Assembly (NCBI GenBank): GCA_023667045.1
Contig: JAMPAU010000004.1
Span: 1-64,000 of the forward strand
From: Ruminococcus flavefaciens
Lineage (GTDB): Bacteria > Bacillota > Clostridia > Oscillospirales > Ruminococcaceae
Length of the DNA stretch: 64,000 nt
Reading direction: 5' to 3'
Shown: positions 1 to 64,000 of the stretch, one piece after another
Layout: each line of letters starts with the position of its first letter
How positions within the stretch are numbered: the first letter of the stretch is position 1
The notes under the pieces: generated by a model
Told to the model about the DNA's origin: nothing
Database searches by the model: none
The model's input: the letters and a program-made list of their open reading frames with translations, nothing else
Program-made: the position numbers and the translations under genes

Positions 1-1298
1 CGGACGTTGTGCCTAAAGAAAAGCTGTCATATATTATGGGAAATCCGCCATTTGTGGGGGCTAATAATGTTTCAAAAGAGCAAAAGGCAGAATTATTTAG
101 TATTTTCGGCGAAAAGAGCAAAGCTGGTCTGTTAGACTATGTAACAGGTTGGTATAAAAAATCAGCAGAACTTATGACAGGAACGAAAATAAAAACTGCC
201 TTTGTTTCTACAAACTCTATAACACAGGGCGAACAAGTGGCTATTCTTTGGAAAAGTCTGTTTGAAAATGGTGTAAATATTGACTTTGCACACCGCACAT
301 TTCGTTGGGATAGTGAAGCAAATCTGAAAGCACAAGTTCATTGTGTTATAGTTGGTTTTAGCACCGTAAAAAATAACAGTCTAAAAAAATTGTATGATTC
401 AGAGAATTTTCAGATTGTAAAAAATATAAATCCTTATTTAGTAAACGCCGATAATATCCTGATAGAACGCCGAAAAAAGTCTGTTTGTGACGTTCTGCCC
501 ATTACTAAGGGCTGTCAACCTACAGACGGCGGAAATCTTATTATTGAAAATACTGATTATGCAGATTTCATTAAAAGAGAGCCTAAAGCCAAGAAGTACA
601 TCAAGAAACTTGTCGGAGCAAAAGAATATATCAATGGTCTTAATCGCTATTGCTTGTGGTTGGTAGGGGTTTCACCAAGCGAACTGCGTTCAATGCCGTT
701 AGTTATGCAGAGGATAGAGAAGTGCAGGGAAATGCGACTTAACAGCACCGATAAATCCACTCAAAAGTTAGCTGAAACTCCTACAACATTCAGAGAGACA
801 TATAATCCTGATACATATGTTATAATTCCCAGTACATCATCTGAAAACAGAAAATATATTCCTATCGGATTTTTAGATAATGACGTTATATCTACAAATG
901 CGAATCTTATTATTCCAAATGCTACTATTTATCATTTTGGAGTGCTTACTTCTAACGTGCATATGGCGTGGGTGCGTACTGTCTGCGGACGTTTAAAGAG
1001 CGATTATAGATACTCAAAAGATATTGTGTACAATAATTTCCCATGGTGTAATCCCACACCAGAGCAGGCGGAACGCATAGAGCATACCGCAAGGGCAATA
1101 CTCAACGCACGTGCCAAATATCCCGAATGCTCACTTGCCGACCTCTACGATGAATTGACTATGCCTCCCGAATTAAGAAAAGCACACCAGCAAAATGATT
1201 TTGCTGTGATGTCGGCTTATGGCTTTGATAAAAAAATAACTGAATCTGAATGTGTGGCGGAGCTTATGAAACTCTATCAGAAGTTGACAAAGCTTTGA
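1..1298 (+). CDS. MmeI-type DNA methyltransferase, 5'-truncated by window edge
   Basis: Partial gene: the frame is open from base 3, so the true start lies outside the window. About 12 residues into the visible part is NPPFVG, the catalytic NPPY/F motif of N6-adenine methyltransferases. It is followed by FVSTNSITQGEQ and FAHRTFRW, which I recognise from the MmeI group (large type IIG/IIL proteins carrying methyltransferase, target-recognition and C-terminal helical regions). The remaining ~330 residues fit the recognition domain and the helical tail ending around PPELRKAH. Family members methylate adenine, and many also carry an N-terminal nuclease; that part is not visible here, so methylation-only versus restriction-modification cannot be decided. 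The next gene has its own promoter. Confidence 0.85.
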   Translation, partial: DVVPKEKLSYIMGNPPFVGANNVSKEQKAELFSIFGEKSKAGLLDYVTGWYKKSAELMTGTKIKTAFVSTNSITQGEQVAILWKSLFENGVNIDFAHRTFRWDSEANLKAQVHCVIVGFSTVKNNSLKKLYDSENFQIVKNINPYLVNADNILIERRKKSVCDVLPITKGCQPTDGGNLIIENTDYADFIKREPKAKKYIKKLVGAKEYINGLNRYCLWLVGVSPSELRSMPLVMQRIEKCREMRLNSTDKSTQKLAETPTTFRETYNPDTYVIIPSTSSENRKYIPIGFLDNDVISTNANLIIPNATIYHFGVLTSNVHMAWVRTVCGRLKSDYRYSKDIVYNNFPWCNPTPEQAERIEHTARAILNARAKYPECSLADLYDELTMPPELRKAHQQNDFAVMSAYGFDKKITESECVAELMKLYQKLTKL

Positions 1299-1317
1299 AT
1301 AAAATTTAATAAAGCTG

Positions 1318-1346
1318 TTGAAAACTGTGCTATTTTATGGTATAAT
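1318..1346 (+). promoter_or_regulatory. Sigma-A-type promoter of the PLD-ATPase gene
   Basis: TTGAAA, 17-base spacer, TATAAT, ending 36 bases before the start codon at 1383. A ribosome site (AGGAG) follows. The PLD-ATPase gene can therefore be expressed separately from the upstream methyltransferase. Confidence 0.7.
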
Positions 1347-1382
1347 TATGCTGATAATATAAAATTCAGGAGAAGATATAGT

Positions 1383-3368
1383 ATGGACAATGAGCAGATA
1401 TCGTTTTTTGGTAATGAAGATGAAACCAAAGCTGAAGATGATACCGGAAATTTAAATGTTGTAAGGCTTGATTTTATTGAGGGACTTTCTATGAAATGGC
1501 AGGAGCTTTTCAGTGGATTTGATACAATTAAAGCAATTACTTTTTCTTCAGGAATAAATTTTATGGCTAAATTACTTGATTTGTTTGAAGAAGCAGAGAC
1601 TATTTTTGGTTGTGAACGGATTATGTCCTATTCTCTTAATGAAGTAATGGCTTTTCAGACTGTACTTCTTGAACATATACGTTCTGATATATCCAAGGAT
1701 AAACTCATTGAAAGAATAAACAATGGTACAATCCATATGTTAGTTACAAGAACAAAGATTTCTCACGAAAAGATTTACCTTTTATCAGATAAGGACGGAC
1801 GAAAACGAGTTATTATGGGTTCTGCAAATATGTCTGATAGTGCATTTTCAGGCAGACAGCGTGAAAATATTTCCTTTGTGGACGGAGAAGAAGCATATAA
1901 CTGGTATCTTGATATTTACAATAATCTCAAAGATGACTGCACCGATGAAATTACCGGAAAAGCTATAGCTGTTGCAGACTGTGAGGAAAATATTGGTGAG
2001 CTTCCTGTTTCGCAGACTGCGAAATCCAGAAAAGTATTGGCAATTGTTCCCGATACAGATATAAATGAAGATGTAGAATTTGCACTTGATATTTCCAGAA
2101 TTTCCGCTGATTTAAAGCCGATGCTTCCAAAGTCCAATAAAAAAGGGAAAATAATGCTTTCACCTGCCACTATCACAACTATGAGAAGCCATATATGTGA
2201 TGCTAAAGCCGTAGAACGTGAAAAAAGGCGTGAATTTCCGCAGTTTATTGTTGATACATATAACAGCACAGCAACACTGAACGGCAAGAAATTTGACCTG
2301 TCGCCGTCCAAAGATGAGATTAAAAATGATGTTTTACTTTTCATTCAGTATATGAATGGCTATGAAATGTTTCATGGTAATTATAAAAATATGCAGAGGA
2401 GATATTTTGAATTTGCAAACTGGTTTTTCTGTTCGCCGTTTATGGGAATTATGCGTGATACAGCAAACAGATATAACCAGAATACTTTGCCTTATCCTAT
2501 TTTCGGGCTGATTTACGGACAAAGTAAGGCGGGTAAAACGTCATTTCTGGAAACACTTTTAATAATGATGATTGGAAGAAAAACAAAAATTCCTGCCAGT
2601 GATTTTACAAGAAAAAACATAGAAGGCTTGCGTTATGAAGTTAAAGGAGCTCCAATAATTGTTGATGACCTGACTAAAAAAAGATTTGATGACCATGCTG
2701 TTGAAACTATAAAAAATGATATGTTTGGTTTTTCAGATAAAAATATTAATTATCCTGTTGTTGTTATCAGTGCAAATGAAGACCTCAAAAATGTTACACA
2801 GGAGATTATCAGAAGAACGATTATTTGTCATGTTAGTGCAGGGCTTACAAATACAGAAGTTATGAAGAGTAATACCGTCCGCAAGGTGCAGAAAAATATA
2901 TCAACTGCTTTTTATCGTGAATATTTAAGACGTATGTTTGAAAAAATCCCCGAATTGATTGAAAATATGAAAGATGATGAGGCAGAATCTGCTCCTGATA
3001 TTCTGGAATTATCCTCCAACATTATTTATGATATTTTCAGTGAAGTTTGTGAAGATGAACTTCCTGACTATATCAGACGGCTTACACTTATGGATTATTT
3101 CGGCGAAAAAGTTACTGCAAGCAATGTTATTACAACTATTAAAAACGCATGGAATACAAGCAAAGAGCAGTTTGTTGTTGATAAAAAGAAAAATATTTTA
3201 CAATATAATGCAGGACAAACATATGATGCGGCAAGAATTATAAAAGAACTTCCTGAAACTCTTGAGCCGAAACAGTCAAGGGAATGGGTTATGATGAATT
3301 TTGATGAAGCAAAAAAGTTTTTTGAAGTTGACTTTAAAATCAGCTTTTTTGACAGATTCAAAAAATAA
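1383..3368 (+). CDS. PLD-like nuclease domain fused to a P-loop ATPase
   Basis: 661 residues in two modules. Residues ~25-190 resemble a phospholipase-D-fold nuclease: HEK at 128-130 and GSAN at 146-149 form one HKD-type active site, as in single-motif PLD nucleases (BfiI-like) that dimerise. Residues ~310-490 carry a P-loop ATPase: Walker A GQSKAGKTS (379-387), Walker B PIIVDD (424-429), a sensor-like ISAN (462-465) and a possible arginine finger pair RR (477-478). The arrangement recalls SF3 or AAA+ helicase-type ATPases. The C-terminal ~170 residues are unassigned. Its neighbour is an MmeI-type methyltransferase, which suggests an anti-phage or restriction role; this is inference from context. 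I do not know a named system with this exact fusion. Confidence 0.7.
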   Translation: MDNEQISFFGNEDETKAEDDTGNLNVVRLDFIEGLSMKWQELFSGFDTIKAITFSSGINFMAKLLDLFEEAETIFGCERIMSYSLNEVMAFQTVLLEHIRSDISKDKLIERINNGTIHMLVTRTKISHEKIYLLSDKDGRKRVIMGSANMSDSAFSGRQRENISFVDGEEAYNWYLDIYNNLKDDCTDEITGKAIAVADCEENIGELPVSQTAKSRKVLAIVPDTDINEDVEFALDISRISADLKPMLPKSNKKGKIMLSPATITTMRSHICDAKAVEREKRREFPQFIVDTYNSTATLNGKKFDLSPSKDEIKNDVLLFIQYMNGYEMFHGNYKNMQRRYFEFANWFFCSPFMGIMRDTANRYNQNTLPYPIFGLIYGQSKAGKTSFLETLLIMMIGRKTKIPASDFTRKNIEGLRYEVKGAPIIVDDLTKKRFDDHAVETIKNDMFGFSDKNINYPVVVISANEDLKNVTQEIIRRTIICHVSAGLTNTEVMKSNTVRKVQKNISTAFYREYLRRMFEKIPELIENMKDDEAESAPDILELSSNIIYDIFSEVCEDELPDYIRRLTLMDYFGEKVTASNVITTIKNAWNTSKEQFVVDKKKNILQYNAGQTYDAARIIKELPETLEPKQSREWVMMNFDEAKKFFEVDFKISFFDRFKK

Positions 3369-3385
3369 TGTTAATGGAGGAAAAT

Positions 3386-4405
3386 ATGATAAACGATAAT
3401 ATTTTAAAATTCGGACTTGAAATAATAGATATGCTTATGAAAGACAGTCGTTTTTCTTTTAACGAAACTGATTTGCAGATTTATGCAGACGGTTTATCAG
3501 CAGATGACAGTGAGCTTATAAAAATTATTGCTGATACAAACAAAGTATATCATAACAGCAGCAGCGATGTACTTAACGGCAATTATCTTATATGTAGCAT
3601 AAATTCTGAAAAAAGTCCAGAAGCCAAAACAATGATACGCTTTAATCTTGATGCATACTATAAAGATGCTATGAAGTCAGATACAGAAAACATTAAGGAA
3701 AAAATTGCACAGGAAATACTCAGTCATAACACCGGTACTGAATTTGATGATATTTTAATTGCTGACGACTATGAAAATCTAAAATCATGCCTTATGATAA
3801 GGGCAATTAATTTTCAGAAAAATTCTGTTCGCCTTGAAAATGCAGTATATAATCGTTTCGGAGATATGGCGATATGTGCATACATGAAAGTTTCACATAA
3901 TGACGGACAATTCATGTCTGCAAAAGTTACAAATGACATACTTAAAAAATATAACGTATCTTCTGAACAGATTATGCAAGATGCTATCAATAATTCGTGT
4001 GTGTTGTATCCTGAACGCCTGTTTTTTAATATGAGTGAACTGTATAATTCACAGTGCAGTGGACTTTCAGCTGATGAAGCACTTGAATGTATAAAAAACG
4101 GCAAACTGAAAATAAATAAATTAAGACCTATGGTTGCGGTTACAAATACTGCCCATCTCAACGGAGCTTCTGCAATGTTTTATCCAGAAGTTGCGGAAAA
4201 AATATCAGAAATATTCGGCGGTGATTATTATGCTGTTTTTATCAGCATACATGAAGTATATCTGCACCCGAAAAATGAATTTTCTCCCAGTTATCTTAAA
4301 AGTAATCTTATTGCAACGAACAATCAGTTTGATGACGAAGATGTGCTGACTTACAAGATATACTGTTATGATTCAAAACGCAAGCAGTTGAAAGATGTAA
4401 AATAG
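3386..4405 (+). CDS. DUF5688 family protein
   Basis: 339 residues from the ATG at 3386, chosen because GGAGG lies five bases upstream; an earlier in-frame ATG at 3368 overlaps the previous stop. The sequence fits DUF5688, a Firmicutes family of unknown function. Recognisable parts are a central YNRFGDMAICAYMKVS stretch and a C-terminal NTAHLNGASAMFYPEV followed by GGDYYAVFISIHEVYL. No signal peptide or membrane segment is visible, so it is probably cytoplasmic. It directly follows the PLD-ATPase gene and is probably cotranscribed. It ends in a TAG directly before a strong terminator, so TAG is a genuine stop here. A short, diverged copy of its 5' end lies at 4976-5024. Confidence 0.75.
   Translation: MINDNILKFGLEIIDMLMKDSRFSFNETDLQIYADGLSADDSELIKIIADTNKVYHNSSSDVLNGNYLICSINSEKSPEAKTMIRFNLDAYYKDAMKSDTENIKEKIAQEILSHNTGTEFDDILIADDYENLKSCLMIRAINFQKNSVRLENAVYNRFGDMAICAYMKVSHNDGQFMSAKVTNDILKKYNVSSEQIMQDAINNSCVLYPERLFFNMSELYNSQCSGLSADEALECIKNGKLKINKLRPMVAVTNTAHLNGASAMFYPEVAEKISEIFGGDYYAVFISIHEVYLHPKNEFSPSYLKSNLIATNNQFDDEDVLTYKIYCYDSKRKQLKDVK
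3406..3454 (+). repeat. Repeat copy A: 5' end of the DUF5688 gene
   Basis: About 48 bases beginning AAAATTCGGACTT and running through ATAATAGATATGCTTATGA. A near-identical copy is at 4976-5024 in the same orientation, with about four substitutions. Confidence 0.7.
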
Positions 4406-4406
4406 A

Positions 4407-4443
4407 AAAAATGCCACAGGATTTGTTTTTCCTGTGGCATTTA
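4407..4443. terminator. Bidirectional rho-independent terminator
   Basis: A perfect 10-base stem (ATGCCACAGG at 4411-4420 with its complement at 4431-4440) is flanked by A-rich and T-rich sequence. It serves the DUF5688 gene on the plus strand and the AbrB-like gene on the minus strand. Confidence 0.85.
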
Positions 4444-4445
4444 GT

Positions 4446-4622
4446 TTATTTGATATGTAATCTCTCAGAAATATCACGAATAGCATTATAGAAAATCATA
4501 TCAGGTGTCAATGATGTCAGTGGCGTGTCGCCTTCACGGATACGCATAGTGCGTCTGATTTCCTTAGGAATTACAACACGACCCAAGTCGTCGATTCTTC
4601 TGACAATGCCAGTAGCTTTCAT
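4446..4622 (-). CDS. Short AbrB/SpoVT-type transition-state regulator
   Basis: 58 residues, too short for many gene callers. It begins MKATGIVRRIDDLGRVVIPK, the swapped-hairpin DNA-binding motif of AbrB, Abh and SpoVT. GGAGG stands at the right distance upstream on the minus strand. After REGD the usual AbrB strand (PLEIxxDxxGxVxLxKY in typical members) is replaced by an unrelated stretch rich in Thr and Ile, ending ISERLHIK. The protein thus has an almost complete N-terminal DNA-binding half but an altered third strand and no C-terminal domain. AbrB-type proteins bind DNA as dimers of interleaved hairpins; whether this one folds is uncertain. It may be a minimal regulator or a truncated relic. 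Confidence 0.7.
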   Translation of the reverse strand: MKATGIVRRIDDLGRVVIPKEIRRTMRIREGDTPLTSLTPDMIFYNAIRDISERLHIK

Positions 4623-5056
4623 ATATAATATCCTCCATGAATAATTTTATTTGGACTGTGAGAATATTATCTGCTGTATTTTTTCAAATATTCCTTAAAA
4701 TAATGTCAATATATGGTTTAAGATTTATGTCGATACGGTTTGCATATACAATAATTTTGTCTAATATAAAATCAATATAAGTTTTATTAATAATATTTTT
4801 TGTTTATTATATTGTCAAAAATTTCCATAACACTTTTTGCGGTGCAGTTCATTGTAATAATCGCATTGTGCTTGTCAGTCGCAAGCTGTACTTGATTCCT
4901 AAAACCCTCTATCTGCAACAGCACTTCAACAATGTTATTCTAAATATTTGCTTAATGTAATCATATATTTGAATAAAATTCGGACTTAAAATAATAGATA
5001 TGCTTATGACAGACAATCTTTTTATTTATATTATATGTAGTCTCGTTGCATGAAAT
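4623..5056. other. Gene-poor AT-rich stretch with gene relics
   Basis: No intact gene. Beyond the DUF5688 relic (4976-5024) there is a minus-strand open stretch from about 4945 to a TAA at 4787. Its possible product, including EVLLQIEGFRNQVQLATDKH, looks protein-like but has no good start codon or ribosome site, and its frame is closed upstream by TAG. I read the region as decayed coding DNA between two transcription units. Confidence 0.5.
4976..5024 (+). repeat. Repeat copy B: relic of the DUF5688 gene start
   Basis: Matches 3406-3454 at roughly nine positions in ten, but has no ribosome site and its frame ends quickly. Best read as the leftover of a duplicated or recombined DUF5688 gene. 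Confidence 0.65.
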
Positions 5057-5371
5057 TTATTTATTTCTGCAAATATATTTTTTTAGGTTATTTTTCGGGT
5101 CTTTTATGAGAAGAACAACAAGCCATACTGACAAAGCTAAAGCGACAACTGAAAGTCCAAGAAATGTGTCGTTAAGCATATCCTGTGCATTAGGCTGAAA
5201 GTATTCCGCACCGCTTTCAAGGTATTCCACAACAGCGTCTACCATCCACATGAGTGAAGCACCCCAGAACATATAGCATAGAGTACCGCATTTCATTTCT
5301 CTTGCGGATTCATTTGTATACCATATAGCCGTTGAAATAATTCCGGCAAAAATAGTAATGAGGAGTGTCAT
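5057..5371 (-). CDS. Small membrane protein, end of the cooS operon
   Basis: 104 residues with about three hydrophobic segments: residues ~1-18, ~30-48 around the cysteine-containing MFWGASLMWMVD, and ~72-90. The tail is basic (KNNLKKYICRNK). Its ATG overlaps the upstream stop (5368-5371), so it is translationally coupled to the 126-residue protein. I recognise no named family. Position at the end of the ABC-transporter/cooS operon suggests a shared, probably membrane-linked, role, but no function can be assigned from sequence. Confidence 0.7.
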   Translation of the reverse strand: MTLLITIFAGIISTAIWYTNESAREMKCGTLCYMFWGASLMWMVDAVVEYLESGAEYFQPNAQDMLNDTFLGLSVVALALSVWLVVLLIKDPKNNLKKYICRNK

Positions 5372-5748
5372 ATTTTTTCTGCCTCCGGAATCTGATTATT
5401 AAATGATTTCTTTAAAAAAGCCTTTTCCACAGCTACACTAACAGCCCATACTGCCGTTACAGTCACAGCCATTGCAACGCCGGAAGTAGACATTTCAGAA
5501 AGCATTTCTATTCTGTCTGCCGGATTTACGGCATTTGTAAGGAAAGGAAAAAAAGGTGTGATTTCTCCGTGCCAAAGATGTTCAAATGCCAGCAGTCCCG
5601 AACCGCCCCATAGCAGACCATTTAAGCGGTCGAGCCTGTCCGTTAATTTCAGTGAATCATCATCTGAATGATTACCTTTTTTCTTTATGATTTTTGATGC
5701 AACAGTAGTAACAATAGCCTCTGTTGCAGGAACTATAAAGCAAGCCAT
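5368..5748 (-). CDS. Conserved-looking membrane protein next to cooS
   Basis: 126 residues. It starts MACFIVPATEAIVTTVASKI, a hydrophobic N-terminus, then a charged linker (~24-45), then LNGLLWGGSGLLAFEHLWHG, a second membrane stretch with Trp, Glu and two His residues that could sit at the membrane and bind a cofactor or metal. A third segment lies near residues 88-110. GGAGG precedes the ATG. It lies 18 bases after cooS on the same strand and overlaps the following small membrane gene. The two look like an obligate pair; the function is unknown. Confidence 0.7.
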   Translation of the reverse strand: MACFIVPATEAIVTTVASKIIKKKGNHSDDDSLKLTDRLDRLNGLLWGGSGLLAFEHLWHGEITPFFPFLTNAVNPADRIEMLSEMSTSGVAMAVTVTAVWAVSVAVEKAFLKKSFNNQIPEAEKI

Positions 5749-5766
5749 AATATTTACCTCCGTTTG

Positions 5767-7872
5767 TTATTTATCCCAGCCGAGAGCCTTACGTTTTTCT
5801 TTCATATCGGCTACTATTTTTTCCGCAAGTGCTACAGGGTCAGTATCTACATTCATTGTAGAGCCGAGCAGTTCCTTTGTACCGTATTTCATGAACTCAA
5901 TAACGTTCTTTGAGCCATAAATCTGAGCCTCAACGCAATGGTATGAACTTATTCCATTAAGTCTGAAACCAAGAGCTGCGTCAATGCCCTTTTCGTTGCC
6001 CCATTCGGGAGAGGAAAAGGCAAAAGGCATTTCATACATTTTATATCCCAATTCATTGGCAACTCCGGCGAAAATACCGCTTGAGCGTGTATTGTCTATG
6101 CACTCACCAACGTGCCATACCGGCGGTAAATCCGGCTCAAGAAATTCACGCAGACTGTCTCCGGCTTTTTCTTTTCCCGAAACTGCACAGTAGCCGAGTT
6201 TCATAAGCGGAAATGATGCACAGCCGTTTGAGAGGATAAGCACATTGTTTTTCAGCAGTGTGTCCGCAACGTCAATAATGCATTTTTCATACAGTACTTT
6301 CGGATTGTTACAGCCTACCATATTGACAATACCAAGAATCTTTCCGCTTTTTACTGCCTCAGCGAGCGGTTTCATACTTCCGAATCTTCTGTGAATATAC
6401 TCAACGGAAAAACCTACTTCCGCTTCAACCTCATACGGCGGTATATAAACCGGAATGCCTTTTCTGTTTTCAAAGCTCTCTATTGCACGCCTTACAATTT
6501 TTTCAGCGAGTTCTTTAGTTTCGCCGATATTTGAATGGCGGTGGTCGTATTCAAATCTTTCAGCCCCGGGCAGTCTTGCGGATTCGCTTGTTGTTACTAC
6601 TACAGTTTTAAAGCACTTTGCCACTTCCATTATAGACGGGAAAACGTCCTGCACGTCTGCAATCCATAAATCCAACGCACCCGTACCAAGAACAAGCTCG
6701 GCTGATACGGCATTTGAAAGAGGAATAACTCCGCTGTATCTGTACATTGCAGAAAGTCCGGAACAGCATATACCATAGAATTTTATACCCTTTGCACCTT
6801 TTGACTTTGCAAGTTCGATTAAATCCTCACGCTTGCCAGCCTCTACTATCTGACTTACAAGCAATGGCAGATGTCCGTGTACTGCAATATTCACATAACC
6901 TTTTTCCAATGCACCTATATTTACCTTTGAAGTTACTCTGTCGCCGACACCGAAAAGACAATCAGTTGCAATTGACGCACCCACAACTCCCGAAAAAGTA
7001 AAAGCAAGTCCGCACCTTAAAAATTGTTGCATAATTGATTTCCAGTCGCCGTCTGTTGCACAGCCTGACTTGTGGTATGCTTCAAATACTTCATGGTATG
7101 CACTTATTGGGATAATATCAATGTCTTTCCATACTTTCTGACGTTCCGGAACAGCACAGGCTGAAATAGTCTTGTATTCGTCCGGAACAGTTCTTGAAAG
7201 GTCGTCAAGAAGTGCGTCGGCGAGGTCTTTGGCAACGTCTTTAAGCGGTCTGTCTTTCTGTTTTATTCCGAAACTTTCGGCGGTACTTCTGACTTTCTGT
7301 TCTCCAAGAATAGGAATGTCAAGCTTGCCCTCTGCGGCATACTTCAGAGCAAGCATTACTTCTCTTGCGTGCATACCGTGCTGTGCCGTACCGGCAGCTG
7401 ATGAACGAAGTAGATTTCTTGCAACTATCAAATCAGCGTCAGCACCGCATACGCCTTTAGGGGCTTTCTGTGTAATACGGCAAGGACCCATATTGCAGAT
7501 TTTACAGCATATGCCAGCGAGTCCGAAATTACATTGAGGTTTTTGTTTGTCAAATCTGTCGAAAGCCGTATCAATGCCGAGTTGTTCCATACGGAGCAAC
7601 ATTTCTTTTACAGCGGGGTCGGGGGTCTGGTCAATGACATCTTGCTTTGACGGGAAAGTCTTACGGTATTCGCTTACAGCGTTCATGTAGTCTTTAATAA
7701 AAGCCTGTGGGTCGTCATTGTCATCTTCACCGTCATGATGAGAGGCTTTTAGAGTAACTGTAGGTATTCCGTGTTCATCAAAACCGATAAGATTTCTGTG
7801 CGAATGAATATGTGAAATATCGTCATGATTATGCTCATGTTCATGATGATGTACGTGATTGTGTTCGCTCAT
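5767..7872 (-). CDS. cooS: CooS-like Ni,Fe-CODH homologue lacking one C-cluster cysteine
   Basis: 701 residues, about 60 more than usual because of an N-terminal tail with 11 His in the first 25 residues. Cysteines for the D and B clusters are present (C114, C122, C123, C126, C131, C142). Of the six C-cluster ligands of true CO dehydrogenases, five can be placed: HGH (332-334), GICC (C370), GCNN (C521), NGC (C551) and GEC (C591). The sixth, the Cys in the usual VQC motif, is Asp409 (ADVQDVFPS). The catalytic Lys region (NEKG, K628) is kept. Family knowledge: such deviants exist, and the characterised CooS-V of Carboxydothermus carries a Fe-S-O hybrid cluster, does not turn over CO and slowly reduces hydroxylamine. 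I infer an enzyme of that type, probably cytoplasmic and dimeric. The ribosome site AAGGAG supports the start. Confidence 0.85.
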   Translation of the reverse strand: MSEHNHVHHHEHEHNHDDISHIHSHRNLIGFDEHGIPTVTLKASHHDGEDDNDDPQAFIKDYMNAVSEYRKTFPSKQDVIDQTPDPAVKEMLLRMEQLGIDTAFDRFDKQKPQCNFGLAGICCKICNMGPCRITQKAPKGVCGADADLIVARNLLRSSAAGTAQHGMHAREVMLALKYAAEGKLDIPILGEQKVRSTAESFGIKQKDRPLKDVAKDLADALLDDLSRTVPDEYKTISACAVPERQKVWKDIDIIPISAYHEVFEAYHKSGCATDGDWKSIMQQFLRCGLAFTFSGVVGASIATDCLFGVGDRVTSKVNIGALEKGYVNIAVHGHLPLLVSQIVEAGKREDLIELAKSKGAKGIKFYGICCSGLSAMYRYSGVIPLSNAVSAELVLGTGALDLWIADVQDVFPSIMEVAKCFKTVVVTTSESARLPGAERFEYDHRHSNIGETKELAEKIVRRAIESFENRKGIPVYIPPYEVEAEVGFSVEYIHRRFGSMKPLAEAVKSGKILGIVNMVGCNNPKVLYEKCIIDVADTLLKNNVLILSNGCASFPLMKLGYCAVSGKEKAGDSLREFLEPDLPPVWHVGECIDNTRSSGIFAGVANELGYKMYEMPFAFSSPEWGNEKGIDAALGFRLNGISSYHCVEAQIYGSKNVIEFMKYGTKELLGSTMNVDTDPVALAEKIVADMKEKRKALGWDK

Positions 7873-7886
7873 GGTATCTGTTCTCC

Positions 7887-8660
7887 TTAAATAATGTATT
7901 CAATGTAATCATCTGTTTTAAGATTGAAAAGTTCAAAGATTTTGTCTCTGACATAAAGGAAGTTTCTGCTTGTTCTGTTTCTGTAGTTTTCGAGAGGTAC
8001 TTTTACAATGCTTTTTATTCTGCCGGGATTTGCCATCATTACAACGATTCTGTCGGCAAGAAAAACAGCTTCTTCAATATCGTGAGTAACAAAAATAATC
8101 GTCTTTTTTTCTTCTCTTGATATATTAAGAATATCGTCCTGTAATTTCATTCTTGTGATAGCGTCCAGTGCTCCGAAAGGCTCGTCCATGAAGATAATAT
8201 CGGGATTTACTGCCAGACCTCTTGCTATTGCGACCCTCTGTTGCTGACCGCCCGAAAGCTGTCTGGGGTAGCGTTTTTCAAAGCCTTTAAGTCCTACAAG
8301 TTCTATGTATTCTTCAGCGGTTTTCCTGCGTTCTTCTTTAGGAATTTTCTTTGATTCAAGACCCAGCTCTACATTTTTCAGAACGTTCCGCCACGGCAGA
8401 AGCCCATAATTCTGAAATATAGTTATATTTTTTTCAGAGGGTTCTTTTACTTCATTTCCGTCAATCTTCACACTTCCGCTGTTTACTTTTTCAAAACCTG
8501 CCAGAGCGTTAAGGAGCGTACTTTTTCCGCAACCCGAAGGACCTAAAAGACAGATAAATTCACCCCTTTCAATATCAAGTGAAACATCATCAAGTACTGT
8601 AGTTTCAGTGCCGTTCTGAACGTACTTTTTGCAGGCATTTTTCACCTCAATGTATGCCAT
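7887..8660 (-). CDS. ABC transporter ATPase, NitT/TauT (SsuB/TauB) type
   Basis: 257 residues from the ATG at 8660, chosen for GGAGG nine bases upstream and the TAATG overlap with the permease stop; an upstream in-frame start is less likely. Walker A GPSGCGKST, signature LSGGQQQRV, Walker B IIFMDEPFGALD and the switch histidine (FVTHDIEEA) are all present. Length and motifs match ATPases of nitrate, sulfonate and taurine importers. It lies between its permease and cooS with short gaps, so import of the solute and the CooS-like enzyme are probably one pathway. Confidence 0.92.
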   Translation of the reverse strand: MAYIEVKNACKKYVQNGTETTVLDDVSLDIERGEFICLLGPSGCGKSTLLNALAGFEKVNSGSVKIDGNEVKEPSEKNITIFQNYGLLPWRNVLKNVELGLESKKIPKEERRKTAEEYIELVGLKGFEKRYPRQLSGGQQQRVAIARGLAVNPDIIFMDEPFGALDAITRMKLQDDILNISREEKKTIIFVTHDIEEAVFLADRIVVMMANPGRIKSIVKVPLENYRNRTSRNFLYVRDKIFELFNLKTDDYIEYII

Positions 8661-9421
8661 TATATCTGACCTCCCCACGCTTTCATAATTCTGTTTTCAA
8701 GGAATCTGAGCAGACTGTCAAGGATAATTCCTATTACGCCGATAACAACGATTGTTGCAAGCAGAATGTCCGCACGGATATTGTTTCTTGCGTCGATTAT
8801 CTGATAGCCAAGACCTGACTGTGAGCCTACCATTTCGCCGGCTACAAGGAAAATCCATGATGTGCCGATAGCGAGATGTATTCCGCTTGCAATCTGTGGA
8901 AATGCTGCCGGAAAGATTATTTTCCATGTAAGCTGTGGCTGTCTTATACCAAAACTTTTTGCAACCTTGAAATATATCGGGTCAATACTTCCGACTGCCG
9001 AAACAGTTGACAGCAGGACAGGGAAGAATCCGGCAATGAAAATGATAATTATTGCAGGAGTATCGCCTATTCCGAAAAGCAGGACAATAAAAGGCATCCA
9101 TGCGGTAGGCGAAATAGGTCTAAGGAGCTGGACGGCAGGGTTTATATATTTGAATACCGCCGGAAGTCTGCCGAGAATAAGTCCGAGAATTACAGCAGAA
9201 ACAACCGATGTAACATATCCTGTTGCAAAACGATACATACTTGTTTTTATATTTTCAAAGAGAGAACCGTTTTGTATTGTTTCAATGAGTGCAAGCAGTG
9301 ACTGATACGGCGACGGAAAAAGTGCGTCACTGTAGTCGCTTATCATATACGCCAACTGCCATATGCCTATAAGTACCGCAATTGATATTACAGCGTTTTT
9401 TACAGATAATAGTTTTTTCAT
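8660..9421 (-). CDS. ABC transporter permease, NitT/TauT (SsuC/TauC) type
   Basis: 253 residues with about six membrane segments, beginning with one at residues ~10-28. The EAA-loop region is visible as KVAKSFGIRQPQLTWKIIFP, followed by SGIHLAIGTSWIFLVAGEM, which is typical of SsuC/TauC permeases. It forms the channel for the ATPase at 7887-8660 and the binding protein at 9422-10348. GGGGTGAT precedes its ATG. Confidence 0.92.
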   Translation of the reverse strand: MKKLLSVKNAVISIAVLIGIWQLAYMISDYSDALFPSPYQSLLALIETIQNGSLFENIKTSMYRFATGYVTSVVSAVILGLILGRLPAVFKYINPAVQLLRPISPTAWMPFIVLLFGIGDTPAIIIIFIAGFFPVLLSTVSAVGSIDPIYFKVAKSFGIRQPQLTWKIIFPAAFPQIASGIHLAIGTSWIFLVAGEMVGSQSGLGYQIIDARNNIRADILLATIVVIGVIGIILDSLLRFLENRIMKAWGGQI

Positions 9422-10348
9422 TTAATCACCCCAGTCATTTTTTACAAATTCGCTGTATGTAGGCGGATTGTCAGAAAGTCCGTATTCCTTTACTTTTTCG
9501 GTTAGGATATTGTATGTATCTTCTGTGATTTCAAGGTTATTATATGAAATCCATTGGAGTGAAGTATCAAGTACCTCATCGCTCTGACTGAAATATTTTT
9601 TTGCTGTTGTTTTTGCTGTTTCCTTGTCGAGAGCGTTTCCAGCTTTTTTATAGCTTTCAACAAACGACTTTGCATCGTTCGGACGTTTTTCTATAAAGCT
9701 GTCTGTAAGCACAAGTCCGCAGCAGATTGAATCTTCCCAGAGTTCTTCAGATGAATAAAGAACTTTTCCGGCATTTATCGAAACGCCCATAGCTCCGAAA
9801 GGCTCTGCCACACAGTAGCCGTCAATCTGTCCGCTTGCGAGTGCGGAGGGCATTTCTGTGGGAGCAAGTTCTGTTACATTTATGTCGTCAATAGTAAGCC
9901 CGCCCTTTGCGAGAGTGTCATTCAGAAGAATATTATGTGACGACTGTCTGTGCGGAATAGCGAAAGTTTTTCCTTTTAAGTCAGATGCAGAGTTAATATC
10001 ATTTGATACAATTACAACGTTTCCGTCACGGTGTCCGAGAGCGACTGCTTTTATGCCGATTCCTTCTTGTTTTGATTTCATGGCAAGCTCAATGAGAACA
10101 GAAGCACCGTCAACTTTTCCGCTGTTGAGAGCGTCAAGCAGTTCAGACCATGAACCAAATTTCACCAGTTCCACTTTAAGTCCGTTTTCCTTTTCAAGTT
10201 CTTCTGCTTCTTCCAGTACAGCCAATGAATGAGTAATCGGCAGATATGCTATTTTTATTGTATTTTCGGAGCTTTTGCTACCGCAACCATTAAGCAGTCC
10301 TGTAGAGAGAATACCTGCAAGTATAAGTGACTTTAATCTTTTTTTCAT
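9422..10348 (-). CDS. ABC substrate-binding lipoprotein, NrtA/SsuA/TauA-like
   Basis: 308 residues from the ATG at 10348; an upstream in-frame ATG exists, but AAAGGAAG sits eight bases before this one. The lipobox is LLNGC near residue 22, so it is an exported, lipid-anchored protein. Features of the nitrate/sulfonate/taurine receptor family include KFGSWSELLDALNSGKVDGA and FAIPHRQSSHNILL, which resemble nitrate-type receptors as much as sulfonate ones. The ligand cannot be told. It is first in the six-gene unit that ends with cooS and two membrane proteins, and a good promoter and palindrome lie just upstream. Confidence 0.88.
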   Translation of the reverse strand: MKKRLKSLILAGILSTGLLNGCGSKSSENTIKIAYLPITHSLAVLEEAEELEKENGLKVELVKFGSWSELLDALNSGKVDGASVLIELAMKSKQEGIGIKAVALGHRDGNVVIVSNDINSASDLKGKTFAIPHRQSSHNILLNDTLAKGGLTIDDINVTELAPTEMPSALASGQIDGYCVAEPFGAMGVSINAGKVLYSSEELWEDSICCGLVLTDSFIEKRPNDAKSFVESYKKAGNALDKETAKTTAKKYFSQSDEVLDTSLQWISYNNLEITEDTYNILTEKVKEYGLSDNPPTYSEFVKNDWGD

Positions 10349-10434
10349 ATTCCATACTTCCTTTATATTGTTATTAATCACATCTGAAAACTATGATATA
10401 ATTTCAAAAATATTAATACCAAATATTATTTATT

Positions 10435-10453
10435 ATTCCTATCTGTTTGGTAT
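10435..10453. promoter_or_regulatory. Palindromic operator candidate at the ABC-cooS promoter
   Basis: ATTCCTATCTGTTTGGTAT has the form ATwCC-N9-GGwAT and lies at or just after the predicted start of transcription of the minus-strand operon. The pattern resembles sites of Rrf2-family regulators such as the cysteine regulator CymR, but the match is by eye. A second partial half site (ATACCAAA) lies at about 10416-10424. Confidence 0.45.
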
Positions 10454-10459
10454 GCTTAT

Positions 10460-10488
10460 AGTATATCATACTTTTTCTGAAAAGTCAA
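10460..10488 (-). promoter_or_regulatory. Promoter of the ABC-transporter/cooS operon
   Basis: On the minus strand: TTGACT (10488-10483), 17-base spacer, TATACT (10465-10460). It lies about 110 bases upstream of the binding-protein start codon. Confidence 0.75.
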
Positions 10489-10577
10489 TAAAAAATATAT
10501 AAATATATGTTTTTTGTAGGATTTTATATTTTTTATGTACAGACAAGGCATTTTTTTGCCAATTAAATATAAATAAT

Positions 10578-10632
10578 AAAAGCTCATTGTATTATGAACT
10601 GATATTCCGTGCTACAATAAGCTTTTGTTTTT
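10578..10632 (+). terminator. Hairpin with T-run between divergent units
   Basis: AAAAGCTcATTGTA at 10578 pairs with TACAATaAGCTTTT ending at 10626, with one mismatch and a T-rich tail. It lies between two divergent promoters and has no obvious upstream plus-strand gene, so it may insulate the units or be a relic. Confidence 0.5.
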
Positions 10633-10634
10633 GT

Positions 10635-10663
10635 TTGACATAAATTCATAATTATGATACAAT
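10635..10663 (+). promoter_or_regulatory. Promoter of the two-lipoprotein/kinase operon
   Basis: TTGACA, 17-base spacer, TACAAT. It lies 57 bases before the start codon at 10720. Confidence 0.7.
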
Positions 10664-10719
10664 TAAGTATCAGAAGTCAGAATGATTTTTTGCAAGAGAT
10701 ATTAAGGAGAGTGTTTATT

Positions 10720-12495
10720 ATGATTAAAAGAATAAAGCTGATTTTTTCAGCGTTAGTTATCGGAACTGTATTGATTTTTACGGGGTGCGGTGATTCGGCA
10801 GTATCCGAAAAAGATAAACCGCTTAGTTGGGGCAACTGGAATCATTACTCAAATTATGAAGATATTTGGAATCTTATAGAAGAAACTTATCCCGATATGC
10901 AACTTGAATATGTTCCATATTCGGGAGCAAATATGACAGGTTATGCCTGGGCTCAGATGCGTGCCGACGATACAGCAGATATTTTTACGAGTAAGCTTAT
11001 AGTAGATGAAAGTCTTGCAAAGGAAAGACTTATTGACCTTTCGGGTTATGACTTTATTTCTGATTTGTCTACATCTCTGCTTGACCAGATTTCTATCGAC
11101 GGCGGGATATATATGATTCCCACTGTAACTTCAATTTACGGAATACTGTACAATAAAACTCTCATGGAAGAATACGGCTGGGAAGTACCTCAGAATATGA
11201 GTGAACTCGAATCTCTCTGTGCTGAAATACGTGAAGAGGGACTTATACCGGGAGTAATCGGTACACAGCTTACCGGAGGTCCTTTCGCTGCTGTGTTCAA
11301 TATTGCTAAAACCGATTGGCTTACAACTCCAGAGGGCATACAGTGGGAGCAGGATTTTCTCGCCGGAAAGGCTACCGCTGAGGGTTTCTGGGAAAACACA
11401 ACAAAGCAGGTACAGCGTTACATAGATATGGGTATGTTCACCACAGACCCCGAAGACCGTTCAAATGATGAACTTATTCACGAATATCTCGGTGAAAGAA
11501 AAGCGGTATTCTTTACTATGGCAAGTACTTTTCCGTCCGATACTCTGCCTAACGGCGATAAGCTTGGAATGATGCCTTACATCAGCGAGGACGGCAGTAA
11601 AAATATATATATGTACAGCACAAGCAATTATTTTGGTATCAGCAAGCGACTTGCAGAATCAGGCAACGAAGAAAAACTTAAAGACGCAATAAATATTCTG
11701 TCGCTTATGTATTCTCAGAAAGGACAGGAATGTTTTACAGGTGAAAATGCACCTTATGCCATGACTGTACGTGAAAGTTCAAGTCTGCCGGAAGATTCTA
11801 TGATATATGACGCTCAGCAGGCAATGAAAGAGGGTCGTGCTTTTCCTATGACCTATGTACACTGGGAAAATGTTCTTGCCGATATGGGACAGTCTTTCAA
11901 GGAGTGGTTACGTGGTGAAAACAATATGGACGGCACGAAATGTATATCACGTATGGACGAACTGCAAAGCTCATATTTAAGCGACAAGACGGATATTTAT
12001 TTCTGTGAAAGTACAGCTGATTTCACTCTCGAACAAACCGCCGTGCTTGTCGGTAAGGCACTCGGAAGTGCAACAGGTGCGGACGTTGCCATGATACCTG
12101 TTGATGAGTTTCATGAAGGCACTGAACTGTATTCAGGTGTAAGCGGAAAACTCTACAAAGAACCCATAAACTCAGAAATTTCCAATAATATTGCTCCGTC
12201 ATATGACGGCGAGTACGCTCTTATGACTATGACAGGTGCAGAAATCAAATCGCTTGCAAAACAGGGATTCGATTTGGCAGGAGACGGAAAATGTTTCCAG
12301 TACATATACACGGCAAAGGGCGGTAAGATTGACGACGATGTTTCATATAAGGTCGTATTCCCTATGAACGCCTACACAGAGCAGACCGCCGAAAAGTACA
12401 ATGCAGTGGTTGAAAAAGGTTCTCTCCGTGAATACCTCCGTGAGTGGTTTAAAGAGCAGAAAACCGTTTCGCCCGACGGAAATAAATGGGAATAA
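10720..12495 (+). CDS. Solute-binding lipoprotein with C-terminal 5'-nucleotidase-C-like domain (1)
   Basis: 591 residues from the ATG at 10720 (AAGGAGAG upstream). Signal peptide and lipobox IFTGC place it on the outer face of the membrane. Residues ~25-400 look like a family-1 extracellular solute-binding fold (LSWGNWNHYSNYEDIWNLI, TPEGIQWEQDFLAGK). Residues ~440-585 resemble the C-terminal substrate domain of 5'-nucleotidases: VGKALGSATGADVAMIP, then MTMTGAEIKSLAKQGFD. The metallophosphatase domain that normally accompanies it is absent, so catalysis is unlikely. There is no permease nearby; the next genes are a similar lipoprotein and a hybrid kinase, so I infer ligand sensing rather than uptake. 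Confidence 0.75.
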   Translation: MIKRIKLIFSALVIGTVLIFTGCGDSAVSEKDKPLSWGNWNHYSNYEDIWNLIEETYPDMQLEYVPYSGANMTGYAWAQMRADDTADIFTSKLIVDESLAKERLIDLSGYDFISDLSTSLLDQISIDGGIYMIPTVTSIYGILYNKTLMEEYGWEVPQNMSELESLCAEIREEGLIPGVIGTQLTGGPFAAVFNIAKTDWLTTPEGIQWEQDFLAGKATAEGFWENTTKQVQRYIDMGMFTTDPEDRSNDELIHEYLGERKAVFFTMASTFPSDTLPNGDKLGMMPYISEDGSKNIYMYSTSNYFGISKRLAESGNEEKLKDAINILSLMYSQKGQECFTGENAPYAMTVRESSSLPEDSMIYDAQQAMKEGRAFPMTYVHWENVLADMGQSFKEWLRGENNMDGTKCISRMDELQSSYLSDKTDIYFCESTADFTLEQTAVLVGKALGSATGADVAMIPVDEFHEGTELYSGVSGKLYKEPINSEISNNIAPSYDGEYALMTMTGAEIKSLAKQGFDLAGDGKCFQYIYTAKGGKIDDDVSYKVVFPMNAYTEQTAEKYNAVVEKGSLREYLREWFKEQKTVSPDGNKWE

Positions 12496-12516
12496 TTGTC
12501 GGAGGAGGAATTATTA

Positions 12517-14337
12517 TTGAATAGAATAATCAGTATAATTTTAACGGTATTTCTGTTTTCAGGTTTATTATCGGGCTGTAAGAGCAACGATAATAAGGAA
12601 AGGGAACAGGTGACTATTGCTTTCTGGAGTGACCAGCTCACTGAACAGTACGGGGAGTTCTTGTGTGAAAAATTTCCGGATGTGGATTTTACTTTCTATG
12701 TGGCAATGAACTCCACAGATTTTTACCGTTTCAAGAACGAACACAACGACCTGCCCGATATTCTCACAGTACGGCGTTTTGCATTGCGTGACGTTGTTGA
12801 CTGGAAAGACTCTCTCATGGATTTAAGCGATACCGAACTTGCTGGTACATTTTCACAGTCGTATCTCCGCAGTTACACTTATGAGGACGGCACGGTAAAC
12901 TGGTTGCCTACCTGTGCGGAAGTGGACAGTATCATATTAAATAAAGCACTTTTTGAAGAAAATGATATTTCCATTCCAAAAAATTATGATGAGTTTATTG
13001 AAGTATGCGATGAATTTCGTGAAAAGGGAATCCGTCCGTTTATGTCAAATTTTGATACAGATTATACCTGTATGGAGATACTTCAGGGACTTTCTGCCTT
13101 GAATCTCACTTCTCAGGACGGTCGTGAATGGCGACAGCTTTATGAATCGGGTCAGACCAGTTCGCTAAGTGAAGAAGTATGGTTGCCGGTCTTTGAGCGT
13201 ATGAACGAATTTATTAATCATGCCGGAATCACATCATCTGATTTGGAAATCTCATATGAGGAAGTATTCAGTCAGTATATGAAAGGCAACGTTGCAATGG
13301 TACGTGGTACAGGCGACGAAATGGAATGTTATAAAAGTTCAGAAACAGATTCTGTTCTTATGCCGTATTTCAGCAATACAGAAAACGAAAACCGTTATCT
13401 TACATATCCTGCATTTCAAATATCTGCCAGTAAGAGTGCAGAAGAAAGTCCGGAGCGTGAGCAGTTGATTCTTGATATTATGACGGCAATGCTCAGTGAG
13501 GAAGGTTTAAGAAAAATAGCCACCAATCAGAATATGGTATCTTATAACAGCAATATAGATATTGATATGTCGCCGTCAATGGATATGGTAAAGTCATACG
13601 CCGATACAAACCGTTTATATATAAGGCTTGCTTCTTCTGATATGTTTTCAGTGTCTCAGCATATTATTCAGGGAATGATTGACGGCAGATACTCCGATGC
13701 AGAAACAGCATTTAATGCATTTAATGAAGAAATGCAAAAAGGCAGAGATTCTGCCGTTGACGTTGCACATATAGAAAAAGACTATTCATATGGATTCAGA
13801 GATGACGGTGGCAGTGAATCAGCTTCAGCGGTGATGAACTCCGTCCGTGAAGAACTCGGAACTCAGCTTCTGATTGCTCCCTCTGCCTATGTGGCAGGAA
13901 ATATTGTTTCCGGAGATTACACTAAGGAGGAGCTTGATTTTCTGACTATGGGCGAGGGTGTTTCAACTCTTGTCTGCCAGATGACAGGTGAGCAGGTTTA
14001 TCAGTATGTCAGTTATATACTGACAACGCCTGAAAAACGTGGCTCTGTCATAAACGATTCCACGCTGTATGTGTCAAGCGGTTTTGAGATGTCCATTCAG
14101 AAAACAGAAACAGGCTATAAGCTTGAAAAACTCACAGTAAACGGCAGTGAAATGGATAAGGAAAAGGTTTACACCATTGCAGTTATCGGAAATCTTACGC
14201 TTATGCTCCGTGAAGCACTCGAATCCGTCGGAGTTGATGAGTATGACGAGGCGGACGATTATAAGCAGATACTTTTTAACCGCTTTATCGACGGCAGACA
14301 GCTTGCCGAACCAAGTAATTATATATTACTTAAATGA
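12517..14337 (+). CDS. Solute-binding lipoprotein with C-terminal 5'-nucleotidase-C-like domain (2)
   Basis: 606 residues from a TTG at 12517, chosen because GGAGGAGG precedes it and the signal peptide starts there. The lipobox LLSGC is near residue 18. It has the same architecture as the previous gene but low identity. The binding-protein part is at ~25-420. The C-terminal part shows LLIAPSAYVAGNIVSGDYT, QMTGEQVYQYVSYILTT, SSGFEMSI and KEKVYTIAVIGN, which match the conserved order of the 5'-nucleotidase C domain (tG.q, SG...y, Y.va). It lies between the first lipoprotein and the kinase in one operon. The pair may form a two-part periplasmic-like receptor. Confidence 0.75.
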   Translation: MNRIISIILTVFLFSGLLSGCKSNDNKEREQVTIAFWSDQLTEQYGEFLCEKFPDVDFTFYVAMNSTDFYRFKNEHNDLPDILTVRRFALRDVVDWKDSLMDLSDTELAGTFSQSYLRSYTYEDGTVNWLPTCAEVDSIILNKALFEENDISIPKNYDEFIEVCDEFREKGIRPFMSNFDTDYTCMEILQGLSALNLTSQDGREWRQLYESGQTSSLSEEVWLPVFERMNEFINHAGITSSDLEISYEEVFSQYMKGNVAMVRGTGDEMECYKSSETDSVLMPYFSNTENENRYLTYPAFQISASKSAEESPEREQLILDIMTAMLSEEGLRKIATNQNMVSYNSNIDIDMSPSMDMVKSYADTNRLYIRLASSDMFSVSQHIIQGMIDGRYSDAETAFNAFNEEMQKGRDSAVDVAHIEKDYSYGFRDDGGSESASAVMNSVREELGTQLLIAPSAYVAGNIVSGDYTKEELDFLTMGEGVSTLVCQMTGEQVYQYVSYILTTPEKRGSVINDSTLYVSSGFEMSIQKTETGYKLEKLTVNGSEMDKEKVYTIAVIGNLTLMLREALESVGVDEYDEADDYKQILFNRFIDGRQLAEPSNYILLK

Positions 14338-14363
14338 ATCATATCGCAAAAGGAGACCATGCC

Positions 14364-17018
14364 ATGAAAAACAAAATTAAAGGAAAATATCCGGTACTGC
14401 CTGTTATGCTCACTGTATGTCTGCTTGTTTTTTTTCTGTTAGGCGGATTCTCCTTTGCTAAATATCTTAATTCGCAGATTTTCATGGAGCGGACTACACA
14501 GCTTTTGGAAATCACTTCACAGGTACGTGTCAATCTCAAAAATTCACTTGATACCCACTGGAATTATCTGAATGCCTCTGTTAATATGCTTGAAGAGCAT
14601 AAGATTGAATCTTCTGAGCAGGTACAGAAAAATATCATCGAACTTGAAACTCTTATGCAGACAGATGATTACAGTTCAAGGCTTATGTTGCTTGACAGTT
14701 CCGGAAACTGCTATGATTCAGCAGGAAAGCACGGCGTGTGGAAAGATATTGATATGATTTCCGGCGGTGAAAGTAAATATACTTTCATTTCTGACAGCGA
14801 ACTTTACGGCGGTAGCTTCTGGGCATTTGTTCAGAAACTTTCCGAGCCTGTTGTCACAGATGACAATGTGGTTTTTACACATCTGATTTTACTGAAAGAC
14901 GTACAGAGCTTTACGGAATATTATGACAGCGTGGCATACGGCAGTAAAAATGAAACATATATCTTAAAGAGCAACGGCACACGTATGCATGATGATTTTT
15001 CACAGAACAAGGTTATTAAAACCTATAACGTTCTGAAAGTTCTTGAAGAAATGGAAGGACAGACTTATACTGATATTAAATCCGCTCTTGCAGAAAACGA
15101 TACTCTCAGTGCAAGCTTTAAGAATAAGGGAATTGAGTATTATTATTGTATTACTTCACTAGGCGAATACAATACACTGCTTTTGTTTCTGATTCCCTCC
15201 GAATATGTAGCTTCCGGTACAATCAATATGGTAAGAGCTGTTGTGCGTGCATTGGTGCTTTTTGCGGTAGTCATGCTTTTTCTGTCAGCGTTTGCCGTTG
15301 TGACATTTACACGTCAGCGGAACAGTGTACGGCTTTTCAGACAGGAACAGATTAACCTAAGACGGCAGGAAGAACTTAACCAGAAACTTGAAGAATCAAA
15401 TAGTATGCTTGTATCGGCAAAGGAAACAGCAGAGCAGGCTTTTAGGATTGCTGAGGAGGCAAACCATGCTAAGAGTTCATTCCTGTCAAATATGAGCCAC
15501 GATATACGCACCCCTATGAACGCAATAATAGGCTTTTCCACACTGCTTGCACGTGACGCAGAAAATCCCGAAAAGGTAAGGGAATACACCAAAAAAATCA
15601 CATCTTCCGGACATCATCTTCTTGGGCTTATCAATGACGTTCTTGATATAAGCAAAATCGAAGCAGGAAAAACCACCCTCAATCAGTCTGAGGAAAATAT
15701 AGTTAATCTTATCAGCGATTTGGACAGTATAATACGTCCGCAGATGAGGGCAAAAGGTCATATATTTGAGGTCTTCAGCCGTGATATAAGACATGAATAT
15801 GTAGTAATGGACAAACTCCGTTTAAATCAGATTCTGCTTAATCTCCTTTCAAATTCAGTGAAATATACTGCCGACGGCGGACACGTTATATTTACCGTGC
15901 AGGAGCTTCCGCAGAGGAAAAGGCAGATAGCAAACTACCGCTTTACCGTTGAGGATAATGGTTACGGCATGAGTAAGGAGTATATCAGCAAGCTTTTTCA
16001 GACATTTTCACGTGAGGAAAACAGCGTTACAAATAAAATACAAGGTACTGGTCTTGGCATGGCAATTACAAAGAATCTTATTGACTTGATGGGCGGTACA
16101 ATCAGCGTTGAAAGTGAAAAAGGCAAAGGCTCTATATTTACAGTAGAGCTTGGACTTCAGATAAGCGAGCAGGAGATTGACCCGAATTTCTGGATAAATA
16201 ACAATATCAAAAAAATTCTTGCTGTTGACGATGAAGAAGTTATCTGTCAGAATGTTCAGATAAGCATGGAGGGTACGGGCGTAGAAGTTGACTACACGCT
16301 TGACGGTAAAAGTGCTATTGAAAAAATCAAGCAGGCTGAACAGAACGGCAATCCCTATAATGTTGTTCTCATTGACCAAAAGATGTCGGATATGGACGGT
16401 CTGGAGACTGCAAAATGGATTCGTCAGGAAATTTCCTCAGATATTGTTATAATTGTTCTTACCGCTTACGACTGGGCTGAACTTGAAGAAGACGGCAAGT
16501 CAAAAGATGTGAACGCATTTCTTGCAAAGCCGTTTTTCCTTACCAGTTTCCGTCAGAAACTTGATATGATAATTAACTGCGGTAAGCCGACTGTAGAACC
16601 AAAAGAAGAATCAGACGGAGAGAGTGTTCTTGAGGGAATGCACATACTTGTTGCAGAAGACAACGAGATAAATGCCGAAATACTCAACGAACTTCTTGAT
16701 ATATCCGGTGCAACCTGCGACATATGCGAAAACGGACAGATTGCAGTTGAGACATTTGCAAAATCCAGTCCCGACAAATATCAGCTCATACTTATGGATA
16801 TTCAGATGCCTGTCATGAACGGCTATGAGGCTGTCCGGAATATCAGAAAGCTCAATCACCCTTGTGCGAAAACAATTCCTGTGATAGCCATGACAGCAAA
16901 CGCCTTTGCAGAAGATATACGTGACGCAATTGAGGCAGGAATGAACGCCCATGTCGCAAAACCTGTGGATATGTCTGTGCTTAATCAGACAGTCGGCGAT
17001 GTGCTTGGAAAAAACTGA
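14364..17018 (+). CDS. Hybrid sensor histidine kinase with two receiver domains
   Basis: 884 residues from the ATG at 14364, which has AAAGGAGA seven bases upstream; an earlier ATG at 14334 lacks a site. Domains in order: membrane helix ~11-29; a ~260-residue external sensor region, probably Cache-like; membrane helix ~290-310; coiled coil; HisKA with FLSNMSHDIRTPMNAIIGF (phosphorylated His); HATPase with LNQILLNLLSNSVKY, VEDNGYGM and GTGLGMAI; REC1 with VLIDQKMSDMDG; REC2 with VAEDNEIN, LMDIQMPVMNG and MTAN. There is no output domain, so the signal must leave through another protein. It is cotranscribed with two ligand-binding lipoproteins, the likely input. Confidence 0.9.
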   Translation: MKNKIKGKYPVLPVMLTVCLLVFFLLGGFSFAKYLNSQIFMERTTQLLEITSQVRVNLKNSLDTHWNYLNASVNMLEEHKIESSEQVQKNIIELETLMQTDDYSSRLMLLDSSGNCYDSAGKHGVWKDIDMISGGESKYTFISDSELYGGSFWAFVQKLSEPVVTDDNVVFTHLILLKDVQSFTEYYDSVAYGSKNETYILKSNGTRMHDDFSQNKVIKTYNVLKVLEEMEGQTYTDIKSALAENDTLSASFKNKGIEYYYCITSLGEYNTLLLFLIPSEYVASGTINMVRAVVRALVLFAVVMLFLSAFAVVTFTRQRNSVRLFRQEQINLRRQEELNQKLEESNSMLVSAKETAEQAFRIAEEANHAKSSFLSNMSHDIRTPMNAIIGFSTLLARDAENPEKVREYTKKITSSGHHLLGLINDVLDISKIEAGKTTLNQSEENIVNLISDLDSIIRPQMRAKGHIFEVFSRDIRHEYVVMDKLRLNQILLNLLSNSVKYTADGGHVIFTVQELPQRKRQIANYRFTVEDNGYGMSKEYISKLFQTFSREENSVTNKIQGTGLGMAITKNLIDLMGGTISVESEKGKGSIFTVELGLQISEQEIDPNFWINNNIKKILAVDDEEVICQNVQISMEGTGVEVDYTLDGKSAIEKIKQAEQNGNPYNVVLIDQKMSDMDGLETAKWIRQEISSDIVIIVLTAYDWAELEEDGKSKDVNAFLAKPFFLTSFRQKLDMIINCGKPTVEPKEESDGESVLEGMHILVAEDNEINAEILNELLDISGATCDICENGQIAVETFAKSSPDKYQLILMDIQMPVMNGYEAVRNIRKLNHPCAKTIPVIAMTANAFAEDIRDAIEAGMNAHVAKPVDMSVLNQTVGDVLGKN

Positions 17019-17033
17019 TATAAAACAAAATAA

Positions 17034-17067
17034 AAAAGTCGGTCTGAAATATGACCGATTTTTTTGT
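17034..17067 (+). terminator. Terminator of the kinase operon
   Basis: TCGGTC/GACCGA stem with flanking A and T runs, directly after the kinase stop codon. Confidence 0.75.
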
Positions 17068-17133
17068 TGTTTGTGTATAGTGTATATTTTCGGAATTGAA
17101 ATTTGTGAAAGTCTACAAAATTAAAAACAGCTA

Positions 17134-17164
17134 TTGACTTGGAGTTAACTCTAAGGTGTATAAT
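17134..17164 (+). promoter_or_regulatory. MerR-type promoter with 19-base spacer and GTTAAC dyad
   Basis: TTGACT, 19-base spacer, TATAAT. The spacer holds CTTGGAGTTAACTCTAAG, an inverted repeat centred on GTTAAC. This matches the classic layout of promoters activated by MerR-family proteins, which untwist an overlong spacer. It lies directly before a MerR gene, so autoregulation and control of the downstream DXS-like gene are likely. Confidence 0.85.
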
Positions 17165-17192
17165 GAATGTATCAGATTTAAGGAGGTGGCTT

Positions 17193-17597
17193 ATGACTAT
17201 AAAGGAAGTCAGCAGTAAATTTGGCGTAAGTCCCGACACATTGCGGTATTATGAACGGATAGGAGTTATTCCGGAAGTTCACCGTACGGCAGGCGGTATC
17301 CGTGATTATACAGATGAGGATATAAAATGGGTTGAGACTGCCGTTTGTTTCCGCAGTGCAGGAATGCCTGTTTAGTTGCTGATTGAATACGTTCGTCTGT
17401 TCAGAGAGGGCGACCATACTTTTGAGGCAAGGTGCGATTTGCTGAAAGAAGCAAAAAGCCGTATTCTTGCAGAGAAGAAAAAATATGATGACGCACTCGC
17501 AAAGCTGGATTACAAGATATTCAGATATGAGGAAGCAATTAGAACAGGTGTGCTTTTGTTGGACGATGATGAAAATAACTGTGCAGATAATAATTAA
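17193..17597 (+). pseudogene. MerR-family regulator interrupted by an in-frame TAG
   Basis: The 134-codon frame starts at the ATG at 17193 after AAGGAGGTGG. Residues 1-60 give the MerR helix-turn-helix and wing (VSSKFGVSPDTLRYYERIG, YTDEDIKW, FRSAGMPV). Codon 61 is TAG (17373-17375). The same frame then continues with LLIEYVRLFREGD and a coiled-coil dimerisation helix to TAA at 17597. In relatives the stop position is usually Glu (GMPVEVLIEYV), so a GAG-to-TAG change is the simplest explanation. No metal-binding cysteine pair is visible; relatives of this type respond to organic signals. As written, only the DNA-binding half would be made. Confidence 0.8.
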
Positions 17598-17609
17598 GGA
17601 GGAATATAT

Positions 17610-19358
17610 ATGTTTATTGAAAAAATAAATTCGCCGGAGGATATTAAAAAACTTTCTTCGGAAGAACTGAAAACTCTTGCAGAGGAAATAAGAAAAGGTC
17701 TCATGAACCGTCTTTCCAAAAAGGGCGGACACTTCGGACCAAATTTTGGATTTGTTGAAGCTACTGTAGCACTGCACTATGTTTTTGATTCTCCGAAAGA
17801 TAAGATTGTTTTTGACGTTTCTCACCAGAGCTATGCCCACAAAATGCTTACCGGCAGACAGAGTGCATACTTCTGTGACGAGCATTTCAGTGACGTTTCC
17901 GGCTATACTAATCCGGAAGAAAGTGAACATGATTTCTTTAATGTGGGACATACTTCTACATCTGTCAGTCTTGCCTGCGGACTTGCAAAGGGCAGAGACC
18001 TAAAAGGCGACAATGAAAACATCATAGCGGTTATCGGAGACGGTTCACTCAGTGGCGGTGAGGCTCTGGAGGGTATTGACTTTGCCTCTGAACTTGAAAG
18101 CAATCTGATTATTGTTGTAAATGACAATGATATGTCTATTGCCGAAAATCACGGCGGTCTGTACAAGAACCTTAAAGCTCTCCGTGAATCTGACGGAAAA
18201 TGTGAGTGTAATCTTTTCAGAGCAATGGGTCTTGACTATATCTATGTTAATGACGGAAACGACATTGAAAAGCTAATTGAAGCTTTTGAAAAAGTAAAGA
18301 ATATCGACCACCCTGTTGTTGTACACATAAATACCCTTAAAGGAAAAGGCTACACACCAGCCGAAACTCAAAAGGAAAACTGGCACTGGTGTATGCCTTT
18401 TGATACGGAAACAGGCAAGCCGAAGTTTACAGGGGGCGGAGAAAGTTATGATTCAATGACCTGTGATTATCTGCTCGACAAAATGAAAGCAGATAATAGA
18501 GTAGTTGCTGTTGTTGCCGGAGTTCCTGTATGTATCGGATTTACAGAGGATAAACGTATTGAAGCCGGAAAACAGTTTGTTGATGTCGGCATTGCCGAAG
18601 AACACGCTGTAGCTATGGTTTCCGGAATTGCAAAGAATGGCGGAAAACCTGTGTTTGCTACCCATTCAAGTTTCTTTCAGAGAACCTATGACCAGATTTC
18701 ACAGGATTTATGCGTAAACGGAAACTCTGCCACTCTCCTTGTAAATACTGCCTCTGTTTACGGTATGAATGATGTCACACATCTTGGTATTTTTGATATT
18801 CCTATGATGTCAAATATTCCTAATCTGGTATATCTTGCACCGACAAACTGTGAAGAATATTTTGCAATGCTTGACTGGAGCATTGAGCAGGATAAATACC
18901 CCGTTGCCGTAAGAGTGCCGTGCAATGGCGTAATTCATTCGGACGCTGTTGTTGATACGGATTACAGCTGTCTCAACAAGTACAAAATCACTCAGCAGGG
19001 CGAGAATATTGCCATTATTGCTCTTGGAGACTTCTATCAGATAGGCGAAAAGCTTGTTTCCTTAATCAAGGAAAAAACAGGAATCGCACCTACACTTATA
19101 AATCCACGATACATTACTGGCATAGACGAGGAAATGCTTGAAGAACTGAAAAAGAATCACACAAAGGTTGTTACTCTTGAAGACGGAATCCTCAATGGCG
19201 GATTTGGTGAGAAGATAGCAAGTTTCTATGGTGCTTCAGATGTTAAGGTATATAACTACGGCTTGAAGAAAGAGTTTATAGACAGATATTCAGTTGAAGA
19301 AGTACTGAGAGAAAACCGTCTTACTCCGGAGCAGATTTTTGCAGATATTTCAGAATAA
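17610..19358 (+). CDS. Divergent 1-deoxyxylulose-5-phosphate-synthase-like enzyme
   Basis: 582 residues, about 40 short of housekeeping DXS. The thiamine-diphosphate motif is present as GDGSLSGGEALEG with NDND ~30 residues later; DVSHQSYAHK, GHTSTS and the catalytic Glu region VGIAEEHAVAMVSG are conserved. Deviations: the usual FxQRAYDQxxHD is FFQRTYDQISQD, losing one His, and the GADGPTHHG loop reads GMNDVTHLG. Normal DXS condenses pyruvate and glyceraldehyde-3-phosphate for isoprenoid and thiamine synthesis; the altered loop suggests a different acceptor. It lies 12 bases after the MerR gene behind a MerR-type promoter, so it is probably inducible and a paralogue, not the housekeeping enzyme. 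Confidence 0.8.
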   Translation: MFIEKINSPEDIKKLSSEELKTLAEEIRKGLMNRLSKKGGHFGPNFGFVEATVALHYVFDSPKDKIVFDVSHQSYAHKMLTGRQSAYFCDEHFSDVSGYTNPEESEHDFFNVGHTSTSVSLACGLAKGRDLKGDNENIIAVIGDGSLSGGEALEGIDFASELESNLIIVVNDNDMSIAENHGGLYKNLKALRESDGKCECNLFRAMGLDYIYVNDGNDIEKLIEAFEKVKNIDHPVVVHINTLKGKGYTPAETQKENWHWCMPFDTETGKPKFTGGGESYDSMTCDYLLDKMKADNRVVAVVAGVPVCIGFTEDKRIEAGKQFVDVGIAEEHAVAMVSGIAKNGGKPVFATHSSFFQRTYDQISQDLCVNGNSATLLVNTASVYGMNDVTHLGIFDIPMMSNIPNLVYLAPTNCEEYFAMLDWSIEQDKYPVAVRVPCNGVIHSDAVVDTDYSCLNKYKITQQGENIAIIALGDFYQIGEKLVSLIKEKTGIAPTLINPRYITGIDEEMLEELKKNHTKVVTLEDGILNGGFGEKIASFYGASDVKVYNYGLKKEFIDRYSVEEVLRENRLTPEQIFADISE

Positions 19359-19361
19359 TAG

Positions 19362-19403
19362 AAAATTCTCCTATGGTTGCGTACACCATAGGAGAATTTT
19401 TTT
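19362..19403. terminator. Bidirectional terminator between DXS-like and GH43 genes
   Basis: A 15-base perfect stem (AAAATTCTCCTATGG and complement) with an 8-base loop. It serves converging genes on both strands. Confidence 0.9.
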
Positions 19404-19407
19404 ACTG

Positions 19408-22107
19408 TTATTTATTTGTATCAACCAGCATTTTTTTCATAAGACAGAGGTCGAAAACATCAATTCTGCTGTCTTCATGTAAATCTCCGGCTTTCCAGTC
19501 TGTGAGGTTTTCAGCACCAAGAAGGAACTTCTGCATCATAACAACGTCAGCAACTGAGAATTTGCCATCTGCATTTACATCGCCTGTTATAATTTCGTCT
19601 GATACGGCAGGTTCAAGAATGAACTTCTGACCGTCACCGCCCCAGTAATTCCACTGGCATATATTAGCACCGTCGGCGAGACTTATTTCAAAGACATCAG
19701 CACATGAATTATTATCAGAAACCTTACTGAGCAGGGCATAAGAGCCGTCTTCGTTTGCGAACACAGTAAACTTCTGTGAATCGTCACCGGAATACTTTTC
19801 GAGCTTTATGTCTGCCCCGTCACTGCCGTTTCCGTTTTCAACTGTAAGGGTATTTTCTTCTGAATCCTGTATAATGTACGTGCCGTCTTCCTGTCTTGTG
19901 AAAGTCCATGACTGCTCACTGCTCTGAACGGCAGTATTGTTTTTCTCAGCAAGAAATTTTCCGCTGTTGAGGTTACGCATGGTGTATGAACCGTCTGTTA
20001 TTTCCGGACGGACAGGTGTAAGTTTCCACATCTGACAAGCACCACTCCAGTAGTTCCACTGTTTGATTACACCACCGTCTTCTTCCGACCAGTCATAAAC
20101 GTCGAGACCGGATTCACCGCCGGAACATTTAGAAACTATTCCGCAGAATGCACCGTCCTGTACAATCTTGAAAAGCTGATTGTCTGCACCTGTATATGTT
20201 TGTATTTCAGCGTCAAGACCGTCTGAACTGTCATTTCCGGCAATGGCAATGCACTTTGATTCGTCCTGCATTGAAAGAATCTTGCAGTATTCGTCATCTA
20301 CAGCAACTATACGCCATTCCTGCTGAGGTGTGCCGGTAAGCTCCCACTGACACAGACTATTATTGTCATGTACCTCTAGAGCCTTGCCGTTGAATTTATT
20401 TGTTATACGGTACGGTATACCGCTTATGAAGTCCGTACCGCTGAGTGTAGTGGAACTTCCTGCACCCTGTACGGATTTTTTATTGTAAATCATCTGACTG
20501 TCCGGACGTATGCAGTTTACCTTGTATTCAGAAAAATCATATGCGTCTTTTTTACTGCCCCATACGCACGTATTGTTGCCGGAAGCTGTAAACGTCATTT
20601 TCTGTACCATATCCACTGATTCGTCAGCCTGTACGATAAAACTTCCCTTGTAGGTCACGCCGTCAAAAGTGATAGACATATCAGAGCCGTCCATAGACCA
20701 CTTACCATTTATGTCGCCGGAAACTGTACCGTCTGCATTGAGGGTTATGTTCTGTGAATACTGTACTTCTGCATTGTTACCGCTTGTTGTCTGGTCGTCA
20801 ATAATTTTTTGATTCAGCTTGTGGAAGATAAATTCATACTCTCCTGTTACAGCCTCAGTGGGATAGCCGACATCTGAAATCTTCTCACCACTGTATTCGT
20901 AAGGTGTGGCAACAACCCAGTCGTCTTCATTCATGATAAGCTGATGTACACGGACTTCATGAAAACCATACTCATCGTCAAATTTATTGTGATATATTAC
21001 AAAGAGTTTTCCGTCATCGTCCATAAGCACGGAGTTATGCCCCTGTGCCTTGTTCGGACGGTCATTGCAGTCCCATTTGTAGTTGCTCATTAGTCTCATG
21101 CCGATATTTCCGCCGATATTGTTTCCGCCGGACTTATATATAGCGGAATTGCCGTTCTGGTCTACATATGGACCGGAGGGATTTTCACTTCTGAACACTC
21201 GCATATTATAACCGCCGTCATTATTGAAACAGCCATACGACACAAACAGATAATAATAACCCTTGCCTGTTTTGGGGTTTTCCATGTATTCTATATATGC
21301 ACCCTCTCCGGAAACCCAGTGACCGCCGGCTGCTTTTATGCCCATGTATGCGTCAGAAACGTCTTCAATCGTGTCATATTTTACGTTGTAGTCACGCAGT
21401 CCTGTGTTTTCGTCAAGCTCCAGCATATACAGACCGCCGAACCATGAGCCGTAAATCATCCACAGCTTGCCGTTTTCGTCATAGAATACAGCAGGGTCTA
21501 TGGCGTTTGTGCCGTAATTGGCATTCCATTCGCCGTTTTTGTCAAGATAGCGTGAAATATCCGGATTATTGCCGAGAACTTTCTGTACATCAGTTTTTGA
21601 GTAATTGAAAGTATCGCTGTTGTTGAATCCCGAATAAACGACAGTATCAACATAAGTATACGGACCGTCTATATTATCAGCGGTACACATAACTATAGAG
21701 GATTTCCAGTTATCGCCGTTTACGCTGATGTACATACAATACTTGCCAAGAACTTCATTGTATACTATGTCAGGAGCCCAGAGATTTCCGGATAAGTCAT
21801 AATTTGCATTTGACGGAGAAGACCATGAAGCCGGAATGGCAAGGTCTGTGTATATATCCTTGAAAAAAGTAGTGTTTTTTGTTCCGGCATCTGAATTTGC
21901 GGTAAAAGTCCAGTTTTCGAGGTCAGAAGAACGTGCTGCCGCAAGGTGTGAGCCGGCGATATAATAACTGCCGTCGTCAAGCTTGACTATTGACGGGTCG
22001 TGAACTCCGACACGGCTGTAGTTGCCTGCCGAAGCCGAAAAAGCAGGTATACAGCTGAGAAGCATACCGCCGGAAACCATCGCAGAAAGTATTTTTTTCA
22101 GTTTCAT
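19408..22107 (-). CDS. Secreted GH43 arabinanase-like enzyme with ricin-type lectin domains and dockerin
   Basis: 899 residues from the ATG at 22107 (AAAGGAG upstream). Signal peptide at ~1-28. GH43 five-blade catalytic domain at ~30-400 with the three acidic residues in VHDPSI (base), AIDPAVF and SGEGAYI (acid). A lipocalin-like C-terminal module typical of endo-arabinanases of this subfamily (~400-510) follows. Then come two ricin-B/CBM13-like units with QxW-type repeats (~530-690 and ~695-820; for example QWNYWSGACQMWKL) and a type-I dockerin (~830-895: GDVNADGKFSVADVVMMQ, DLHEDSRIDVFDLCLMKKML) for docking to a cellulosome scaffold. The likely substrate is arabinan or arabinoxylan. It is monocistronic, with its own promoter and terminator. 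Confidence 0.88.
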   Translation of the reverse strand: MKLKKILSAMVSGGMLLSCIPAFSASAGNYSRVGVHDPSIVKLDDGSYYIAGSHLAAARSSDLENWTFTANSDAGTKNTTFFKDIYTDLAIPASWSSPSNANYDLSGNLWAPDIVYNEVLGKYCMYISVNGDNWKSSIVMCTADNIDGPYTYVDTVVYSGFNNSDTFNYSKTDVQKVLGNNPDISRYLDKNGEWNANYGTNAIDPAVFYDENGKLWMIYGSWFGGLYMLELDENTGLRDYNVKYDTIEDVSDAYMGIKAAGGHWVSGEGAYIEYMENPKTGKGYYYLFVSYGCFNNDGGYNMRVFRSENPSGPYVDQNGNSAIYKSGGNNIGGNIGMRLMSNYKWDCNDRPNKAQGHNSVLMDDDGKLFVIYHNKFDDEYGFHEVRVHQLIMNEDDWVVATPYEYSGEKISDVGYPTEAVTGEYEFIFHKLNQKIIDDQTTSGNNAEVQYSQNITLNADGTVSGDINGKWSMDGSDMSITFDGVTYKGSFIVQADESVDMVQKMTFTASGNNTCVWGSKKDAYDFSEYKVNCIRPDSQMIYNKKSVQGAGSSTTLSGTDFISGIPYRITNKFNGKALEVHDNNSLCQWELTGTPQQEWRIVAVDDEYCKILSMQDESKCIAIAGNDSSDGLDAEIQTYTGADNQLFKIVQDGAFCGIVSKCSGGESGLDVYDWSEEDGGVIKQWNYWSGACQMWKLTPVRPEITDGSYTMRNLNSGKFLAEKNNTAVQSSEQSWTFTRQEDGTYIIQDSEENTLTVENGNGSDGADIKLEKYSGDDSQKFTVFANEDGSYALLSKVSDNNSCADVFEISLADGANICQWNYWGGDGQKFILEPAVSDEIITGDVNADGKFSVADVVMMQKFLLGAENLTDWKAGDLHEDSRIDVFDLCLMKKMLVDTNK

Positions 22108-22146
22108 AAAAAGCATCTCCTTTGTGAATAAATTGTTACCATTTTA

Positions 22147-22175
22147 ATAATATCATGTTATTTGGTATATGTCAA
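22147..22175 (-). promoter_or_regulatory. Promoter of the GH43 gene
   Basis: On the minus strand: TTGACA (22175-22170), 17-base spacer, TATTAT (22152-22147), 40 bases before the start codon. Confidence 0.8.
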
Positions 22176-22646
22176 TACTTTTCAGCGTAATATTTTATTG
22201 CTTGTTTCAATTTGTACAGAGATTGTTACTTATTTTTGTTTAAAAAGACGTTTTTTATTAAATTATCTTTGTAAGCAGATAAAGTTATTGACTTTTTTAT
22301 ATCTTTTTGTTATAATTAATTAGTAATGCGTAATTGTATTTTAAATATATTTTTATGTAATATATTCGTTTCTTAAATTGTATAATATATAATGTTTTGA
22401 TTTTCCAATATTCAATCATTATTTATCGGAATGGGGTGAAAATAATCCGGATTTATATAATTTATGGAATATTTTTATTATATAAATATTTTAAATTATA
22501 ATTTCTTATCGGGGAATAGAGAGTTTGATATAACAGGTATAATTTGAGAATATTTGTTTTATACAAAAAATATTATTTTAGTGTTTCACACTATTTTTAA
22601 TATGGTCTATTTTAATTTTTATTAAAAATATAGGGAGATTGAGTGT
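22176..22646 (+). other. Long AT-rich region upstream of the sugar transferase
   Basis: About 470 bases without a gene. The only strong signal is the plus-strand promoter at 22288-22316, which would give the sugar-transferase mRNA a leader of about 320 bases. I looked for riboswitch or T-box signatures and found none that I recognise; the leader is mostly A and T. Confidence 0.5.
22288..22316 (+). promoter_or_regulatory. Promoter, probably for the sugar transferase
   Basis: TTGACT, 17-base spacer, TATAAT, about 330 bases upstream of the start codon. Other, weaker A/T-rich sites lie closer. Confidence 0.6.
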
Positions 22647-23378
22647 ATGGAAAATTTAAATGTGAAAAAAGAAAAGATAAAGGATATTAAGCATTCAGAA
22701 GCCGAAATTTACGGCAATTCAAGTGAGACATATCTTTTGGCAAAAAGAATGTTTGATTTTGTATCGTCATTCATTGTGAGCCTTGTCATAATATTGCCCG
22801 TTGCAGTGATTGCTGTGATAATATTCATAAAAGACCCTGGAAATCCTTTTTATCTTCAGAAACGTGTAGGACAGAATGGCGAAACATTGAAGATACTTAA
22901 ATTCAGGTCTATGAAGAAAAACGCAGATAAACTTGAAAAATATCTTACTCCCGAACAGATTAAAGAATACAAAAAAGAATATAAGCTTGATGATGACCCT
23001 CGTCTGATAGGATATAGAAAAGCCGGAGACGGAAAAAGATGTTTTGGGGCAAAGATACGCCAGTGGTCTATTGACGAATTACCACAGATTATATACAATA
23101 TATGTATTCTTGGTAATATGTCAGTAGTTGGTCCGAGACCTATTTTAGCAGATGAACTTGCCAAAAATTATACAAAGCATGAAAAGGAATGCTTTATCTC
23201 AGTAAAACCCGGACTGACAGGTTACTGGCAGGCTTATGCAAGAAATAATATCGGATATGAAAATCATAAAAGACAAGATATGGAATTGTATTATGTGAAG
23301 AACCAGTCATTTGTATTTGACATGAAGATTATTTTTAAGACTATTGAATCCGTTCTTAGAAAAAAAGGTGCAAAATAA
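22647..23378 (+). CDS. Polyprenyl-phosphate sugar-1-phosphate transferase
   Basis: 243 residues. One membrane helix at ~35-58 is preceded by AKRMFDFVSS. The catalytic domain has the family motifs in order: KFRSM, IDELPQI, VVGPRPIL and KPGLTGYWQ. These small monotopic enzymes (WcaJ/WbaP C-terminal type) move a sugar phosphate from UDP-sugar to undecaprenyl phosphate, starting capsule, exopolysaccharide or glycoprotein glycan synthesis. There is no glycosyltransferase cluster around it, so it is an orphan initiating enzyme in this window. GGGAG precedes the ATG. Confidence 0.88.
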   Translation: MENLNVKKEKIKDIKHSEAEIYGNSSETYLLAKRMFDFVSSFIVSLVIILPVAVIAVIIFIKDPGNPFYLQKRVGQNGETLKILKFRSMKKNADKLEKYLTPEQIKEYKKEYKLDDDPRLIGYRKAGDGKRCFGAKIRQWSIDELPQIIYNICILGNMSVVGPRPILADELAKNYTKHEKECFISVKPGLTGYWQAYARNNIGYENHKRQDMELYYVKNQSFVFDMKIIFKTIESVLRKKGAK

Positions 23379-23386
23379 TACATAAT

Positions 23387-23418
23387 GGTCGGCACTCTTA
23401 TGTGACTGACCTTTTTTG
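23387..23418 (+). terminator. Probable terminator after the sugar transferase
   Basis: An imperfect GGTC...GACC stem with an internal bulge, followed by CTTTTTTG. Confidence 0.6.
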
Positions 23419-23453
23419 TTTTTTTCGTACTTTAATAAAGGGGGGCATATAAT

Positions 23454-24668
23454 ATGGAATATGATGATTTTTACAGGTATATAGATGAACAGATTGACAG
23501 CTATGTACCGCTGAAAAAAGTACTTCAGCAGGAGGAAATAACGTTTGCTTCTGCATTTGATATGCTGGAAAAGTTCACAGAACGTTTCAGTCAGCTTTTG
23601 TCTGAATATAATATCAACAGCAGAAATATAGTAACACTATGCTATGACCTTATTAAGAGGATAAAAGAAACTCCCGATAATTCTGACCTCATATATATGT
23701 ATTTCTGCATTGTGACTGACAACGGATTATTAAATGATATAAATTCTGACGACTGGGTAAAAAGTCAGAAAGTACATAACTACATCGGACAGAAAAAAAC
23801 TATACAGAATCTGACGGATTTTTATGATTCTCAGTATGACAGCTATAAAAAGTTTCTTTCATTGCGTGATTATCTTAAAAAGGCAGTTATATCGGAGCAT
23901 GAGGATTCCGGCGAGGAACTTGACCAGCTTTATGAACTTACATCACAGTATAAGTTTCTTGTAGGCAGTTCAGAAAAGGAAATATTTCATGATAATTTAA
24001 AGGCACTTTTGAGCCAGCTTAACGGCAACGTCCGGCTTCGTCCCGCAAAACCATATATACTTTTTGCGGTTCTGAGCCGTAAGCACGGCATGATAAAGAA
24101 AAGAGAATGCTTTATGCCGAATATCAGAACGGTCTTTCAGTATCAGAGCTATAATATATATCATGACAACGGAAAGAACTTCAATTATTATCAATGGTAT
24201 ATTGAACTGTATGAAAACCTCCGCATTTTTTATTCTGAAGATAGTGACATTGATATGCCTTTCTGTGATTTTTGTTTTGCAAATCTGTGTCCGCTTAATG
24301 AATGGTACTATGAATACTGCCGTCCGGATTTTGATATTCCGATAAGCTTGAAAATGAAAGTAAGAGATTTAAAAAGTCTGAGTTTTCCTATGATTATGCG
24401 TTACGGAGATTACGCTGACTGTGATATAGTAGGATTTGAAGAAAAGCACAGTAAAATATTCAAATTATGGGATAAAGCCATAGATTATGATATTGTGGAA
24501 AAACTTCTTGACGCACTATATAACGGTTCGGATATATCTGAAATTATAAGTACTCTGCCGTACAGTGAAAAATATTCTAAATATGCTGAAGTTTTTATGT
24601 TTCAGAATGCAGAGATTTTTCTGGAAGAAAAAGTAATTGAATCTGCTGAACTCTTTTTTAAAATTTAA
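23454..24668 (+). CDS. Hypothetical protein, 404 residues
   Basis: A good ribosome site (AGGGGGG) and normal codon use support a real gene. No family is recognised. The protein is cytoplasmic in character, with many Tyr, Asp and Lys. The first ~190 residues are helical and charged, and the middle has aromatic clusters (YNIYHDNGKNFNYYQWYIEL). Three Cys in CDFCFANLC near residue 265 suggest a small metal site but are not a known finger. It is a single gene between two terminators. It could be an accessory or phage-related protein, but nothing proves that. Confidence 0.6.
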   Translation: MEYDDFYRYIDEQIDSYVPLKKVLQQEEITFASAFDMLEKFTERFSQLLSEYNINSRNIVTLCYDLIKRIKETPDNSDLIYMYFCIVTDNGLLNDINSDDWVKSQKVHNYIGQKKTIQNLTDFYDSQYDSYKKFLSLRDYLKKAVISEHEDSGEELDQLYELTSQYKFLVGSSEKEIFHDNLKALLSQLNGNVRLRPAKPYILFAVLSRKHGMIKKRECFMPNIRTVFQYQSYNIYHDNGKNFNYYQWYIELYENLRIFYSEDSDIDMPFCDFCFANLCPLNEWYYEYCRPDFDIPISLKMKVRDLKSLSFPMIMRYGDYADCDIVGFEEKHSKIFKLWDKAIDYDIVEKLLDALYNGSDISEIISTLPYSEKYSKYAEVFMFQNAEIFLEEKVIESAELFFKI

Positions 24669-24670
24669 TG

Positions 24671-24720
24671 TCAATACAAAACAGTTCCGTGAATAAAAAT
24701 TTTTTCCGGAACTGTTTTTC
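24671..24720 (+). terminator. Terminator carrying a dispersed repeat (copy 1)
   Basis: The stem AAAACAGTTCCG (24678-24689) pairs with 24707-24718 and is followed by T residues. The first arm and its flank, TGTCAATACAAAACAGTTCC, recur exactly at 32425-32444. Confidence 0.8.
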
Positions 24721-24770
24721 ATTTACTTTGATGAAATATTATGTTAAAGTAATATGGGAGGAGGGATAAA

Positions 24771-25028
24771 ATGCAGATGAACGGTGAATATCTCAGCAAT
24801 CTGAATGACTTGAAACGATGTTTCAGCATAGACGAACTTCTGTACAGCTATTACAACGGCGAACTTGAAATTTTTCTGGATAACGCCGGAGAACACGAAA
24901 AAGCAGAAAAAATACGCAGTATTTCAGAAAACAACGCTTTACTGCTGATAAGGCTGTATGATATTCTTGATTTGACTTTTGAGGATTCAGAAGAAAAAAT
25001 CAGAAGTGATTATGCGTCAGTACTATAA
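24771..25028 (+). CDS. Small hypothetical protein, 85 residues
   Basis: GGAGGAGGG precedes the ATG. The product contains LSNLNDLKRCFSIDELLYSY followed by a leucine- and glutamate-rich helical half. The pattern (an Asn-Leu-x-x-Leu-Lys start, then a helix with GELExFL) recalls short helical modules found attached to stress or signalling proteins, but I cannot name it. It has its own terminator and is probably transcribed alone. Confidence 0.55.
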   Translation: MQMNGEYLSNLNDLKRCFSIDELLYSYYNGELEIFLDNAGEHEKAEKIRSISENNALLLIRLYDILDLTFEDSEEKIRSDYASVL

Positions 25029-25109
25029 TATGTTTCGGCTATGGACGTTCAAATTAAAAAGCATTAGGGTATAAGTGTTAAAACAGCAAGGGATTTTGCA
25101 GGAAATCAA

Positions 25110-25152
25110 AAAAACAAGTACTTTCGGGGGTAATGGGGTACTTGTTTTTTTA
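25110..25152 (+). terminator. Terminator before the GH9 gene
   Basis: AAAAACAAGTAC (25110-25121) pairs exactly with 25138-25149 and a T-run follows. Confidence 0.85.
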
Positions 25153-25177
25153 TTTGAAATGATTTATGATATAAAAC

Positions 25178-25206
25178 TTGACAAAGCAGATAAAATAAGA
25201 TAGAAT
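25178..25206 (+). promoter_or_regulatory. Promoter of the GH9 gene
   Basis: TTGACA, 17-base spacer, TAGAAT, 64 bases before the start codon at 25270. Confidence 0.75.
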
Positions 25207-25269
25207 AATTATATGAATTGTCTGAAAAAATATTTTTGTGTTATTATATTAAATAAAATGGAGGTTATT

Positions 25270-27735
25270 ATGAAATTTACAAAACGTCTGATTGCCGGAG
25301 CAATGTGTACGGCAACCGCCCTGTGTCAGCTTACCGCTAATCTGCCCGTTGCTCATTCAGCGGAAGAACTCGCCGACTCTGTCGCAAATGATTCCGGTCT
25401 TGACTATGACTTTGCACGTGCCTTACAGTATTCAATATACTTTTATGACGCTAATATGTGCGGTACGGAAGTGGAAGATAATAATCAGTATTCATGGCGT
25501 GGAAACTGTCACACCTATGATGCAGAAGTACCGTTGAAACCTATGCCCGACAGCAAAAGTGCAGGCACTAATCTTTCACAGGAATTTATTGACAAGTACA
25601 AGGATATTCTTGACCCCGACGGCGACGGCTTTATTGATGTTGCTGGAGGTTTTCACGATGCCGGAGACCATGTTAAATTCGGTATGCCGGAAAATTACGC
25701 CGCTTCAACTGTCGGCTGGGGATATTATGAATTTCGTGATTCCTACATAAAGACAGGTCAGCAGGAGCATATTGAAACTATACTCCGCTATTTCAATGAC
25801 TATCTCATGAAGTGTACTTTTCTTGATAAGGACGGCAACGTTATAGCCCACTGTTATCAAGTCGGCGACGGTGATATAGACCATGCCTACTGGAACTCTC
25901 CGGAAGTTGACAGCATGGCACGTCCGGCGTTTTTCCTTACTGCCGACAAACCTCAGACCGATTATGTCGCCTCTGCCGCCGCCTCTCTTGCTATCAACTA
26001 CCTCAATTTCAAGGACACCGACCCCGAATATGCACAGAAGTCTCTCGACTATGCAAAGGCTCTGTTTAAGTTCGCTATGGATAATCCTAAAGAACTCAGC
26101 GATAATGAAGACGGTCCGAAAGCCTACTATCGTTCAAGCAAGTGGGAAGATGATTACTGTTGGGCAGCCGCATGGCTTTACAAGATAACAGGCGACCACA
26201 AGTATCTTGAAGAAATATATCCTAATTATGACTATTATGCAGCACCGTGCTATGTCCACTGCTGGAATGACGTATGGGGCGGAGTACAATGTATTCTTGG
26301 TGAAATATCTATGGATAAACCACTGAAAGACGGCGAATACGTCTATCCGGATTTCATAGATGAATTTAAAGAATCAGCCGGAAAAAGTCCCTATGAAGAA
26401 ATGAACTGCTGGGACTCAGTGGCAAAGGCTATTGAAACGTATATGTCCGGCGGAGTGGGTACTGTAACTCCGGCTGGTTACTGGTGGCTTGATACATGGG
26501 GCTCGGCAAGATATAACACGGCAGGTCAGCTTGTGGCACTTGTTCACGATAAGTACGTTAACAACGGCAAAGCCGGAAAGTACAGCGAATGGGCTAAAGG
26601 TCAGATGGAGTACATCATGGGAAATAACCCCCTTAACCGTTCGTATATAGTCGGCTACAATGAAAACTCCGTTAAATATCCGCACCACAGAGCCTGCTCT
26701 GGTCTCACCAAGTGCGAAGACCCCGATGAACACAGATACGTGCTTTATGGTGCTTTAGCCGGCGGTCCTGATAATGCAGACGGTCACAACGATACAACGG
26801 CAGACTGGATTTACAATGAAGTAACCATTGACTACAATGCGGCTTTTGTCGGAGCGTGTGCCGGTCTTTATGAATTTTTCGGTACTGACAATATGAAACC
26901 TACTAAGGATTTTCCACCCGCTCCAAAGTTCAGCGGAGGAGAAGACGGCGGTAATAATTACTGGGTAAATGCCTGTGGAATTGACGACATAAAAGCTGAC
27001 GGTTGCGGAGTTACTAAAGTTTCGCTTATGGTTATGACTGATTCTACAAAGGTAAACAATGATATTTCAGTACGCTATTATTTCAACAGTTCTGAAATAT
27101 CCGATATAAACACAGTTACTGCAAGCAAGCTTTATGACCAGGCAGAAGTTGAAGCAGGTGCGACAAGTTCAATCAGCGGACCATACAAATACGACAAAGC
27201 CCCCGATACATATTATGTTGAAATAAAATGGGACGACTATAATATAGCCAATTCCGGCAAGAAGTACCAGTTTACTTTAGGTATGTATTACGGCGATAAT
27301 TGGAATCCCGAAAACGACTGGAGCTATCAGGGGCTTGAAATATTCAAGAATGATGACGCATTCTTTGGCACTGGCAATGAAGTTAAGGTTGATAATATAT
27401 GTGTTTATGCGGACGGTGTTCATGTCGGCGGTACAGAACCCGACGGAAGCACTCCGGTAAAAGAAGAACCCTCAACATCTTCTTCATCTGAAAATGATAA
27501 GATTTTATACGGCGATTCAAATGAGGACGGTAAAGTAAGCATGGCTGACGCTGTGCTTATAATGCAGGCACTTTCAAATCCCAACGATTATAAGCTTACT
27601 CCTCAGGGCATGATAAACGCTGACGTTGTAAATGTCGGCGACGGCGTAACCCCTAAGGACGCTCTGGCTATTCAGATGGTTGATATTGAAATTTATAAGT
27701 ATACCGACCTTCCTCTTGACAACATTGATGTTTGA
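25270..27735 (+). CDS. Secreted GH9 cellulase with CBM3c-like module and dockerin
   Basis: 821 residues from the ATG at 25270 (GGAGG upstream; an earlier in-frame start at 25213 has no site). Signal peptide at ~1-31. The GH9 catalytic domain at ~45-540 contains GGFHDAGDHVKFGMP (catalytic Asp pair), HHRACSG and DYNAAFVGACAGLYE, which carries the catalytic Glu region near the end of the fold. A CBM3c-like module follows (~560-730; NYWVNACGIDD to WSYQGLEIF), the kind that makes GH9 enzymes processive. A Ser/Thr linker then leads to a dockerin (YGDSNEDGKVSMADAVLIMQ, with a more distant second repeat NVGDGVTPKDALAIQMV). It cuts beta-1,4-glucan outside the cell, probably in a cellulosome. Confidence 0.92.
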   Translation: MKFTKRLIAGAMCTATALCQLTANLPVAHSAEELADSVANDSGLDYDFARALQYSIYFYDANMCGTEVEDNNQYSWRGNCHTYDAEVPLKPMPDSKSAGTNLSQEFIDKYKDILDPDGDGFIDVAGGFHDAGDHVKFGMPENYAASTVGWGYYEFRDSYIKTGQQEHIETILRYFNDYLMKCTFLDKDGNVIAHCYQVGDGDIDHAYWNSPEVDSMARPAFFLTADKPQTDYVASAAASLAINYLNFKDTDPEYAQKSLDYAKALFKFAMDNPKELSDNEDGPKAYYRSSKWEDDYCWAAAWLYKITGDHKYLEEIYPNYDYYAAPCYVHCWNDVWGGVQCILGEISMDKPLKDGEYVYPDFIDEFKESAGKSPYEEMNCWDSVAKAIETYMSGGVGTVTPAGYWWLDTWGSARYNTAGQLVALVHDKYVNNGKAGKYSEWAKGQMEYIMGNNPLNRSYIVGYNENSVKYPHHRACSGLTKCEDPDEHRYVLYGALAGGPDNADGHNDTTADWIYNEVTIDYNAAFVGACAGLYEFFGTDNMKPTKDFPPAPKFSGGEDGGNNYWVNACGIDDIKADGCGVTKVSLMVMTDSTKVNNDISVRYYFNSSEISDINTVTASKLYDQAEVEAGATSSISGPYKYDKAPDTYYVEIKWDDYNIANSGKKYQFTLGMYYGDNWNPENDWSYQGLEIFKNDDAFFGTGNEVKVDNICVYADGVHVGGTEPDGSTPVKEEPSTSSSSENDKILYGDSNEDGKVSMADAVLIMQALSNPNDYKLTPQGMINADVVNVGDGVTPKDALAIQMVDIEIYKYTDLPLDNIDV

Positions 27736-27752
27736 TTATCAGAAATAAAACA

Positions 27753-27795
27753 AACCGGCTGTTTGCTATAAAAACAGTCGGTTTTCATTTTTTTG
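27753..27795 (+). terminator. Terminator of the GH9 gene
   Basis: AACCGGCTGTTT pairs with AAACAGTCGGTT (one G-T pair), followed by a T-rich tail. Confidence 0.85.
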
Positions 27796-27869
27796 CATAT
27801 TATAACATATAATTACTGAAAAGTCAATAAATTAAATGATTTTTTTCAGTAAAAAATGCTCTTTTAGTA

Positions 27870-27898
27870 TGGACAAGCTAACAAGAAAATGATATAAT
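27870..27898 (+). promoter_or_regulatory. Promoter of the APH-fold kinase gene
   Basis: TGGACA, 17-base spacer, TATAAT, 35 bases before the ATG at 27933. Confidence 0.65.
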
Positions 27899-27932
27899 AA
27901 TATCAAATACAAAATATGAATGGAGTGGAAAA

Positions 27933-28682
27933 ATGAATAAAATTATTGCTGAAAGAAGCAGTAAAATCATTTACAGTGACGGATATAAATGCACAAAGGT
28001 CTTTAACTCGGAGTATTCAAGTTCTGATGTGCTTAATGAGGCTTTTAATCAGGCTATGGCTGAAAATGAGGGTCTCAGCGTTCCTAAGATATTTGAGGTC
28101 TCTGAAAAGGACGGCAAATGGTCGATAGTTTCGGAGTACATAGAGGGAAAGTCCCTCGCACAGCTTATGGAAGAAAACCCCGAAAATATGGACAGCTACC
28201 TTGAATTGTTTGTAAAACTTCAGCTTGACGTGCATTCAAAGATGTGTCCTACTCTGAAAAGGCTTAGTGATAAACTTCATACAAGAATAGAGCAGTCAAC
28301 TCTTTCTGCTACAGACCGTTTCGCACTGCACACACGTCTTGAATCTTTTCCGAAAAACAGCAAGCTATGCCACAGCGACTTCAACCCGTCTAATATCATA
28401 ATTTCCAGCGACGGCACGCCGTATATAATTGACTGGTCGCACGCCGTACAGGGCAACGCCTCAGCAGAAACTTCCATTACCTACCTTATGTTTCTTCTGA
28501 GCAACAAGCCGGATATTGCAGAAAAATATATTGAAATTTTCTGTGAAAAAAGCGGTACATCGGTTGAGTATGTAAAGAGGTGGATTCCTATTACTGCAAC
28601 GGCTATGGCTGTAAACAGATATCCGGAAAGACATGATTTTCTGATGAAACAGGTCGAAGACGGATTCACGGCAAAAATATAA
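27933..28682 (+). CDS. Aminoglycoside-phosphotransferase/choline-kinase-fold protein
   Basis: 249 residues. The kinase motifs are CHSDFNPSNIII (catalytic loop with Asp and Asn) and YIIDWSHA (metal-binding Asp). The N-lobe has PKIFEVSEKDGKWSIVSEYI with a charged hinge. The length fits the small APH-like family found in rumen bacteria (TIGR02172-like). The substrate is unknown; a sugar, choline or antibiotic hydroxyl is possible. It precedes the hydrogenase gene by 23 bases and may be cotranscribed, though no functional link is known. Confidence 0.8.
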   Translation: MNKIIAERSSKIIYSDGYKCTKVFNSEYSSSDVLNEAFNQAMAENEGLSVPKIFEVSEKDGKWSIVSEYIEGKSLAQLMEENPENMDSYLELFVKLQLDVHSKMCPTLKRLSDKLHTRIEQSTLSATDRFALHTRLESFPKNSKLCHSDFNPSNIIISSDGTPYIIDWSHAVQGNASAETSITYLMFLLSNKPDIAEKYIEIFCEKSGTSVEYVKRWIPITATAMAVNRYPERHDFLMKQVEDGFTAKI

Positions 28683-28705
28683 GGCTTAATTTTATGAGGT
28701 GAAAT

Positions 28706-30133
28706 ATGAGAAGATTCGATACAAAAGTACAGTATCTTAAATATAAGATACTCCGTGAGGTTGCACGTCAGGCGTGGAACGATACATTAATTGAAAATCT
28801 GATAAACATTCCGGAAATTATAGTGCCGGAAAAAGTCTCTACAATGCACTGCTGTGTATACAAGGACAGGGCGATTATTTCAAAACAGGTTAAGATTGCT
28901 ATAGGCGGAGACAAGGAAAACCCTAACGTGATTGAAGTTATTGACATTGCCTGTGACGAATGCTCAACTGTAGGCTATGAAATAACTGACTTTTGTCGTG
29001 GCTGTCTTGCACACCGCTGTGAAAATGCCTGTCCACGTGGTGCTATTTATTATGACTATAACCATAAAGCTCACATCGACAAGGAAAAATGCATTGAGTG
29101 CGGACTTTGTGCTAAGGTATGTCCGTATTCGGCTATTATAAACAGAAAACGTCCGTGTCAGATTGCCTGTAAGGTAAAGGCTATTTCTATCAATGAGGAC
29201 GGTTCGGCACAGATTGACAACAGCAAGTGCATAGAGTGCGGAGCTTGTGTATATCAGTGTCCTTTCGGGGCTATAATGGATAAGTCATATATACTTGATG
29301 TTATAGATATTATCAAGAAAAGCGATAACAACCAGAAGTACAAGGTATATGCAGTTGTTGCACCGTCTATATCAAGTCAGTTCTCGTATGCAAAGACCGG
29401 ACAGGTTATCAGCGGACTTAAAAAACTCGGCTTTGCAGACGTTGTAGAGGCGGCACTGGGTGCAGACATGGTAGCAGACAAAGAAGCAAAGGAACTGGCA
29501 GAAAAGGGCTTTTTGACAAGTTCATGCTGTCCGGCATTCGTTTCATACATAAAGAAACACGTCCCCGATATGCTCGAAAACGTCTCTCACAATCTTTCGC
29601 CTATGGCTGAAATTTCAAAGCACATCAAGGAAAATGACAAGAGTGCAAAGGTTGTATTCATAGGACCTTGCACCGCTAAAAAGTCTGAAATAAAGCTTGA
29701 TACCGTAAAGCCCTATGTTGATTCTGTAATGACCTTCGAGGAACTTCAGGCTATGTTTGACAGCCGTGACATTGATATAAATGAACTGGGTGAGGACGTT
29801 CTGAATGACGCATCATTCTATGGAAGAATATTTGCAAGAAGCGGAGGTCTTTCAGAGGCAGTCGCACAGGGTCTCAAAGAAAACAGTCTTGAAGACTTTG
29901 AACTTAAACCATGCATATGCAACGGCATTGAGGAGTGCAAGGTTGCACTGACAAAGGCAAAAAGAAAAGTACTAAAGGAGAATTTCATTGAGGGAATGGT
30001 ATGTCCCGACGGCTGTATAGGCGGAGCAGGCTGTCTCACTCATGGTGCAAAGAGCAAGGCACAGGTTGATAAATACGGCAAGGAAACGTCTGAAAAGACT
30101 ATCAAGGACGCTGTAAATAATTTCAAATTATAA
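28706..30133 (+). CDS. Monomeric [FeFe] hydrogenase, group B type
   Basis: 475 residues. An N-terminal region contains CDEC (83-86), CRGC (97-100) and CENAC (105-109). Two 4Fe-4S ferredoxin motifs follow (CIECGLCAKVCP at 129-140 and CIECGACVYQCP at 175-186). The H-cluster motifs are L1 TSSCCPAF (271-278), L2 IGPCTAKKSE (319-328) and L3 MVCPDGCIGG (431-440). The GPC and PDGC forms, and the Phe after PA, differ from the bifurcating group A pattern and fit group B (TIGR04105-like). No flavin or NADH domain is present, so the partner is probably ferredoxin, evolving or oxidising H2. It is cytoplasmic and oxygen-sensitive, and maturases HydE, HydF and HydG would be needed from elsewhere. Confidence 0.9.
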   Translation: MRRFDTKVQYLKYKILREVARQAWNDTLIENLINIPEIIVPEKVSTMHCCVYKDRAIISKQVKIAIGGDKENPNVIEVIDIACDECSTVGYEITDFCRGCLAHRCENACPRGAIYYDYNHKAHIDKEKCIECGLCAKVCPYSAIINRKRPCQIACKVKAISINEDGSAQIDNSKCIECGACVYQCPFGAIMDKSYILDVIDIIKKSDNNQKYKVYAVVAPSISSQFSYAKTGQVISGLKKLGFADVVEAALGADMVADKEAKELAEKGFLTSSCCPAFVSYIKKHVPDMLENVSHNLSPMAEISKHIKENDKSAKVVFIGPCTAKKSEIKLDTVKPYVDSVMTFEELQAMFDSRDIDINELGEDVLNDASFYGRIFARSGGLSEAVAQGLKENSLEDFELKPCICNGIEECKVALTKAKRKVLKENFIEGMVCPDGCIGGAGCLTHGAKSKAQVDKYGKETSEKTIKDAVNNFKL

Positions 30134-30137
30134 TTGA

Positions 30138-30176
30138 TATAAAAAGCCGTATATGAAAAAGTGTACGGCTTTTTGT
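30138..30176 (+). terminator. Terminator of the hydrogenase gene
   Basis: AAAAAGCCGTA (30141-30151) pairs with TACGGCTTTTT (30164-30174). Confidence 0.9.
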
Positions 30177-30264
30177 TAAATAAGAAAAATATGTTTTTAA
30201 CCGCACATTATGCCCCTCTGAAACGTCAGACAATATAGAAATATATTTTTTGGAGGAGTTAGCT

Positions 30265-31878
30265 ATGAATAAAAAATTAATCGCTATGATGTCGGCAATG
30301 GTAATGAGTTTTTCCGCCGTGCCGTTTACCGCAAACGCAACCGAAGAACCGGAAATACTTCCGGACTGGATACCGCAGACTTTCACAGAGGCACTGCATT
30401 TTGCCAACGAATATGGCAAGACCCACATTGAAGACGGTCTGATATGCTGTGTCCGTCAGAAATCCCTTGACGAGCGTTATGAATACACTACAGAGTATTC
30501 CGACGACGATTCAATGTCTTTGCTGACACTCTCCAGTGAGACTTATAGTTTTGTCATGCCGGAAAAGCCCGACGAATCCGACACAGAAGCCTATCAGGAA
30601 TATTTAGACTTTCTGAACGAAAACTACATAAGCGAAAGTTATGTTGAATATTTCGGAGAGGTCAAGGCAAGTTTTGAATATGAGGTTACAGTATATAGCA
30701 TGAATCCGTCAGGCAGTGTTGAAATCAATTGGCGAAAAGAATCTGCCGATACCGGTGAGGTATGGGACACCACAACGCTTACCTTTGAATCTTCAGAAAA
30801 TGGCGAAATAACAGAGACTGATATATACGGCTGGTTTCCGGACGCTCCGGCTGAAAGCATACTTGAACCCGTTTCAGTAATAAACAACCATATTGTTTTC
30901 TGTGATTATATATGTACTGACGGCGGTTTTTCACTGTTGTTTGAACAGACAGGCACAGCAGAGCTTGAATGTGTAGCAGAAAGTTATCTTAACGGAGCAA
31001 TGGTTACCGTTTCAGCACCGGGAGGAAGCAATAAAATAGCAAGAGCCTATAAACCGCTTGATTCCGGTACAGTGAAAGTTACTTTTACACAGGCACAGGA
31101 CTGGAAAGGCGGTTCTGTCGGTGATGTCACTACAAAATATTACGACGTTGACGAGGACGGCAATATAACCGAAATCGAAGGAATAAGTGCTGGCGACTGC
31201 AATGACGACGGTAAGTTTACTGTATCGGACGTTGTAATGTTTCAGAAGTGGCTTTCCGGTAAGGGCGATATAACCAAATGGCAGAATGCTGATTTCACAT
31301 GGGACAATAACCTTGATGTTTTCGATTTGACTATCATGAAACAGGAACTTCTTAAAACTCTGCCGGAAATAACCGCCAAAACAGACAACGTTTCTGCCGA
31401 CGATATAACCATACTCAAAAGTGAAATTTTATGTCGTTTTCCAGATACAGATATGAGTGATTTCTCTTTCAGGTATAGTCCGGATACTGACATATCCAGA
31501 ACGGTATTTGACGTTTACTATAAAGGTCTGCTTGTGCATGGTTGCGGAAATATAAGTTTTTATGACAGCAGTGTATACGCAAGCATTATAAGACGCAATG
31601 ACGGTTTAAGAGAAGTAATAATAAATCTCGTGCAGTCTCCGGAAGATATAATGGCTGTTGACACTCATGCGGAAATTATTGACCGTTACGAAATGAAAAA
31701 AATGCTTGACAGTGAAGAATATCCGGAGCTGATAATATATGTTGATTACGAGGATAAGCCGGTACTCGCCTACAGACTGGAAGATTCTAACGGTTACGGC
31801 GAGACTATCTATGATGCAGTGACAGGCGAAGAAATAATTCCGTATATTACTTGTGTTCTGCCCATAGAATATGCATAA
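30265..31878 (+). CDS. Secreted protein with an internal dockerin and a PepSY/FTP-like tail
   Basis: 537 residues from the ATG at 30265 (GGAGGAG upstream). Signal peptide at ~1-26. The N-terminal ~280 residues are a beta-rich region with no recognised enzyme fold. A dockerin lies in the middle (~305-365: GDCNDDGKFTVSDVVMFQ, then FTWDNNLDVFDLTIMKQELL), not at the C-terminus as usual. The last ~150 residues end in PVLAYRLEDSNGYGETIYD and AVTGEEIIPYI, which resembles the PepSY/FTP propeptide domain of secreted metalloproteases (xAYxVxxxxxxxxxxxDAxTGEV). It may dock to the cellulosome as an inhibitor or structural protein. No catalytic residues are seen. Confidence 0.75.
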   Translation: MNKKLIAMMSAMVMSFSAVPFTANATEEPEILPDWIPQTFTEALHFANEYGKTHIEDGLICCVRQKSLDERYEYTTEYSDDDSMSLLTLSSETYSFVMPEKPDESDTEAYQEYLDFLNENYISESYVEYFGEVKASFEYEVTVYSMNPSGSVEINWRKESADTGEVWDTTTLTFESSENGEITETDIYGWFPDAPAESILEPVSVINNHIVFCDYICTDGGFSLLFEQTGTAELECVAESYLNGAMVTVSAPGGSNKIARAYKPLDSGTVKVTFTQAQDWKGGSVGDVTTKYYDVDEDGNITEIEGISAGDCNDDGKFTVSDVVMFQKWLSGKGDITKWQNADFTWDNNLDVFDLTIMKQELLKTLPEITAKTDNVSADDITILKSEILCRFPDTDMSDFSFRYSPDTDISRTVFDVYYKGLLVHGCGNISFYDSSVYASIIRRNDGLREVIINLVQSPEDIMAVDTHAEIIDRYEMKKMLDSEEYPELIIYVDYEDKPVLAYRLEDSNGYGETIYDAVTGEEIIPYITCVLPIEYA

Positions 31879-31893
31879 TTAGGAGGATTTTTA

Positions 31894-32412
31894 ATGATTA
31901 GCGACGAAATACTTAAAGAGATGTCGCACGACGAACTAACAGAACTTATACACATCTACTCAAAAAACTGGCTCGCCATAGACGGTGCATGGTTTCAGGC
32001 GGTAGAGAAAAGTCGTGGCATGGACGAAGCAATGTTGCGTGACGCTGAGGCTTGGAAAGTCTTTACAGTTGCGGAGGCACGGAGAATTAAAAAATTCCTT
32101 AAACTTCCGGAGCAGGCAGAGCTTGACGGTCTTGAAAAAGCCTTAAAGATACGTTTCTATGCCAACATAAACACTGGTGAGATAATCCGTGAAAATAATA
32201 CGCTTACGTATAAAAATACTGATTGTTTCGTACAGACAGCACGTCAACGCAAAAACATGGAGTATCATTCGTGCAAGTCTGTGGGGATTATAGAGTATTC
32301 TGAGTTTGCGAAAGTAATTGATAACCGTATTTCGTGCGAGTGTCTGAGCTGTTATCCGGACATAACAGATAATAGCTGTTGCTGTTCGTGGAAGTTCACG
32401 CTTGAATGCTGA
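31894..32412 (+). CDS. DUF6125 family protein
   Basis: 172 residues, 15 bases after the previous gene with AGGAGG. The pattern KNWLAIDGAWFQAVEKSRGM, then DAEAWKVFTVAEARRIKKF, fits DUF6125, a cytoplasmic family of unknown function. The C-terminal third has a cluster of cysteines (CECLSCYPDITDNSCCC, CKS and a terminal EC), suggesting a metal or iron-sulfur site. Cotranscription with the dockerin protein is likely by spacing but unexplained. Confidence 0.75.
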   Translation: MISDEILKEMSHDELTELIHIYSKNWLAIDGAWFQAVEKSRGMDEAMLRDAEAWKVFTVAEARRIKKFLKLPEQAELDGLEKALKIRFYANINTGEIIRENNTLTYKNTDCFVQTARQRKNMEYHSCKSVGIIEYSEFAKVIDNRISCECLSCYPDITDNSCCCSWKFTLEC

Positions 32413-32424
32413 TTAAAAATAATA

Positions 32425-32474
32425 TGTCAATACAAAACAGTTCCGGAAAAAACTAAAAATTTCCGGAACTATTT
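32425..32474 (+). terminator. Terminator carrying a dispersed repeat (copy 2)
   Basis: AGTTCCGGAAA (32439-32449) pairs with 32460-32470. Bases 32425-32444 match 24671-24690 closely, including TGTCAATACAAAACAGTTCC. Confidence 0.8.
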
Positions 32475-32552
32475 TATATTTACATTTTATATTGTTTTTA
32501 TTATAATATAATACATCAAAACCTCAAAATATAAAACAGGGAGAGATGAATT

Positions 32553-33536
32553 TTGAAAAGTAAAAAAACAAGAGTATCTGTATTTATTATGATAGCCATA
32601 TTGATGATGTCTGTATTTACAGGTTGCGGTGCATTGGACACTATAAAAGAAGCATGGAATGCCTCCGATAATTATGTGAAACGTTACGACGACGGACTGA
32701 AAAATATTGATTATTATGACGGCTCAGATTTAGATACATTCCAGACAACGCCGGAATTATTTTGGGCAACGGAAATAGACTTGAATGCCGAGCAGAGTGA
32801 AGGCAAGACTGTTGATTCATTTGGCAATGAAATTTTAATCATAACTGCACCATCCGTTAAAGGAAACGGAGAGGTCGCATATATCAATGTAGAACTGAAA
32901 AGCGGGACATACAACAAGGACAGGCTTGACTGCATTTTGTCAGATATAAGGGAAATAAGAAAAAAATATAAATCATATTCTAAGGTGATTGTGGTTTTCA
33001 GAAACAGCGGAGCATACATAGAATGGTTTACCATTCACAAAAACGAAAACAAAAGCGATGATACAATAATATGTCGTGAAGATTATATTGATTATATTAA
33101 ATGTGCTTATGACAAATATTTTTCTGTAGAAAATAATGAGTATTATTACAGCTGTCAACTGCCAGAAGAAGTATATGAAATTGATATTAAAAAGGCATTT
33201 AAAGATACACAGTTTTCAAGCGGAGACTTACAGATAAAATATAAAAGCGAGATGAATAGTGATATTATAAACTGCCTTGATTACTGGACAGTTATGTTTC
33301 AGTTCCGGTATGAAGTTTATCCGGATAGCGAAGAAGATTCCCTTACTGTTATCATGTATCCCGACGAGGGCGAAAACGACAAGGATAATATGATAGAGTT
33401 CTTTTCAGAACTTAGAGTATTTATGGAAGAAAATTACAAGCATTACACAATTATACGTGAAATATCTAAAAATGGAAAAGTAATTCATGATATACGTGAC
33501 GGTGAAGTGCAGATATGCAAGCTTAGTAAATATTGA
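32553..33536 (+). CDS. Hypothetical lipoprotein
   Basis: 327 residues, TTG start with GGGAGAG seven bases upstream; no in-frame ATG fits better. The lipobox is VFTGC near residue 26, so it is exported and lipid-anchored. The mature part has Tyr/Asp-rich segments and a fairly regular alternating pattern, with no recognised domain. A terminator follows directly, and it converges on the monooxygenase gene. Confidence 0.65.
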   Translation: MKSKKTRVSVFIMIAILMMSVFTGCGALDTIKEAWNASDNYVKRYDDGLKNIDYYDGSDLDTFQTTPELFWATEIDLNAEQSEGKTVDSFGNEILIITAPSVKGNGEVAYINVELKSGTYNKDRLDCILSDIREIRKKYKSYSKVIVVFRNSGAYIEWFTIHKNENKSDDTIICREDYIDYIKCAYDKYFSVENNEYYYSCQLPEEVYEIDIKKAFKDTQFSSGDLQIKYKSEMNSDIINCLDYWTVMFQFRYEVYPDSEEDSLTVIMYPDEGENDKDNMIEFFSELRVFMEENYKHYTIIREISKNGKVIHDIRDGEVQICKLSKY

Positions 33537-33540
33537 CCTT

Positions 33541-33582
33541 ATAAAAAACAGACTGCAAAAAAATTTACAGTCTGTTTTTTAT
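33541..33582. terminator. Bidirectional terminator
   Basis: AAAAAACAGACTG (33543-33555) pairs perfectly with CAGTCTGTTTTTT (33568-33580). It serves the lipoprotein on the plus strand and the ABM protein on the minus strand. Confidence 0.9.
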
Positions 33583-33903
33583 ATATTTTTTGTCGTTGTC
33601 GGTTATGGAATCGTTGTCAGCCGAAAAACGTTCTACTTTCATGTTGAGATTATATTTGTCACGCAACTCTGATATTTTAGACATCATAGGTGATTTATGA
33701 TGTATGTCAAGTGCCTTTTGATTTTCCCATACATCAATTAAAAGAAGTGTTTCGCTGTTGTCCATAGGGAAAAAGTATTCATAGCGGATATTGCCTTTTT
33801 CGGCACAGATATCGTCAACTATACCGCTTGCGGTCATTTCTTCTGCAAATTTACGAGCGTTTCCGTGCGTGCCGGAATAGTAAATATTTATATATATAGC
33901 CAT
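33565..33903 (-). CDS. ABM-superfamily (YgiN-like) monooxygenase
   Basis: 112 residues, the usual size for the single-domain antibiotic-biosynthesis-monooxygenase fold. The conserved parts are an N-terminal strand, RYEYFFPMDNSETLLLIDVW and ENQKALDIHHKSP, where the W-x-x-x-x-A-x-x-x-H pattern is typical. Members oxidise quinones or other small phenolics, often as dimers, and many have no known substrate. GGAGG precedes the ATG on the minus strand. The C-terminal ~20 residues are extra and charged, and overlap the terminator. Confidence 0.8.
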   Translation of the reverse strand: MAIYINIYYSGTHGNARKFAEEMTASGIVDDICAEKGNIRYEYFFPMDNSETLLLIDVWENQKALDIHHKSPMMSKISELRDKYNLNMKVERFSADNDSITDNDKKYIKNRL

Positions 33904-34024
33904 AGTCTTCCTCCTATGTGATTTTTAAGTATTATACCATAAAATCATATAAATTGTCAAGATAAAAGATTGGAATTTGCAACAAAGCATAACCTTAACA
34001 GTATACGGATTTTTTTATGAATAC

Positions 34025-34053
34025 TTGCAATTTTATGTGAAATATGATATAAT
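34025..34053 (+). promoter_or_regulatory. Promoter of the SF0329/flavoprotein unit
   Basis: TTGCAA, 17-base spacer, TATAAT, 17 bases before the ATG at 34071. Confidence 0.7.
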
Positions 34054-34070
34054 ACCATAGAGGTGAGACT

Positions 34071-34631
34071 ATGTGGAGCAAAACCAAAAAAGCCCTTGAG
34101 AGCCGACTCGCTGACGGTTTGCAGAAAAGAGTATATTATTCTTTCGCACGGCGTGTTTACTATGATAACCAGTGGGATTATCAGTACCCGACGTTCTATA
34201 TCCGTGTGGATAAAGAAACGTGGTTTGCCACCAATCCGCAGTGGCTTGACAAGGTGGCAGAATGTGCAAGCAGTCTTTCAGGTAAAAAATATAATCATTA
34301 CTGGGGTGGAAGAGACGGAGTTTTTGTACAGGCTGTTGACATGGCAACCAAAGAAATGGGTACGCTTGATATATTCGGATATTGTGACGATGATTATCTC
34401 ATGGAAATGGTACATAATTATTTAAACGTCTACACGATTGAAGAGTGCTGGAATTAGGAGAATTATTTCTATCATATACTTGCCATTCTCGACAGGCGGA
34501 CAGGTAAACGCCGGATAGAAAAACTTCTCGCCAATATCGACAAAGAGCCGGAGTGGTTCAGGAAATATATAAATCTGCGTGCAAACGCTGAAAATATTAA
34601 TATAAAAAAATTCAAGGAGGTAATCGAATGA
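34071..34631 (+). pseudogene. SF0329 family protein interrupted by an in-frame TAG
   Basis: The ATG at 34071 follows GAGGTGAG. 128 codons (MWSKTKKALESRLAD, CASSLSGKKYNHYWG, YTIEECWN) lead to TAG at 34455-34457. The same frame then continues for 57 codons with ENYFYHILAILDRRTGKRRI, which is the expected C-terminal block of the SF0329 family, and ends at TGA 34629-34631, overlapping the next start by four bases. The retained overlap and good coding quality argue that the full 186-codon frame was recently functional. In relatives the stop position is Ser as far as I recall. Function of the family is unknown. Confidence 0.75.
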
Positions 34632-35245
34632 AAGTCTTAATGATTAACGGCAGTCCGCACTCACAGGGAAATACATATGTAGCACTTGCGGAAATGCAGA
34701 AAACTTTTACAGAAAACGGTATAGAAACAGAAATAATCCACGTCGGCAACAAAGATATAAGAGGCTGTATAGCTTGCGGTTCGTGTGCAGAAACTAGAAA
34801 ATGTGTCTTTGACGACCTCGTAAATGAAACGGCAAAGAAGTTTGAGGAGTGCGACGGTCTTGTTGTCGGCACTCCTGTATATTATGCCTCTGCCAATGCT
34901 ACTCTTATTGCATTCCTAACAAGGCTTTTTTACAGCACTCACTTTGACAAGACAATGAAAGTCGGAGCAGGCATAGCGGTTGCAAGGCGTGGCGGTCTGT
35001 CATCAACATTCGACGAACTCAATAAATTTTTCACGATTTCGGGTATGCCGGTAGCTTCAAGCCAGTACTGGAACAGCATTCACGGCAGAACACAGGGCGA
35101 GGCTTTACAGGACGAAGAAGGTTTGCAGACTATGCGTACCCTTGCAAGAAATATGTCTTTCCTCATTAAAAGTATAGCACTCGGCAAGGAAACATACGGT
35201 CTGCCCGAAAAAGAACCTTTTAAGCGTACTAATTTCATAAGATAA
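34628..35245 (+). CDS. Flavodoxin-fold NAD(P)H-dependent FMN reductase / iron-sulfur flavoprotein (1)
   Basis: 205 residues. MINGSPHSQGNTYVAL is the FMN phosphate-binding loop, CIACGSCAETRKCVF gives four cysteines spaced as in iron-sulfur flavoproteins, and GTPVYYASANATLIAFLTRL is the flavin-facing segment. GGAGG stands before the ATG, which overlaps the SF0329 stop. Such proteins reduce quinones, nitro compounds or azo dyes, or move electrons from ferredoxin. The next gene is a paralogue of the same type. Confidence 0.85.
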   Translation: MKVLMINGSPHSQGNTYVALAEMQKTFTENGIETEIIHVGNKDIRGCIACGSCAETRKCVFDDLVNETAKKFEECDGLVVGTPVYYASANATLIAFLTRLFYSTHFDKTMKVGAGIAVARRGGLSSTFDELNKFFTISGMPVASSQYWNSIHGRTQGEALQDEEGLQTMRTLARNMSFLIKSIALGKETYGLPEKEPFKRTNFIR

Positions 35246-35260
35246 CAGGAGGAAAATAAA

Positions 35261-35794
35261 ATGAAAGTACTTGTAATTACAGGAAGTCCCCACAAAAACG
35301 GCACGTCTGCAAAACTCGCAGAGCAGTTTATAAAGGGTGCAGAAGAATCCGGTCATGAGGTCTGTCGCTTTGATTCGGCATTCATGAACGTTCACTCGTG
35401 CATTGCCTGTGAAAAATGCCACAAAACTGATACAGGCTGTGCATTCAAGGACGATATGGAAAAAATAAATCCTGAACTCCTTTCAGCAGATATGGTTGTT
35501 TTTGTAACGCCTATTTATTACTATGGCATGACTTCACAGATACGTGCAGTTATTGACCGTTTCTATGCCAATGACTCCGCACTGCACGGTAACAAAAAAA
35601 CTGCCCTCATGCTTACTATGGCAGATGATACTATGGAATCGGCAGAGGGTGCTGTTGCGTCTTTCAAGGGCATGGCTGGTTTTCTTGGCTGGGAAGTCGT
35701 CGGTACTATTATAGGCGTTGACTGTGTGGACGTTCCTGCACTTGAAAAAACTGACTATCCCGAACAGGCTTATACTCTCGGTAAAAACATATGA
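35261..35794 (+). CDS. Flavodoxin-fold FMN reductase / iron-sulfur flavoprotein (2)
   Basis: 177 residues, 15 bases after the first reductase with GGAGG upstream. The binding loop is ITGSPHKNGTSAKLA, the cysteine set is CIACEKCHKTDTGC (four Cys), and the flavin loop is TPIYYYGMTSQIRAVIDR. It is shorter than its neighbour and fits the compact NADPH-dependent reductase family. The two may form a heteromer or act on related substrates. The stop TGA overlaps the ATG of a broken small frame. Confidence 0.83.
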   Translation: MKVLVITGSPHKNGTSAKLAEQFIKGAEESGHEVCRFDSAFMNVHSCIACEKCHKTDTGCAFKDDMEKINPELLSADMVVFVTPIYYYGMTSQIRAVIDRFYANDSALHGNKKTALMLTMADDTMESAEGAVASFKGMAGFLGWEVVGTIIGVDCVDVPALEKTDYPEQAYTLGKNI

Positions 35795-36073
35795 AATCAT
35801 ACAGCGAGATACGGCTTGAATGCATGGATATGCATTTACTTATAACTATCCGCCGTTAAGTCCGTTAGAAAAAATCCATTCGCTTTCACCGTCCGAAAAA
35901 GAAAAACTTCCGGCTGAACTTTTTACGGATTTGTCGGAAGTCGAAAGCTATTTGGAATGGGTTGAAGAAAAAAGACAATAGATTATTTATTTCGATAAAA
36001 TATAACCGCCCTGTTGACGCATTCCTTAAAAATCCGTAAGACTATGGCGGAATCGCAGAAATCATAAGATAAC
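35791..36073 (+). pseudogene. Decayed small gene(s) after the flavoproteins
   Basis: An ATG at 35791 overlapping the flavoprotein stop opens MKSYSEIRLECMDMHLL but stops within 23 codons. A one-base shift near 35825 joins it to a good frame reading TYNYPPLSPLEKIHSLSPSE and ending at TAG 35981 with LEWVEEKRQ. Beyond that, 36007-36066 reads RPVDAFLKNP, then a stop, then DYGGIAEII in one frame. This looks like one or two small genes broken by an indel and a nonsense change. Function is not recognised. Confidence 0.5.
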
Positions 36074-36101
36074 GGGCGTGTATAGTTGCACGCCTTTTTA
36101 T
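36073..36101 (+). terminator. Terminator before the DUF188 gene
   Basis: GGCGTG (36075-36080) pairs with CACGCC (36089-36094) with a T-run after it. The DUF188 ribosome site starts immediately downstream, so it could also act as an attenuator. Confidence 0.65.
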
Positions 36102-36119
36102 ATGGAGGATTATATTATT

Positions 36120-36557
36120 ATGAAAATATATATTGATGCAGACGGCTGTCCGGTTGTAAAGAATACTGTCAGAATAGCGGAAGAATACAATGTACCGTGT
36201 ATTATCATATGTGATACTTCCCACCGCTTTGAGTATCCTTATGCAGAAACGATTATAGTTGACAAGGGTGCGGACAGTGCAGACTTCCGGCTTGTGAATC
36301 TAATTCAGCGTGGTGATATTGCAGTTACACAGGACTATGGACTTGCTACAATGTGCCTTGCAAGACTTGCCGTTGTGCTGAATCAGGACGGCATGGAATA
36401 CACAGACGAGAATATTTCCGGACTGCTTGAAATTCGTGAAATGGCAAAAAAAGAACGCAGAAACGGTGCAAGGATAAGGGGCATTCCGAAACGCACCCAA
36501 CAGCAGAACCAGTCATTTGAAAATTCTCTGAGAAGTCATATTGAACTTATGAAATAA
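36120..36557 (+). CDS. YaiI/YqxD (DUF188) family protein
   Basis: 145 residues from the ATG at 36120 (GGAGG upstream; an earlier ATG lies inside the terminator). The family signature is clear: YIDADGCPVV at the N-terminus, then VDKGADSADFRLVNLI and GDIAVTQDYGLATMCLARL. The fold is PIN-like with acidic residues, which suggests a nuclease or nucleotide-binding role, but the biological function is not established. Length matches the family. Confidence 0.88.
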   Translation: MKIYIDADGCPVVKNTVRIAEEYNVPCIIICDTSHRFEYPYAETIIVDKGADSADFRLVNLIQRGDIAVTQDYGLATMCLARLAVVLNQDGMEYTDENISGLLEIREMAKKERRNGARIRGIPKRTQQQNQSFENSLRSHIELMK

Positions 36558-36582
36558 TATTATAATATTTTCTGTAAAAAGC

Positions 36583-36611
36583 TTGCAATAGTCAGTTTTA
36601 TGTGGTATAAT
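36583..36611 (+). promoter_or_regulatory. Promoter of the gene at 36658
   Basis: TTGCAA, 17-base spacer, TATAAT, 46 bases before the start. Confidence 0.65.
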
Positions 36612-36657
36612 AAATGAAACAAATGTTTTGTTTGCTTATTTATACAGAGGTGGTATT

Positions 36658-37281
36658 ATGGGAAATTATATTGATTCAAAGACATTCGCTGAAAATGCCG
36701 GAGGTGTAAATCTTTCAGCAGAAAAATTCAGTCAGGTGCGTGACAAGGTACTGAAACTGTTTCTTGCTAAAAAATGGCGGTATAACAGCAATTTTCAGCG
36801 TATAAATGATTTCATATCAAATGGCGATACTCAGCCGGCGATTGTACATTCTGTAAGTCCGCTGATTATTTCGGCATATTCCGACGAGATGGACGGAGTT
36901 GTTTTTTTGGAGTTTCCGGAAAAGCTTACAGAAATGTATAATCTGTATGAGGGCATGAGACTGGTTACTTCAAATGTATATAACTGCGGATTCAAGATTG
37001 CAAAGGATATTAACATAGGAAAAGACTATCTGAACAGATATACTGATTTTACGCCGATTGTACAATTGTTTCTTGCGGAAGACGAAAATTATATCATGTC
37101 ACGCACGGAGCTTTTTGAGGAGAAAGTATGGGACAGAGTAAAGAATCTTACTGAAGAGTATGCCCACAGCGGAAAAAAATCACGGAAAGGTTTTTATTAT
37201 TTTACAAAGCTCAGAAACGACGAAATATTCTGTATATTTTGTCTTATGGCAGGCGTGGTGATTGCGTTTTTGGCGAACTGA
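36658..37281 (+). CDS. Hypothetical protein with C-terminal membrane helix
   Basis: 207 residues from the ATG at 36658 (AGAGGTGG upstream; an earlier in-frame ATG at 36628 has no site). The soluble part has KWRYNSNFQRINDFISNGD and VFLEFPEKLTEMYNLYEGM, and a single hydrophobic segment closes the protein (EIFCIFCLMAGVVIAFLAN), so it is probably tail-anchored and facing the cytoplasm. No family is recognised. It is transcribed from its own promoter. Confidence 0.65.
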   Translation: MGNYIDSKTFAENAGGVNLSAEKFSQVRDKVLKLFLAKKWRYNSNFQRINDFISNGDTQPAIVHSVSPLIISAYSDEMDGVVFLEFPEKLTEMYNLYEGMRLVTSNVYNCGFKIAKDINIGKDYLNRYTDFTPIVQLFLAEDENYIMSRTELFEEKVWDRVKNLTEEYAHSGKKSRKGFYYFTKLRNDEIFCIFCLMAGVVIAFLAN

Positions 37282-37358
37282 GGTGAATTATGAAATAATA
37301 TTATGATATATTTAATATAACAAATATAGGCTAAGAAAATCAGATAAGGGGATATAAC

Positions 37359-38027
37359 ATGATAAAGTCAGAAAGTTATATGAAAAGTCTGTGCAAACGT
37401 TATCCGCCTCCGGAGAAGTCAAATACATTATTCAGCGACGATGATATAATTAACTTTGAGAGAGCATTGGGCATTGAGTTGCCGTCTGATTACTATGATT
37501 TTCTGAAAGTGTACGGCTTTGGGAGTTTCAGCGATTATTTCTATATAAATAATCCTTTCACAGAAAACGGCACGGAGATTTTTATAGCCGAAAACAACCA
37601 GCAGAAAGAAAACTATGCTTTTCTTGAACGTAATGTCAATGAAAAAATAAACGGTAAGCCGACGTTTGTTGACTGTAAATTTATAAACGGACAGCTAAAA
37701 GTAACTGCCGGAAATCCGGAACTTACTGAAACTATGCGTACGGAAAAAATTGACGGTTACACACGGAGCAGAATAATAGCTTTCGGTAACCATTATCCAT
37801 ACGGTTTTTATCCCGACAAACCCGACGGTCTTATTTTCATAGGGCATACCGATGATGATGACTTTTTTTACAGGTGTTCAGCCGGAAAGTACAGCATTGT
37901 CAAGTATGATTCTGACTATTATGAATTTGATATGACGTTTACAGAATTTGTATACGGTTATCTTAAGAAAAAAATAAAGCTCCCCATGATGAACGACGAT
38001 ACAGACTGGGAGTTTATACCTTATTAA
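37359..38027 (+). CDS. SMI1/KNR4 (SUKH) family protein
   Basis: 222 residues. The SUKH pattern is visible: DDDIINFERALGIELPSDYY and DFLKVYGFGSF near residues 28-60, then a strand-rich centre and GLIFIGHTDDDDFFYRC before a final helix. Many SUKH proteins are immunity proteins against contact-dependent or polymorphic toxins, but no toxin gene is adjacent, so it may be an orphan. GGGG before the ATG at normal distance. Confidence 0.78.
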   Translation: MIKSESYMKSLCKRYPPPEKSNTLFSDDDIINFERALGIELPSDYYDFLKVYGFGSFSDYFYINNPFTENGTEIFIAENNQQKENYAFLERNVNEKINGKPTFVDCKFINGQLKVTAGNPELTETMRTEKIDGYTRSRIIAFGNHYPYGFYPDKPDGLIFIGHTDDDDFFYRCSAGKYSIVKYDSDYYEFDMTFTEFVYGYLKKKIKLPMMNDDTDWEFIPY

Positions 38028-38032
38028 TAATA

Positions 38033-38069
38033 AAAAAGCGTCATTGGCATGATGTCCGTGACGTTTTTT
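38033..38069 (+). terminator. Terminator after the SUKH gene
   Basis: AAAAAgCGTCA pairs with TGACGTTTTTT with one bulged G. Confidence 0.75.
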
Positions 38070-38164
38070 ATATTGACAAAATCTTGAAAAGAATGTAAAA
38101 TATATAAGGAAATATTTATAGCTTTATTTTTCTGTTATATACTAAAAAAGGAGTTTTTTATATT

Positions 38165-39016
38165 ATGAAAATTATTGTAAATAAGACTTTTGACGAGGAG
38201 AGAGCGTTATATAACAGTGATGGTATTGTTCTGAAAAACTGTGCTTTTGACGGCATAGCAGACGGTGAAAGTGCCTTGAAAGAAAGCCGTAATATACAGG
38301 TTTATAACTGCTACTGTAATCTCTGCTATCCTTTCTGGCACGATAAGAATATTAAGATTATTGATTCCGAAATGACGGAGCTGTGCCGTGCTGGTCTATG
38401 GTATTCTTCGGACATAGAAGTAAACGGCTCTAAACTTCACGGCATAAAGGCACTTCGGGAATGTTCAGACGTTAAAATAAATAACTGTGATATTATTTCA
38501 ACGGAGTTCGGCTGGTCGGTTAATAATATCTCCATGACTGACTGTCACGCTACAAGCGAATACTTCATGATGCGGTCTTCCGGACTGAATTTCAGAAATG
38601 TAACACTTAACGGAAAATATTCATTCCAGTATATTAACAACTCTCTTTTTGAGGACTGCAATTTCAATACAAAAGACGCATTCTGGCACGCCGAAAATAT
38701 AACAGTCCGCAATAGTGTTGTAAGGGGCGAGTACCTCGCATGGTATTCAAAGAATATCACTTTTGAGAACTGCATAATTATTGGTACTCAGCCGTTCTGT
38801 TACTGTGACGGGCTGAAACTTATCAACTGTGAAATGCATGATACAGACCTCTGCTTTGAAAAGTCTGAAGTTGAGGCATATATAACAACTCCCGTCATCA
38901 GCATAAAGAATGCCAAATCCGGAAGTATTTCTGTGCCGGAAGTAAATGAAATAATCTGTGACGACGAGTGCTATAAAGCAGAAATCACAGTCCGGAGTTT
39001 ACAGGAGGAAAAATAA
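38165..39016 (+). CDS. DUF3737 family, right-handed beta-helix protein
   Basis: 283 residues built of ~20-residue coils with recurring NC and aromatic positions (SRNIQVYNCYCNLCYPFWHD, KNIKIIDSEMTELCRAGLW, CSDVKINNCDIISTEFGW), the pattern of a pectate-lyase-like beta-helix. This is the DUF3737 family, common in Firmicutes. It has no signal peptide, so it is cytoplasmic and its role is unknown. Its stop overlaps the ATG of the methyltransferase gene (TAATG), so the two are coupled. Confidence 0.83.
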   Translation: MKIIVNKTFDEERALYNSDGIVLKNCAFDGIADGESALKESRNIQVYNCYCNLCYPFWHDKNIKIIDSEMTELCRAGLWYSSDIEVNGSKLHGIKALRECSDVKINNCDIISTEFGWSVNNISMTDCHATSEYFMMRSSGLNFRNVTLNGKYSFQYINNSLFEDCNFNTKDAFWHAENITVRNSVVRGEYLAWYSKNITFENCIIIGTQPFCYCDGLKLINCEMHDTDLCFEKSEVEAYITTPVISIKNAKSGSISVPEVNEIICDDECYKAEITVRSLQEEK

Positions 39017-39828
39017 TGCCACATATAACTGAAATAGATAACCTGTCACTTCCGGAACTCATACCCTATACTATAACTTCCGAAATACAGCTTAAAAGAT
39101 ACTTTGAGCCGGAAAAACAGGGTATCTTTATAGCTGAAAGTCCTAAAGTAATACGGCTTGCACTTGACGCAGGCTATGAACCTCTTTCAATACTTGCCGA
39201 AAGAAAATATATAAGCGGTCAGGCAACGGACATAATAGAACGTTGCAGAGATATTCCGGTGTATACGTCAGACAGCGAAGTTCTGACAGGCATAACAGGC
39301 TTTAAACTCACACAGGGTATACTCTGTGCTATGAGAAGAAAACAACTGCCGACAGTTGACAGCATATTGAAGAATGCCAAAAGAATAGCGGTTTTAGAAG
39401 ACGTTATGAATCAGACTAATATAGGTGCTGTAATGCGTTCTGCCACAGCCATGAAAATTGAAGCCGTTCTGCTTACTCCGGCAAGCAGTGACCCTCTGTA
39501 CAGGCGTTCTGTGCGTGTGAGCATGGGGACGGTCTTCAGAATGCCTTGGACTTACTTTGAAGACAACAGTTATATTGATATACTCAAAGAATACGGTTTT
39601 ACTACCATAGCAATGGCACTTCACGACAATACTCTTGATATAGACAGTCCTGTGCTTAAATCACAAGAAAAAACCGCCGTTATACTCGGTACAGAGGGTG
39701 AGGGTCTGAAACAGTCCACAATTGAGATGTGCGACTATACTGTTAAAATACCTATGGCTGAGGGTGTGGATTCTCTTAATGTTGCGGCTGCCAGTGCTGT
39801 GGCTTTCTGGGAACTCGGTAAAAAATAG
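39016..39828 (+). CDS. TrmH/SpoU-family RNA 2'-O-methyltransferase
   Basis: 270 residues. An N-terminal substrate-binding part (~1-100) is followed by the knotted SPOUT domain: VLEDVMNQTNIGAVMRSATA, then GTEGEGLKQST and IPMAEGVDSLNVAAASAVA (the three SpoU motifs). It transfers a methyl group from S-adenosylmethionine to a ribose in rRNA or tRNA; the target cannot be told. It ends with TAG, a genuine stop. It converges on the following minus-strand gene with a one-base gap. Confidence 0.88.
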   Translation: MPHITEIDNLSLPELIPYTITSEIQLKRYFEPEKQGIFIAESPKVIRLALDAGYEPLSILAERKYISGQATDIIERCRDIPVYTSDSEVLTGITGFKLTQGILCAMRRKQLPTVDSILKNAKRIAVLEDVMNQTNIGAVMRSATAMKIEAVLLTPASSDPLYRRSVRVSMGTVFRMPWTYFEDNSYIDILKEYGFTTIAMALHDNTLDIDSPVLKSQEKTAVILGTEGEGLKQSTIEMCDYTVKIPMAEGVDSLNVAAASAVAFWELGKK

Positions 39829-39829
39829 A

Positions 39830-41134
39830 CTATTCTGTTTCACTTAGATACAGGGACACACGGTTATTGAGTATATCGGCACACTGCTGAGGGGTAGTCT
39901 CGCCGGCAAAACATTTGTGGTATTCCTCAAAAACCATATTGTCTACAGTATCGCTTGTGTACGGCTCAAACTCGATTCTTCTGATATAGTCAACAACCTG
40001 TTGCTTTGCTTCTTCTGACATTGTTATCTGTTCTCCACTGCCGTATATATACTGAGGGGCGTTTATAGACAGACCACTGTATTTGGTAGCGTTAAGCTGT
40101 TCTTTTAGCTGTTTTTCGGTAACAGGCATTGAGTACATCATGTTTTTGATTGTTGAAAGGTCATGTAGCATGAAGTCTATAAATTCATAACCCTCTTGCT
40201 TGTGCGGACTTGTTTCAAGTATGCCAATCATTGAAAAAACGTCTGTAGAGTAGCCTTTTCCTGTTTCAGACGGATAGCCCACAAAAGTTATATCAGCACC
40301 GCCGAACTCTGCACAGAGCTGTTGTGACATTGTACTGTTTATACCGAAAAAGTCCACACGTTCAACAAGACAGTGGTTGTTTATAAAGTCGCTGTCTTCC
40401 CAATAAGTTGTCTGAAAAGGCGGAAGATTATTGACGTTTTCGAGCATTTCCATGAACGCACCGCCGAAATCACAGGTATTGTTTTGGTAGTCTACAGCGT
40501 CAATGGCTACACGGTTTATCCAATAGTTTAATTCATCGTATTCAAAATGCGAGAATCCAAGAAAAGCCATATCTTCGGGCATATTGTGGTAAGCCTCCCA
40601 TGCCTGAGCAGGTGTCCAGTTTTCCATGTTTTCGCCGACGTTTTCGGTTTTTGCAACGGCAGTGAAAAGTTTCCAGTCATCGCATATTACCGGAAGTTTT
40701 CCGTCCACTTCGAGACCGGCTAATATATTAGGCAGGAAGTCTTCCTTTTTCAGCGTTTCGGACTGCTCCATAAGCGGATAAATATCTGTCAGATCGTCAT
40801 TTCTGACGAGCTTTGTCATGTCACCAGATGTGGAGTACACAACGTCAATATTTTCGCCGGAAATCAAATCAAGGTACAGCAAGTCAAAAGCGTCTTTTTC
40901 CTCGCTCCACGGATAGTATCTGACTTCAACATCACATTTCATTTTGTTTGCGATTGTGTTCTTTTCCCTTTCCACGTCTACTAAGGTAGTGGCTATGGTG
41001 AAGGTGGTTTTGCCGTCTGATTCGGAAGATTCAGAGACGGACGGAGCAGGGGAGTTAGATTTTTCTTTTTTTTCACTGCACGAATAAGTGTTCAGCATTG
41101 CAAGCACTGCAATAAAAGTCAATATTTTTTTCAT
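39830..41134 (-). CDS. Orphan extracellular solute-binding lipoprotein
   Basis: 434 residues. The lipobox is NTYSC near residue 19, followed by a Ser/Glu/Lys-rich spacer and a family-1-like binding-protein fold (VYSTSGDMTKLV, LTDIYPLMEQSETLKKEDFL, FEYDELNYWINRVAIDA, SPHKQEGYEFIDFML). No permease or ATPase genes adjoin it, so it may serve a multi-task transporter, or a sensor as in the operon at 10.7-17 kb; it has no 5'-nucleotidase-C domain. The family usually binds sugars or oligosaccharides. Confidence 0.75.
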   Translation of the reverse strand: MKKILTFIAVLAMLNTYSCSEKKEKSNSPAPSVSESSESDGKTTFTIATTLVDVEREKNTIANKMKCDVEVRYYPWSEEKDAFDLLYLDLISGENIDVVYSTSGDMTKLVRNDDLTDIYPLMEQSETLKKEDFLPNILAGLEVDGKLPVICDDWKLFTAVAKTENVGENMENWTPAQAWEAYHNMPEDMAFLGFSHFEYDELNYWINRVAIDAVDYQNNTCDFGGAFMEMLENVNNLPPFQTTYWEDSDFINNHCLVERVDFFGINSTMSQQLCAEFGGADITFVGYPSETGKGYSTDVFSMIGILETSPHKQEGYEFIDFMLHDLSTIKNMMYSMPVTEKQLKEQLNATKYSGLSINAPQYIYGSGEQITMSEEAKQQVVDYIRRIEFEPYTSDTVDNMVFEEYHKCFAGETTPQQCADILNNRVSLYLSETE

Positions 41135-41227
41135 ACATTTTTTGTCCTTTCGTTATAGTATCTGAAAAGCTTTTCATATATAAGTGATTTTAAAGGACAA
41201 AAAAGACGAAGTTTTCAGAAATGTTTT

Positions 41228-42394
41228 TCATTTAACAAATATTTCTTTCTGTACACATATATCTCCCTCAAGTTCGTACGTTACCGTATAGACAAGGGAG
41301 TTTTCTTTTTTTTCTGTTTCAATGGTGCGGTCGAGTATTTTAACGTCATCATCAAGGAAATTTTTTTCATAGAGATAAATTTTTTCCATAATACGCTGTG
41401 AGAGTTCCTCGTCAGTGAAAGTTGTTTCAGTAAGTTCAGTTTCAGTGATTTTATTTTTTATAATGCCTATGGGGAGGGTTTTCCCGAAAATCCTAAAATA
41501 CTTTGAATTTTCCTCTGAATTATAGTTTTCGTATTCGTTTTTGCCGAAAGAAACAGGTATTTTAAAGTTAAAAAGTTTCAGCGACTTTTCAACAGTAGTA
41601 TTTCCGGTAGGGTTGTACTGGGTTATTGTATAGTTTTCCTCAAAGGTTACAGTTTCGGAGTACGTGCCGGTTATTTTTCCCATAGCGTGATGAAGATTGA
41701 CATGACCTGTCTCGTCTTTTGTAACGCCGTTTATCAGCATAGTGCCTTTAGGTACGTAGTCGCCGACCTTGTGCATAAGCTGACCGTCATAAATTGAAGT
41801 ATACGTTATATAAGCGTCCTGTCCGGAAACTACATTGCACGGCATACGCTCGTTAATCATTTCCGGCTTGTCAACAAGCTCTGTCACTTCCACGACTACA
41901 CGGTTTCCGGTAATGTGCATACCTGCCCACGCCACGCCGTCAACCATAAGTCTGAGTTCGTTTTCACAGTACGGAAAGTTTATATCTTTAATCGGAGTAC
42001 CCTGTTTAATGTTGAGTTCTTCCAGTGCGGAGAGTATGGCAGTGTCGCTGACTTTTGAGTTGCCCTGCACTTCAATTGTCATTATTATCTGTGAAAAATA
42101 CATTGAAGCTATAAATACAAGAATCACGCCTGCTGTTATCCCGAAACGCCTTTTATGACGGATAATCAGAGATGAGACTGTATCATATTCAAAACTTGAC
42201 AGTTCTATATCAAGTTCTTCTGCCAGAGACTGTACGTATTTAAGGTTATGGCGGTAGATTTCGGCATAGAAAACATCATTTCGGCAGTACTGTGAAAAAC
42301 AGTCTGTGTCGCTTTCGTGGAGAGCGTTTATAAACTTGTATAGATTTCTTCCTTTGGCGTTAATCTTTACACAGCCTTTAAACTGATTCTTCAT
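41228..42394 (-). CDS. yqfD: Sporulation protein YqfD
   Basis: 388 residues. A short N-terminal cytoplasmic part is followed by one membrane helix at ~85-105, then a large extracytoplasmic domain. LSALEELNIKQGTPIKDI and VVEVTELVDKPE are typical of YqfD; DGQLMHKVGDYVPKGTMLI is another conserved block. YqfD (SpoIVFA-like in topology) works in the engulfed forespore with YqfC, under the late sporulation programme. It overlaps yqfC by 17 bases. Confidence 0.88.
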   Translation of the reverse strand: MKNQFKGCVKINAKGRNLYKFINALHESDTDCFSQYCRNDVFYAEIYRHNLKYVQSLAEELDIELSSFEYDTVSSLIIRHKRRFGITAGVILVFIASMYFSQIIMTIEVQGNSKVSDTAILSALEELNIKQGTPIKDINFPYCENELRLMVDGVAWAGMHITGNRVVVEVTELVDKPEMINERMPCNVVSGQDAYITYTSIYDGQLMHKVGDYVPKGTMLINGVTKDETGHVNLHHAMGKITGTYSETVTFEENYTITQYNPTGNTTVEKSLKLFNFKIPVSFGKNEYENYNSEENSKYFRIFGKTLPIGIIKNKITETELTETTFTDEELSQRIMEKIYLYEKNFLDDDVKILDRTIETEKKENSLVYTVTYELEGDICVQKEIFVK

Positions 42395-42656
42395 TGTCTT
42401 TCGAGTTCCTTTCTGTAAATTCTATCTGGGATATTTTACCGCTTACAAGCAGACCGCTTTTATGAAAGTCATATGCTCTGAGACCGTTTCCCCATATATT
42501 TATGCAGAGTTTTCCGGAAATCAGCCTCATGAAGACTTCACTGTATTCTTCTATTCTTTTGCAGTTTTCTATCATAAGTTCCTTGTTGCCGTCCATATGT
42601 ATAAGCGGTGTGAGATAAAAAGTTTCCAGAGCCTTGTCGGTAATTTTTCCAAACAT
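42378..42656 (-). CDS. yqfC: YabP/YqfC family sporulation protein
   Basis: 92 residues, the normal size. The conserved pattern is MIENCKRIEEYSEVFMRL and LCINIWGNGLRAYDFH with a final GKISQIEF. It works with YqfD in spore-forming Firmicutes. It sits between ylbJ and yqfD in one operon. GGAG lies before the ATG. The last codons overlap the start of yqfD. Confidence 0.88.
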   Translation of the reverse strand: MFGKITDKALETFYLTPLIHMDGNKELMIENCKRIEEYSEVFMRLISGKLCINIWGNGLRAYDFHKSGLLVSGKISQIEFTERNSKDNEESV

Positions 42657-42660
42657 AATA

Positions 42661-43755
42661 TCACTCCAGTCTTAAAGGTTTGATTTTTTCGTATTCGCAG
42701 AAAAGAAAAAAAGTCATAATGATAAGCATAACAGACGGCACAGGAGAATCCGCCTGATGTGTGCGGATATTTACCGTTGAGGTAAGGACAGTCTCGCCGG
42801 ACAGCATAAAAGGCATTATCAGCTTACATATGATAAAGCTTATCACTGAGGAGGTAATTCTCATAAGAATAAGGGGTTTAAGTGAGAGTTTCCCCGATAC
42901 AGCCGAAATCTGAAATATAACGCATATCCCACCGAAAGATACAAGAAAACTCAGATACGGCAGAAGACTGTAATCTCCTCTTGAAAAATCGTCAACGGCA
43001 GTCACGTCAAGTACAGCCTTTATAAACTGCATGGAATCGGAAACAGAAAGATTTGTAATATCTGAAACTATTCCCCCCACAGCCGATATTATGCCGGAGT
43101 ATTCAAGCAAGGACGTAGCCACCGCAAAGGCAGTTACCATAAAGCATATATCCATTATTGAATGCCCTCCGCTGATAACGCATTCCGTGAGCATATCCGC
43201 CGTTATTTTTATATCGGGCTTGCTTACGGCAGAGTTGCATTTTTTACGCATGAACACAGATACGGCAAGGGCAAGCAGTATATTTGCACTCAGTGTGGAA
43301 ACAAGAATGACGTTTCTGGCAGATTTACTGCCATAGAGCTGTCCGGAGATACAGCCTGTTATAAAGGCAGGACCAGCCCCGAAACACAGTCCGCAGAATA
43401 TTTCTGCACGGCGTTTTTCTATAAGACCCTTTTCATATGCTGTATAAATCATTTTCGTCCCGACAGGATAGCCGGCAACCATGCTGAAAAGAAACACAGG
43501 TAAAACTATTCCGTCCATGCCGAAAAGTATTTTTCCGGCACTGCCTGTGAATCTTGCCATGCTGTCAATCAGTCCGCTTTTTATCAGCAGAGGAGATATA
43601 ATCATTATTGCATAAAGGGACGGTATTATTATATGGATACATCTTTCAAGTGCGTCTGATACTGCAAGTCTGACTATATCCGTTTTTATGAGACATAATA
43701 ATGCCGTACATATCAGCACTGAAATTTTAATATAGGAAAATATTTTTTTCTGCAT
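42661..43755 (-). CDS. YlbJ-like sporulation membrane protein
   Basis: 364 residues with about eight hydrophobic segments. Conserved parts are IIIPSLYAIMIISPLLIKSG, FSMVAGYPVGTKMIYTAYE and GLCFGAGPAFITGCI, which are typical of YlbJ, a membrane protein of the mother-cell sporulation programme with nucleoside-transporter-like gate helices. It is the first gene of the ylbJ-yqfC-yqfD set. In Bacillus these genes are not together, so their grouping here suggests a single sporulation operon. Confidence 0.8.
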   Translation of the reverse strand: MQKKIFSYIKISVLICTALLCLIKTDIVRLAVSDALERCIHIIIPSLYAIMIISPLLIKSGLIDSMARFTGSAGKILFGMDGIVLPVFLFSMVAGYPVGTKMIYTAYEKGLIEKRRAEIFCGLCFGAGPAFITGCISGQLYGSKSARNVILVSTLSANILLALAVSVFMRKKCNSAVSKPDIKITADMLTECVISGGHSIMDICFMVTAFAVATSLLEYSGIISAVGGIVSDITNLSVSDSMQFIKAVLDVTAVDDFSRGDYSLLPYLSFLVSFGGICVIFQISAVSGKLSLKPLILMRITSSVISFIICKLIMPFMLSGETVLTSTVNIRTHQADSPVPSVMLIIMTFFLFCEYEKIKPLRLE

Positions 43756-43834
43756 AACATCACCTTATTAATTTTATTAGCGAACTCCCTAAATTATGTT
43801 GAAATGAAAAATTTGTAAAATTTCGGGAAATACC

Positions 43835-43863
43835 TTGACAAATCATGATATATATTATATAAT
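43835..43863 (+). promoter_or_regulatory. Promoter of the pspA-like gene
   Basis: TTGACA, 17-base spacer, TATAAT; 57 bases before the ATG at 43920. Perfect consensus hexamers. Confidence 0.85.
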
Positions 43864-43919
43864 TACTATAACAGAAGATTATTCTGTTGAAATGTTTTTC
43901 TTGAAACGGGGGAATTTTA

Positions 43920-44603
43920 ATGGATATATTCAGCAGATTAAGTGATTTGCTACAGTCTAATCTCAATGACCTTATCGACAGGGCAGAAGACCCCGAAAAA
44001 ATGGTTAAGCAGATTATCGCTGATATGCAGACCGAACTCAACAAGGCTGTACAGAATTACGGTACGGTCAGGTCAAGCCAGATTCTTGCAGAAAAAAAGT
44101 ATCAGGATTCTTTAAAGGTCTCTCAGGAATGGGAAAACAAGGCTAAAAATGCACTCTCTCAGGGCGATACGGAGCTTGCAAGACAGGCTCTTTTCAGAAA
44201 AGTAAAAACCGATGAGGAGATTTCTGTTTATAAGGAAATGTATGATGCCATTTCAGAGCAGACCGAAGCCGTAAAGACACAGGTTGATACTCTCAAGCTT
44301 AAACTCGATGAGGCTAAGAGCCGTCAGGCTATACTTATTGCACGTGCAAAAATGGCTGATACTCAGAAGAAACTTTCGGAAATATCCGGAAGTATCGGCG
44401 GTTCGTCAGCTTTTGAAAAGTTCAGCAGAATGGAAGAAGCTATTTCAAAGAGTGAGGCAGAAGTGACAGCACTTAATGAAATCTCCGACGCTGAAAAAAT
44501 TACAAAAACCTTTGAACAGCTTGAAACTGACTCGAAGATTGATTCTGAACTTGCAAGGCTTATGTCCAAAATGAATATTACTGATGATTCTGAGGAAGAA
44601 TAA
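43920..44603 (+). CDS. PspA/IM30 family protein
   Basis: 227 residues, the family size. It opens with FSRLSDLLQSNLNDLIDRAE, the amphipathic membrane-binding helix, followed by DPEKMVKQIIADMQTEL and long coiled coils rich in Glu, Lys and Ala. PspA/Vipp1 proteins polymerise on the inner face of the membrane and limit proton leak under envelope stress. A short membrane protein gene follows at once and probably works with it. Confidence 0.88.
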   Translation: MDIFSRLSDLLQSNLNDLIDRAEDPEKMVKQIIADMQTELNKAVQNYGTVRSSQILAEKKYQDSLKVSQEWENKAKNALSQGDTELARQALFRKVKTDEEISVYKEMYDAISEQTEAVKTQVDTLKLKLDEAKSRQAILIARAKMADTQKKLSEISGSIGGSSAFEKFSRMEEAISKSEAEVTALNEISDAEKITKTFEQLETDSKIDSELARLMSKMNITDDSEEE

Positions 44604-44627
44604 TTTTAAAAAAAGGAATTTTTATGT

Positions 44628-44798
44628 ATGAGTAAAAAAAGCAAAGATAATTATCCACGCAGGGTATTTGGTACAAGTCTGGCAGTGCTTAGTGCATTGT
44701 TTGTTGCTATAGCGTCTATTCTTTACATTCTATACAAGAGCTGGAGTGCAAAGCTCGATTTTGAAAAGTGGAAAGACTATGACGAATGCGGAATATAA
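44628..44798 (+). CDS. Small single-pass membrane protein after pspA
   Basis: 56 residues, too short for many gene callers. AAAGGAA precedes the ATG at 44628. A basic start (MSKKSKDNYPRRVFG) is followed by one helix (SLAVLSALFVAIASILYILY) and a charged tail. It starts 24 bases after pspA and lies before the shared terminator, so it is likely a membrane partner of PspA. There is no named family. Confidence 0.65.
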   Translation: MSKKSKDNYPRRVFGTSLAVLSALFVAIASILYILYKSWSAKLDFEKWKDYDECGI

Positions 44799-44802
44799 AA
44801 AC

Positions 44803-44836
44803 ATAGGACGGGATTTTTCCTGTCCTGTTTTTTTGT
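44803..44836 (+). terminator. Terminator of the pspA unit
   Basis: AGGACGGG pairs with CCTGTCCT, one mismatch, followed by seven or more T. Confidence 0.8.
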
Positions 44837-44905
44837 ACAGCTATTGATAAATTAATGGCAATATGTTATTATAAATATATGACTTTTTTATAAGGAGATT
44901 TTTTT

Positions 44906-46834
44906 ATGCTTGTTTCTTTGAATAATATCAATAAATTTTATAACGGTAATCAGTTGCTGAATAATATTTCGCTTTCCATTGACGAGAGTGACAAAATCGG
45001 GCTTGTCGGCAATAACGGTTGCGGAAAGTCCACGCTACTTAAAATAATAACCGGTTCTGTAGAGCCGGACAGGTTCACGGAAAAAGACGGTATTATTTCC
45101 TTTGCCGGAAAGACAACCATAGGCTACCTCGAACAGATGGGCGGACTTGATTCTGAAAAAACCGTCATGGCAGAAATGCAGAGTGTTTTTGATGATATGC
45201 ACAAGGCTATTGACCGTCTCCGTGAAATAGAAATAGAAATTGAAATGGGCGATAATTCTTCAGCAGACGAATATCAGCAGTTGTCGTCATGGATTGAAGC
45301 AAACGACGGCTACAATACCGACGTGAAAATAAAAACTGTTCTTAACGGCATGGGCTTTTCTGAAAACGAACTTAACCGTACTGTTTCCGGATTCAGCGGT
45401 GGTGAAAAAACCCGTCTCTGTATTGCAAGACTTCTGCTTGAAGCACCTAATCTGCTTATCCTTGACGAACCCACCAACCACCTTGATTTTAAAACTATCA
45501 TGTGGCTTGAAGATTATCTGCGTTCATATCGTGGTGCAGTGCTGATAGTCTCGCACGACAGGTATTTTCTGGACAGACTGTGTACCTCAATATGCGAAAT
45601 AGAAAGAGGTACTCTCACACGCTATAAAGGCAACTATTCGGCTTTTGTCCGTCAGCGTGAGGAAAACGACGCTCGCCGTGAAAAAGAATACGAAATGCAA
45701 CAGAAACAGATAGCAAAGCTTGAAGACTATGTAGCTAAAAACCTTGTCCGTGCCTCTACCACCAAAATGGCACAGAGCAAGCGTAAACAGCTTGAAAAAA
45801 TGGACGTGATAGAAAAGCCTTTCCATGATACGAAAACCGCAAAGATTCATTTTACATATGCCGTTGAACCGCCTATAGACGTTCTCAAAGTAAAGGGCGT
45901 TGATATATCTGTAGGAGAGGGAAATTCACGGAAAACACTTGTTGACGAGATAAATTTTGAAGTCCGTCGTGGTGAAAAAATCGGCATAATCGGCGATAAC
46001 GGCATAGGAAAATCCACACTGCTTAAAATCATACAGGAAAAACTCTCGCACAAGGGCATTGTACGCTGGAACAGCAACATAAAAATATCATACTTTGAGC
46101 AGGAAAGCACTAACCTGAACCGTGAACTCACTGTCATGGAAGAAATACACAGCCGTTATCCGTCAATGTCAGACTTGGAAGTACGCAGTCTGCTTGCACA
46201 AGTCCGGCTGACCGGCGAGAATGTTTTCAAGGAGACCGGAGTGATAAGCGGTGGTGAACGTGCTAAACTGTGTTTTGCGATTATGATGCAGGAACACGGC
46301 AACGTCCTTATCCTCGACGAACCCACTAACCACCTTGACCTGTCATCAAAGGAAGCTATCGAGGAGGCGCTCGCCGAATATACCGGAACAGTTATTTTTG
46401 TTTCGCACGACAGATACCTTTTAAGCAAGATAGCCGACCGCCTTATTGAACTTACTGATGGTAAGTATCGTCTGCATAACTATGGCTTTGAAAAGTACCT
46501 TGACGTATTGAGAGATGAGCAGGCAGAGCAGAAAAGAATCGCCGACGCTGAAAAGTTCGCTAAAAACGCCGAAATAGCTAAAGAAAAAGCTGTCAAGACC
46601 TACCGCAACAAACAGCAGAGAAGTGCCGACGCTGTACGCAAGAACGAAATGAAACGTCTCGAAAAGGAAATAGACGGTTTTCAGGCTGAAATAGATTCTC
46701 TCACAGAAGAAATCTCGCATGAAGAAGTTTACAGCAACTATGAACTTATGAGCGAAAAATGCACACGCATTGAAGAACTCAAGCAGAAAATAGATGAAAA
46801 TTTCGATAAGCTGATTGAACTTGAAGAACAATGA
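44906..46834 (+). CDS. ABC-F family ATPase
   Basis: 642 residues with two ATPase cassettes in tandem and no membrane segment. The first has Walker A GLVGNNGCGKSTLL, signature FSGGEKTRL and LILDEPTNHLDF; the second has GIIGDNGIGKSTLL, ISGGERAKL and LILDEPTNHLDL. Between them is the basic linker with KMAQSKRKQLEKMD, and a C-terminal coiled coil (~540-640) follows. ABC-F proteins bind the ribosomal E site and rescue or tune stalled ribosomes; some give antibiotic resistance. The linker resembles the YfmR/Uup-type housekeeping members more than resistance types, but this is uncertain. Confidence 0.9.
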   Translation: MLVSLNNINKFYNGNQLLNNISLSIDESDKIGLVGNNGCGKSTLLKIITGSVEPDRFTEKDGIISFAGKTTIGYLEQMGGLDSEKTVMAEMQSVFDDMHKAIDRLREIEIEIEMGDNSSADEYQQLSSWIEANDGYNTDVKIKTVLNGMGFSENELNRTVSGFSGGEKTRLCIARLLLEAPNLLILDEPTNHLDFKTIMWLEDYLRSYRGAVLIVSHDRYFLDRLCTSICEIERGTLTRYKGNYSAFVRQREENDARREKEYEMQQKQIAKLEDYVAKNLVRASTTKMAQSKRKQLEKMDVIEKPFHDTKTAKIHFTYAVEPPIDVLKVKGVDISVGEGNSRKTLVDEINFEVRRGEKIGIIGDNGIGKSTLLKIIQEKLSHKGIVRWNSNIKISYFEQESTNLNRELTVMEEIHSRYPSMSDLEVRSLLAQVRLTGENVFKETGVISGGERAKLCFAIMMQEHGNVLILDEPTNHLDLSSKEAIEEALAEYTGTVIFVSHDRYLLSKIADRLIELTDGKYRLHNYGFEKYLDVLRDEQAEQKRIADAEKFAKNAEIAKEKAVKTYRNKQQRSADAVRKNEMKRLEKEIDGFQAEIDSLTEEISHEEVYSNYELMSEKCTRIEELKQKIDENFDKLIELEEQ

Positions 46835-46895
46835 TAATTTTTTACAAAATATCGGACGTGCTATTGTCGAAAATCAACAAAATTTAAAATATATA

Positions 46896-46924
46896 TTGAA
46901 AAGTGAGTTGAAATGTGTTATAAT
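46896..46924 (+). promoter_or_regulatory. Promoter of the SCIFF peptide gene
   Basis: TTGAAA, 17-base spacer, TATAAT. It lies 54 bases before the peptide ATG at 46978. Confidence 0.75.
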
Positions 46925-46977
46925 AAAATCCGACATTCACGGTGCAAACCGTAGAAAATTAACGGAGGTTTATACTT

Positions 46978-47115
46978 ATGAAACACATTCAGACAATCAA
47001 CAAGGCTAATCTTAAGGAGTCCGCTAAAAAGGGCGGTTGCGGTAAGTGTCAGGCATCATGCCAGTCTGCCTGCAAGACTTCATGCACAGTTGCTAACCAG
47101 AAGTGCGAAAGATAA
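46978..47115 (+). CDS. scfA: SCIFF six-cysteine ribosomal peptide precursor
   Basis: 45 residues with exactly six Cys (C21, C24, C28, C32, C36, C43), the hallmark of the Six-Cysteines-In-Forty-Five peptides. The leader is MKHIQTINKANLKESAKKGG and the core is C-rich, with Thr at 34 as a likely thioether partner. AACGGAGG precedes the ATG. SCIFF peptides are converted to ranthipeptide thioethers by a radical-SAM maturase, which is present at 48778-50148 but not adjacent as usual. The natural role is unsettled; quorum sensing or metabolism have been suggested in Clostridia. Confidence 0.95.
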   Translation: MKHIQTINKANLKESAKKGGCGKCQASCQSACKTSCTVANQKCER

Positions 47116-47130
47116 GATTTGCATTTCACA

Positions 47131-47168
47131 TGAGGCAGTGTTTGTAACAAAATACTGCCTCTGTTTTT
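47131..47168 (+). terminator. Terminator after the SCIFF peptide gene
   Basis: GAGGCAGT (47132-47139) pairs with ACTGCCTC (47154-47161), followed by TGTTTTT. It would keep peptide mRNA abundant relative to the downstream TIR and maturase genes. Confidence 0.8.
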
Positions 47169-47185
47169 AGTTATGAGGTGATATT

Positions 47186-48211
47186 ATGGTATTCAACTGT
47201 AAAATGTGCGGGGCAAATCTCAATGTAAAGTCCGGTATGCGTATATGCAAGTGCGAATACTGCGATTCCGTGCAGACTGTTCCCGACCTCAGCAGTGAAA
47301 AGAAACTACAGCTTTTCAATAAGGCTAATGCCTTGCGTTTTGCTTGTGATTTCGACAGGGCAGGGGACGTGTACAGGGATATTGTGGAAGACTTTCCAGA
47401 GGAAGCAGAAGCCTACTGGGGTCTTTGTCTCTGCAAGTACGGCATAGAGTACGTCGTTGACCCTGAAACACAGAACAGAGTGCCGACCTGTCACCGCACG
47501 TCGTTTGAGAAGATTTAGGATATACCGGAGTTCCGTAAAGTCCTTGAATACTCAGACGTTAATTTAAGAAATATTTATATACAGCTTGCGGACGTAATCG
47601 ACGGCATTCAGCAGGGTATACTTGAAATCGCTATGAAAGAAAAGCCTTTTGACATTTTCATATGTTACAAGGAAACCGACGAAAACGGCTCACGGTCAGC
47701 GGACGCACTTCTTGCCGAAAGGCTCTATTCAGAACTCACAGCACAGAATATAAAAGTATTTTTTGCTACGGTAACTCTCAAAGACAAGTTAGGCACAGAG
47801 TTTGAACCTTACATATATTCGGCGATAAACTCCGCACAGATTATGGTATGCGTGGGTACTTCTCCAGAGCATTTCGACTCCGTATGGGTGCGTAACGAGT
47901 GGAGCAGGTTTATTGAACTCATGAAAAAAGACAAGTCTAAAATACTTATTCCGTGTTATTCGGACATGGCAGTAAGTCAGTTGCCGATTGAGTTCAGAGG
48001 ATTTCAAGCACAGGACTTGACGGAAACAAACGCCTTTGAGAACGTCGTGAAAAACGTACAGGACATTATGGCAGCAAGCGAGGGTGCAAAGTCTCAGCTT
48101 AACGTGCTTATGGAGCAGTTTGAGGGACAGCTAAGGAAAGAACGCCGTAAGCTCCATATGCTTGAAAAAAGTACATCATCAGCAGATGTCAGAAGAAAAA
48201 AGAAGAGCTAA
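47186..48211 (+). pseudogene. Zinc-ribbon/TIR-domain protein, interrupted by in-frame TAG
   Basis: The ATG at 47186 follows GAGGTG. Codons 1-110 give a zinc ribbon (CKMCGANLNVKSGMRICKCE with CXXC pairs), then a TPR-like helical part (AGDVYRDIVEDFPEEAEAYW), then TAG at 47516-47518. The same frame continues from DIPEFRKVLEYSD through FDIFICYKETDENGSRSADA, a TIR domain (47630-48010) with the catalytic-type Glu in VWVRNEW, to TAA at 48211. The zinc ribbon plus TIR order is known in Firmicutes TIR proteins. TIR domains cleave NAD+ or make cyclic ADP-ribose and are often defence effectors. The TAG leaves the TIR part without its own good start. Confidence 0.8.
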
Positions 48212-48776
48212 AGAATTATTCAAAAAGGAGTATCTGCACCCAGCCGGAATAGTTTTCGCTGAGTTGATGATTTTCATAATTACATTTGCGATATTGATGT
48301 CAGCCAGTGCGTCGTTTGGATTATGCTTTGCAGTTATACTTTTAGTGTGCGGTTTACCGCTGTTATTCTTAGTGCCGTATGTCAAAAAACGCAATCAGAA
48401 AGCCCGTGAAAATCTTTCCCGACGGCTTGCATACGACGACAAAGCCCCCGACTTTGACTACGGCAGTCAGGACAGCGAGATAGTACAGTTGCGTGAAATG
48501 GCTATGAAAGAATACGACAAAAAACGCTTTACGTTCGGCAAAGTGGTATTACTGTATATGGTAGGGTGGTATTTTGCTAAACTCCCGATAATATTAATCG
48601 TGGATATAATTGATTACCTGCCGATAGCCTCAGACTTTGTAGTGACGTTTTTTCATTTGATACTGCCGATTGTGGGGTTGATTTTAATACTCCGGCACAA
48701 CAAAAAGCTGAAAAAACAACTTGACGAAAAGTTAGATATTATAAACAAAGAAATAAAATATGAAAGGAAAATTTAA
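48186..48776 (+). CDS. Four-helix membrane ORF after TIR, possible broken fusion
   Basis: 196 residues from the ATG at 48186. A basic N-terminal coil (MSEEKRRAKELFKKEYLHP), then hydrophobic segments at ~25-42, ~45-65, ~125-147 and ~152-175, with a basic C-terminus. There is no good ribosome site. The frame is +1 to the TIR frame and overlaps its last 26 bases; the frames meet at a run of six A (48165-48170). Joined by an indel there, the coil would run straight on from the TIR tail. Either this is a coupled partner gene or one TIR-membrane protein split by a frameshift. Its stop lies one base before the maturase ATG. Confidence 0.55.
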   Translation: MSEEKRRAKELFKKEYLHPAGIVFAELMIFIITFAILMSASASFGLCFAVILLVCGLPLLFLVPYVKKRNQKARENLSRRLAYDDKAPDFDYGSQDSEIVQLREMAMKEYDKKRFTFGKVVLLYMVGWYFAKLPIILIVDIIDYLPIASDFVVTFFHLILPIVGLILILRHNKKLKKQLDEKLDIINKEIKYERKI

Positions 48777-48777
48777 A

Positions 48778-50148
48778 ATGATACATAAGTATAAGTTAAA
48801 CGGATTCAATATTGTTCTGGACGTTAACAGCGGTGGCGTTCACATTGTTGACGAGCTGACATATGACTTGCTTGACAATGTAGAACCGCCCTTTACAGAA
48901 GAATGTCCGGAAAAGGTAATTGAAAAGCTCTCAAAGGTTTACGACGTTGAGGACGTAAAGACCTGTTATTCTGAAATAGTCGAACTCTACAACGACAAGA
49001 TTCTTTTTTCCGACGACGACTATGAAAAATACGCACAGTATTCGGTAGCTTCGCCGGTAAAGGCTATGTGTCTCAATATCGCACACGACTGTAACTTGCG
49101 TTGTAAGTATTGTTTCGCCTCTACTGGAGATTTCGGCAAGGGCAGAAAGTTAATGTCCTTTGAGACAGGCAAGCACGCTATTGACTTCCTGCTTGAAAAG
49201 TCCGGCGACCGTCAGAACCTTGAGCTTGACTTCTTCGGCGGTGAGCCTCTTATGAATTTCGACGTTGTAAAGCAGATTGTTACTTATGCACGTAGCCGTG
49301 AAAAAGAGTTCAATAAGAAATTCCGATTTACTATCACCACAAACGGCATACTACTTACCGACGACAAAATAGACTTTATCAACAAAGAGATGTCAAATGT
49401 CGTATTATCTATTGACGGCAGAAAAGAAGTCCATGACTTTATGAGACCGAGAGTAGACGGTTCGGGCAGTTATGACAGGATTCTTCCGGCATTCAAGAAA
49501 CTCGTTGACGGCAGAGGTGATAAGGAATATTATGTCAGAGGTACTTTCACAAACCACAATCTTGACTTTGCTGACGACGTTTTCGCTCTGTATGACGCAG
49601 GTTTTGACCAGATTTCAATTGAGCCGGTTGTGGGCGATTCTGACGAGTATGCACTTACTGAAAAAAATCTGCCGGACGTTTTCAACGAATATGAACATCT
49701 CGCAAAAAGAATTATTGACAACGAAAAGAACGGTAAAAAGTTTAATTTCTTCCATTTCATGATTGACCTCGACCAAGGACCTTGTGCTATAAAGAGATTG
49801 CGTGGCTGTGGTTGCGGTAACGATTACGTCGCTATCACTCCAGACGGCGATATTTTCCCGTGTCACCAGTTTGTAGGAATTGACGATTACAAAATGGGCA
49901 ATATCGACGAAGGTACTTTCAATATGGAAATGAAAAACGACTTTGCAAAGGCACACGTCTACACCAAGCCCGAATGTAAAAAATGCTGGGCGAAGTTCTA
50001 TTGCAGTGGCGGTTGCAATGCCAACAACTATCAGTACATGGGCGACATAAGAACAGCACACAAACTTTCATGTCATCTTGAAAAGAAACGTCTTGAATGT
50101 GCAATCATGCTTAAGGCAATCCGTATTTTCGGCGAACAGGAACAGTAA
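48778..50148 (+). CDS. scfB: SCIFF radical-SAM maturase (thioether-bridge forming)
   Basis: 456 residues from the ATG at 48778 (AAAGGAAAA upstream; MIHKYKLNGFNIV is the family start). An N-terminal peptide-recognition (RRE-like) domain is at ~1-85. The radical-SAM cluster is CNLRCKYCF (CxxxCxxC) near residue 105. The C-terminal SPASM domain with its auxiliary cluster cysteines (CGCGNDY, FPCHQF, CKKCWAKFYCSGGC) follows at ~335-425. It binds [4Fe-4S] clusters and S-adenosylmethionine and forms Cys-to-Thr thioether bridges in SCIFF. The peptide gene lies 1.7 kb upstream, past the TIR and membrane genes. Confidence 0.95.
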   Translation: MIHKYKLNGFNIVLDVNSGGVHIVDELTYDLLDNVEPPFTEECPEKVIEKLSKVYDVEDVKTCYSEIVELYNDKILFSDDDYEKYAQYSVASPVKAMCLNIAHDCNLRCKYCFASTGDFGKGRKLMSFETGKHAIDFLLEKSGDRQNLELDFFGGEPLMNFDVVKQIVTYARSREKEFNKKFRFTITTNGILLTDDKIDFINKEMSNVVLSIDGRKEVHDFMRPRVDGSGSYDRILPAFKKLVDGRGDKEYYVRGTFTNHNLDFADDVFALYDAGFDQISIEPVVGDSDEYALTEKNLPDVFNEYEHLAKRIIDNEKNGKKFNFFHFMIDLDQGPCAIKRLRGCGCGNDYVAITPDGDIFPCHQFVGIDDYKMGNIDEGTFNMEMKNDFAKAHVYTKPECKKCWAKFYCSGGCNANNYQYMGDIRTAHKLSCHLEKKRLECAIMLKAIRIFGEQEQ

Positions 50149-50154
50149 AGGAAT

Positions 50155-50535
50155 TTGAAAAAGACCATAAGTATCAGTGAAATTATATCATATTGCTATT
50201 CATATAAAAGCGGTAAAGAGTGCGAGTTCTATTTTGACCTTTATGATGACAGTCTGCTTGACGACGAGTATATATTGCGTTATAGTTATAATATCATACC
50301 AATGTTTTATGTGATTGAAAATGAAAAGATAAAAGAATTTCTTTTGCTAGAAAATAACAGAAAAATCACTAAAAACCTTAAAAAAATGTCTCAGAGTGAA
50401 GCAGAGGGTCTTTTTCAGACAATGTTTGATTATAATTGAGGCTTTGGTCAACGTTGGGCGAAATATATAAAAAAATACAAGATTGATTCTGCAATTGAAT
50501 GGTGTAAAGAAAATAATATACCTTATACAATATAA
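50155..50535 (+). pseudogene. Small hypothetical gene interrupted by an in-frame TGA
   Basis: The TTG at 50155 is preceded by AAAGGA. 94 codons (SISEIISYCYSYKSGKECEF, then YILRYSYNIIPMFYVIENEK) lead to TGA at 50437-50439. The frame continues for 31 codons with GFGQRWAKYIKKYKIDSAIE, ending EWCKENNIPYTI and TAA. The far part has aromatic and basic residues spaced as in a folded protein, so the TGA is probably recent. Family unknown; no membrane segments. It lies between the maturase and the deaminase gene and may be cotranscribed with them. Confidence 0.6.
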
Positions 50536-50553
50536 TTAATACAGGGGATTAAG

Positions 50554-50946
50554 ATGAATAAGATATGGGAAAAACTCTATATTTCGGCAAAGTCCGTACA
50601 AAATGAACACAGAATATCAGATTATGTGTCGGGCGGAGAAGTAGCCTCAGCGATACTTTCACAGTCGGGAAAAATATATACAGGTGTCTGTATTGATACC
50701 TGTTCAGCTCTTGGCATATGTGCTGAACGTAATGCAATATTCAGCATGATTACCAACGGCGAACACCAAATAGACAAGGTACTTGTTGTTATGCCTAACG
50801 GCACAAACGGCACTCCTTGTGGTGCTTGTCGTGAACTAATGGTACAGCTTATGCCGGACAGTTACAAGAACATAGAAATCATGCTTGACTATAAAACCGG
50901 AAAAACTATAAAATTAGGCGATATTACGCCGGAGTGGTGGATATAA
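50554..50946 (+). CDS. Cytidine-deaminase-like (blasticidin-deaminase-type) protein
   Basis: 130 residues. The zinc site is CAERNAIF (Cys and catalytic Glu) and PCGACRE (two Cys), the CDA pattern rather than the tRNA or dCMP types. SGGEVASAI and TGVCIDTCSALG precede it. It deaminates cytidine or a related base or nucleoside analogue, as a tetramer. Its TAA overlaps the next ATG (TAATG), so translation is coupled. GGGGAT precedes the start. Confidence 0.85.
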   Translation: MNKIWEKLYISAKSVQNEHRISDYVSGGEVASAILSQSGKIYTGVCIDTCSALGICAERNAIFSMITNGEHQIDKVLVVMPNGTNGTPCGACRELMVQLMPDSYKNIEIMLDYKTGKTIKLGDITPEWWI

Positions 50947-51305
50947 TGAAACGCAAAACTCGCACAGTAACCGTCAACGGTAAACGCTACGTCTGGTGGA
51001 ACGGCTTTATTAATTATACGACCTCTTTGTTTCTGTCGCCGGAGGGTGATAAAACCTCAACTATAAGCGTTGATTTTACCGACAAGTGCAGTGACAATGA
51101 GTGGAATATGAGTGTCGTTATTAAAAAGGACGGCACAGAAAGAACCGTAAAAATAGTAGAGCCGGCAATGTCCGGACTGCTGTTGCCGTACCTACAGGAG
51201 CAGGAGACTTTTATTTTACGGAAAAATATAGTCATGGACGGCATTGAACTGCTTAAAAAAATGGGCTATGAAGTCATTGAAATAGAAAAGGGATTTTGCT
51301 GGTGA
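50946..51305 (+). CDS. Hypothetical protein, 119 residues
   Basis: The start overlaps the deaminase stop. A beta-rich pattern begins with TVTVNGKRYVWWNGFINYTT and continues with LFLSPEGDKTSTISVDF; a C-terminal helix pair (GIELLKKMGYEVIEIEKGF) closes it. No signal peptide or membrane segment. No family is recognised. Overlaps on both sides suggest a three-gene translated unit with the deaminase and the next membrane-anchored protein. Confidence 0.65.
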   Translation: MKRKTRTVTVNGKRYVWWNGFINYTTSLFLSPEGDKTSTISVDFTDKCSDNEWNMSVVIKKDGTERTVKIVEPAMSGLLLPYLQEQETFILRKNIVMDGIELLKKMGYEVIEIEKGFCW

Positions 51306-52336
51306 TAAGGCATGAAAAATTAGCTGTGTGTTTGTTGGCAGTATTTTTTGTAGTAATGGCAGTAGTCGGCATTAACAAAAGGCAGACGAATAAACGCATA
51401 CACGACGAAAAAATCGAACTCGGCAAGAAAAATGCTTGTGCATGGATAAAGAAAAAGTACGGAGTAGACGTTGAGGCAGTTGACGCAAGCATTGAATGGG
51501 AAGACGGTAATGATTACGAGGGCGATACTGCATTGGTAAGTGTCAGTGACGGCGATAAGGAATATAAAGTTGAAATAAGCTGTGTTGAAGAAAACGCCGA
51601 AGGTTATGACGACTATCAGACGGACGAAATAGAAAACGCAATTATTGACATGATAAAATCTGATATTCCTACAGATATTGAATACATATTCTATGGGAAC
51701 AAAAGGAGCAGGCAACGTTATAACGGCAAAAATCTTAATCAGTTGCTTGACGGTTTTGATAGTCTGTATGTTTACTGTATGAATACGGAGTTTGAGGAAG
51801 TGCCTGTTTTTGACTTCTTACGTGATAATATTAGGGTATGTGAATTTTACTCTTTTTCGTCGGAAGAAGCCATGAAAGATTTTATTGAAAAACAGTCACA
51901 GGTGATTGCTGAATATTCTGCTCCAGAATATTATGCACCGTTTATTAATAGTTACCGTGTGGTTAAGTTCCCGAAAAGTGACAATGATGTAATAACATAC
52001 AACGTTGAAAAATTCAATGACATAATATATTATCCGCCTAACGAAAATGCTGATGGCAAACTTGAAAAAGGCTTTAAGGAAATGTCAGAATCTGATTTTA
52101 AAATAAAAAAAGGATATGAATTTATATCGGCATATAGTCTCAAAGACAAATATAGTAATACAATAGTGTGGATACCGATTCCAGATGACAAAAAAGACAA
52201 AGAGTTTTATTTTTATATTGAGTATACCAATTATCGCAACAAAAAATTTCATAAAATGGAAAAATGCGAAATAATCGGCGGTTATGCGGTTTATAATGTC
52301 GGCAATGATATGCAGATTGCACTTCTGTGTAAATAA
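51302..52336 (+). CDS. Hypothetical single-pass membrane-anchored protein
   Basis: 344 residues from the GTG at 51302, chosen because it overlaps the previous stop as GTGA and sits at good distance from AAGGG; a TTG at 51296 is an alternative. One N-terminal helix (LAVCLLAVFFVVMAVVGI) is followed by a basic stop-transfer stretch and a long extracytoplasmic domain with Tyr-, Asp- and Asn-rich strands. No cysteine lipobox follows the helix, so it stays as a membrane anchor. No family is recognised. Confidence 0.65.
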   Translation: MIRHEKLAVCLLAVFFVVMAVVGINKRQTNKRIHDEKIELGKKNACAWIKKKYGVDVEAVDASIEWEDGNDYEGDTALVSVSDGDKEYKVEISCVEENAEGYDDYQTDEIENAIIDMIKSDIPTDIEYIFYGNKRSRQRYNGKNLNQLLDGFDSLYVYCMNTEFEEVPVFDFLRDNIRVCEFYSFSSEEAMKDFIEKQSQVIAEYSAPEYYAPFINSYRVVKFPKSDNDVITYNVEKFNDIIYYPPNENADGKLEKGFKEMSESDFKIKKGYEFISAYSLKDKYSNTIVWIPIPDDKKDKEFYFYIEYTNYRNKKFHKMEKCEIIGGYAVYNVGNDMQIALLCK

Positions 52337-52337
52337 A

Positions 52338-52372
52338 AAAATCCCGAAAGTAATTTACTTTCGGGATTTTAA
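52338..52372. terminator. Bidirectional terminator before rpoC
   Basis: AAATCCCGAAAGTA pairs with TACTTTCGGGATTT, a long perfect stem. It ends the plus-strand unit and the rpoBC operon on the minus strand. Confidence 0.9.
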
Positions 52373-52374
52373 TT

Positions 52375-55300
52375 TTATACTATCGGATTAATCGGGGTCG
52401 GGTTGTGTTCAACGTAAGATTCGTTCTTAACAACTTTAACGTGGCTGTAGCAGTCCATACCAGTACCGGCAGGAATAAGCTTACCGATAATAACGTTTTC
52501 TTTAAGTCCGAGCAGTTTGTCGCTCTTGCCTCTGATAGCAGCGTCTGTGAGGGCTTTTGTAGTCTCCTGGAATGAAGCAGCGGACATGAAGCTGTCTGAG
52601 TTGGAAGAAGCCTTTGTGATACCCTGAAGTACCGGACTTGTCTGTACAAGCTGTAAATCATATTCGCCTGCATTAATACGAGCCTGTATTTCCTCGTTGA
52701 TGATGTCGATTTCTTTTCTGTCAACAAGAGTACCGGGGAGGAGATAACTGCTTCCTGTTTCTTCAACCTTGATTTTGCGGAGCATCTGACGGACAATAAC
52801 TTCAATGTGTTTGTCGTTGATGTCAACGCCCTGTAAACGATAAACTTTCTGTACTTCGTTTATGATGTAGTTCTGTACAGCGAGAGTACCGAGTATATTA
52901 AGAATATCAGCCGGATATATATTACCCTCAGTAAGACGAGTACCTTTTTCAATCTTCTCGCCCTCTGAAACTCTTATCTTAAGGTTGTAAGGAATCATAT
53001 AGTTTTCTACTTCGCCTGTCTCGTCGTTTGTGACGATGATATTCTGTGTAGTTTTGATTTCTTCGATGTGGATAGTACCGGAGATTCTCGAAAGGATAGC
53101 AGCACCCTTAGGTCTTCTGCTCTCGAAAAGTTCTTCTACACGTGGGAGACCCTGTGTGATGTCTTCAGCGTCGGCAGAAGCAACACCGCCGGTATGGAAT
53201 GTTCTCATAGTAAGCTGTGTACCGGGTTCGCCGATAGACTGGGCAGCTATTACGCCGACAGCCTCACCGACAGAAACAACATTGTTGTTTGCAAGGTTAG
53301 CACCATAGCACTTAGCACAAACACCAGTACGTGCTTTACACTGGAGTACAGAGCGTATCTTGATTGATTCAACGCCAGCGTCCATGATTTTCTTAGCGTC
53401 AGCGTCAGTGATAAGCTTGTTGCGTGATATGATAAGTTCGCCGGATTCGTCTCTGAGGTCTTCAGAAAGGTATCTGCCGACAAGTCTTTCTGCAAAAGGT
53501 TCTACCACTTCGTTGCCGTTTCTGATTTCGTAAACTTCAATACCCTCAGTTGTTCCGCAGTCTTCCTCACGAATGATAACGTCCTGTGAAACGTCAACAA
53601 GACGACGTGTAAGATAACCCGAGTCGGCGGTACGGAGAGCAGTATCAGCAAGACCTTTTCTTGCTCCTCGTGAGGCTATGAAGTATTCGAGGATATTAAG
53701 ACCCTCACGGTAGTTAGCACGGATAGGAATTTCAATTACAGTACCGGAAGTATTAGCGATAAGTCCACGCATTCCGGCAAGCTGACGAATCTGTGAGATT
53801 GAACCTCTCGCACCGGAGTCAGCCATCATCCAGATAGGATTGTAGCGGTCGAAATTCTCTTTAAGTTTCTTTGTTACCTCGTCTGTGGTGTTTGTCCAGA
53901 GAGAGATAATTTTCTTAGTTTTTTCCTGTGCGGAGATATAACCAAATTCGTATTCACTGGTAATCTGCTCAACTTCTGCATCGGCACTTGCAAGTATCTG
54001 TTTCTTTTCCGGAGGAATAGAAGCGTCACATACTGCAACGGTAAGTGCTGCACGTGTGGAGTACTTATAGCCGAGTGCCTTTATTCTGTCGAGAACTTCA
54101 GAAGTAGTTGTAGTGCCGTGAATCTTTATGCAACGCTCGATTATGTCGGAAAGCTGTTTCTTACCAACAAGGAAAGCTATTTCAAGGTCAAACTGCTTGT
54201 CTGAGTTTGTTCTGTCAACGTATCCGAGATTCTGAGGGATATTTTCGTTGAAGATAAGTCTTCCCACGGTAGCGTCAATAATCTTTGAAACTTTCTTGTC
54301 GCCGATGTCTTTGGTGATTTTTACCTTGATGTTGGCGTGAAGTGATACGTCGTGTTCATGATAAGCCATAAGAGCTTCGTTAACGTCACGGAAGACTTTT
54401 CCCTCGCCGATTTCACCGGGTTTATCCATTGTAAGATAGTATGAACCCAGTACCATATCCTGTGACGGAACTGCAACCGGCTTGCCGTCTGAGGGCTTTA
54501 AGAGGTTATTAGCAGCGAGCATAAGGAAACGTGCTTCTGCCTGTGCTTCTGCTGAAAGCGGAAGATGTACAGCCATCTGGTCTCCGTCGAAGTCAGCGTT
54601 AAATGCCGAACATACAAGCGGGTGGAGCTTGATTGCACGACCTTCAACGAGAATCGGCTCAAATGCCTGAATACCAAGTCTGTGGAGCGTGGGCGCACGG
54701 TTAAGCATAACGGGGTGGTCTTTGATAACGTCTTCAAGAGCGTCCCATACCTTGTTGTCGGCACGGTCAATGAGTTTTCTTGCACTCTTGATATTTGCGA
54801 TAGCCTTTTTATCAACAAGTCTTTTCAGTACAAAAGGCTTGAAAAGTTCGAGTGCCATTTCCTTAGGAAGTCCGCACTGATACATTTTCAGTTCAGGACC
54901 TACAACGATAACTGAACGTCCGGAGTAGTCAACACGCTTACCGAGAAGATTCTGACGGAAACGTCCCTGTTTACCTTTCAGCATATCAGAAAGTGACTTC
55001 AATGCTCTGTTATTAGGACCAGTTACCGGTCTGCCATGTCTGCCGTTGTCTATGAGAGCGTCAACAGCTTCCTGTAACATTCTTTTTTCGTTTCTTACGA
55101 TAATGTCCGGGGCATCGAGTTCGAGCATTCTTTTCAGACGGTTGTTTCTGTTGATAACACGTCTGTAGAGGTCGTTAAGGTCGGAAGTTGCATAACGTCC
55201 GCCGTCGAGCATAATCATAGGGCGGAGGTCGGGCGGAATAACCGGTACAGCGTCAAGTATCATCCATTCCGGCTTGTTTCCGGAGAGACGGAAAGCCTCG

Positions 55301-56094
55301 ATAATCTGTAATCTTTTAAGGAGCTTTACCTTTTTCTGACCTGCCGGAAGTCCAACAAGTTCAGCTTTGAGGTCGTCGGCTACAAGCTCTATATTGTTTC
55401 GCCAGTCAACATCTATAAGCCCTGCAAACTTCATGCATTCTTCACAGGTACATTCAGTAGGCTTGTTTGTGCAGTGAACCCTTTTAGTGCCGAGATAGAT
55501 TTTTCCCATATCAACAAGTCTTTTCTTCTGGGAATCGTATCTTGAAGGGTCGTATTCATGGAGAAGTTTCTTTATAGCCTCTGCACCCATTTCTGCCTTG
55601 AAATCATCTCCGTACTTTTCAAGGTATGAGAGATACTCTTTTTCAGAGAGCATCTGTTTTTTGATGAGGTCGGTATTGCCGGGGTCGGTAACTATATATT
55701 TTGTGAAGTAAAGGACTTCTTCAAGTCTTTTCTGTGAAATTTCAAGTACCTGTCCGATTCTGGAGGGCGTACCCTTGAAGTACCAGATATGCGAAACAGG
55801 AGCGGCGAGTTCAATGTGACCCATTCTTTCACGGCGGACTCTTGCCCTTGTAACTTCAACTCCACAGCGGTCGCAGACCTTGCCTTTAAAGCGGATTTTC
55901 TTGAATTTACCGCAGTGACACTCCCAGTCTTTTGTTGGTCCGAAAATTCTTTCACAGAAAAGACCGTCACGCTCTGGTTTCTGAGTTCTGTAGTTTATTG
56001 TTTCGGGTCTTTCAACAATGCCGTAAGACCAGCTTCTGATTTGCTCAGGTGAAGCAAGACCGATTTTTATTGATTCAAAAGTATTAAATTCCAA
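52375..56094 (-). CDS. rpoC: RNA polymerase beta' subunit
   Basis: 1239 residues, a normal bacterial length. The start is a TTG at 56094 with AGGAGG at good distance. The N-terminal zinc ribbon is [19 protein letters not shown]; the catalytic Mg-binding loop is [14 protein letters not shown]; the second zinc site is [13 protein letters not shown] in the C-terminal half. With RpoB it forms the catalytic core, polymerising RNA. It lies 101 bases after rpoB on the same strand, in the standard rpoB-rpoC order. Confidence 0.98.
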
Positions 56095-56195
56095 ACTGCT
56101 ACCTCCTGCAAAATAAAGGTGTAATCCGGAATACAGAGCCGACAGCGGATATTTTGTCAGCTCCGGATTCGGTATTCATAAATACGGATATGATA

Positions 56196-59100
56196 TTAGT
56201 CCTCATTGGAGGGGTCGTCAATGTCAAAGCTGTCAAAGAGGTCGCTGTCATCATCAATAACAAGCTCGTCGTCCTCTTCATCATCAAATGAAAATTCATC
56301 ATCGGTATAGTCATCAGAATCATCAGCTTCTTCGCTTTCGTCTTCATCAAAAGTGAAGCCTTCGTCTCTGATGTCATCATCGGAGTATTCTGTATTGTCG
56401 GCTGTTTTTTCGTCAGAGAATGAAGTATCACGTGATGGCATGGGGTCGTCGTCATCGAAATTCTGTTTAAGGTCGATTTCTTCTTGGTTAATGTCAAGCA
56501 CCTTAACGTCAAGACAGAGCGACTGCATTTCCTTGATAAGAACCTTGAATGACTCCGGAATACCAGGAGTTGGGACATTCTGACCCTTTACGATAGCCTC
56601 ATATGTGTTTACACGTCCGAGAGTATCGTCTGACTTTACTGTAAGGATTTCCTGAAGTGTATATGCAGCACCGTAAGCCTCCAATGCCCATACTTCCATT
56701 TCACCGAAACGCTGTCCGCCGAACTGTGCCTTACCGCCGAGTGGCTGTTGTGTTACGAGTGCGTAAGGACCAACTGAACGTGCGTGAATCTTATCGTCAA
56801 CGAGGTGGTGGAGTTTGAGGTAATACATATATCCGACTGTTACACGGTTATCGAACTTTTCGCCTGTTCTTCCGTCGTAAAGGGTGAATTTACAATCGTC
56901 AGTAAATTCAAGTGCCTTTGGATTGATAACTTTGTCCATTGCTTTGAGTGAAAAATCATCTTCACAGTGTTCCTTGTTGTATTCAGCAGCCTGTTTAAAG
57001 CATTCTCTGATGTCGTCTTCGTGAGCACCGTCGAATACAGGGGTCATTATGTGCCAGCCGAGAGCCTTACAAGCCATACCCAGATGTACTTCAAGAACCT
57101 GACCGATATTCATACGTGAAGGAACGCCAAGAGGATTAAGAACGATGTCAAGCGGTGTGCCGTCGGGGAGGAAAGGCATATCTTCTTCCGGAAGTATACG
57201 TGAAACAACACCCTTGTTTCCGTGACGACCAGCCATTTTATCGCCGACAGTGATTTTACGTTTCTGTGCGATATAACAGATAACACGCATATTAACGCCT
57301 GCACTGAGTTCATCGCAGTTTTCACGAGTGAATACTTTAACGTCCACGATAACGCCGGAAGCACCATGCGGTACTTTAAGTGAGTTGTCACGTACTTCAC
57401 GTGCCTTTTCGCCGAAGATAGCACGAAGCAGACGTTCTTCTGCTGTAAGTTCAGTCTCGCCCTTTGGTGTAACCTTACCAACGAGAATATCGCCGGAATT
57501 TACTTCTGAACCGATACGGATAATACCGTTTTCGTCGAGGTTAGCGAGAGCGTCGTCACCCACGTTAGGAATATCTCTTGTTATTTCCTCAGGACCTAAC
57601 TTTGTATCACGGCATTCTATTTCATATTCCTCGATATGAACAGAAGTGAATACATCTTCACGGACAAGTCTTTCATTAAGAAGAACAGCGTCCTCATAGT
57701 TGTAGCCCTCCCATGTCATGAATCCGATAAGGGCGTTTTTACCGAGAGAGATTTCACCGTCAGCTGTAGCAGGACCGTCAGCAAGCACCTGACCTTTTTT
57801 GATGTCCTCGCCAACTGAAACGATAGGCTTTTGATTTACGCAAGTACCTTGGTTTGAACGCTTAAATTTGGTGAGTTCGTACTTGTGTTCAATGCCGGTA
57901 CTGTCAATGATGTGTATTCTGTCAGCATCAACATACGAAACTTTTCCGTCGTATTCTGAAACGATACAAACGCCGGAGTCAACAGCAGCCTTGTATTCCA
58001 TACCAGTACCAACAAATGGTCTTTCTGTCTTGAGGAGCGGAACAGCCTGTTTCTGCATGTTTGAACCCATCAACGCACGGTTAGCGTCGTCGTTTTCAAG
58101 GAAAGGAATCATTGAAGTAGCAACCGATACAACCATTTTCGGCGAAACGTCCATAAAATCAACCTTTTCACGTTCGCATTCAAGAATCTGGTCACGGTAA
58201 CGTGCATTTACACGTGGACGTTTGAGTTTGCCGTCTTCTGTAAGTGGTTCGTTAGCTTGAGCGACAATGTAATTATCTTCAACGTCAGCCGTCATGTAGA
58301 TAACTTCATTTGTAACTATGCCTGTTTCTTTGTCAACACGTCTGTATGGTGCTTCAATAAAACCGTATTCATTTATTCTTGCGAAAGTTGCAAGATAGGA
58401 AATAAGACCGATGTTAGGACCTTCAGGTGTCTCGATAGGACACATTCTTCCGTAATGGCTGTAGTGTACGTCACGTACTTCAAATCCGGCTCTGTCTCTT
58501 GAAAGACCGCCCGGACCAAGAGCAGACAAACGTCTCTTATGTGTGAGTTCTGAAAGGGGGTTGTTCTGGTCCATGAACTGCGAGAGCGGTGAAGAACAGA
58601 AAAACTCTTTCATAGCGGAAGAAATAGGTCTTATATTTATAAGCGACTGAGGAGTAAGAGTGCTTACGTCCTGTGTCTGAATGTTCATTCTTTCACGTAT
58701 ACTGCGTTCCATTCTTGCATAGCCGATTCTGAACTGATTCTGGAGAAGTTCGCCTACTGAACGGATACGTCTGTTTCCGAGATGGTCGATGTCGTCAACA
58801 GTTCCCACGCCCTCACAGAGATTGAGGAAGTAGCTGATAGTTGCGAAAATATCATCAAGGATAATGTGTTTCGGGACAAGTTCGTCAGCACGTTTCTTGA
58901 TATTTTCTTCAAGTTCGTCCTTGTCGGCGGAAGTTTCGAGTATTTCACGGAGAACCTTAAAAGAAACTTTTTCGTTTATTCCGTATTTTTCAGCGTCGAA
59001 ATCTATATACTCCTTGATGTCAACCATGCCGTTGCCTATTATCTTGGCGACCTTTTCAACCATTCGTATATCTGTTTCGTCTCTGTCGTTCTTGAAATAT

Positions 59101-60107
59101 TCCTTTACTTCAACATTTACGAAAGCATAGTAAACGCCAGCCTGTTCGATTTCACAAGCTCTGTCATATGAGATAGTCTCACCAGCATCAGCCATGATTT
59201 CGCCGGTCATAGGATTTATGACGGGTTCAGCAAGTGTATGTCCTGCCAGACGTGAGGCAATGCCGAGTTTCTTGTTGTATTTATAACGACCGAAACGGCA
59301 GAGGTCATATCTCTTTGCATCGAAAAAGAGATTATTGAGGTGGGTCAATGCACTTTCAACCGTAGGCGGTTCACCGGGTCGGAGTTTCTTGTAAACGTCA
59401 ATAAGAGCGTCGGAGTTATTTTTAGTGCCGTCTTTCTGAAGAATTGTCTGTTTGAGGCGGTCGTCTTCACCGAACATCTCGTATATTTCTTCATCAGAAC
59501 CCACACCCAATGCCCTTATGAAAGTAGTTATCGGGATTTTTCTGTTTTTGTCGATACGTACATAGACAACATCGTTTGAGTCCATTTCATATTCCAGCCA
59601 TGCACCACGGTTTGGAATGACTGTTGTGCTGAAAAGGTCTTTACCTGTCTTGTCTTTTTCAAAAGCATAGTATACACCGGGTGAACGGACAAGCTGAGAA
59701 ACAATAACACGCTCTGCACCGTTTATAACAAAAGTTCCGCTGTCGGTCATAAGCGGGAAATCGCCCATATATATTTCGCTTTCACTGACAGCACCGGTTT
59801 CCTTGTTACAGAGAGTAGCGGTTGCCCTCATGGCTACTTGATAGGTAGCACCTCTGGACTTACATTCTGCGAGGGTGTACTTTGGTTCTGTATCGAATCT
59901 GTAATCCTTGAAATTCAGAACGAGATTTCCGTTATAGTCTGTAATGGCGGTCATATCACGGAAAACTTCACGGAGACCTTCCTCCCTGAACCACTTATAC
60001 GAGTTTTTCTGAACTTCGATAAGGTTAGGCATTTCGAGTGGTTCAGTAATTTTACCGAAACTCATTCTGACATTCTTTCCCAGTTGCTTAGGTGTAACAT
60101 TCACCAT
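56196..60107 (-). CDS. rpoB: RNA polymerase beta subunit with acidic C-terminal tail
   Basis: 1303 residues. The catalytic region is typical: [20 protein letters not shown] with [20 protein letters not shown] (rifampicin-region sequence) and the C-terminal [26 protein letters not shown] precedes the ATG. Residues ~1216-1303 form an extra tail with 44 Asp/Glu of 88 (for example [19 protein letters not shown]), encoded at 56196-56462. Most RpoB proteins of Firmicutes end with a shorter tail. The leader carries a large hairpin and a perfect promoter. No ribosomal-protein genes precede it here, unlike the common rplKAJL-rpoBC order. Confidence 0.97.
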
Positions 60108-60137
60108 AGGCGGAACCTCCTTATTTTTGGATATTCA

Positions 60138-60180
60138 GACCTGTCCGCATATTCCGGAAATGACAGGAGACGGACAGGTC
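60138..60180 (-). promoter_or_regulatory. Large hairpin in the rpoB leader
   Basis: GACCTGTCCG (60138-60147) pairs perfectly with CGGACAGGTC (60171-60180), 30 bases before the rpoB start codon on the minus strand. It has no T-run in either direction, so it is not a simple terminator. It may be an mRNA-stability or protein-binding element that controls rpoBC. Confidence 0.6.
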
Positions 60181-60235
60181 ATGGTTTGACGTATGGTATC
60201 ACACGGAACTTGAAAAAATTTTTTTCAGAAAACTA

Positions 60236-60264
60236 TTGACAAGTCTGTTTCAGTGTGATATAAT
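60236..60264 (+). promoter_or_regulatory. Promoter of the ComEC-like lipoprotein gene
   Basis: TTGACA, 17-base spacer, TATAAT, both hexamers perfect. The leader to the start codon is about 220 bases. Confidence 0.75.
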
Positions 60265-60307
60265 AACATGATAATAGGGATATTATTCCATATTGATACA
60301 TTATAAT

Positions 60308-60336
60308 ATTATAATACATTTTGTCAAATATGTCAA
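60308..60336 (-). promoter_or_regulatory. Promoter of the rpoBC operon
   Basis: On the minus strand: TTGACA (60336-60331), 17-base spacer, TATAAT (60313-60308), perfect hexamers. It gives a ~195-base leader that contains the hairpin at 60138-60180. Confidence 0.8.
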
Positions 60337-60493
60337 GGGGTTATGGAATGATTTGTGAAAACTGCTAGATTGTTGATATAATCCGGATTGCTTTTTGTGC
60401 GCTTATTACAAATATGACTTCTGTAAAATAAATTAAAGGTTATTTCAAGATAACAGCATTATTATATTTATATATAACGGAGGTGATTTGTCA

Positions 60494-61309
60494 TTGAAAA
60501 AAATTATTCTTCTGATTCTTTTTTCTGTGCTTACGCTTGTTTCCTGCGGAAGAAATTCTGAAAAATATCCAGATTTTACCGTTGATTTTCTTGATGTCGG
60601 CAAGGCAGACAGCATGGTTTTGCGGACAGAAAACAGCACGGTTATCATCGACTGCGGTGAAAAAAATGACGGAAAGCAGATTCTTGAATTTCTGAAAGAA
60701 AATGAAATAGAATCCGTTGATTATCTGATTATTACCCATTACGACAAAGACCATGTAGGCGGTTCGGCAAAGATAATAAACAACATTGAAGTGAAAAACG
60801 TTCTTGCACCAGACTATGAAGAAGACAGCAGTGAAATGAAAAAATATACAAAAGCACTTTCGGAAAAAAATATAACTCCTGTCCTCATGACTGAAGATAT
60901 TTCCTTTACACTGGACGGCGTTGAGTATACAATATATGCACCGGAAAAAAATTTTTACGGCGAAGACAATGACAATGACTTTTCACTTGTCACAAAAGCC
61001 GTCTATCATGATACGACTATGATTTTTACCGGCGACGCTATGGAACAGCGTTTATCTGAAATAATGAATATCGGAAACTGTGATTTGCTGAAAGTTCCGT
61101 ATCATGCCCGAAAGCTTGAAAACCTTAATGAGTTCTTGAATAATGTAAGACCGGAGTATGCCATAGCCTGTACGTCTGAGGAGGAATTTTCAGACAATAC
61201 AAAAGAACTTCTTGAAAAGTATAATGTACAGTATTACGCTACCTGCTTTAACGGCAGAATCACGGCGGTCAGCGACGGCAGAAAAATAAAAATATCATCT
61301 GAAAAATAA
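60494..61309 (+). CDS. ComEC/Rec2-type metallo-beta-lactamase-fold lipoprotein
   Basis: 271 residues from the TTG at 60494 (GGAGG ten bases upstream); a TTG at 60488 is an alternative. Signal peptide with lipobox TLVSC near residue 17. The fold is the ComEC-family hydrolase: FLDVGKADSMVL, then THYDKDHVGG (metal ligands), FTGDA and PYHA. It is therefore outside the cell, attached to the membrane, unlike ComEC, which has this domain fused to a channel. It may be an extracellular nuclease or phosphodiesterase. Its own strong promoter and terminator make it monocistronic. Confidence 0.8.
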   Translation: MKKIILLILFSVLTLVSCGRNSEKYPDFTVDFLDVGKADSMVLRTENSTVIIDCGEKNDGKQILEFLKENEIESVDYLIITHYDKDHVGGSAKIINNIEVKNVLAPDYEEDSSEMKKYTKALSEKNITPVLMTEDISFTLDGVEYTIYAPEKNFYGEDNDNDFSLVTKAVYHDTTMIFTGDAMEQRLSEIMNIGNCDLLKVPYHARKLENLNEFLNNVRPEYAIACTSEEEFSDNTKELLEKYNVQYYATCFNGRITAVSDGRKIKISSEK

Positions 61310-61315
61310 AGAAAG

Positions 61316-61348
61316 ACGTATGTCTGTTGTGGGACATACGCCTTTTTT
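61316..61348 (+). terminator. Terminator of the ComEC-like gene
   Basis: CGTATGTC pairs with GACATACG, then a T-run. It is close to the minus-strand gene end and may serve both. Confidence 0.85.
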
Positions 61349-61349
61349 G

Positions 61350-62489
61350 TTATTTTTTTCTTTTAAAGTAAAGTCCAACGGCTTCACTTGCCGAGAGCAG
61401 AACAATTACAGCTATTGTACAGCCTATTGCCACTGCATAGAGTATTCCGGCGAGTGCAAGACTGCCGTTATGCTGTGGTATCATCGCAAGACCAGGGAAA
61501 ATCTGTATTATTCCGACAACGACAAATATAAACGACGCAAGTGATTTGAAACCGCCCATTCCTGTGATAAGGGTAAGCGAGCCGACAGCCGTAGCAAGTG
61601 ATATGTAGAAAGCTGAATTTTTTATTATATTTCCTATTCCGCTGAGTGAGGACTTATAGTCAAGACCGAGTTTACCGCCGTACAGCAAATAAAAAGCCAC
61701 TGCCCCGACTACTCCTATAACAGCTATCACTATAGTAATGATAAATCCTTTTTCAGCAAGTTCAGCGTTACGCTGTTCTTTGAGTTCAAGCATCATGCGG
61801 AGACTTTCTTTTGAGTCTTTTTGATTTGAAGAAAGCTGTGATGATACAGCCTGTCTTGCACCCTCACGCTTGGCACGTTCAACATCCTCATCAACGTATT
61901 TCGGAACATATTTCGGAAGTTCGGGTTCTTCGTCCAGTACAGGTGCTTCAACCGGTTCGGGTGGAGGAGCGGTTTTCTTTTCTTCAGCCGGAGGAGGAGT
62001 ATAGCTCTCCTCGTCTAGAACAGGAGCAGTAACTTCCATTTTAGGAGCTACACCGCCCATCTGCTCACGTCTCATATCAAGTACCTGTTGACGTTGCAGG
62101 TCTGAAAGATTATCAAATATTGCTTTTAATTCCGGATTGAATGTAGCTATTATTTCCTCGTCGGTAATAATAGGCTTTTCTGGTTCACGGCTGATAGCCT
62201 GTGCGGATTCTCCCAGTGAACCCATATCATCAAGAACAGGAGCAGATACGCCGGTAGGGTCGCCACGGCGGTGGTCAGAGACGGGGTTGTAATTGCTGTC
62301 CATGTTGTCAAGTGAAATAGCCTCTACTCCGGTAGGAGCACCTTTTTTATGGTCGAGAGCAGGATTGTAGTTAGTTTCCATGCTGTCGAGAGAGATAGCC
62401 TCCACGCCAGTGGGAGCGCCTTTTTTCTGAGCAGTTGCCATATACTCGATGTCCTCAAGAACAGGAGTATAGTTGTTATCATCGGGCAT
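61350..62489 (-). CDS. Motif-repeat membrane protein
   Basis: 379 residues. The N-terminal ~230 residues are disordered and carry repeats: two 26-residue units (residues 22-46 and 48-72; KKGAPTGVEAISLDSM) and a diverged third (74-88). The short motif PVL[D/E][D/E] occurs at 9-13, 84-88, 156-160 and 183-187, and the ISLDxM pieces in the repeats look like variants of it. A charged coil (~200-245) is followed by four hydrophobic segments (~248-270 and three more to 375). It lies 37 bases after purA on the same strand and is probably cotranscribed. No family is recognised; repeated motifs suggest a docking scaffold for a partner protein at the membrane. Confidence 0.7.
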   Translation of the reverse strand: MPDDNNYTPVLEDIEYMATAQKKGAPTGVEAISLDSMETNYNPALDHKKGAPTGVEAISLDNMDSNYNPVSDHRRGDPTGVSAPVLDDMGSLGESAQAISREPEKPIITDEEIIATFNPELKAIFDNLSDLQRQQVLDMRREQMGGVAPKMEVTAPVLDEESYTPPPAEEKKTAPPPEPVEAPVLDEEPELPKYVPKYVDEDVERAKREGARQAVSSQLSSNQKDSKESLRMMLELKEQRNAELAEKGFIITIVIAVIGVVGAVAFYLLYGGKLGLDYKSSLSGIGNIIKNSAFYISLATAVGSLTLITGMGGFKSLASFIFVVVGIIQIFPGLAMIPQHNGSLALAGILYAVAIGCTIAVIVLLSASEAVGLYFKRKK

Positions 62490-62526
62490 TAAATCACCTC
62501 GTTCACTGTAAATTTTTTATAAATAA

Positions 62527-63804
62527 TTATCTTTCGATAACCTGACTTCTGTCCGGACCTACGCCTACCATGCTTACATGACAGCCCACGAGTTCTTCAA
62601 GGCGTGCGATATATTTTTTGCAGTTTTCAGGGAGTTCGTCAAAGCTTGTGCATTTAGAGATGTCCTCTGTAAAGCCTTCAAATTCCTCATAAACAGGAAT
62701 ACAGCCGTCGAGTTCTTCGAGAGCAGGCGGGAAATGTTCAGTAACAGAGCCGTCGGGTTTCTTGTATGCAACGCATATCTTTAAAGTATCAAGACCGGCG
62801 AGAGTGTCAAGCTTATTTATAGCGAGACTGTCAAGACCGTTTACTCTTACAGAATGGCGTACAATTACAGCATCAAACCAGCCTGTACGTCTTGGTCTTC
62901 CGGTAGTAGTGCCGAACTCACCGCCGACGTTTCTAATCTGGTCGCCTATTTCGTCGTCAAGTTCTGTCGGGAATGGTCCTTTTCCGACACGTGTAGTATA
63001 AGCCTTTGCAACGCCTATAATATTGGTGATTTCCTTAGGACCTATGCCAGTGCCGACACATACGCCGGCAGAAAGCGGGTGTGAGGAAGTTACATACGGA
63101 TACGTTCCAAAATCAATATCAAGCAGGGTAGCCTGTGCGCCCTCAAACATGATAGTCTTTCCGGACTTTGAAGCCTCAAAGGTAAGTACTGAAACGTCGT
63201 CCATGTAAGGCAGAAGTCTCTTTCCGTATTCTGTGTACTCAGCGGTTACAGCGTCGAGGTCGAAAGGCTCACCGCCGTATACTTCTGTGATTATCTTGTT
63301 TTTAAGTTTTCCTGTTGCCTGAATTTTTTCGGCGAGCAGTTCGGGGTGAACAAGGTCAAACATTCTTATACCGCATCTTTCGTACTTGTCCATATATGTA
63401 GGACCGATACCACGCTTTGTAGTGCCTATATCCTTACCGCCACGAAAAGCCTCTGAGAGACCGTCAAGAGCGATATGCCACGGCATAACGATGTGTGCAC
63501 GTGGATCAACTTTCAGGTGTCCTTCTGTCTGGAGACCTCTTTCAGCGAGGCTATCGAGTTCGCCGATAAAATCCTTAGGGTCAAGAACAACACCAGCACC
63601 GATAAGGCAGAGAGTATTCGGGTAGAGAATACCGGACGGAATAAGGTGGAGCTTATAGACTTCACCATTATTTACAACGGTATGACCGGCATTGTTACCG
63701 CCCTGTGAACGTACAACTACATCAGCACGGGAAGCGAGAATATCAATAACTTTACCTTTACCCTCGTCGCCCCACTGAGTTCCTACAACAATATTAGCAG
63801 GCAT
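62527..63804 (-). CDS. purA: Adenylosuccinate synthase
   Basis: 425 residues from the ATG at 63804 (AAGAGGAAATG upstream; an in-frame start at 63846 is further out). The GTP-binding loop is VVGTQWGDEGKGKVIDILA, the IMP and Asp regions are GNNAGHTVV and GTTKRGIGPTYMDK, and the C-terminal NKLDTLAGLD is the guanine-specificity segment. It joins IMP and aspartate with GTP, the first step from IMP to AMP. It has its own promoter and leads the transcript into the motif-repeat membrane gene. Confidence 0.97.
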   Translation of the reverse strand: MPANIVVGTQWGDEGKGKVIDILASRADVVVRSQGGNNAGHTVVNNGEVYKLHLIPSGILYPNTLCLIGAGVVLDPKDFIGELDSLAERGLQTEGHLKVDPRAHIVMPWHIALDGLSEAFRGGKDIGTTKRGIGPTYMDKYERCGIRMFDLVHPELLAEKIQATGKLKNKIITEVYGGEPFDLDAVTAEYTEYGKRLLPYMDDVSVLTFEASKSGKTIMFEGAQATLLDIDFGTYPYVTSSHPLSAGVCVGTGIGPKEITNIIGVAKAYTTRVGKGPFPTELDDEIGDQIRNVGGEFGTTTGRPRRTGWFDAVIVRHSVRVNGLDSLAINKLDTLAGLDTLKICVAYKKPDGSVTEHFPPALEELDGCIPVYEEFEGFTEDISKCTSFDELPENCKKYIARLEELVGCHVSMVGVGPDRSQVIER

Positions 63805-63857
63805 TTCATTTCCTCTTTTCATAATAATATTAGTGCTTTTAGGCACACTTACAATTA

Positions 63858-63886
63858 ATTATATCATATAAAAACTTATATTTCAA
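63858..63886 (-). promoter_or_regulatory. Promoter of purA
   Basis: On the minus strand: TTGAAA (63886-63881), 17-base spacer, TATAAT (63863-63858), 54 bases before the start codon. No PurR-like palindrome is recognised next to it. Confidence 0.75.
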
Positions 63887-63908
63887 TAGTTTTACGGAAA
63901 AATTTTTG

Positions 63909-64000
63909 TCATTCCAAACCAATATAACTTCCGGGCGTGTAGCCGTCTCCCTCCGGACAGAGCAACCAGCCGTCGCCTCTTATTTCCACTACATAAATCC
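63909..64000 (-). CDS. C-terminus of an unknown protein, cut by the window edge
   Basis: Only about 30 codons are visible, ending with TGA at 63909-63911. They read IYVVEIRGDGWLLCPEGDGY and then PGSYIGLE, an SH3-like or short beta-barrel ending. The rest lies outside the window, so no function can be assigned. Confidence 0.5.
   Translation of the reverse strand, partial: IYVVEIRGDGWLLCPEGDGYTPGSYIGLE

What the first reader, a model, noticed from the sequence alone, without database searches (positions are those of the whole stretch)
6646..6648. CooS homologue with Asp in place of a C-cluster cysteine
The codon for residue 409 reads GAC (Asp) in ADVQDVFPS, where true CO dehydrogenases have VQC. 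All other C-cluster ligands (HGH, C370, C521, C551, C591) and the D/B-cluster cysteines are present. A single ligand exchange is exactly the defect of the characterised deviant CooS-V of Carboxydothermus, which holds a Fe-S-O hybrid cluster and acts on hydroxylamine, not CO. Automatic annotation as CO dehydrogenase would therefore probably be wrong. The chemistry in this organism is unknown.
Basis: partly seen in the sequence, partly recalled or inferred. Interest (0 to 1): 0.78.

Follow-up and report, generated by a model that had tools for sequence, protein, structure and literature searches.

The report
Odd CO-dehydrogenase relative in sulfur regulon
A gut-type bacterium's gene that databases would name carbon monoxide dehydrogenase belongs to a known, uncharacterised group with one changed active-site ligand, and its neighbours and control sites in relatives suggest that it helps the cell obtain sulfur rather than handle carbon monoxide.

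Summary
In detail: GAC (Asp409) stands at the place of Cys333 of CODH-II; the other C-, B- and D-cluster ligands and both acid-base residues are kept. It is no oddity of this gene: Asp (122) or Glu (3) stands there in all 125 compared sequences at least 50% identical. This is the published clade B, group B-1 (Inoue 2019). The comparison with CooS-V fails: CooS-V lost Cys295, kept here, and its other marks are absent.
New here, from genome comparison: clade B sits in sulfur-assimilation operons and regulons. Cysteine synthase lies directly upstream in 13 of 13 loci of the sister branch that keeps all cysteines; sulfur genes lie within 5 kb in 21 of 122 Asp-type loci (not the window's) and 0 of 40 other CooS loci. 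One operon starts with a SAM riboswitch, two with Cys-type T-boxes; shared operators link it to metY genes or, in this genome, to a metQNI-like operon. The Ile567 site is Ala (Asp/Glu type) or Gln (sister branch). Best reading: an enzyme releasing sulfur from an imported small sulfur compound. Substrate, metal content and chemistry are unproven.

The parts
5767..7872 (-). CooS-like protein, clade B (B-1), 701 aa
   Evidence: ORF; TIGR01702 504.8 bits; best solved CODH E 4.2e-125; tree
6646..6648 (-). Asp409 codon GAC at the C-cluster Cys333 (Cys2) position
   Evidence: census
7798..7863 (-). His-rich N-terminus, residues 4-25 (11 His)
   Evidence: sequence; 5 or more His in the first 80 aa of the ORF in 109 of 122 Asp-type, 3 of 3 Glu-type, 0 of 13 Cys-type, 0 of 40 other CooS
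7887..8678 (-). ABC ATPase of NitT/TauT/SsuB type
   Evidence: same-strand homologue within 4.5 kb of CooS in 94 of 122 Asp-type, 2 of 3 Glu-type, 11 of 13 Cys-type (the other two at contig ends), 0 of 40 other loci
8660..9421 (-). ABC permease (TauC/SsuC type)
9422..10381 (-). substrate-binding lipoprotein, SsuA/NMT1_2 type (SsuA_fam 141.7 bits, cut-off 163.5; NMT1_2 over cut-off); closest solved chain 3UN6 (E 7.1e-64), then chains named nitrate transport, CmpC, taurine- and sulfonate-binding
5368..5748 (-). small membrane-type protein 'm126'; elsewhere beside LarE-LarB-LarC (Ni-pincer cofactor) or a metal-sensing repressor; probable nickel link
   Evidence: in 25 of 26 genus genomes with full-length CooS and 3 of 74 without
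5057..5371 (-). small membrane-type protein 'm104', partner of m126
   Evidence: no Pfam or NCBIfam match
10437..10454 (-). operator-like 18-mer CATACCAAACAGATAGGA upstream of the operon; the only other match in this genome (up to 1 mismatch to the pattern) is the same 18-mer at a metQNI-like operon

Best explanation
The gene is a clade B (group B-1) CODH-family protein whose operon serves sulfur acquisition. Proposed working: the SsuABC-like transporter brings in a small sulfur-containing anion (a sulfonate, thiocyanate or similar). The CooS dimer takes low-potential electrons through its D and B clusters to a C-cluster variant held by His, four Cys and one Asp, probably with nickel supplied with help from the His-rich tail and the m126/m104 pair. 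There the substrate is bound in a pocket with Ala in place of the Ile of CO-acting enzymes, a C-S or S-O bond is reduced, and sulfide is set free for CysK/MetY. Shown here: ligand set, the 567 residue, operon partners, riboswitches and shared operators in relatives, one shared operator in this genome. Inferred: substrate, reductive chemistry, nickel.
For: Cysteine synthase 50-229 bp upstream (between tblastn matches), same strand, in 13 of 13 Cys-type clade B loci; CysK, CGS/MetY-family or CysE within 5 kb in 21 of 122 Asp-type loci (20 on the same strand) and 0 of 40 non-B CooS loci (Fisher 1e-12 and 0.0023, not corrected for relatedness). L251: SAM riboswitch (87.5 bits) > two CGS/MetY-family genes > CysK > CooS > ABC, one strand. 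L073 and L198: T-box (109.9 and 118 bits) with UGC at the specifier place > CysE > CysK > CooS. L079: CysK > ABC > CooS > MetY > LysR. Palindrome CCTATYRACCTASTRGG, up to 1 mismatch: two sites per whole genome in 3 of 3 genomes, one at the CooS operon, the other at MetY in two and at an amino-acid-type ABC binding protein in one; none for the reversed pattern. Own genome: two operator sites, CooS operon and a metQNI-like operon in a cluster with an Rrf2 regulator, CysE and ThiF-rhodanese. Binding protein related to chains named taurine-, sulfonate- and nitrate-binding. Position 567: Ile in 42 of 42 non-B rows, Ala in 122 of 122 Asp/Glu rows, Gln in 13 of 13 Cys-type rows. No ACS subunit (PF03598) and only one Prismane-family match in the genome.
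Against: 101 of 122 Asp-type loci, the window's among them, and 3 of 3 Glu-type loci show none of the panel's sulfur genes within 5 kb. The same Ruminococcus operator heads a gene that I read as phenylacetate-CoA ligase in three relatives, one-mismatch sites lie inside a gene and before an oxidoreductase-like gene, and G044, which has CooS, has no site. The panel was chosen after seeing the loci, and the 18-mer pattern was drawn by eye. NitT/TauT binders also take nitrate and other ligands. No assay links any clade B enzyme to sulfur; the acid-base His and Lys of CO chemistry are kept.
Confidence: 0.55

Rival explanations
1. Nickel-import reading (Inoue 2019): the ABC transporter brings in a metal such as Ni2+, the His-rich tail hands it to the active site, and the protein is a CODH variant; sulfur genes are near by chance or because Fe-S enzymes need sulfur.
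For: Proposed in PMC6344411 because the binding protein resembles 3UN6; 3UN6 is also the best match here. The His-rich tail is specific to the Asp/Glu type. m126/m104 lies beside LarE-LarB-LarC and a metal-sensing repressor elsewhere; a CbiO-like ATPase (my reading) and LarE-LarB-LarC precede CooS in L085 and L092.
Against: The transporter is present in Cys-type loci that have no His-rich tail and always have cysteine synthase. A SAM riboswitch, Cys-type T-boxes and an operator shared with MetY are sulfur, not metal, controls. The binding protein's other solved relatives are named for anions.
Confidence: 0.2
2. CooS-V-like hybrid-cluster enzyme: no nickel, Fe-S-O cluster, acting on hydroxylamine or another nitrogen species.
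For: A C-cluster cysteine is replaced by a carboxylate; CODH-family proteins with altered clusters show hydroxylamine reduction (PMC9311411).
Against: Different ligand (Cys333, not Cys295), type II D-cluster, acid-base His kept, Asn not Glu two residues before Lys. Nickel-linked neighbours; reading the recurrent clusters I recognised no nitrogen-stress genes, without a dedicated search. Sulfur control.
Confidence: 0.08
3. A working CO/CO2 enzyme with an Asp-ligated C-cluster that supplies electrons, for instance for reducing imported oxidised sulfur, so that the sulfur link is indirect.
For: Acid-base His93/Lys563 and the other ligands are kept; carboxylate ligands to Fe-S clusters are known elsewhere (recalled).
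Against: Ile567 is Ala or Gln in 135 of 135 clade B rows; no ACS subunit gene in the genome; almost no clade B operon has maturases in PMC13056359. A sulfite-reductase-like cluster (my reading) occurs in 7 of 128 loci, within 4 genes of CooS in one.
Confidence: 0.12
4. Degenerate or regulatory protein without catalysis.
For: PMC13056359 mentions a possibly degenerated function.
Against: Cluster ligands other than Cys2 and the catalytic His and Lys are invariant in clade B sequences down to about 51-56% identity to one another; transporter genes are kept beside it.
Confidence: 0.05

Closest known systems
Ni-CODH clade B, structural group B-1 (Inoue 2019, PMC6344411; R. flavefaciens CODH in PMC13056359)
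   Same: Cys2 to Asp/Glu, His261 and Cys1, 3, 4, 5 kept, acid-base His and Lys, type II D-cluster, His-rich N-terminus, NitT/TauT ABC genes
   Different: Nothing found in the protein; added here are the sulfur operon/regulon evidence, the 567 and 561 changes and the nickel-linked membrane pair
Cys-type sister branch (features of group B-4; 13 loci here)
   Same: Asn at the place two before Lys, changed 567 (Gln), ABC genes, on one side of a 100% SH-aLRT branch with the Asp/Glu type
   Different: keeps Cys333, no His-rich tail, 36-39% identical to the window protein, cysteine synthase adjacent in 13 of 13
CooS-V of Carboxydothermus (clade D, group D-1)
   Same: CODH scaffold with one C-cluster cysteine replaced by a carboxylate
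   Different: Cys295 not Cys333; type III D-cluster; Tyr for the acid-base His; Glu two before Lys
CODH-II and other clade E/F CODHs
   Same: fold, B/D clusters, acid-base pair, five of six C-cluster ligands
   Different: here Asp for Cys333, Ala for Ile567, Glu beside Cys526; no ACS subunit gene in the genome

Membership tests
Ni-CODH clade B, group B-1 | second C-cluster Cys replaced by Asp or Glu | tested here: met
   Asp409
Ni-CODH clade B, group B-1 | His261, Cys1, Cys3-5 kept | tested here: met
Ni-CODH clade B, group B-1 | acid-base His and Lys kept | tested here: met
   H165, K628
Ni-CODH clade B, group B-1 | type II D-cluster Cys-X7..13-Cys-Cys | tested here: met
   C114-X7-C122-C123
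Ni-CODH clade B, group B-1 | His-rich N-terminus | tested here: met
   11 His in residues 4-25
Ni-CODH clade B, group B-1 | NitT/TauT ABC genes in context | tested here: met
Ni-CODH clade B, group B-1 | placement in the published clade B of a full CODH tree | tested here: inconclusive
   groups it with R. flavefaciens/albus sequences and apart from clade E/F-like rows at 100; the authors' reference sequences of clades A, B, C, D and G were not in the tree
CooS-V type (clade D-1) | Cys295 to Glu | tested here: not met
   C370 kept
CooS-V type (clade D-1) | type III D-cluster, Tyr for acid-base His | tested here: not met
CooS-V type (clade D-1) | Fe-S-O hybrid cluster | not testable with these tools
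   needs purified protein
CO dehydrogenase proper | complete C-cluster ligand set | tested here: not met
   Asp409
CO dehydrogenase proper | CO oxidation | not testable with these tools
   needs assay
sulfur-assimilation operon enzyme | operon or regulon shared with Cys/Met genes | tested here: met
   in relatives; in this genome only by one shared operator and not by neighbours

The most novel reading that the evidence does not exclude
Clade B 'CO dehydrogenases' as a whole are nickel-iron-sulfur enzymes of anaerobic sulfur assimilation: they reductively free sulfide from a small imported organosulfur or thio-anion, a chemistry new for the CODH fold, ancestral to the clade and older than the Cys-to-Asp exchange.
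Probability: 0.35. Interest if true: 0.85.

Novelty: new member of a known kind. Interest (0 to 1): 0.6.

Why it matters
Clade B genes occur in many rumen, gut and mouth bacteria (record titles). ABC-type cooS loci are counted among putative CO users in a gut survey (PMC11338639, passages), and two 2026 surveys leave the role of clade B open (PMC13056359; PMC13240472; passages seen). A sulfur role would take these genes out of CO budgets, add a new reaction to the CODH/HCP fold and point to a hidden sulfur source of gut anaerobes. It turns an open question into plain growth and binding tests.

Tried and rejected
CooS-V analogy: rejected on ligand position and three further marks. Recruitment of another cysteine: none in the alignment column. 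Asp as the functional switch: weakened, since the Cys-type branch has the same operon. Riboswitch in the window itself: none at Rfam gathering scores. Rfam over 43 loci: sulfur-type elements only in L251, L073 and L198, plus a T-box before a CGS-family gene on the opposite strand in L078. ATP sulfurylase (PF01747) in the own genome: none; other sulfate routes not searched. Plasmid search (E up to 1e-60): only R. albus 7 and one distant record. Papers: search listings 39, 40, 91, 92 and 96 showed no report of a sulfur role for clade B; of the papers holding the terms I looked at passages of PMC6344411, PMC13056359, PMC13240472 and PMC8776680, which give ABC transporters and no function. PMC8776680 also ties ABC-transporter genes to clades D-F, which my 40 controls do not show. 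PMC2940859 has none of five CODH/sulfonate terms; PMC5640608 passages link no cooS to sulfur limitation. PMC11338639 noted cysteine synthase beside cooS, mainly in Megasphaera (11 of 12 genomes), without a function. Structure prediction of CooS and m126 was not obtained. Thiocyanate, carbonyl sulfide and sulfonates were weighed as substrates; nothing here separates them (COS reduction by CODH is recalled only).

Full report
Observation. The ORF at 5767-7872 (-) encodes 701 aa; the codon at 6646-6648 is GAC on the coding strand. Against solved CODHs and in CODH-II numbering, Asp409 takes the place of Cys333. His261, Cys295, 446, 476, 526, acid-base His93 and Lys563 are all kept, as are the B/D-cluster cysteines.

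What it is. The exchange is the mark of a described group. Inoue 2019 (parts 1-5 of 8 read) lists group B-1: Cys2 = D/E, type II D-cluster, His and Lys kept, His-rich N-terminus, and for clade B the NitT/TauT ABC genes. All these were tested and met. The 2026 survey PMC13056359 (passages) names R. flavefaciens CODH in clade B and awaits biochemical characterisation of any clade B enzyme; PMC13240472 (passages) calls the role of clade B unknown. CooS-V is a different case: only Cys295 is lost there (PMC9311411, part 1 and passages).

Census. Counts include the own genome. In the window's genus, 26 of 100 genomes have a full-length copy. In the class around a genome with a Veillonella-like copy it is 30 of 150, and in the own class 24 of 391 at E 1e-150, one of them the Cys type. 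Over 178 compared proteins Cys2 is Asp in 122, Glu in 3, Cys in 13 relatives that share the clade B Asn two residues before Lys, and Cys in 40 others, none with that Asn. A tree of 93 rows (quick method) puts the 61 clade B rows on one side of a 100% SH-aLRT branch against 32 clade E/F-like rows, the 13 Cys-type rows and the 48 Asp/Glu rows each at 100; two ligand changes suffice. The published references of the other clades were not in this tree, so that the Cys type equals group B-4 is inferred from its features.

Pocket. Ile567 of CODH-II is Ile in 42 of 42 non-B rows, Ala in 122 of 122 Asp/Glu rows and Gln in 13 of 13 Cys-type rows. That this Ile lines the CO site in CODH-II is recalled, not looked up. 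Besides 409 and 632, 45 alignment columns separate the Asp/Glu type from all others, among them Glu for Ser525 beside Cys526.

Neighbourhood. In 128 distinct loci the steady partners within four genes are the binding protein (103), ATPase (100), permease (96) and, in Ruminococcus-type and some Lachnospiraceae loci, m104 (25) and m126 (24). By tblastn rules the binding protein lies beside CooS in 96 of 122 Asp-type, 2 of 3 Glu-type, 11 of 13 Cys-type and 0 of 40 other loci.

Sulfur link. Recurrent further neighbours, named by my reading, are CysK, the CGS/MetY family, CysE, LysR, RidA, PatB-like and LarE. A panel of 13 CysK, CGS/MetY and CysE proteins, chosen after I had seen them, was then run on all 178 loci: within 5 kb they occur in 13 of 13 Cys-type, 21 of 122 Asp-type, 0 of 3 Glu-type and 0 of 40 non-B loci. 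Full 5-kb flanks exist for 10, 87, 2 and 34 of these. Beyond 5 kb the panel matches in 7 Asp-type loci. The controls were picked by hand from the non-B matches. Two of the 21 (L121, L127) rest on a CysE match of 45% identity alone, one (L233) on CysK 4.8 kb away, one (L078) on a gene on the other strand. NCBIfam confirms examples: CysK above cut-off in L251, L073, L111 and L079, CysE (L073) and the OAH/OAS sulfhydrylase family (L111) above cut-off; the L251 CGS-family protein is below the cut-off of every model shown, 25 of 42. The Asp-type cases come from Ruminococcus, Lachnospiraceae, Megasphaera, Clostridium and further unnamed families (f162, f172, f213, f175).

Control elements. L251 has a SAM riboswitch at 5368-5476, then two CGS/MetY-family genes, CysK, CooS and the ABC genes on one strand. 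L073 and L198 have a T-box before CysE, CysK and CooS, with UGC at the specifier place; that place is my reading of the alignment. These three are the only such cases among 43 loci searched. In Pseudobutyrivibrio-type loci a palindrome heads the binding-protein gene. Whole-genome search in three genomes (up to 1 mismatch) gives two sites each and none for the reversed pattern; the second site heads MetY in two and an amino-acid-type ABC binding protein in one. For Ruminococcus I drew an 18-mer by eye from seven upstream regions. In the own genome it matches twice (1 mismatch each, identical letters), at this operon and at an ABC operon whose best NCBIfam models are MetQ, MetN and MetI, all below cut-off (NlpA lipoprotein in Pfam above). 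That operon lies in a cluster with an Rrf2 regulator (Rrf2 above cut-off, CymR below), a serine acetyltransferase (EpsC model above) and a ThiF-rhodanese protein. In three other Ruminococcus genomes the second exact site heads a gene that I read as phenylacetate-CoA ligase; two of them have one further one-mismatch site, inside a gene or before an oxidoreductase-like gene beside an Rrf2-like gene; a fourth, G044, has CooS and no site. Reversed-pattern hits in G000, G018, G009, G067, G044 were 0, 2, 1, 0, 0. So the own-genome regulon is suggestive, the Pseudobutyrivibrio one stronger.

Nickel. The m126 gene is found in 25 of 26 genus genomes with full-length CooS and 3 of 74 without. Away from CooS the pair lies before LarE-LarB-LarC in L310 and L311 and beside a metal-sensing repressor in L314; in L312, L313 and L315 I saw no nickel gene next to it. 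With the His-rich tail this favours a nickel enzyme and a role of the pair in nickel handling. That is inference.

Mechanism and doubt. I commit to sulfur release from an imported small sulfur compound (0.55, mostly for the sulfur role; the chemistry is less sure). Against it: most Asp-type loci, the window's included, have no sulfur gene next door; substrate and product are unknown; the CO-type acid-base pair is kept. The nickel-import reading can be true in part at the same time, since m126/m104 may serve nickel while the ABC transporter serves sulfur.

Noticed in passing
window 5057-5748; L310, L311, L314: m126/m104, an unnamed pair of small membrane-type proteins; m126 has an invariant EH-x-WH-x-E stretch in 30 aligned sequences. 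The pair lies next to LarE-LarB-LarC or a metal-sensing repressor elsewhere: candidate nickel transport or handling pair.
   Followed up: partly
NC_014825.1 60213-62234 (plasmid of Ruminococcus albus 7): A 90% identical CooS lies on a large plasmid record (two plasmid records matched, one typed conjugative and one non-mobilizable; which is which was not checked), so the operon may be mobile.
   Followed up: no
window 3-4405: MmeI-like methyltransferase/target-recognition fragment, a PLD-type (NgoFVII-like) protein and a DUF5688 protein: probable restriction or defence cluster beside the operon.
   Followed up: no
L325, L326, L328: The exact Ruminococcus operator 18-mer heads a phenylacetate-CoA-ligase-like gene (my reading) in three Ruminococcus genomes; unexplained under a pure sulfur regulon.
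   Followed up: partly
L085 67-3701, L092 131-3882: CbiO-like ATPase (my reading), LarE, LarB, LarC upstream of clade B CooS on the same strand.
   Followed up: partly
L211, L212, L213, L245, L246: LarE-like gene directly after the ABC genes, without LarB/LarC matches in the fetched stretch.
   Followed up: no
L213 4712-6526 and 15178-17021: Group II intron parts on both sides of the operon.
   Followed up: no
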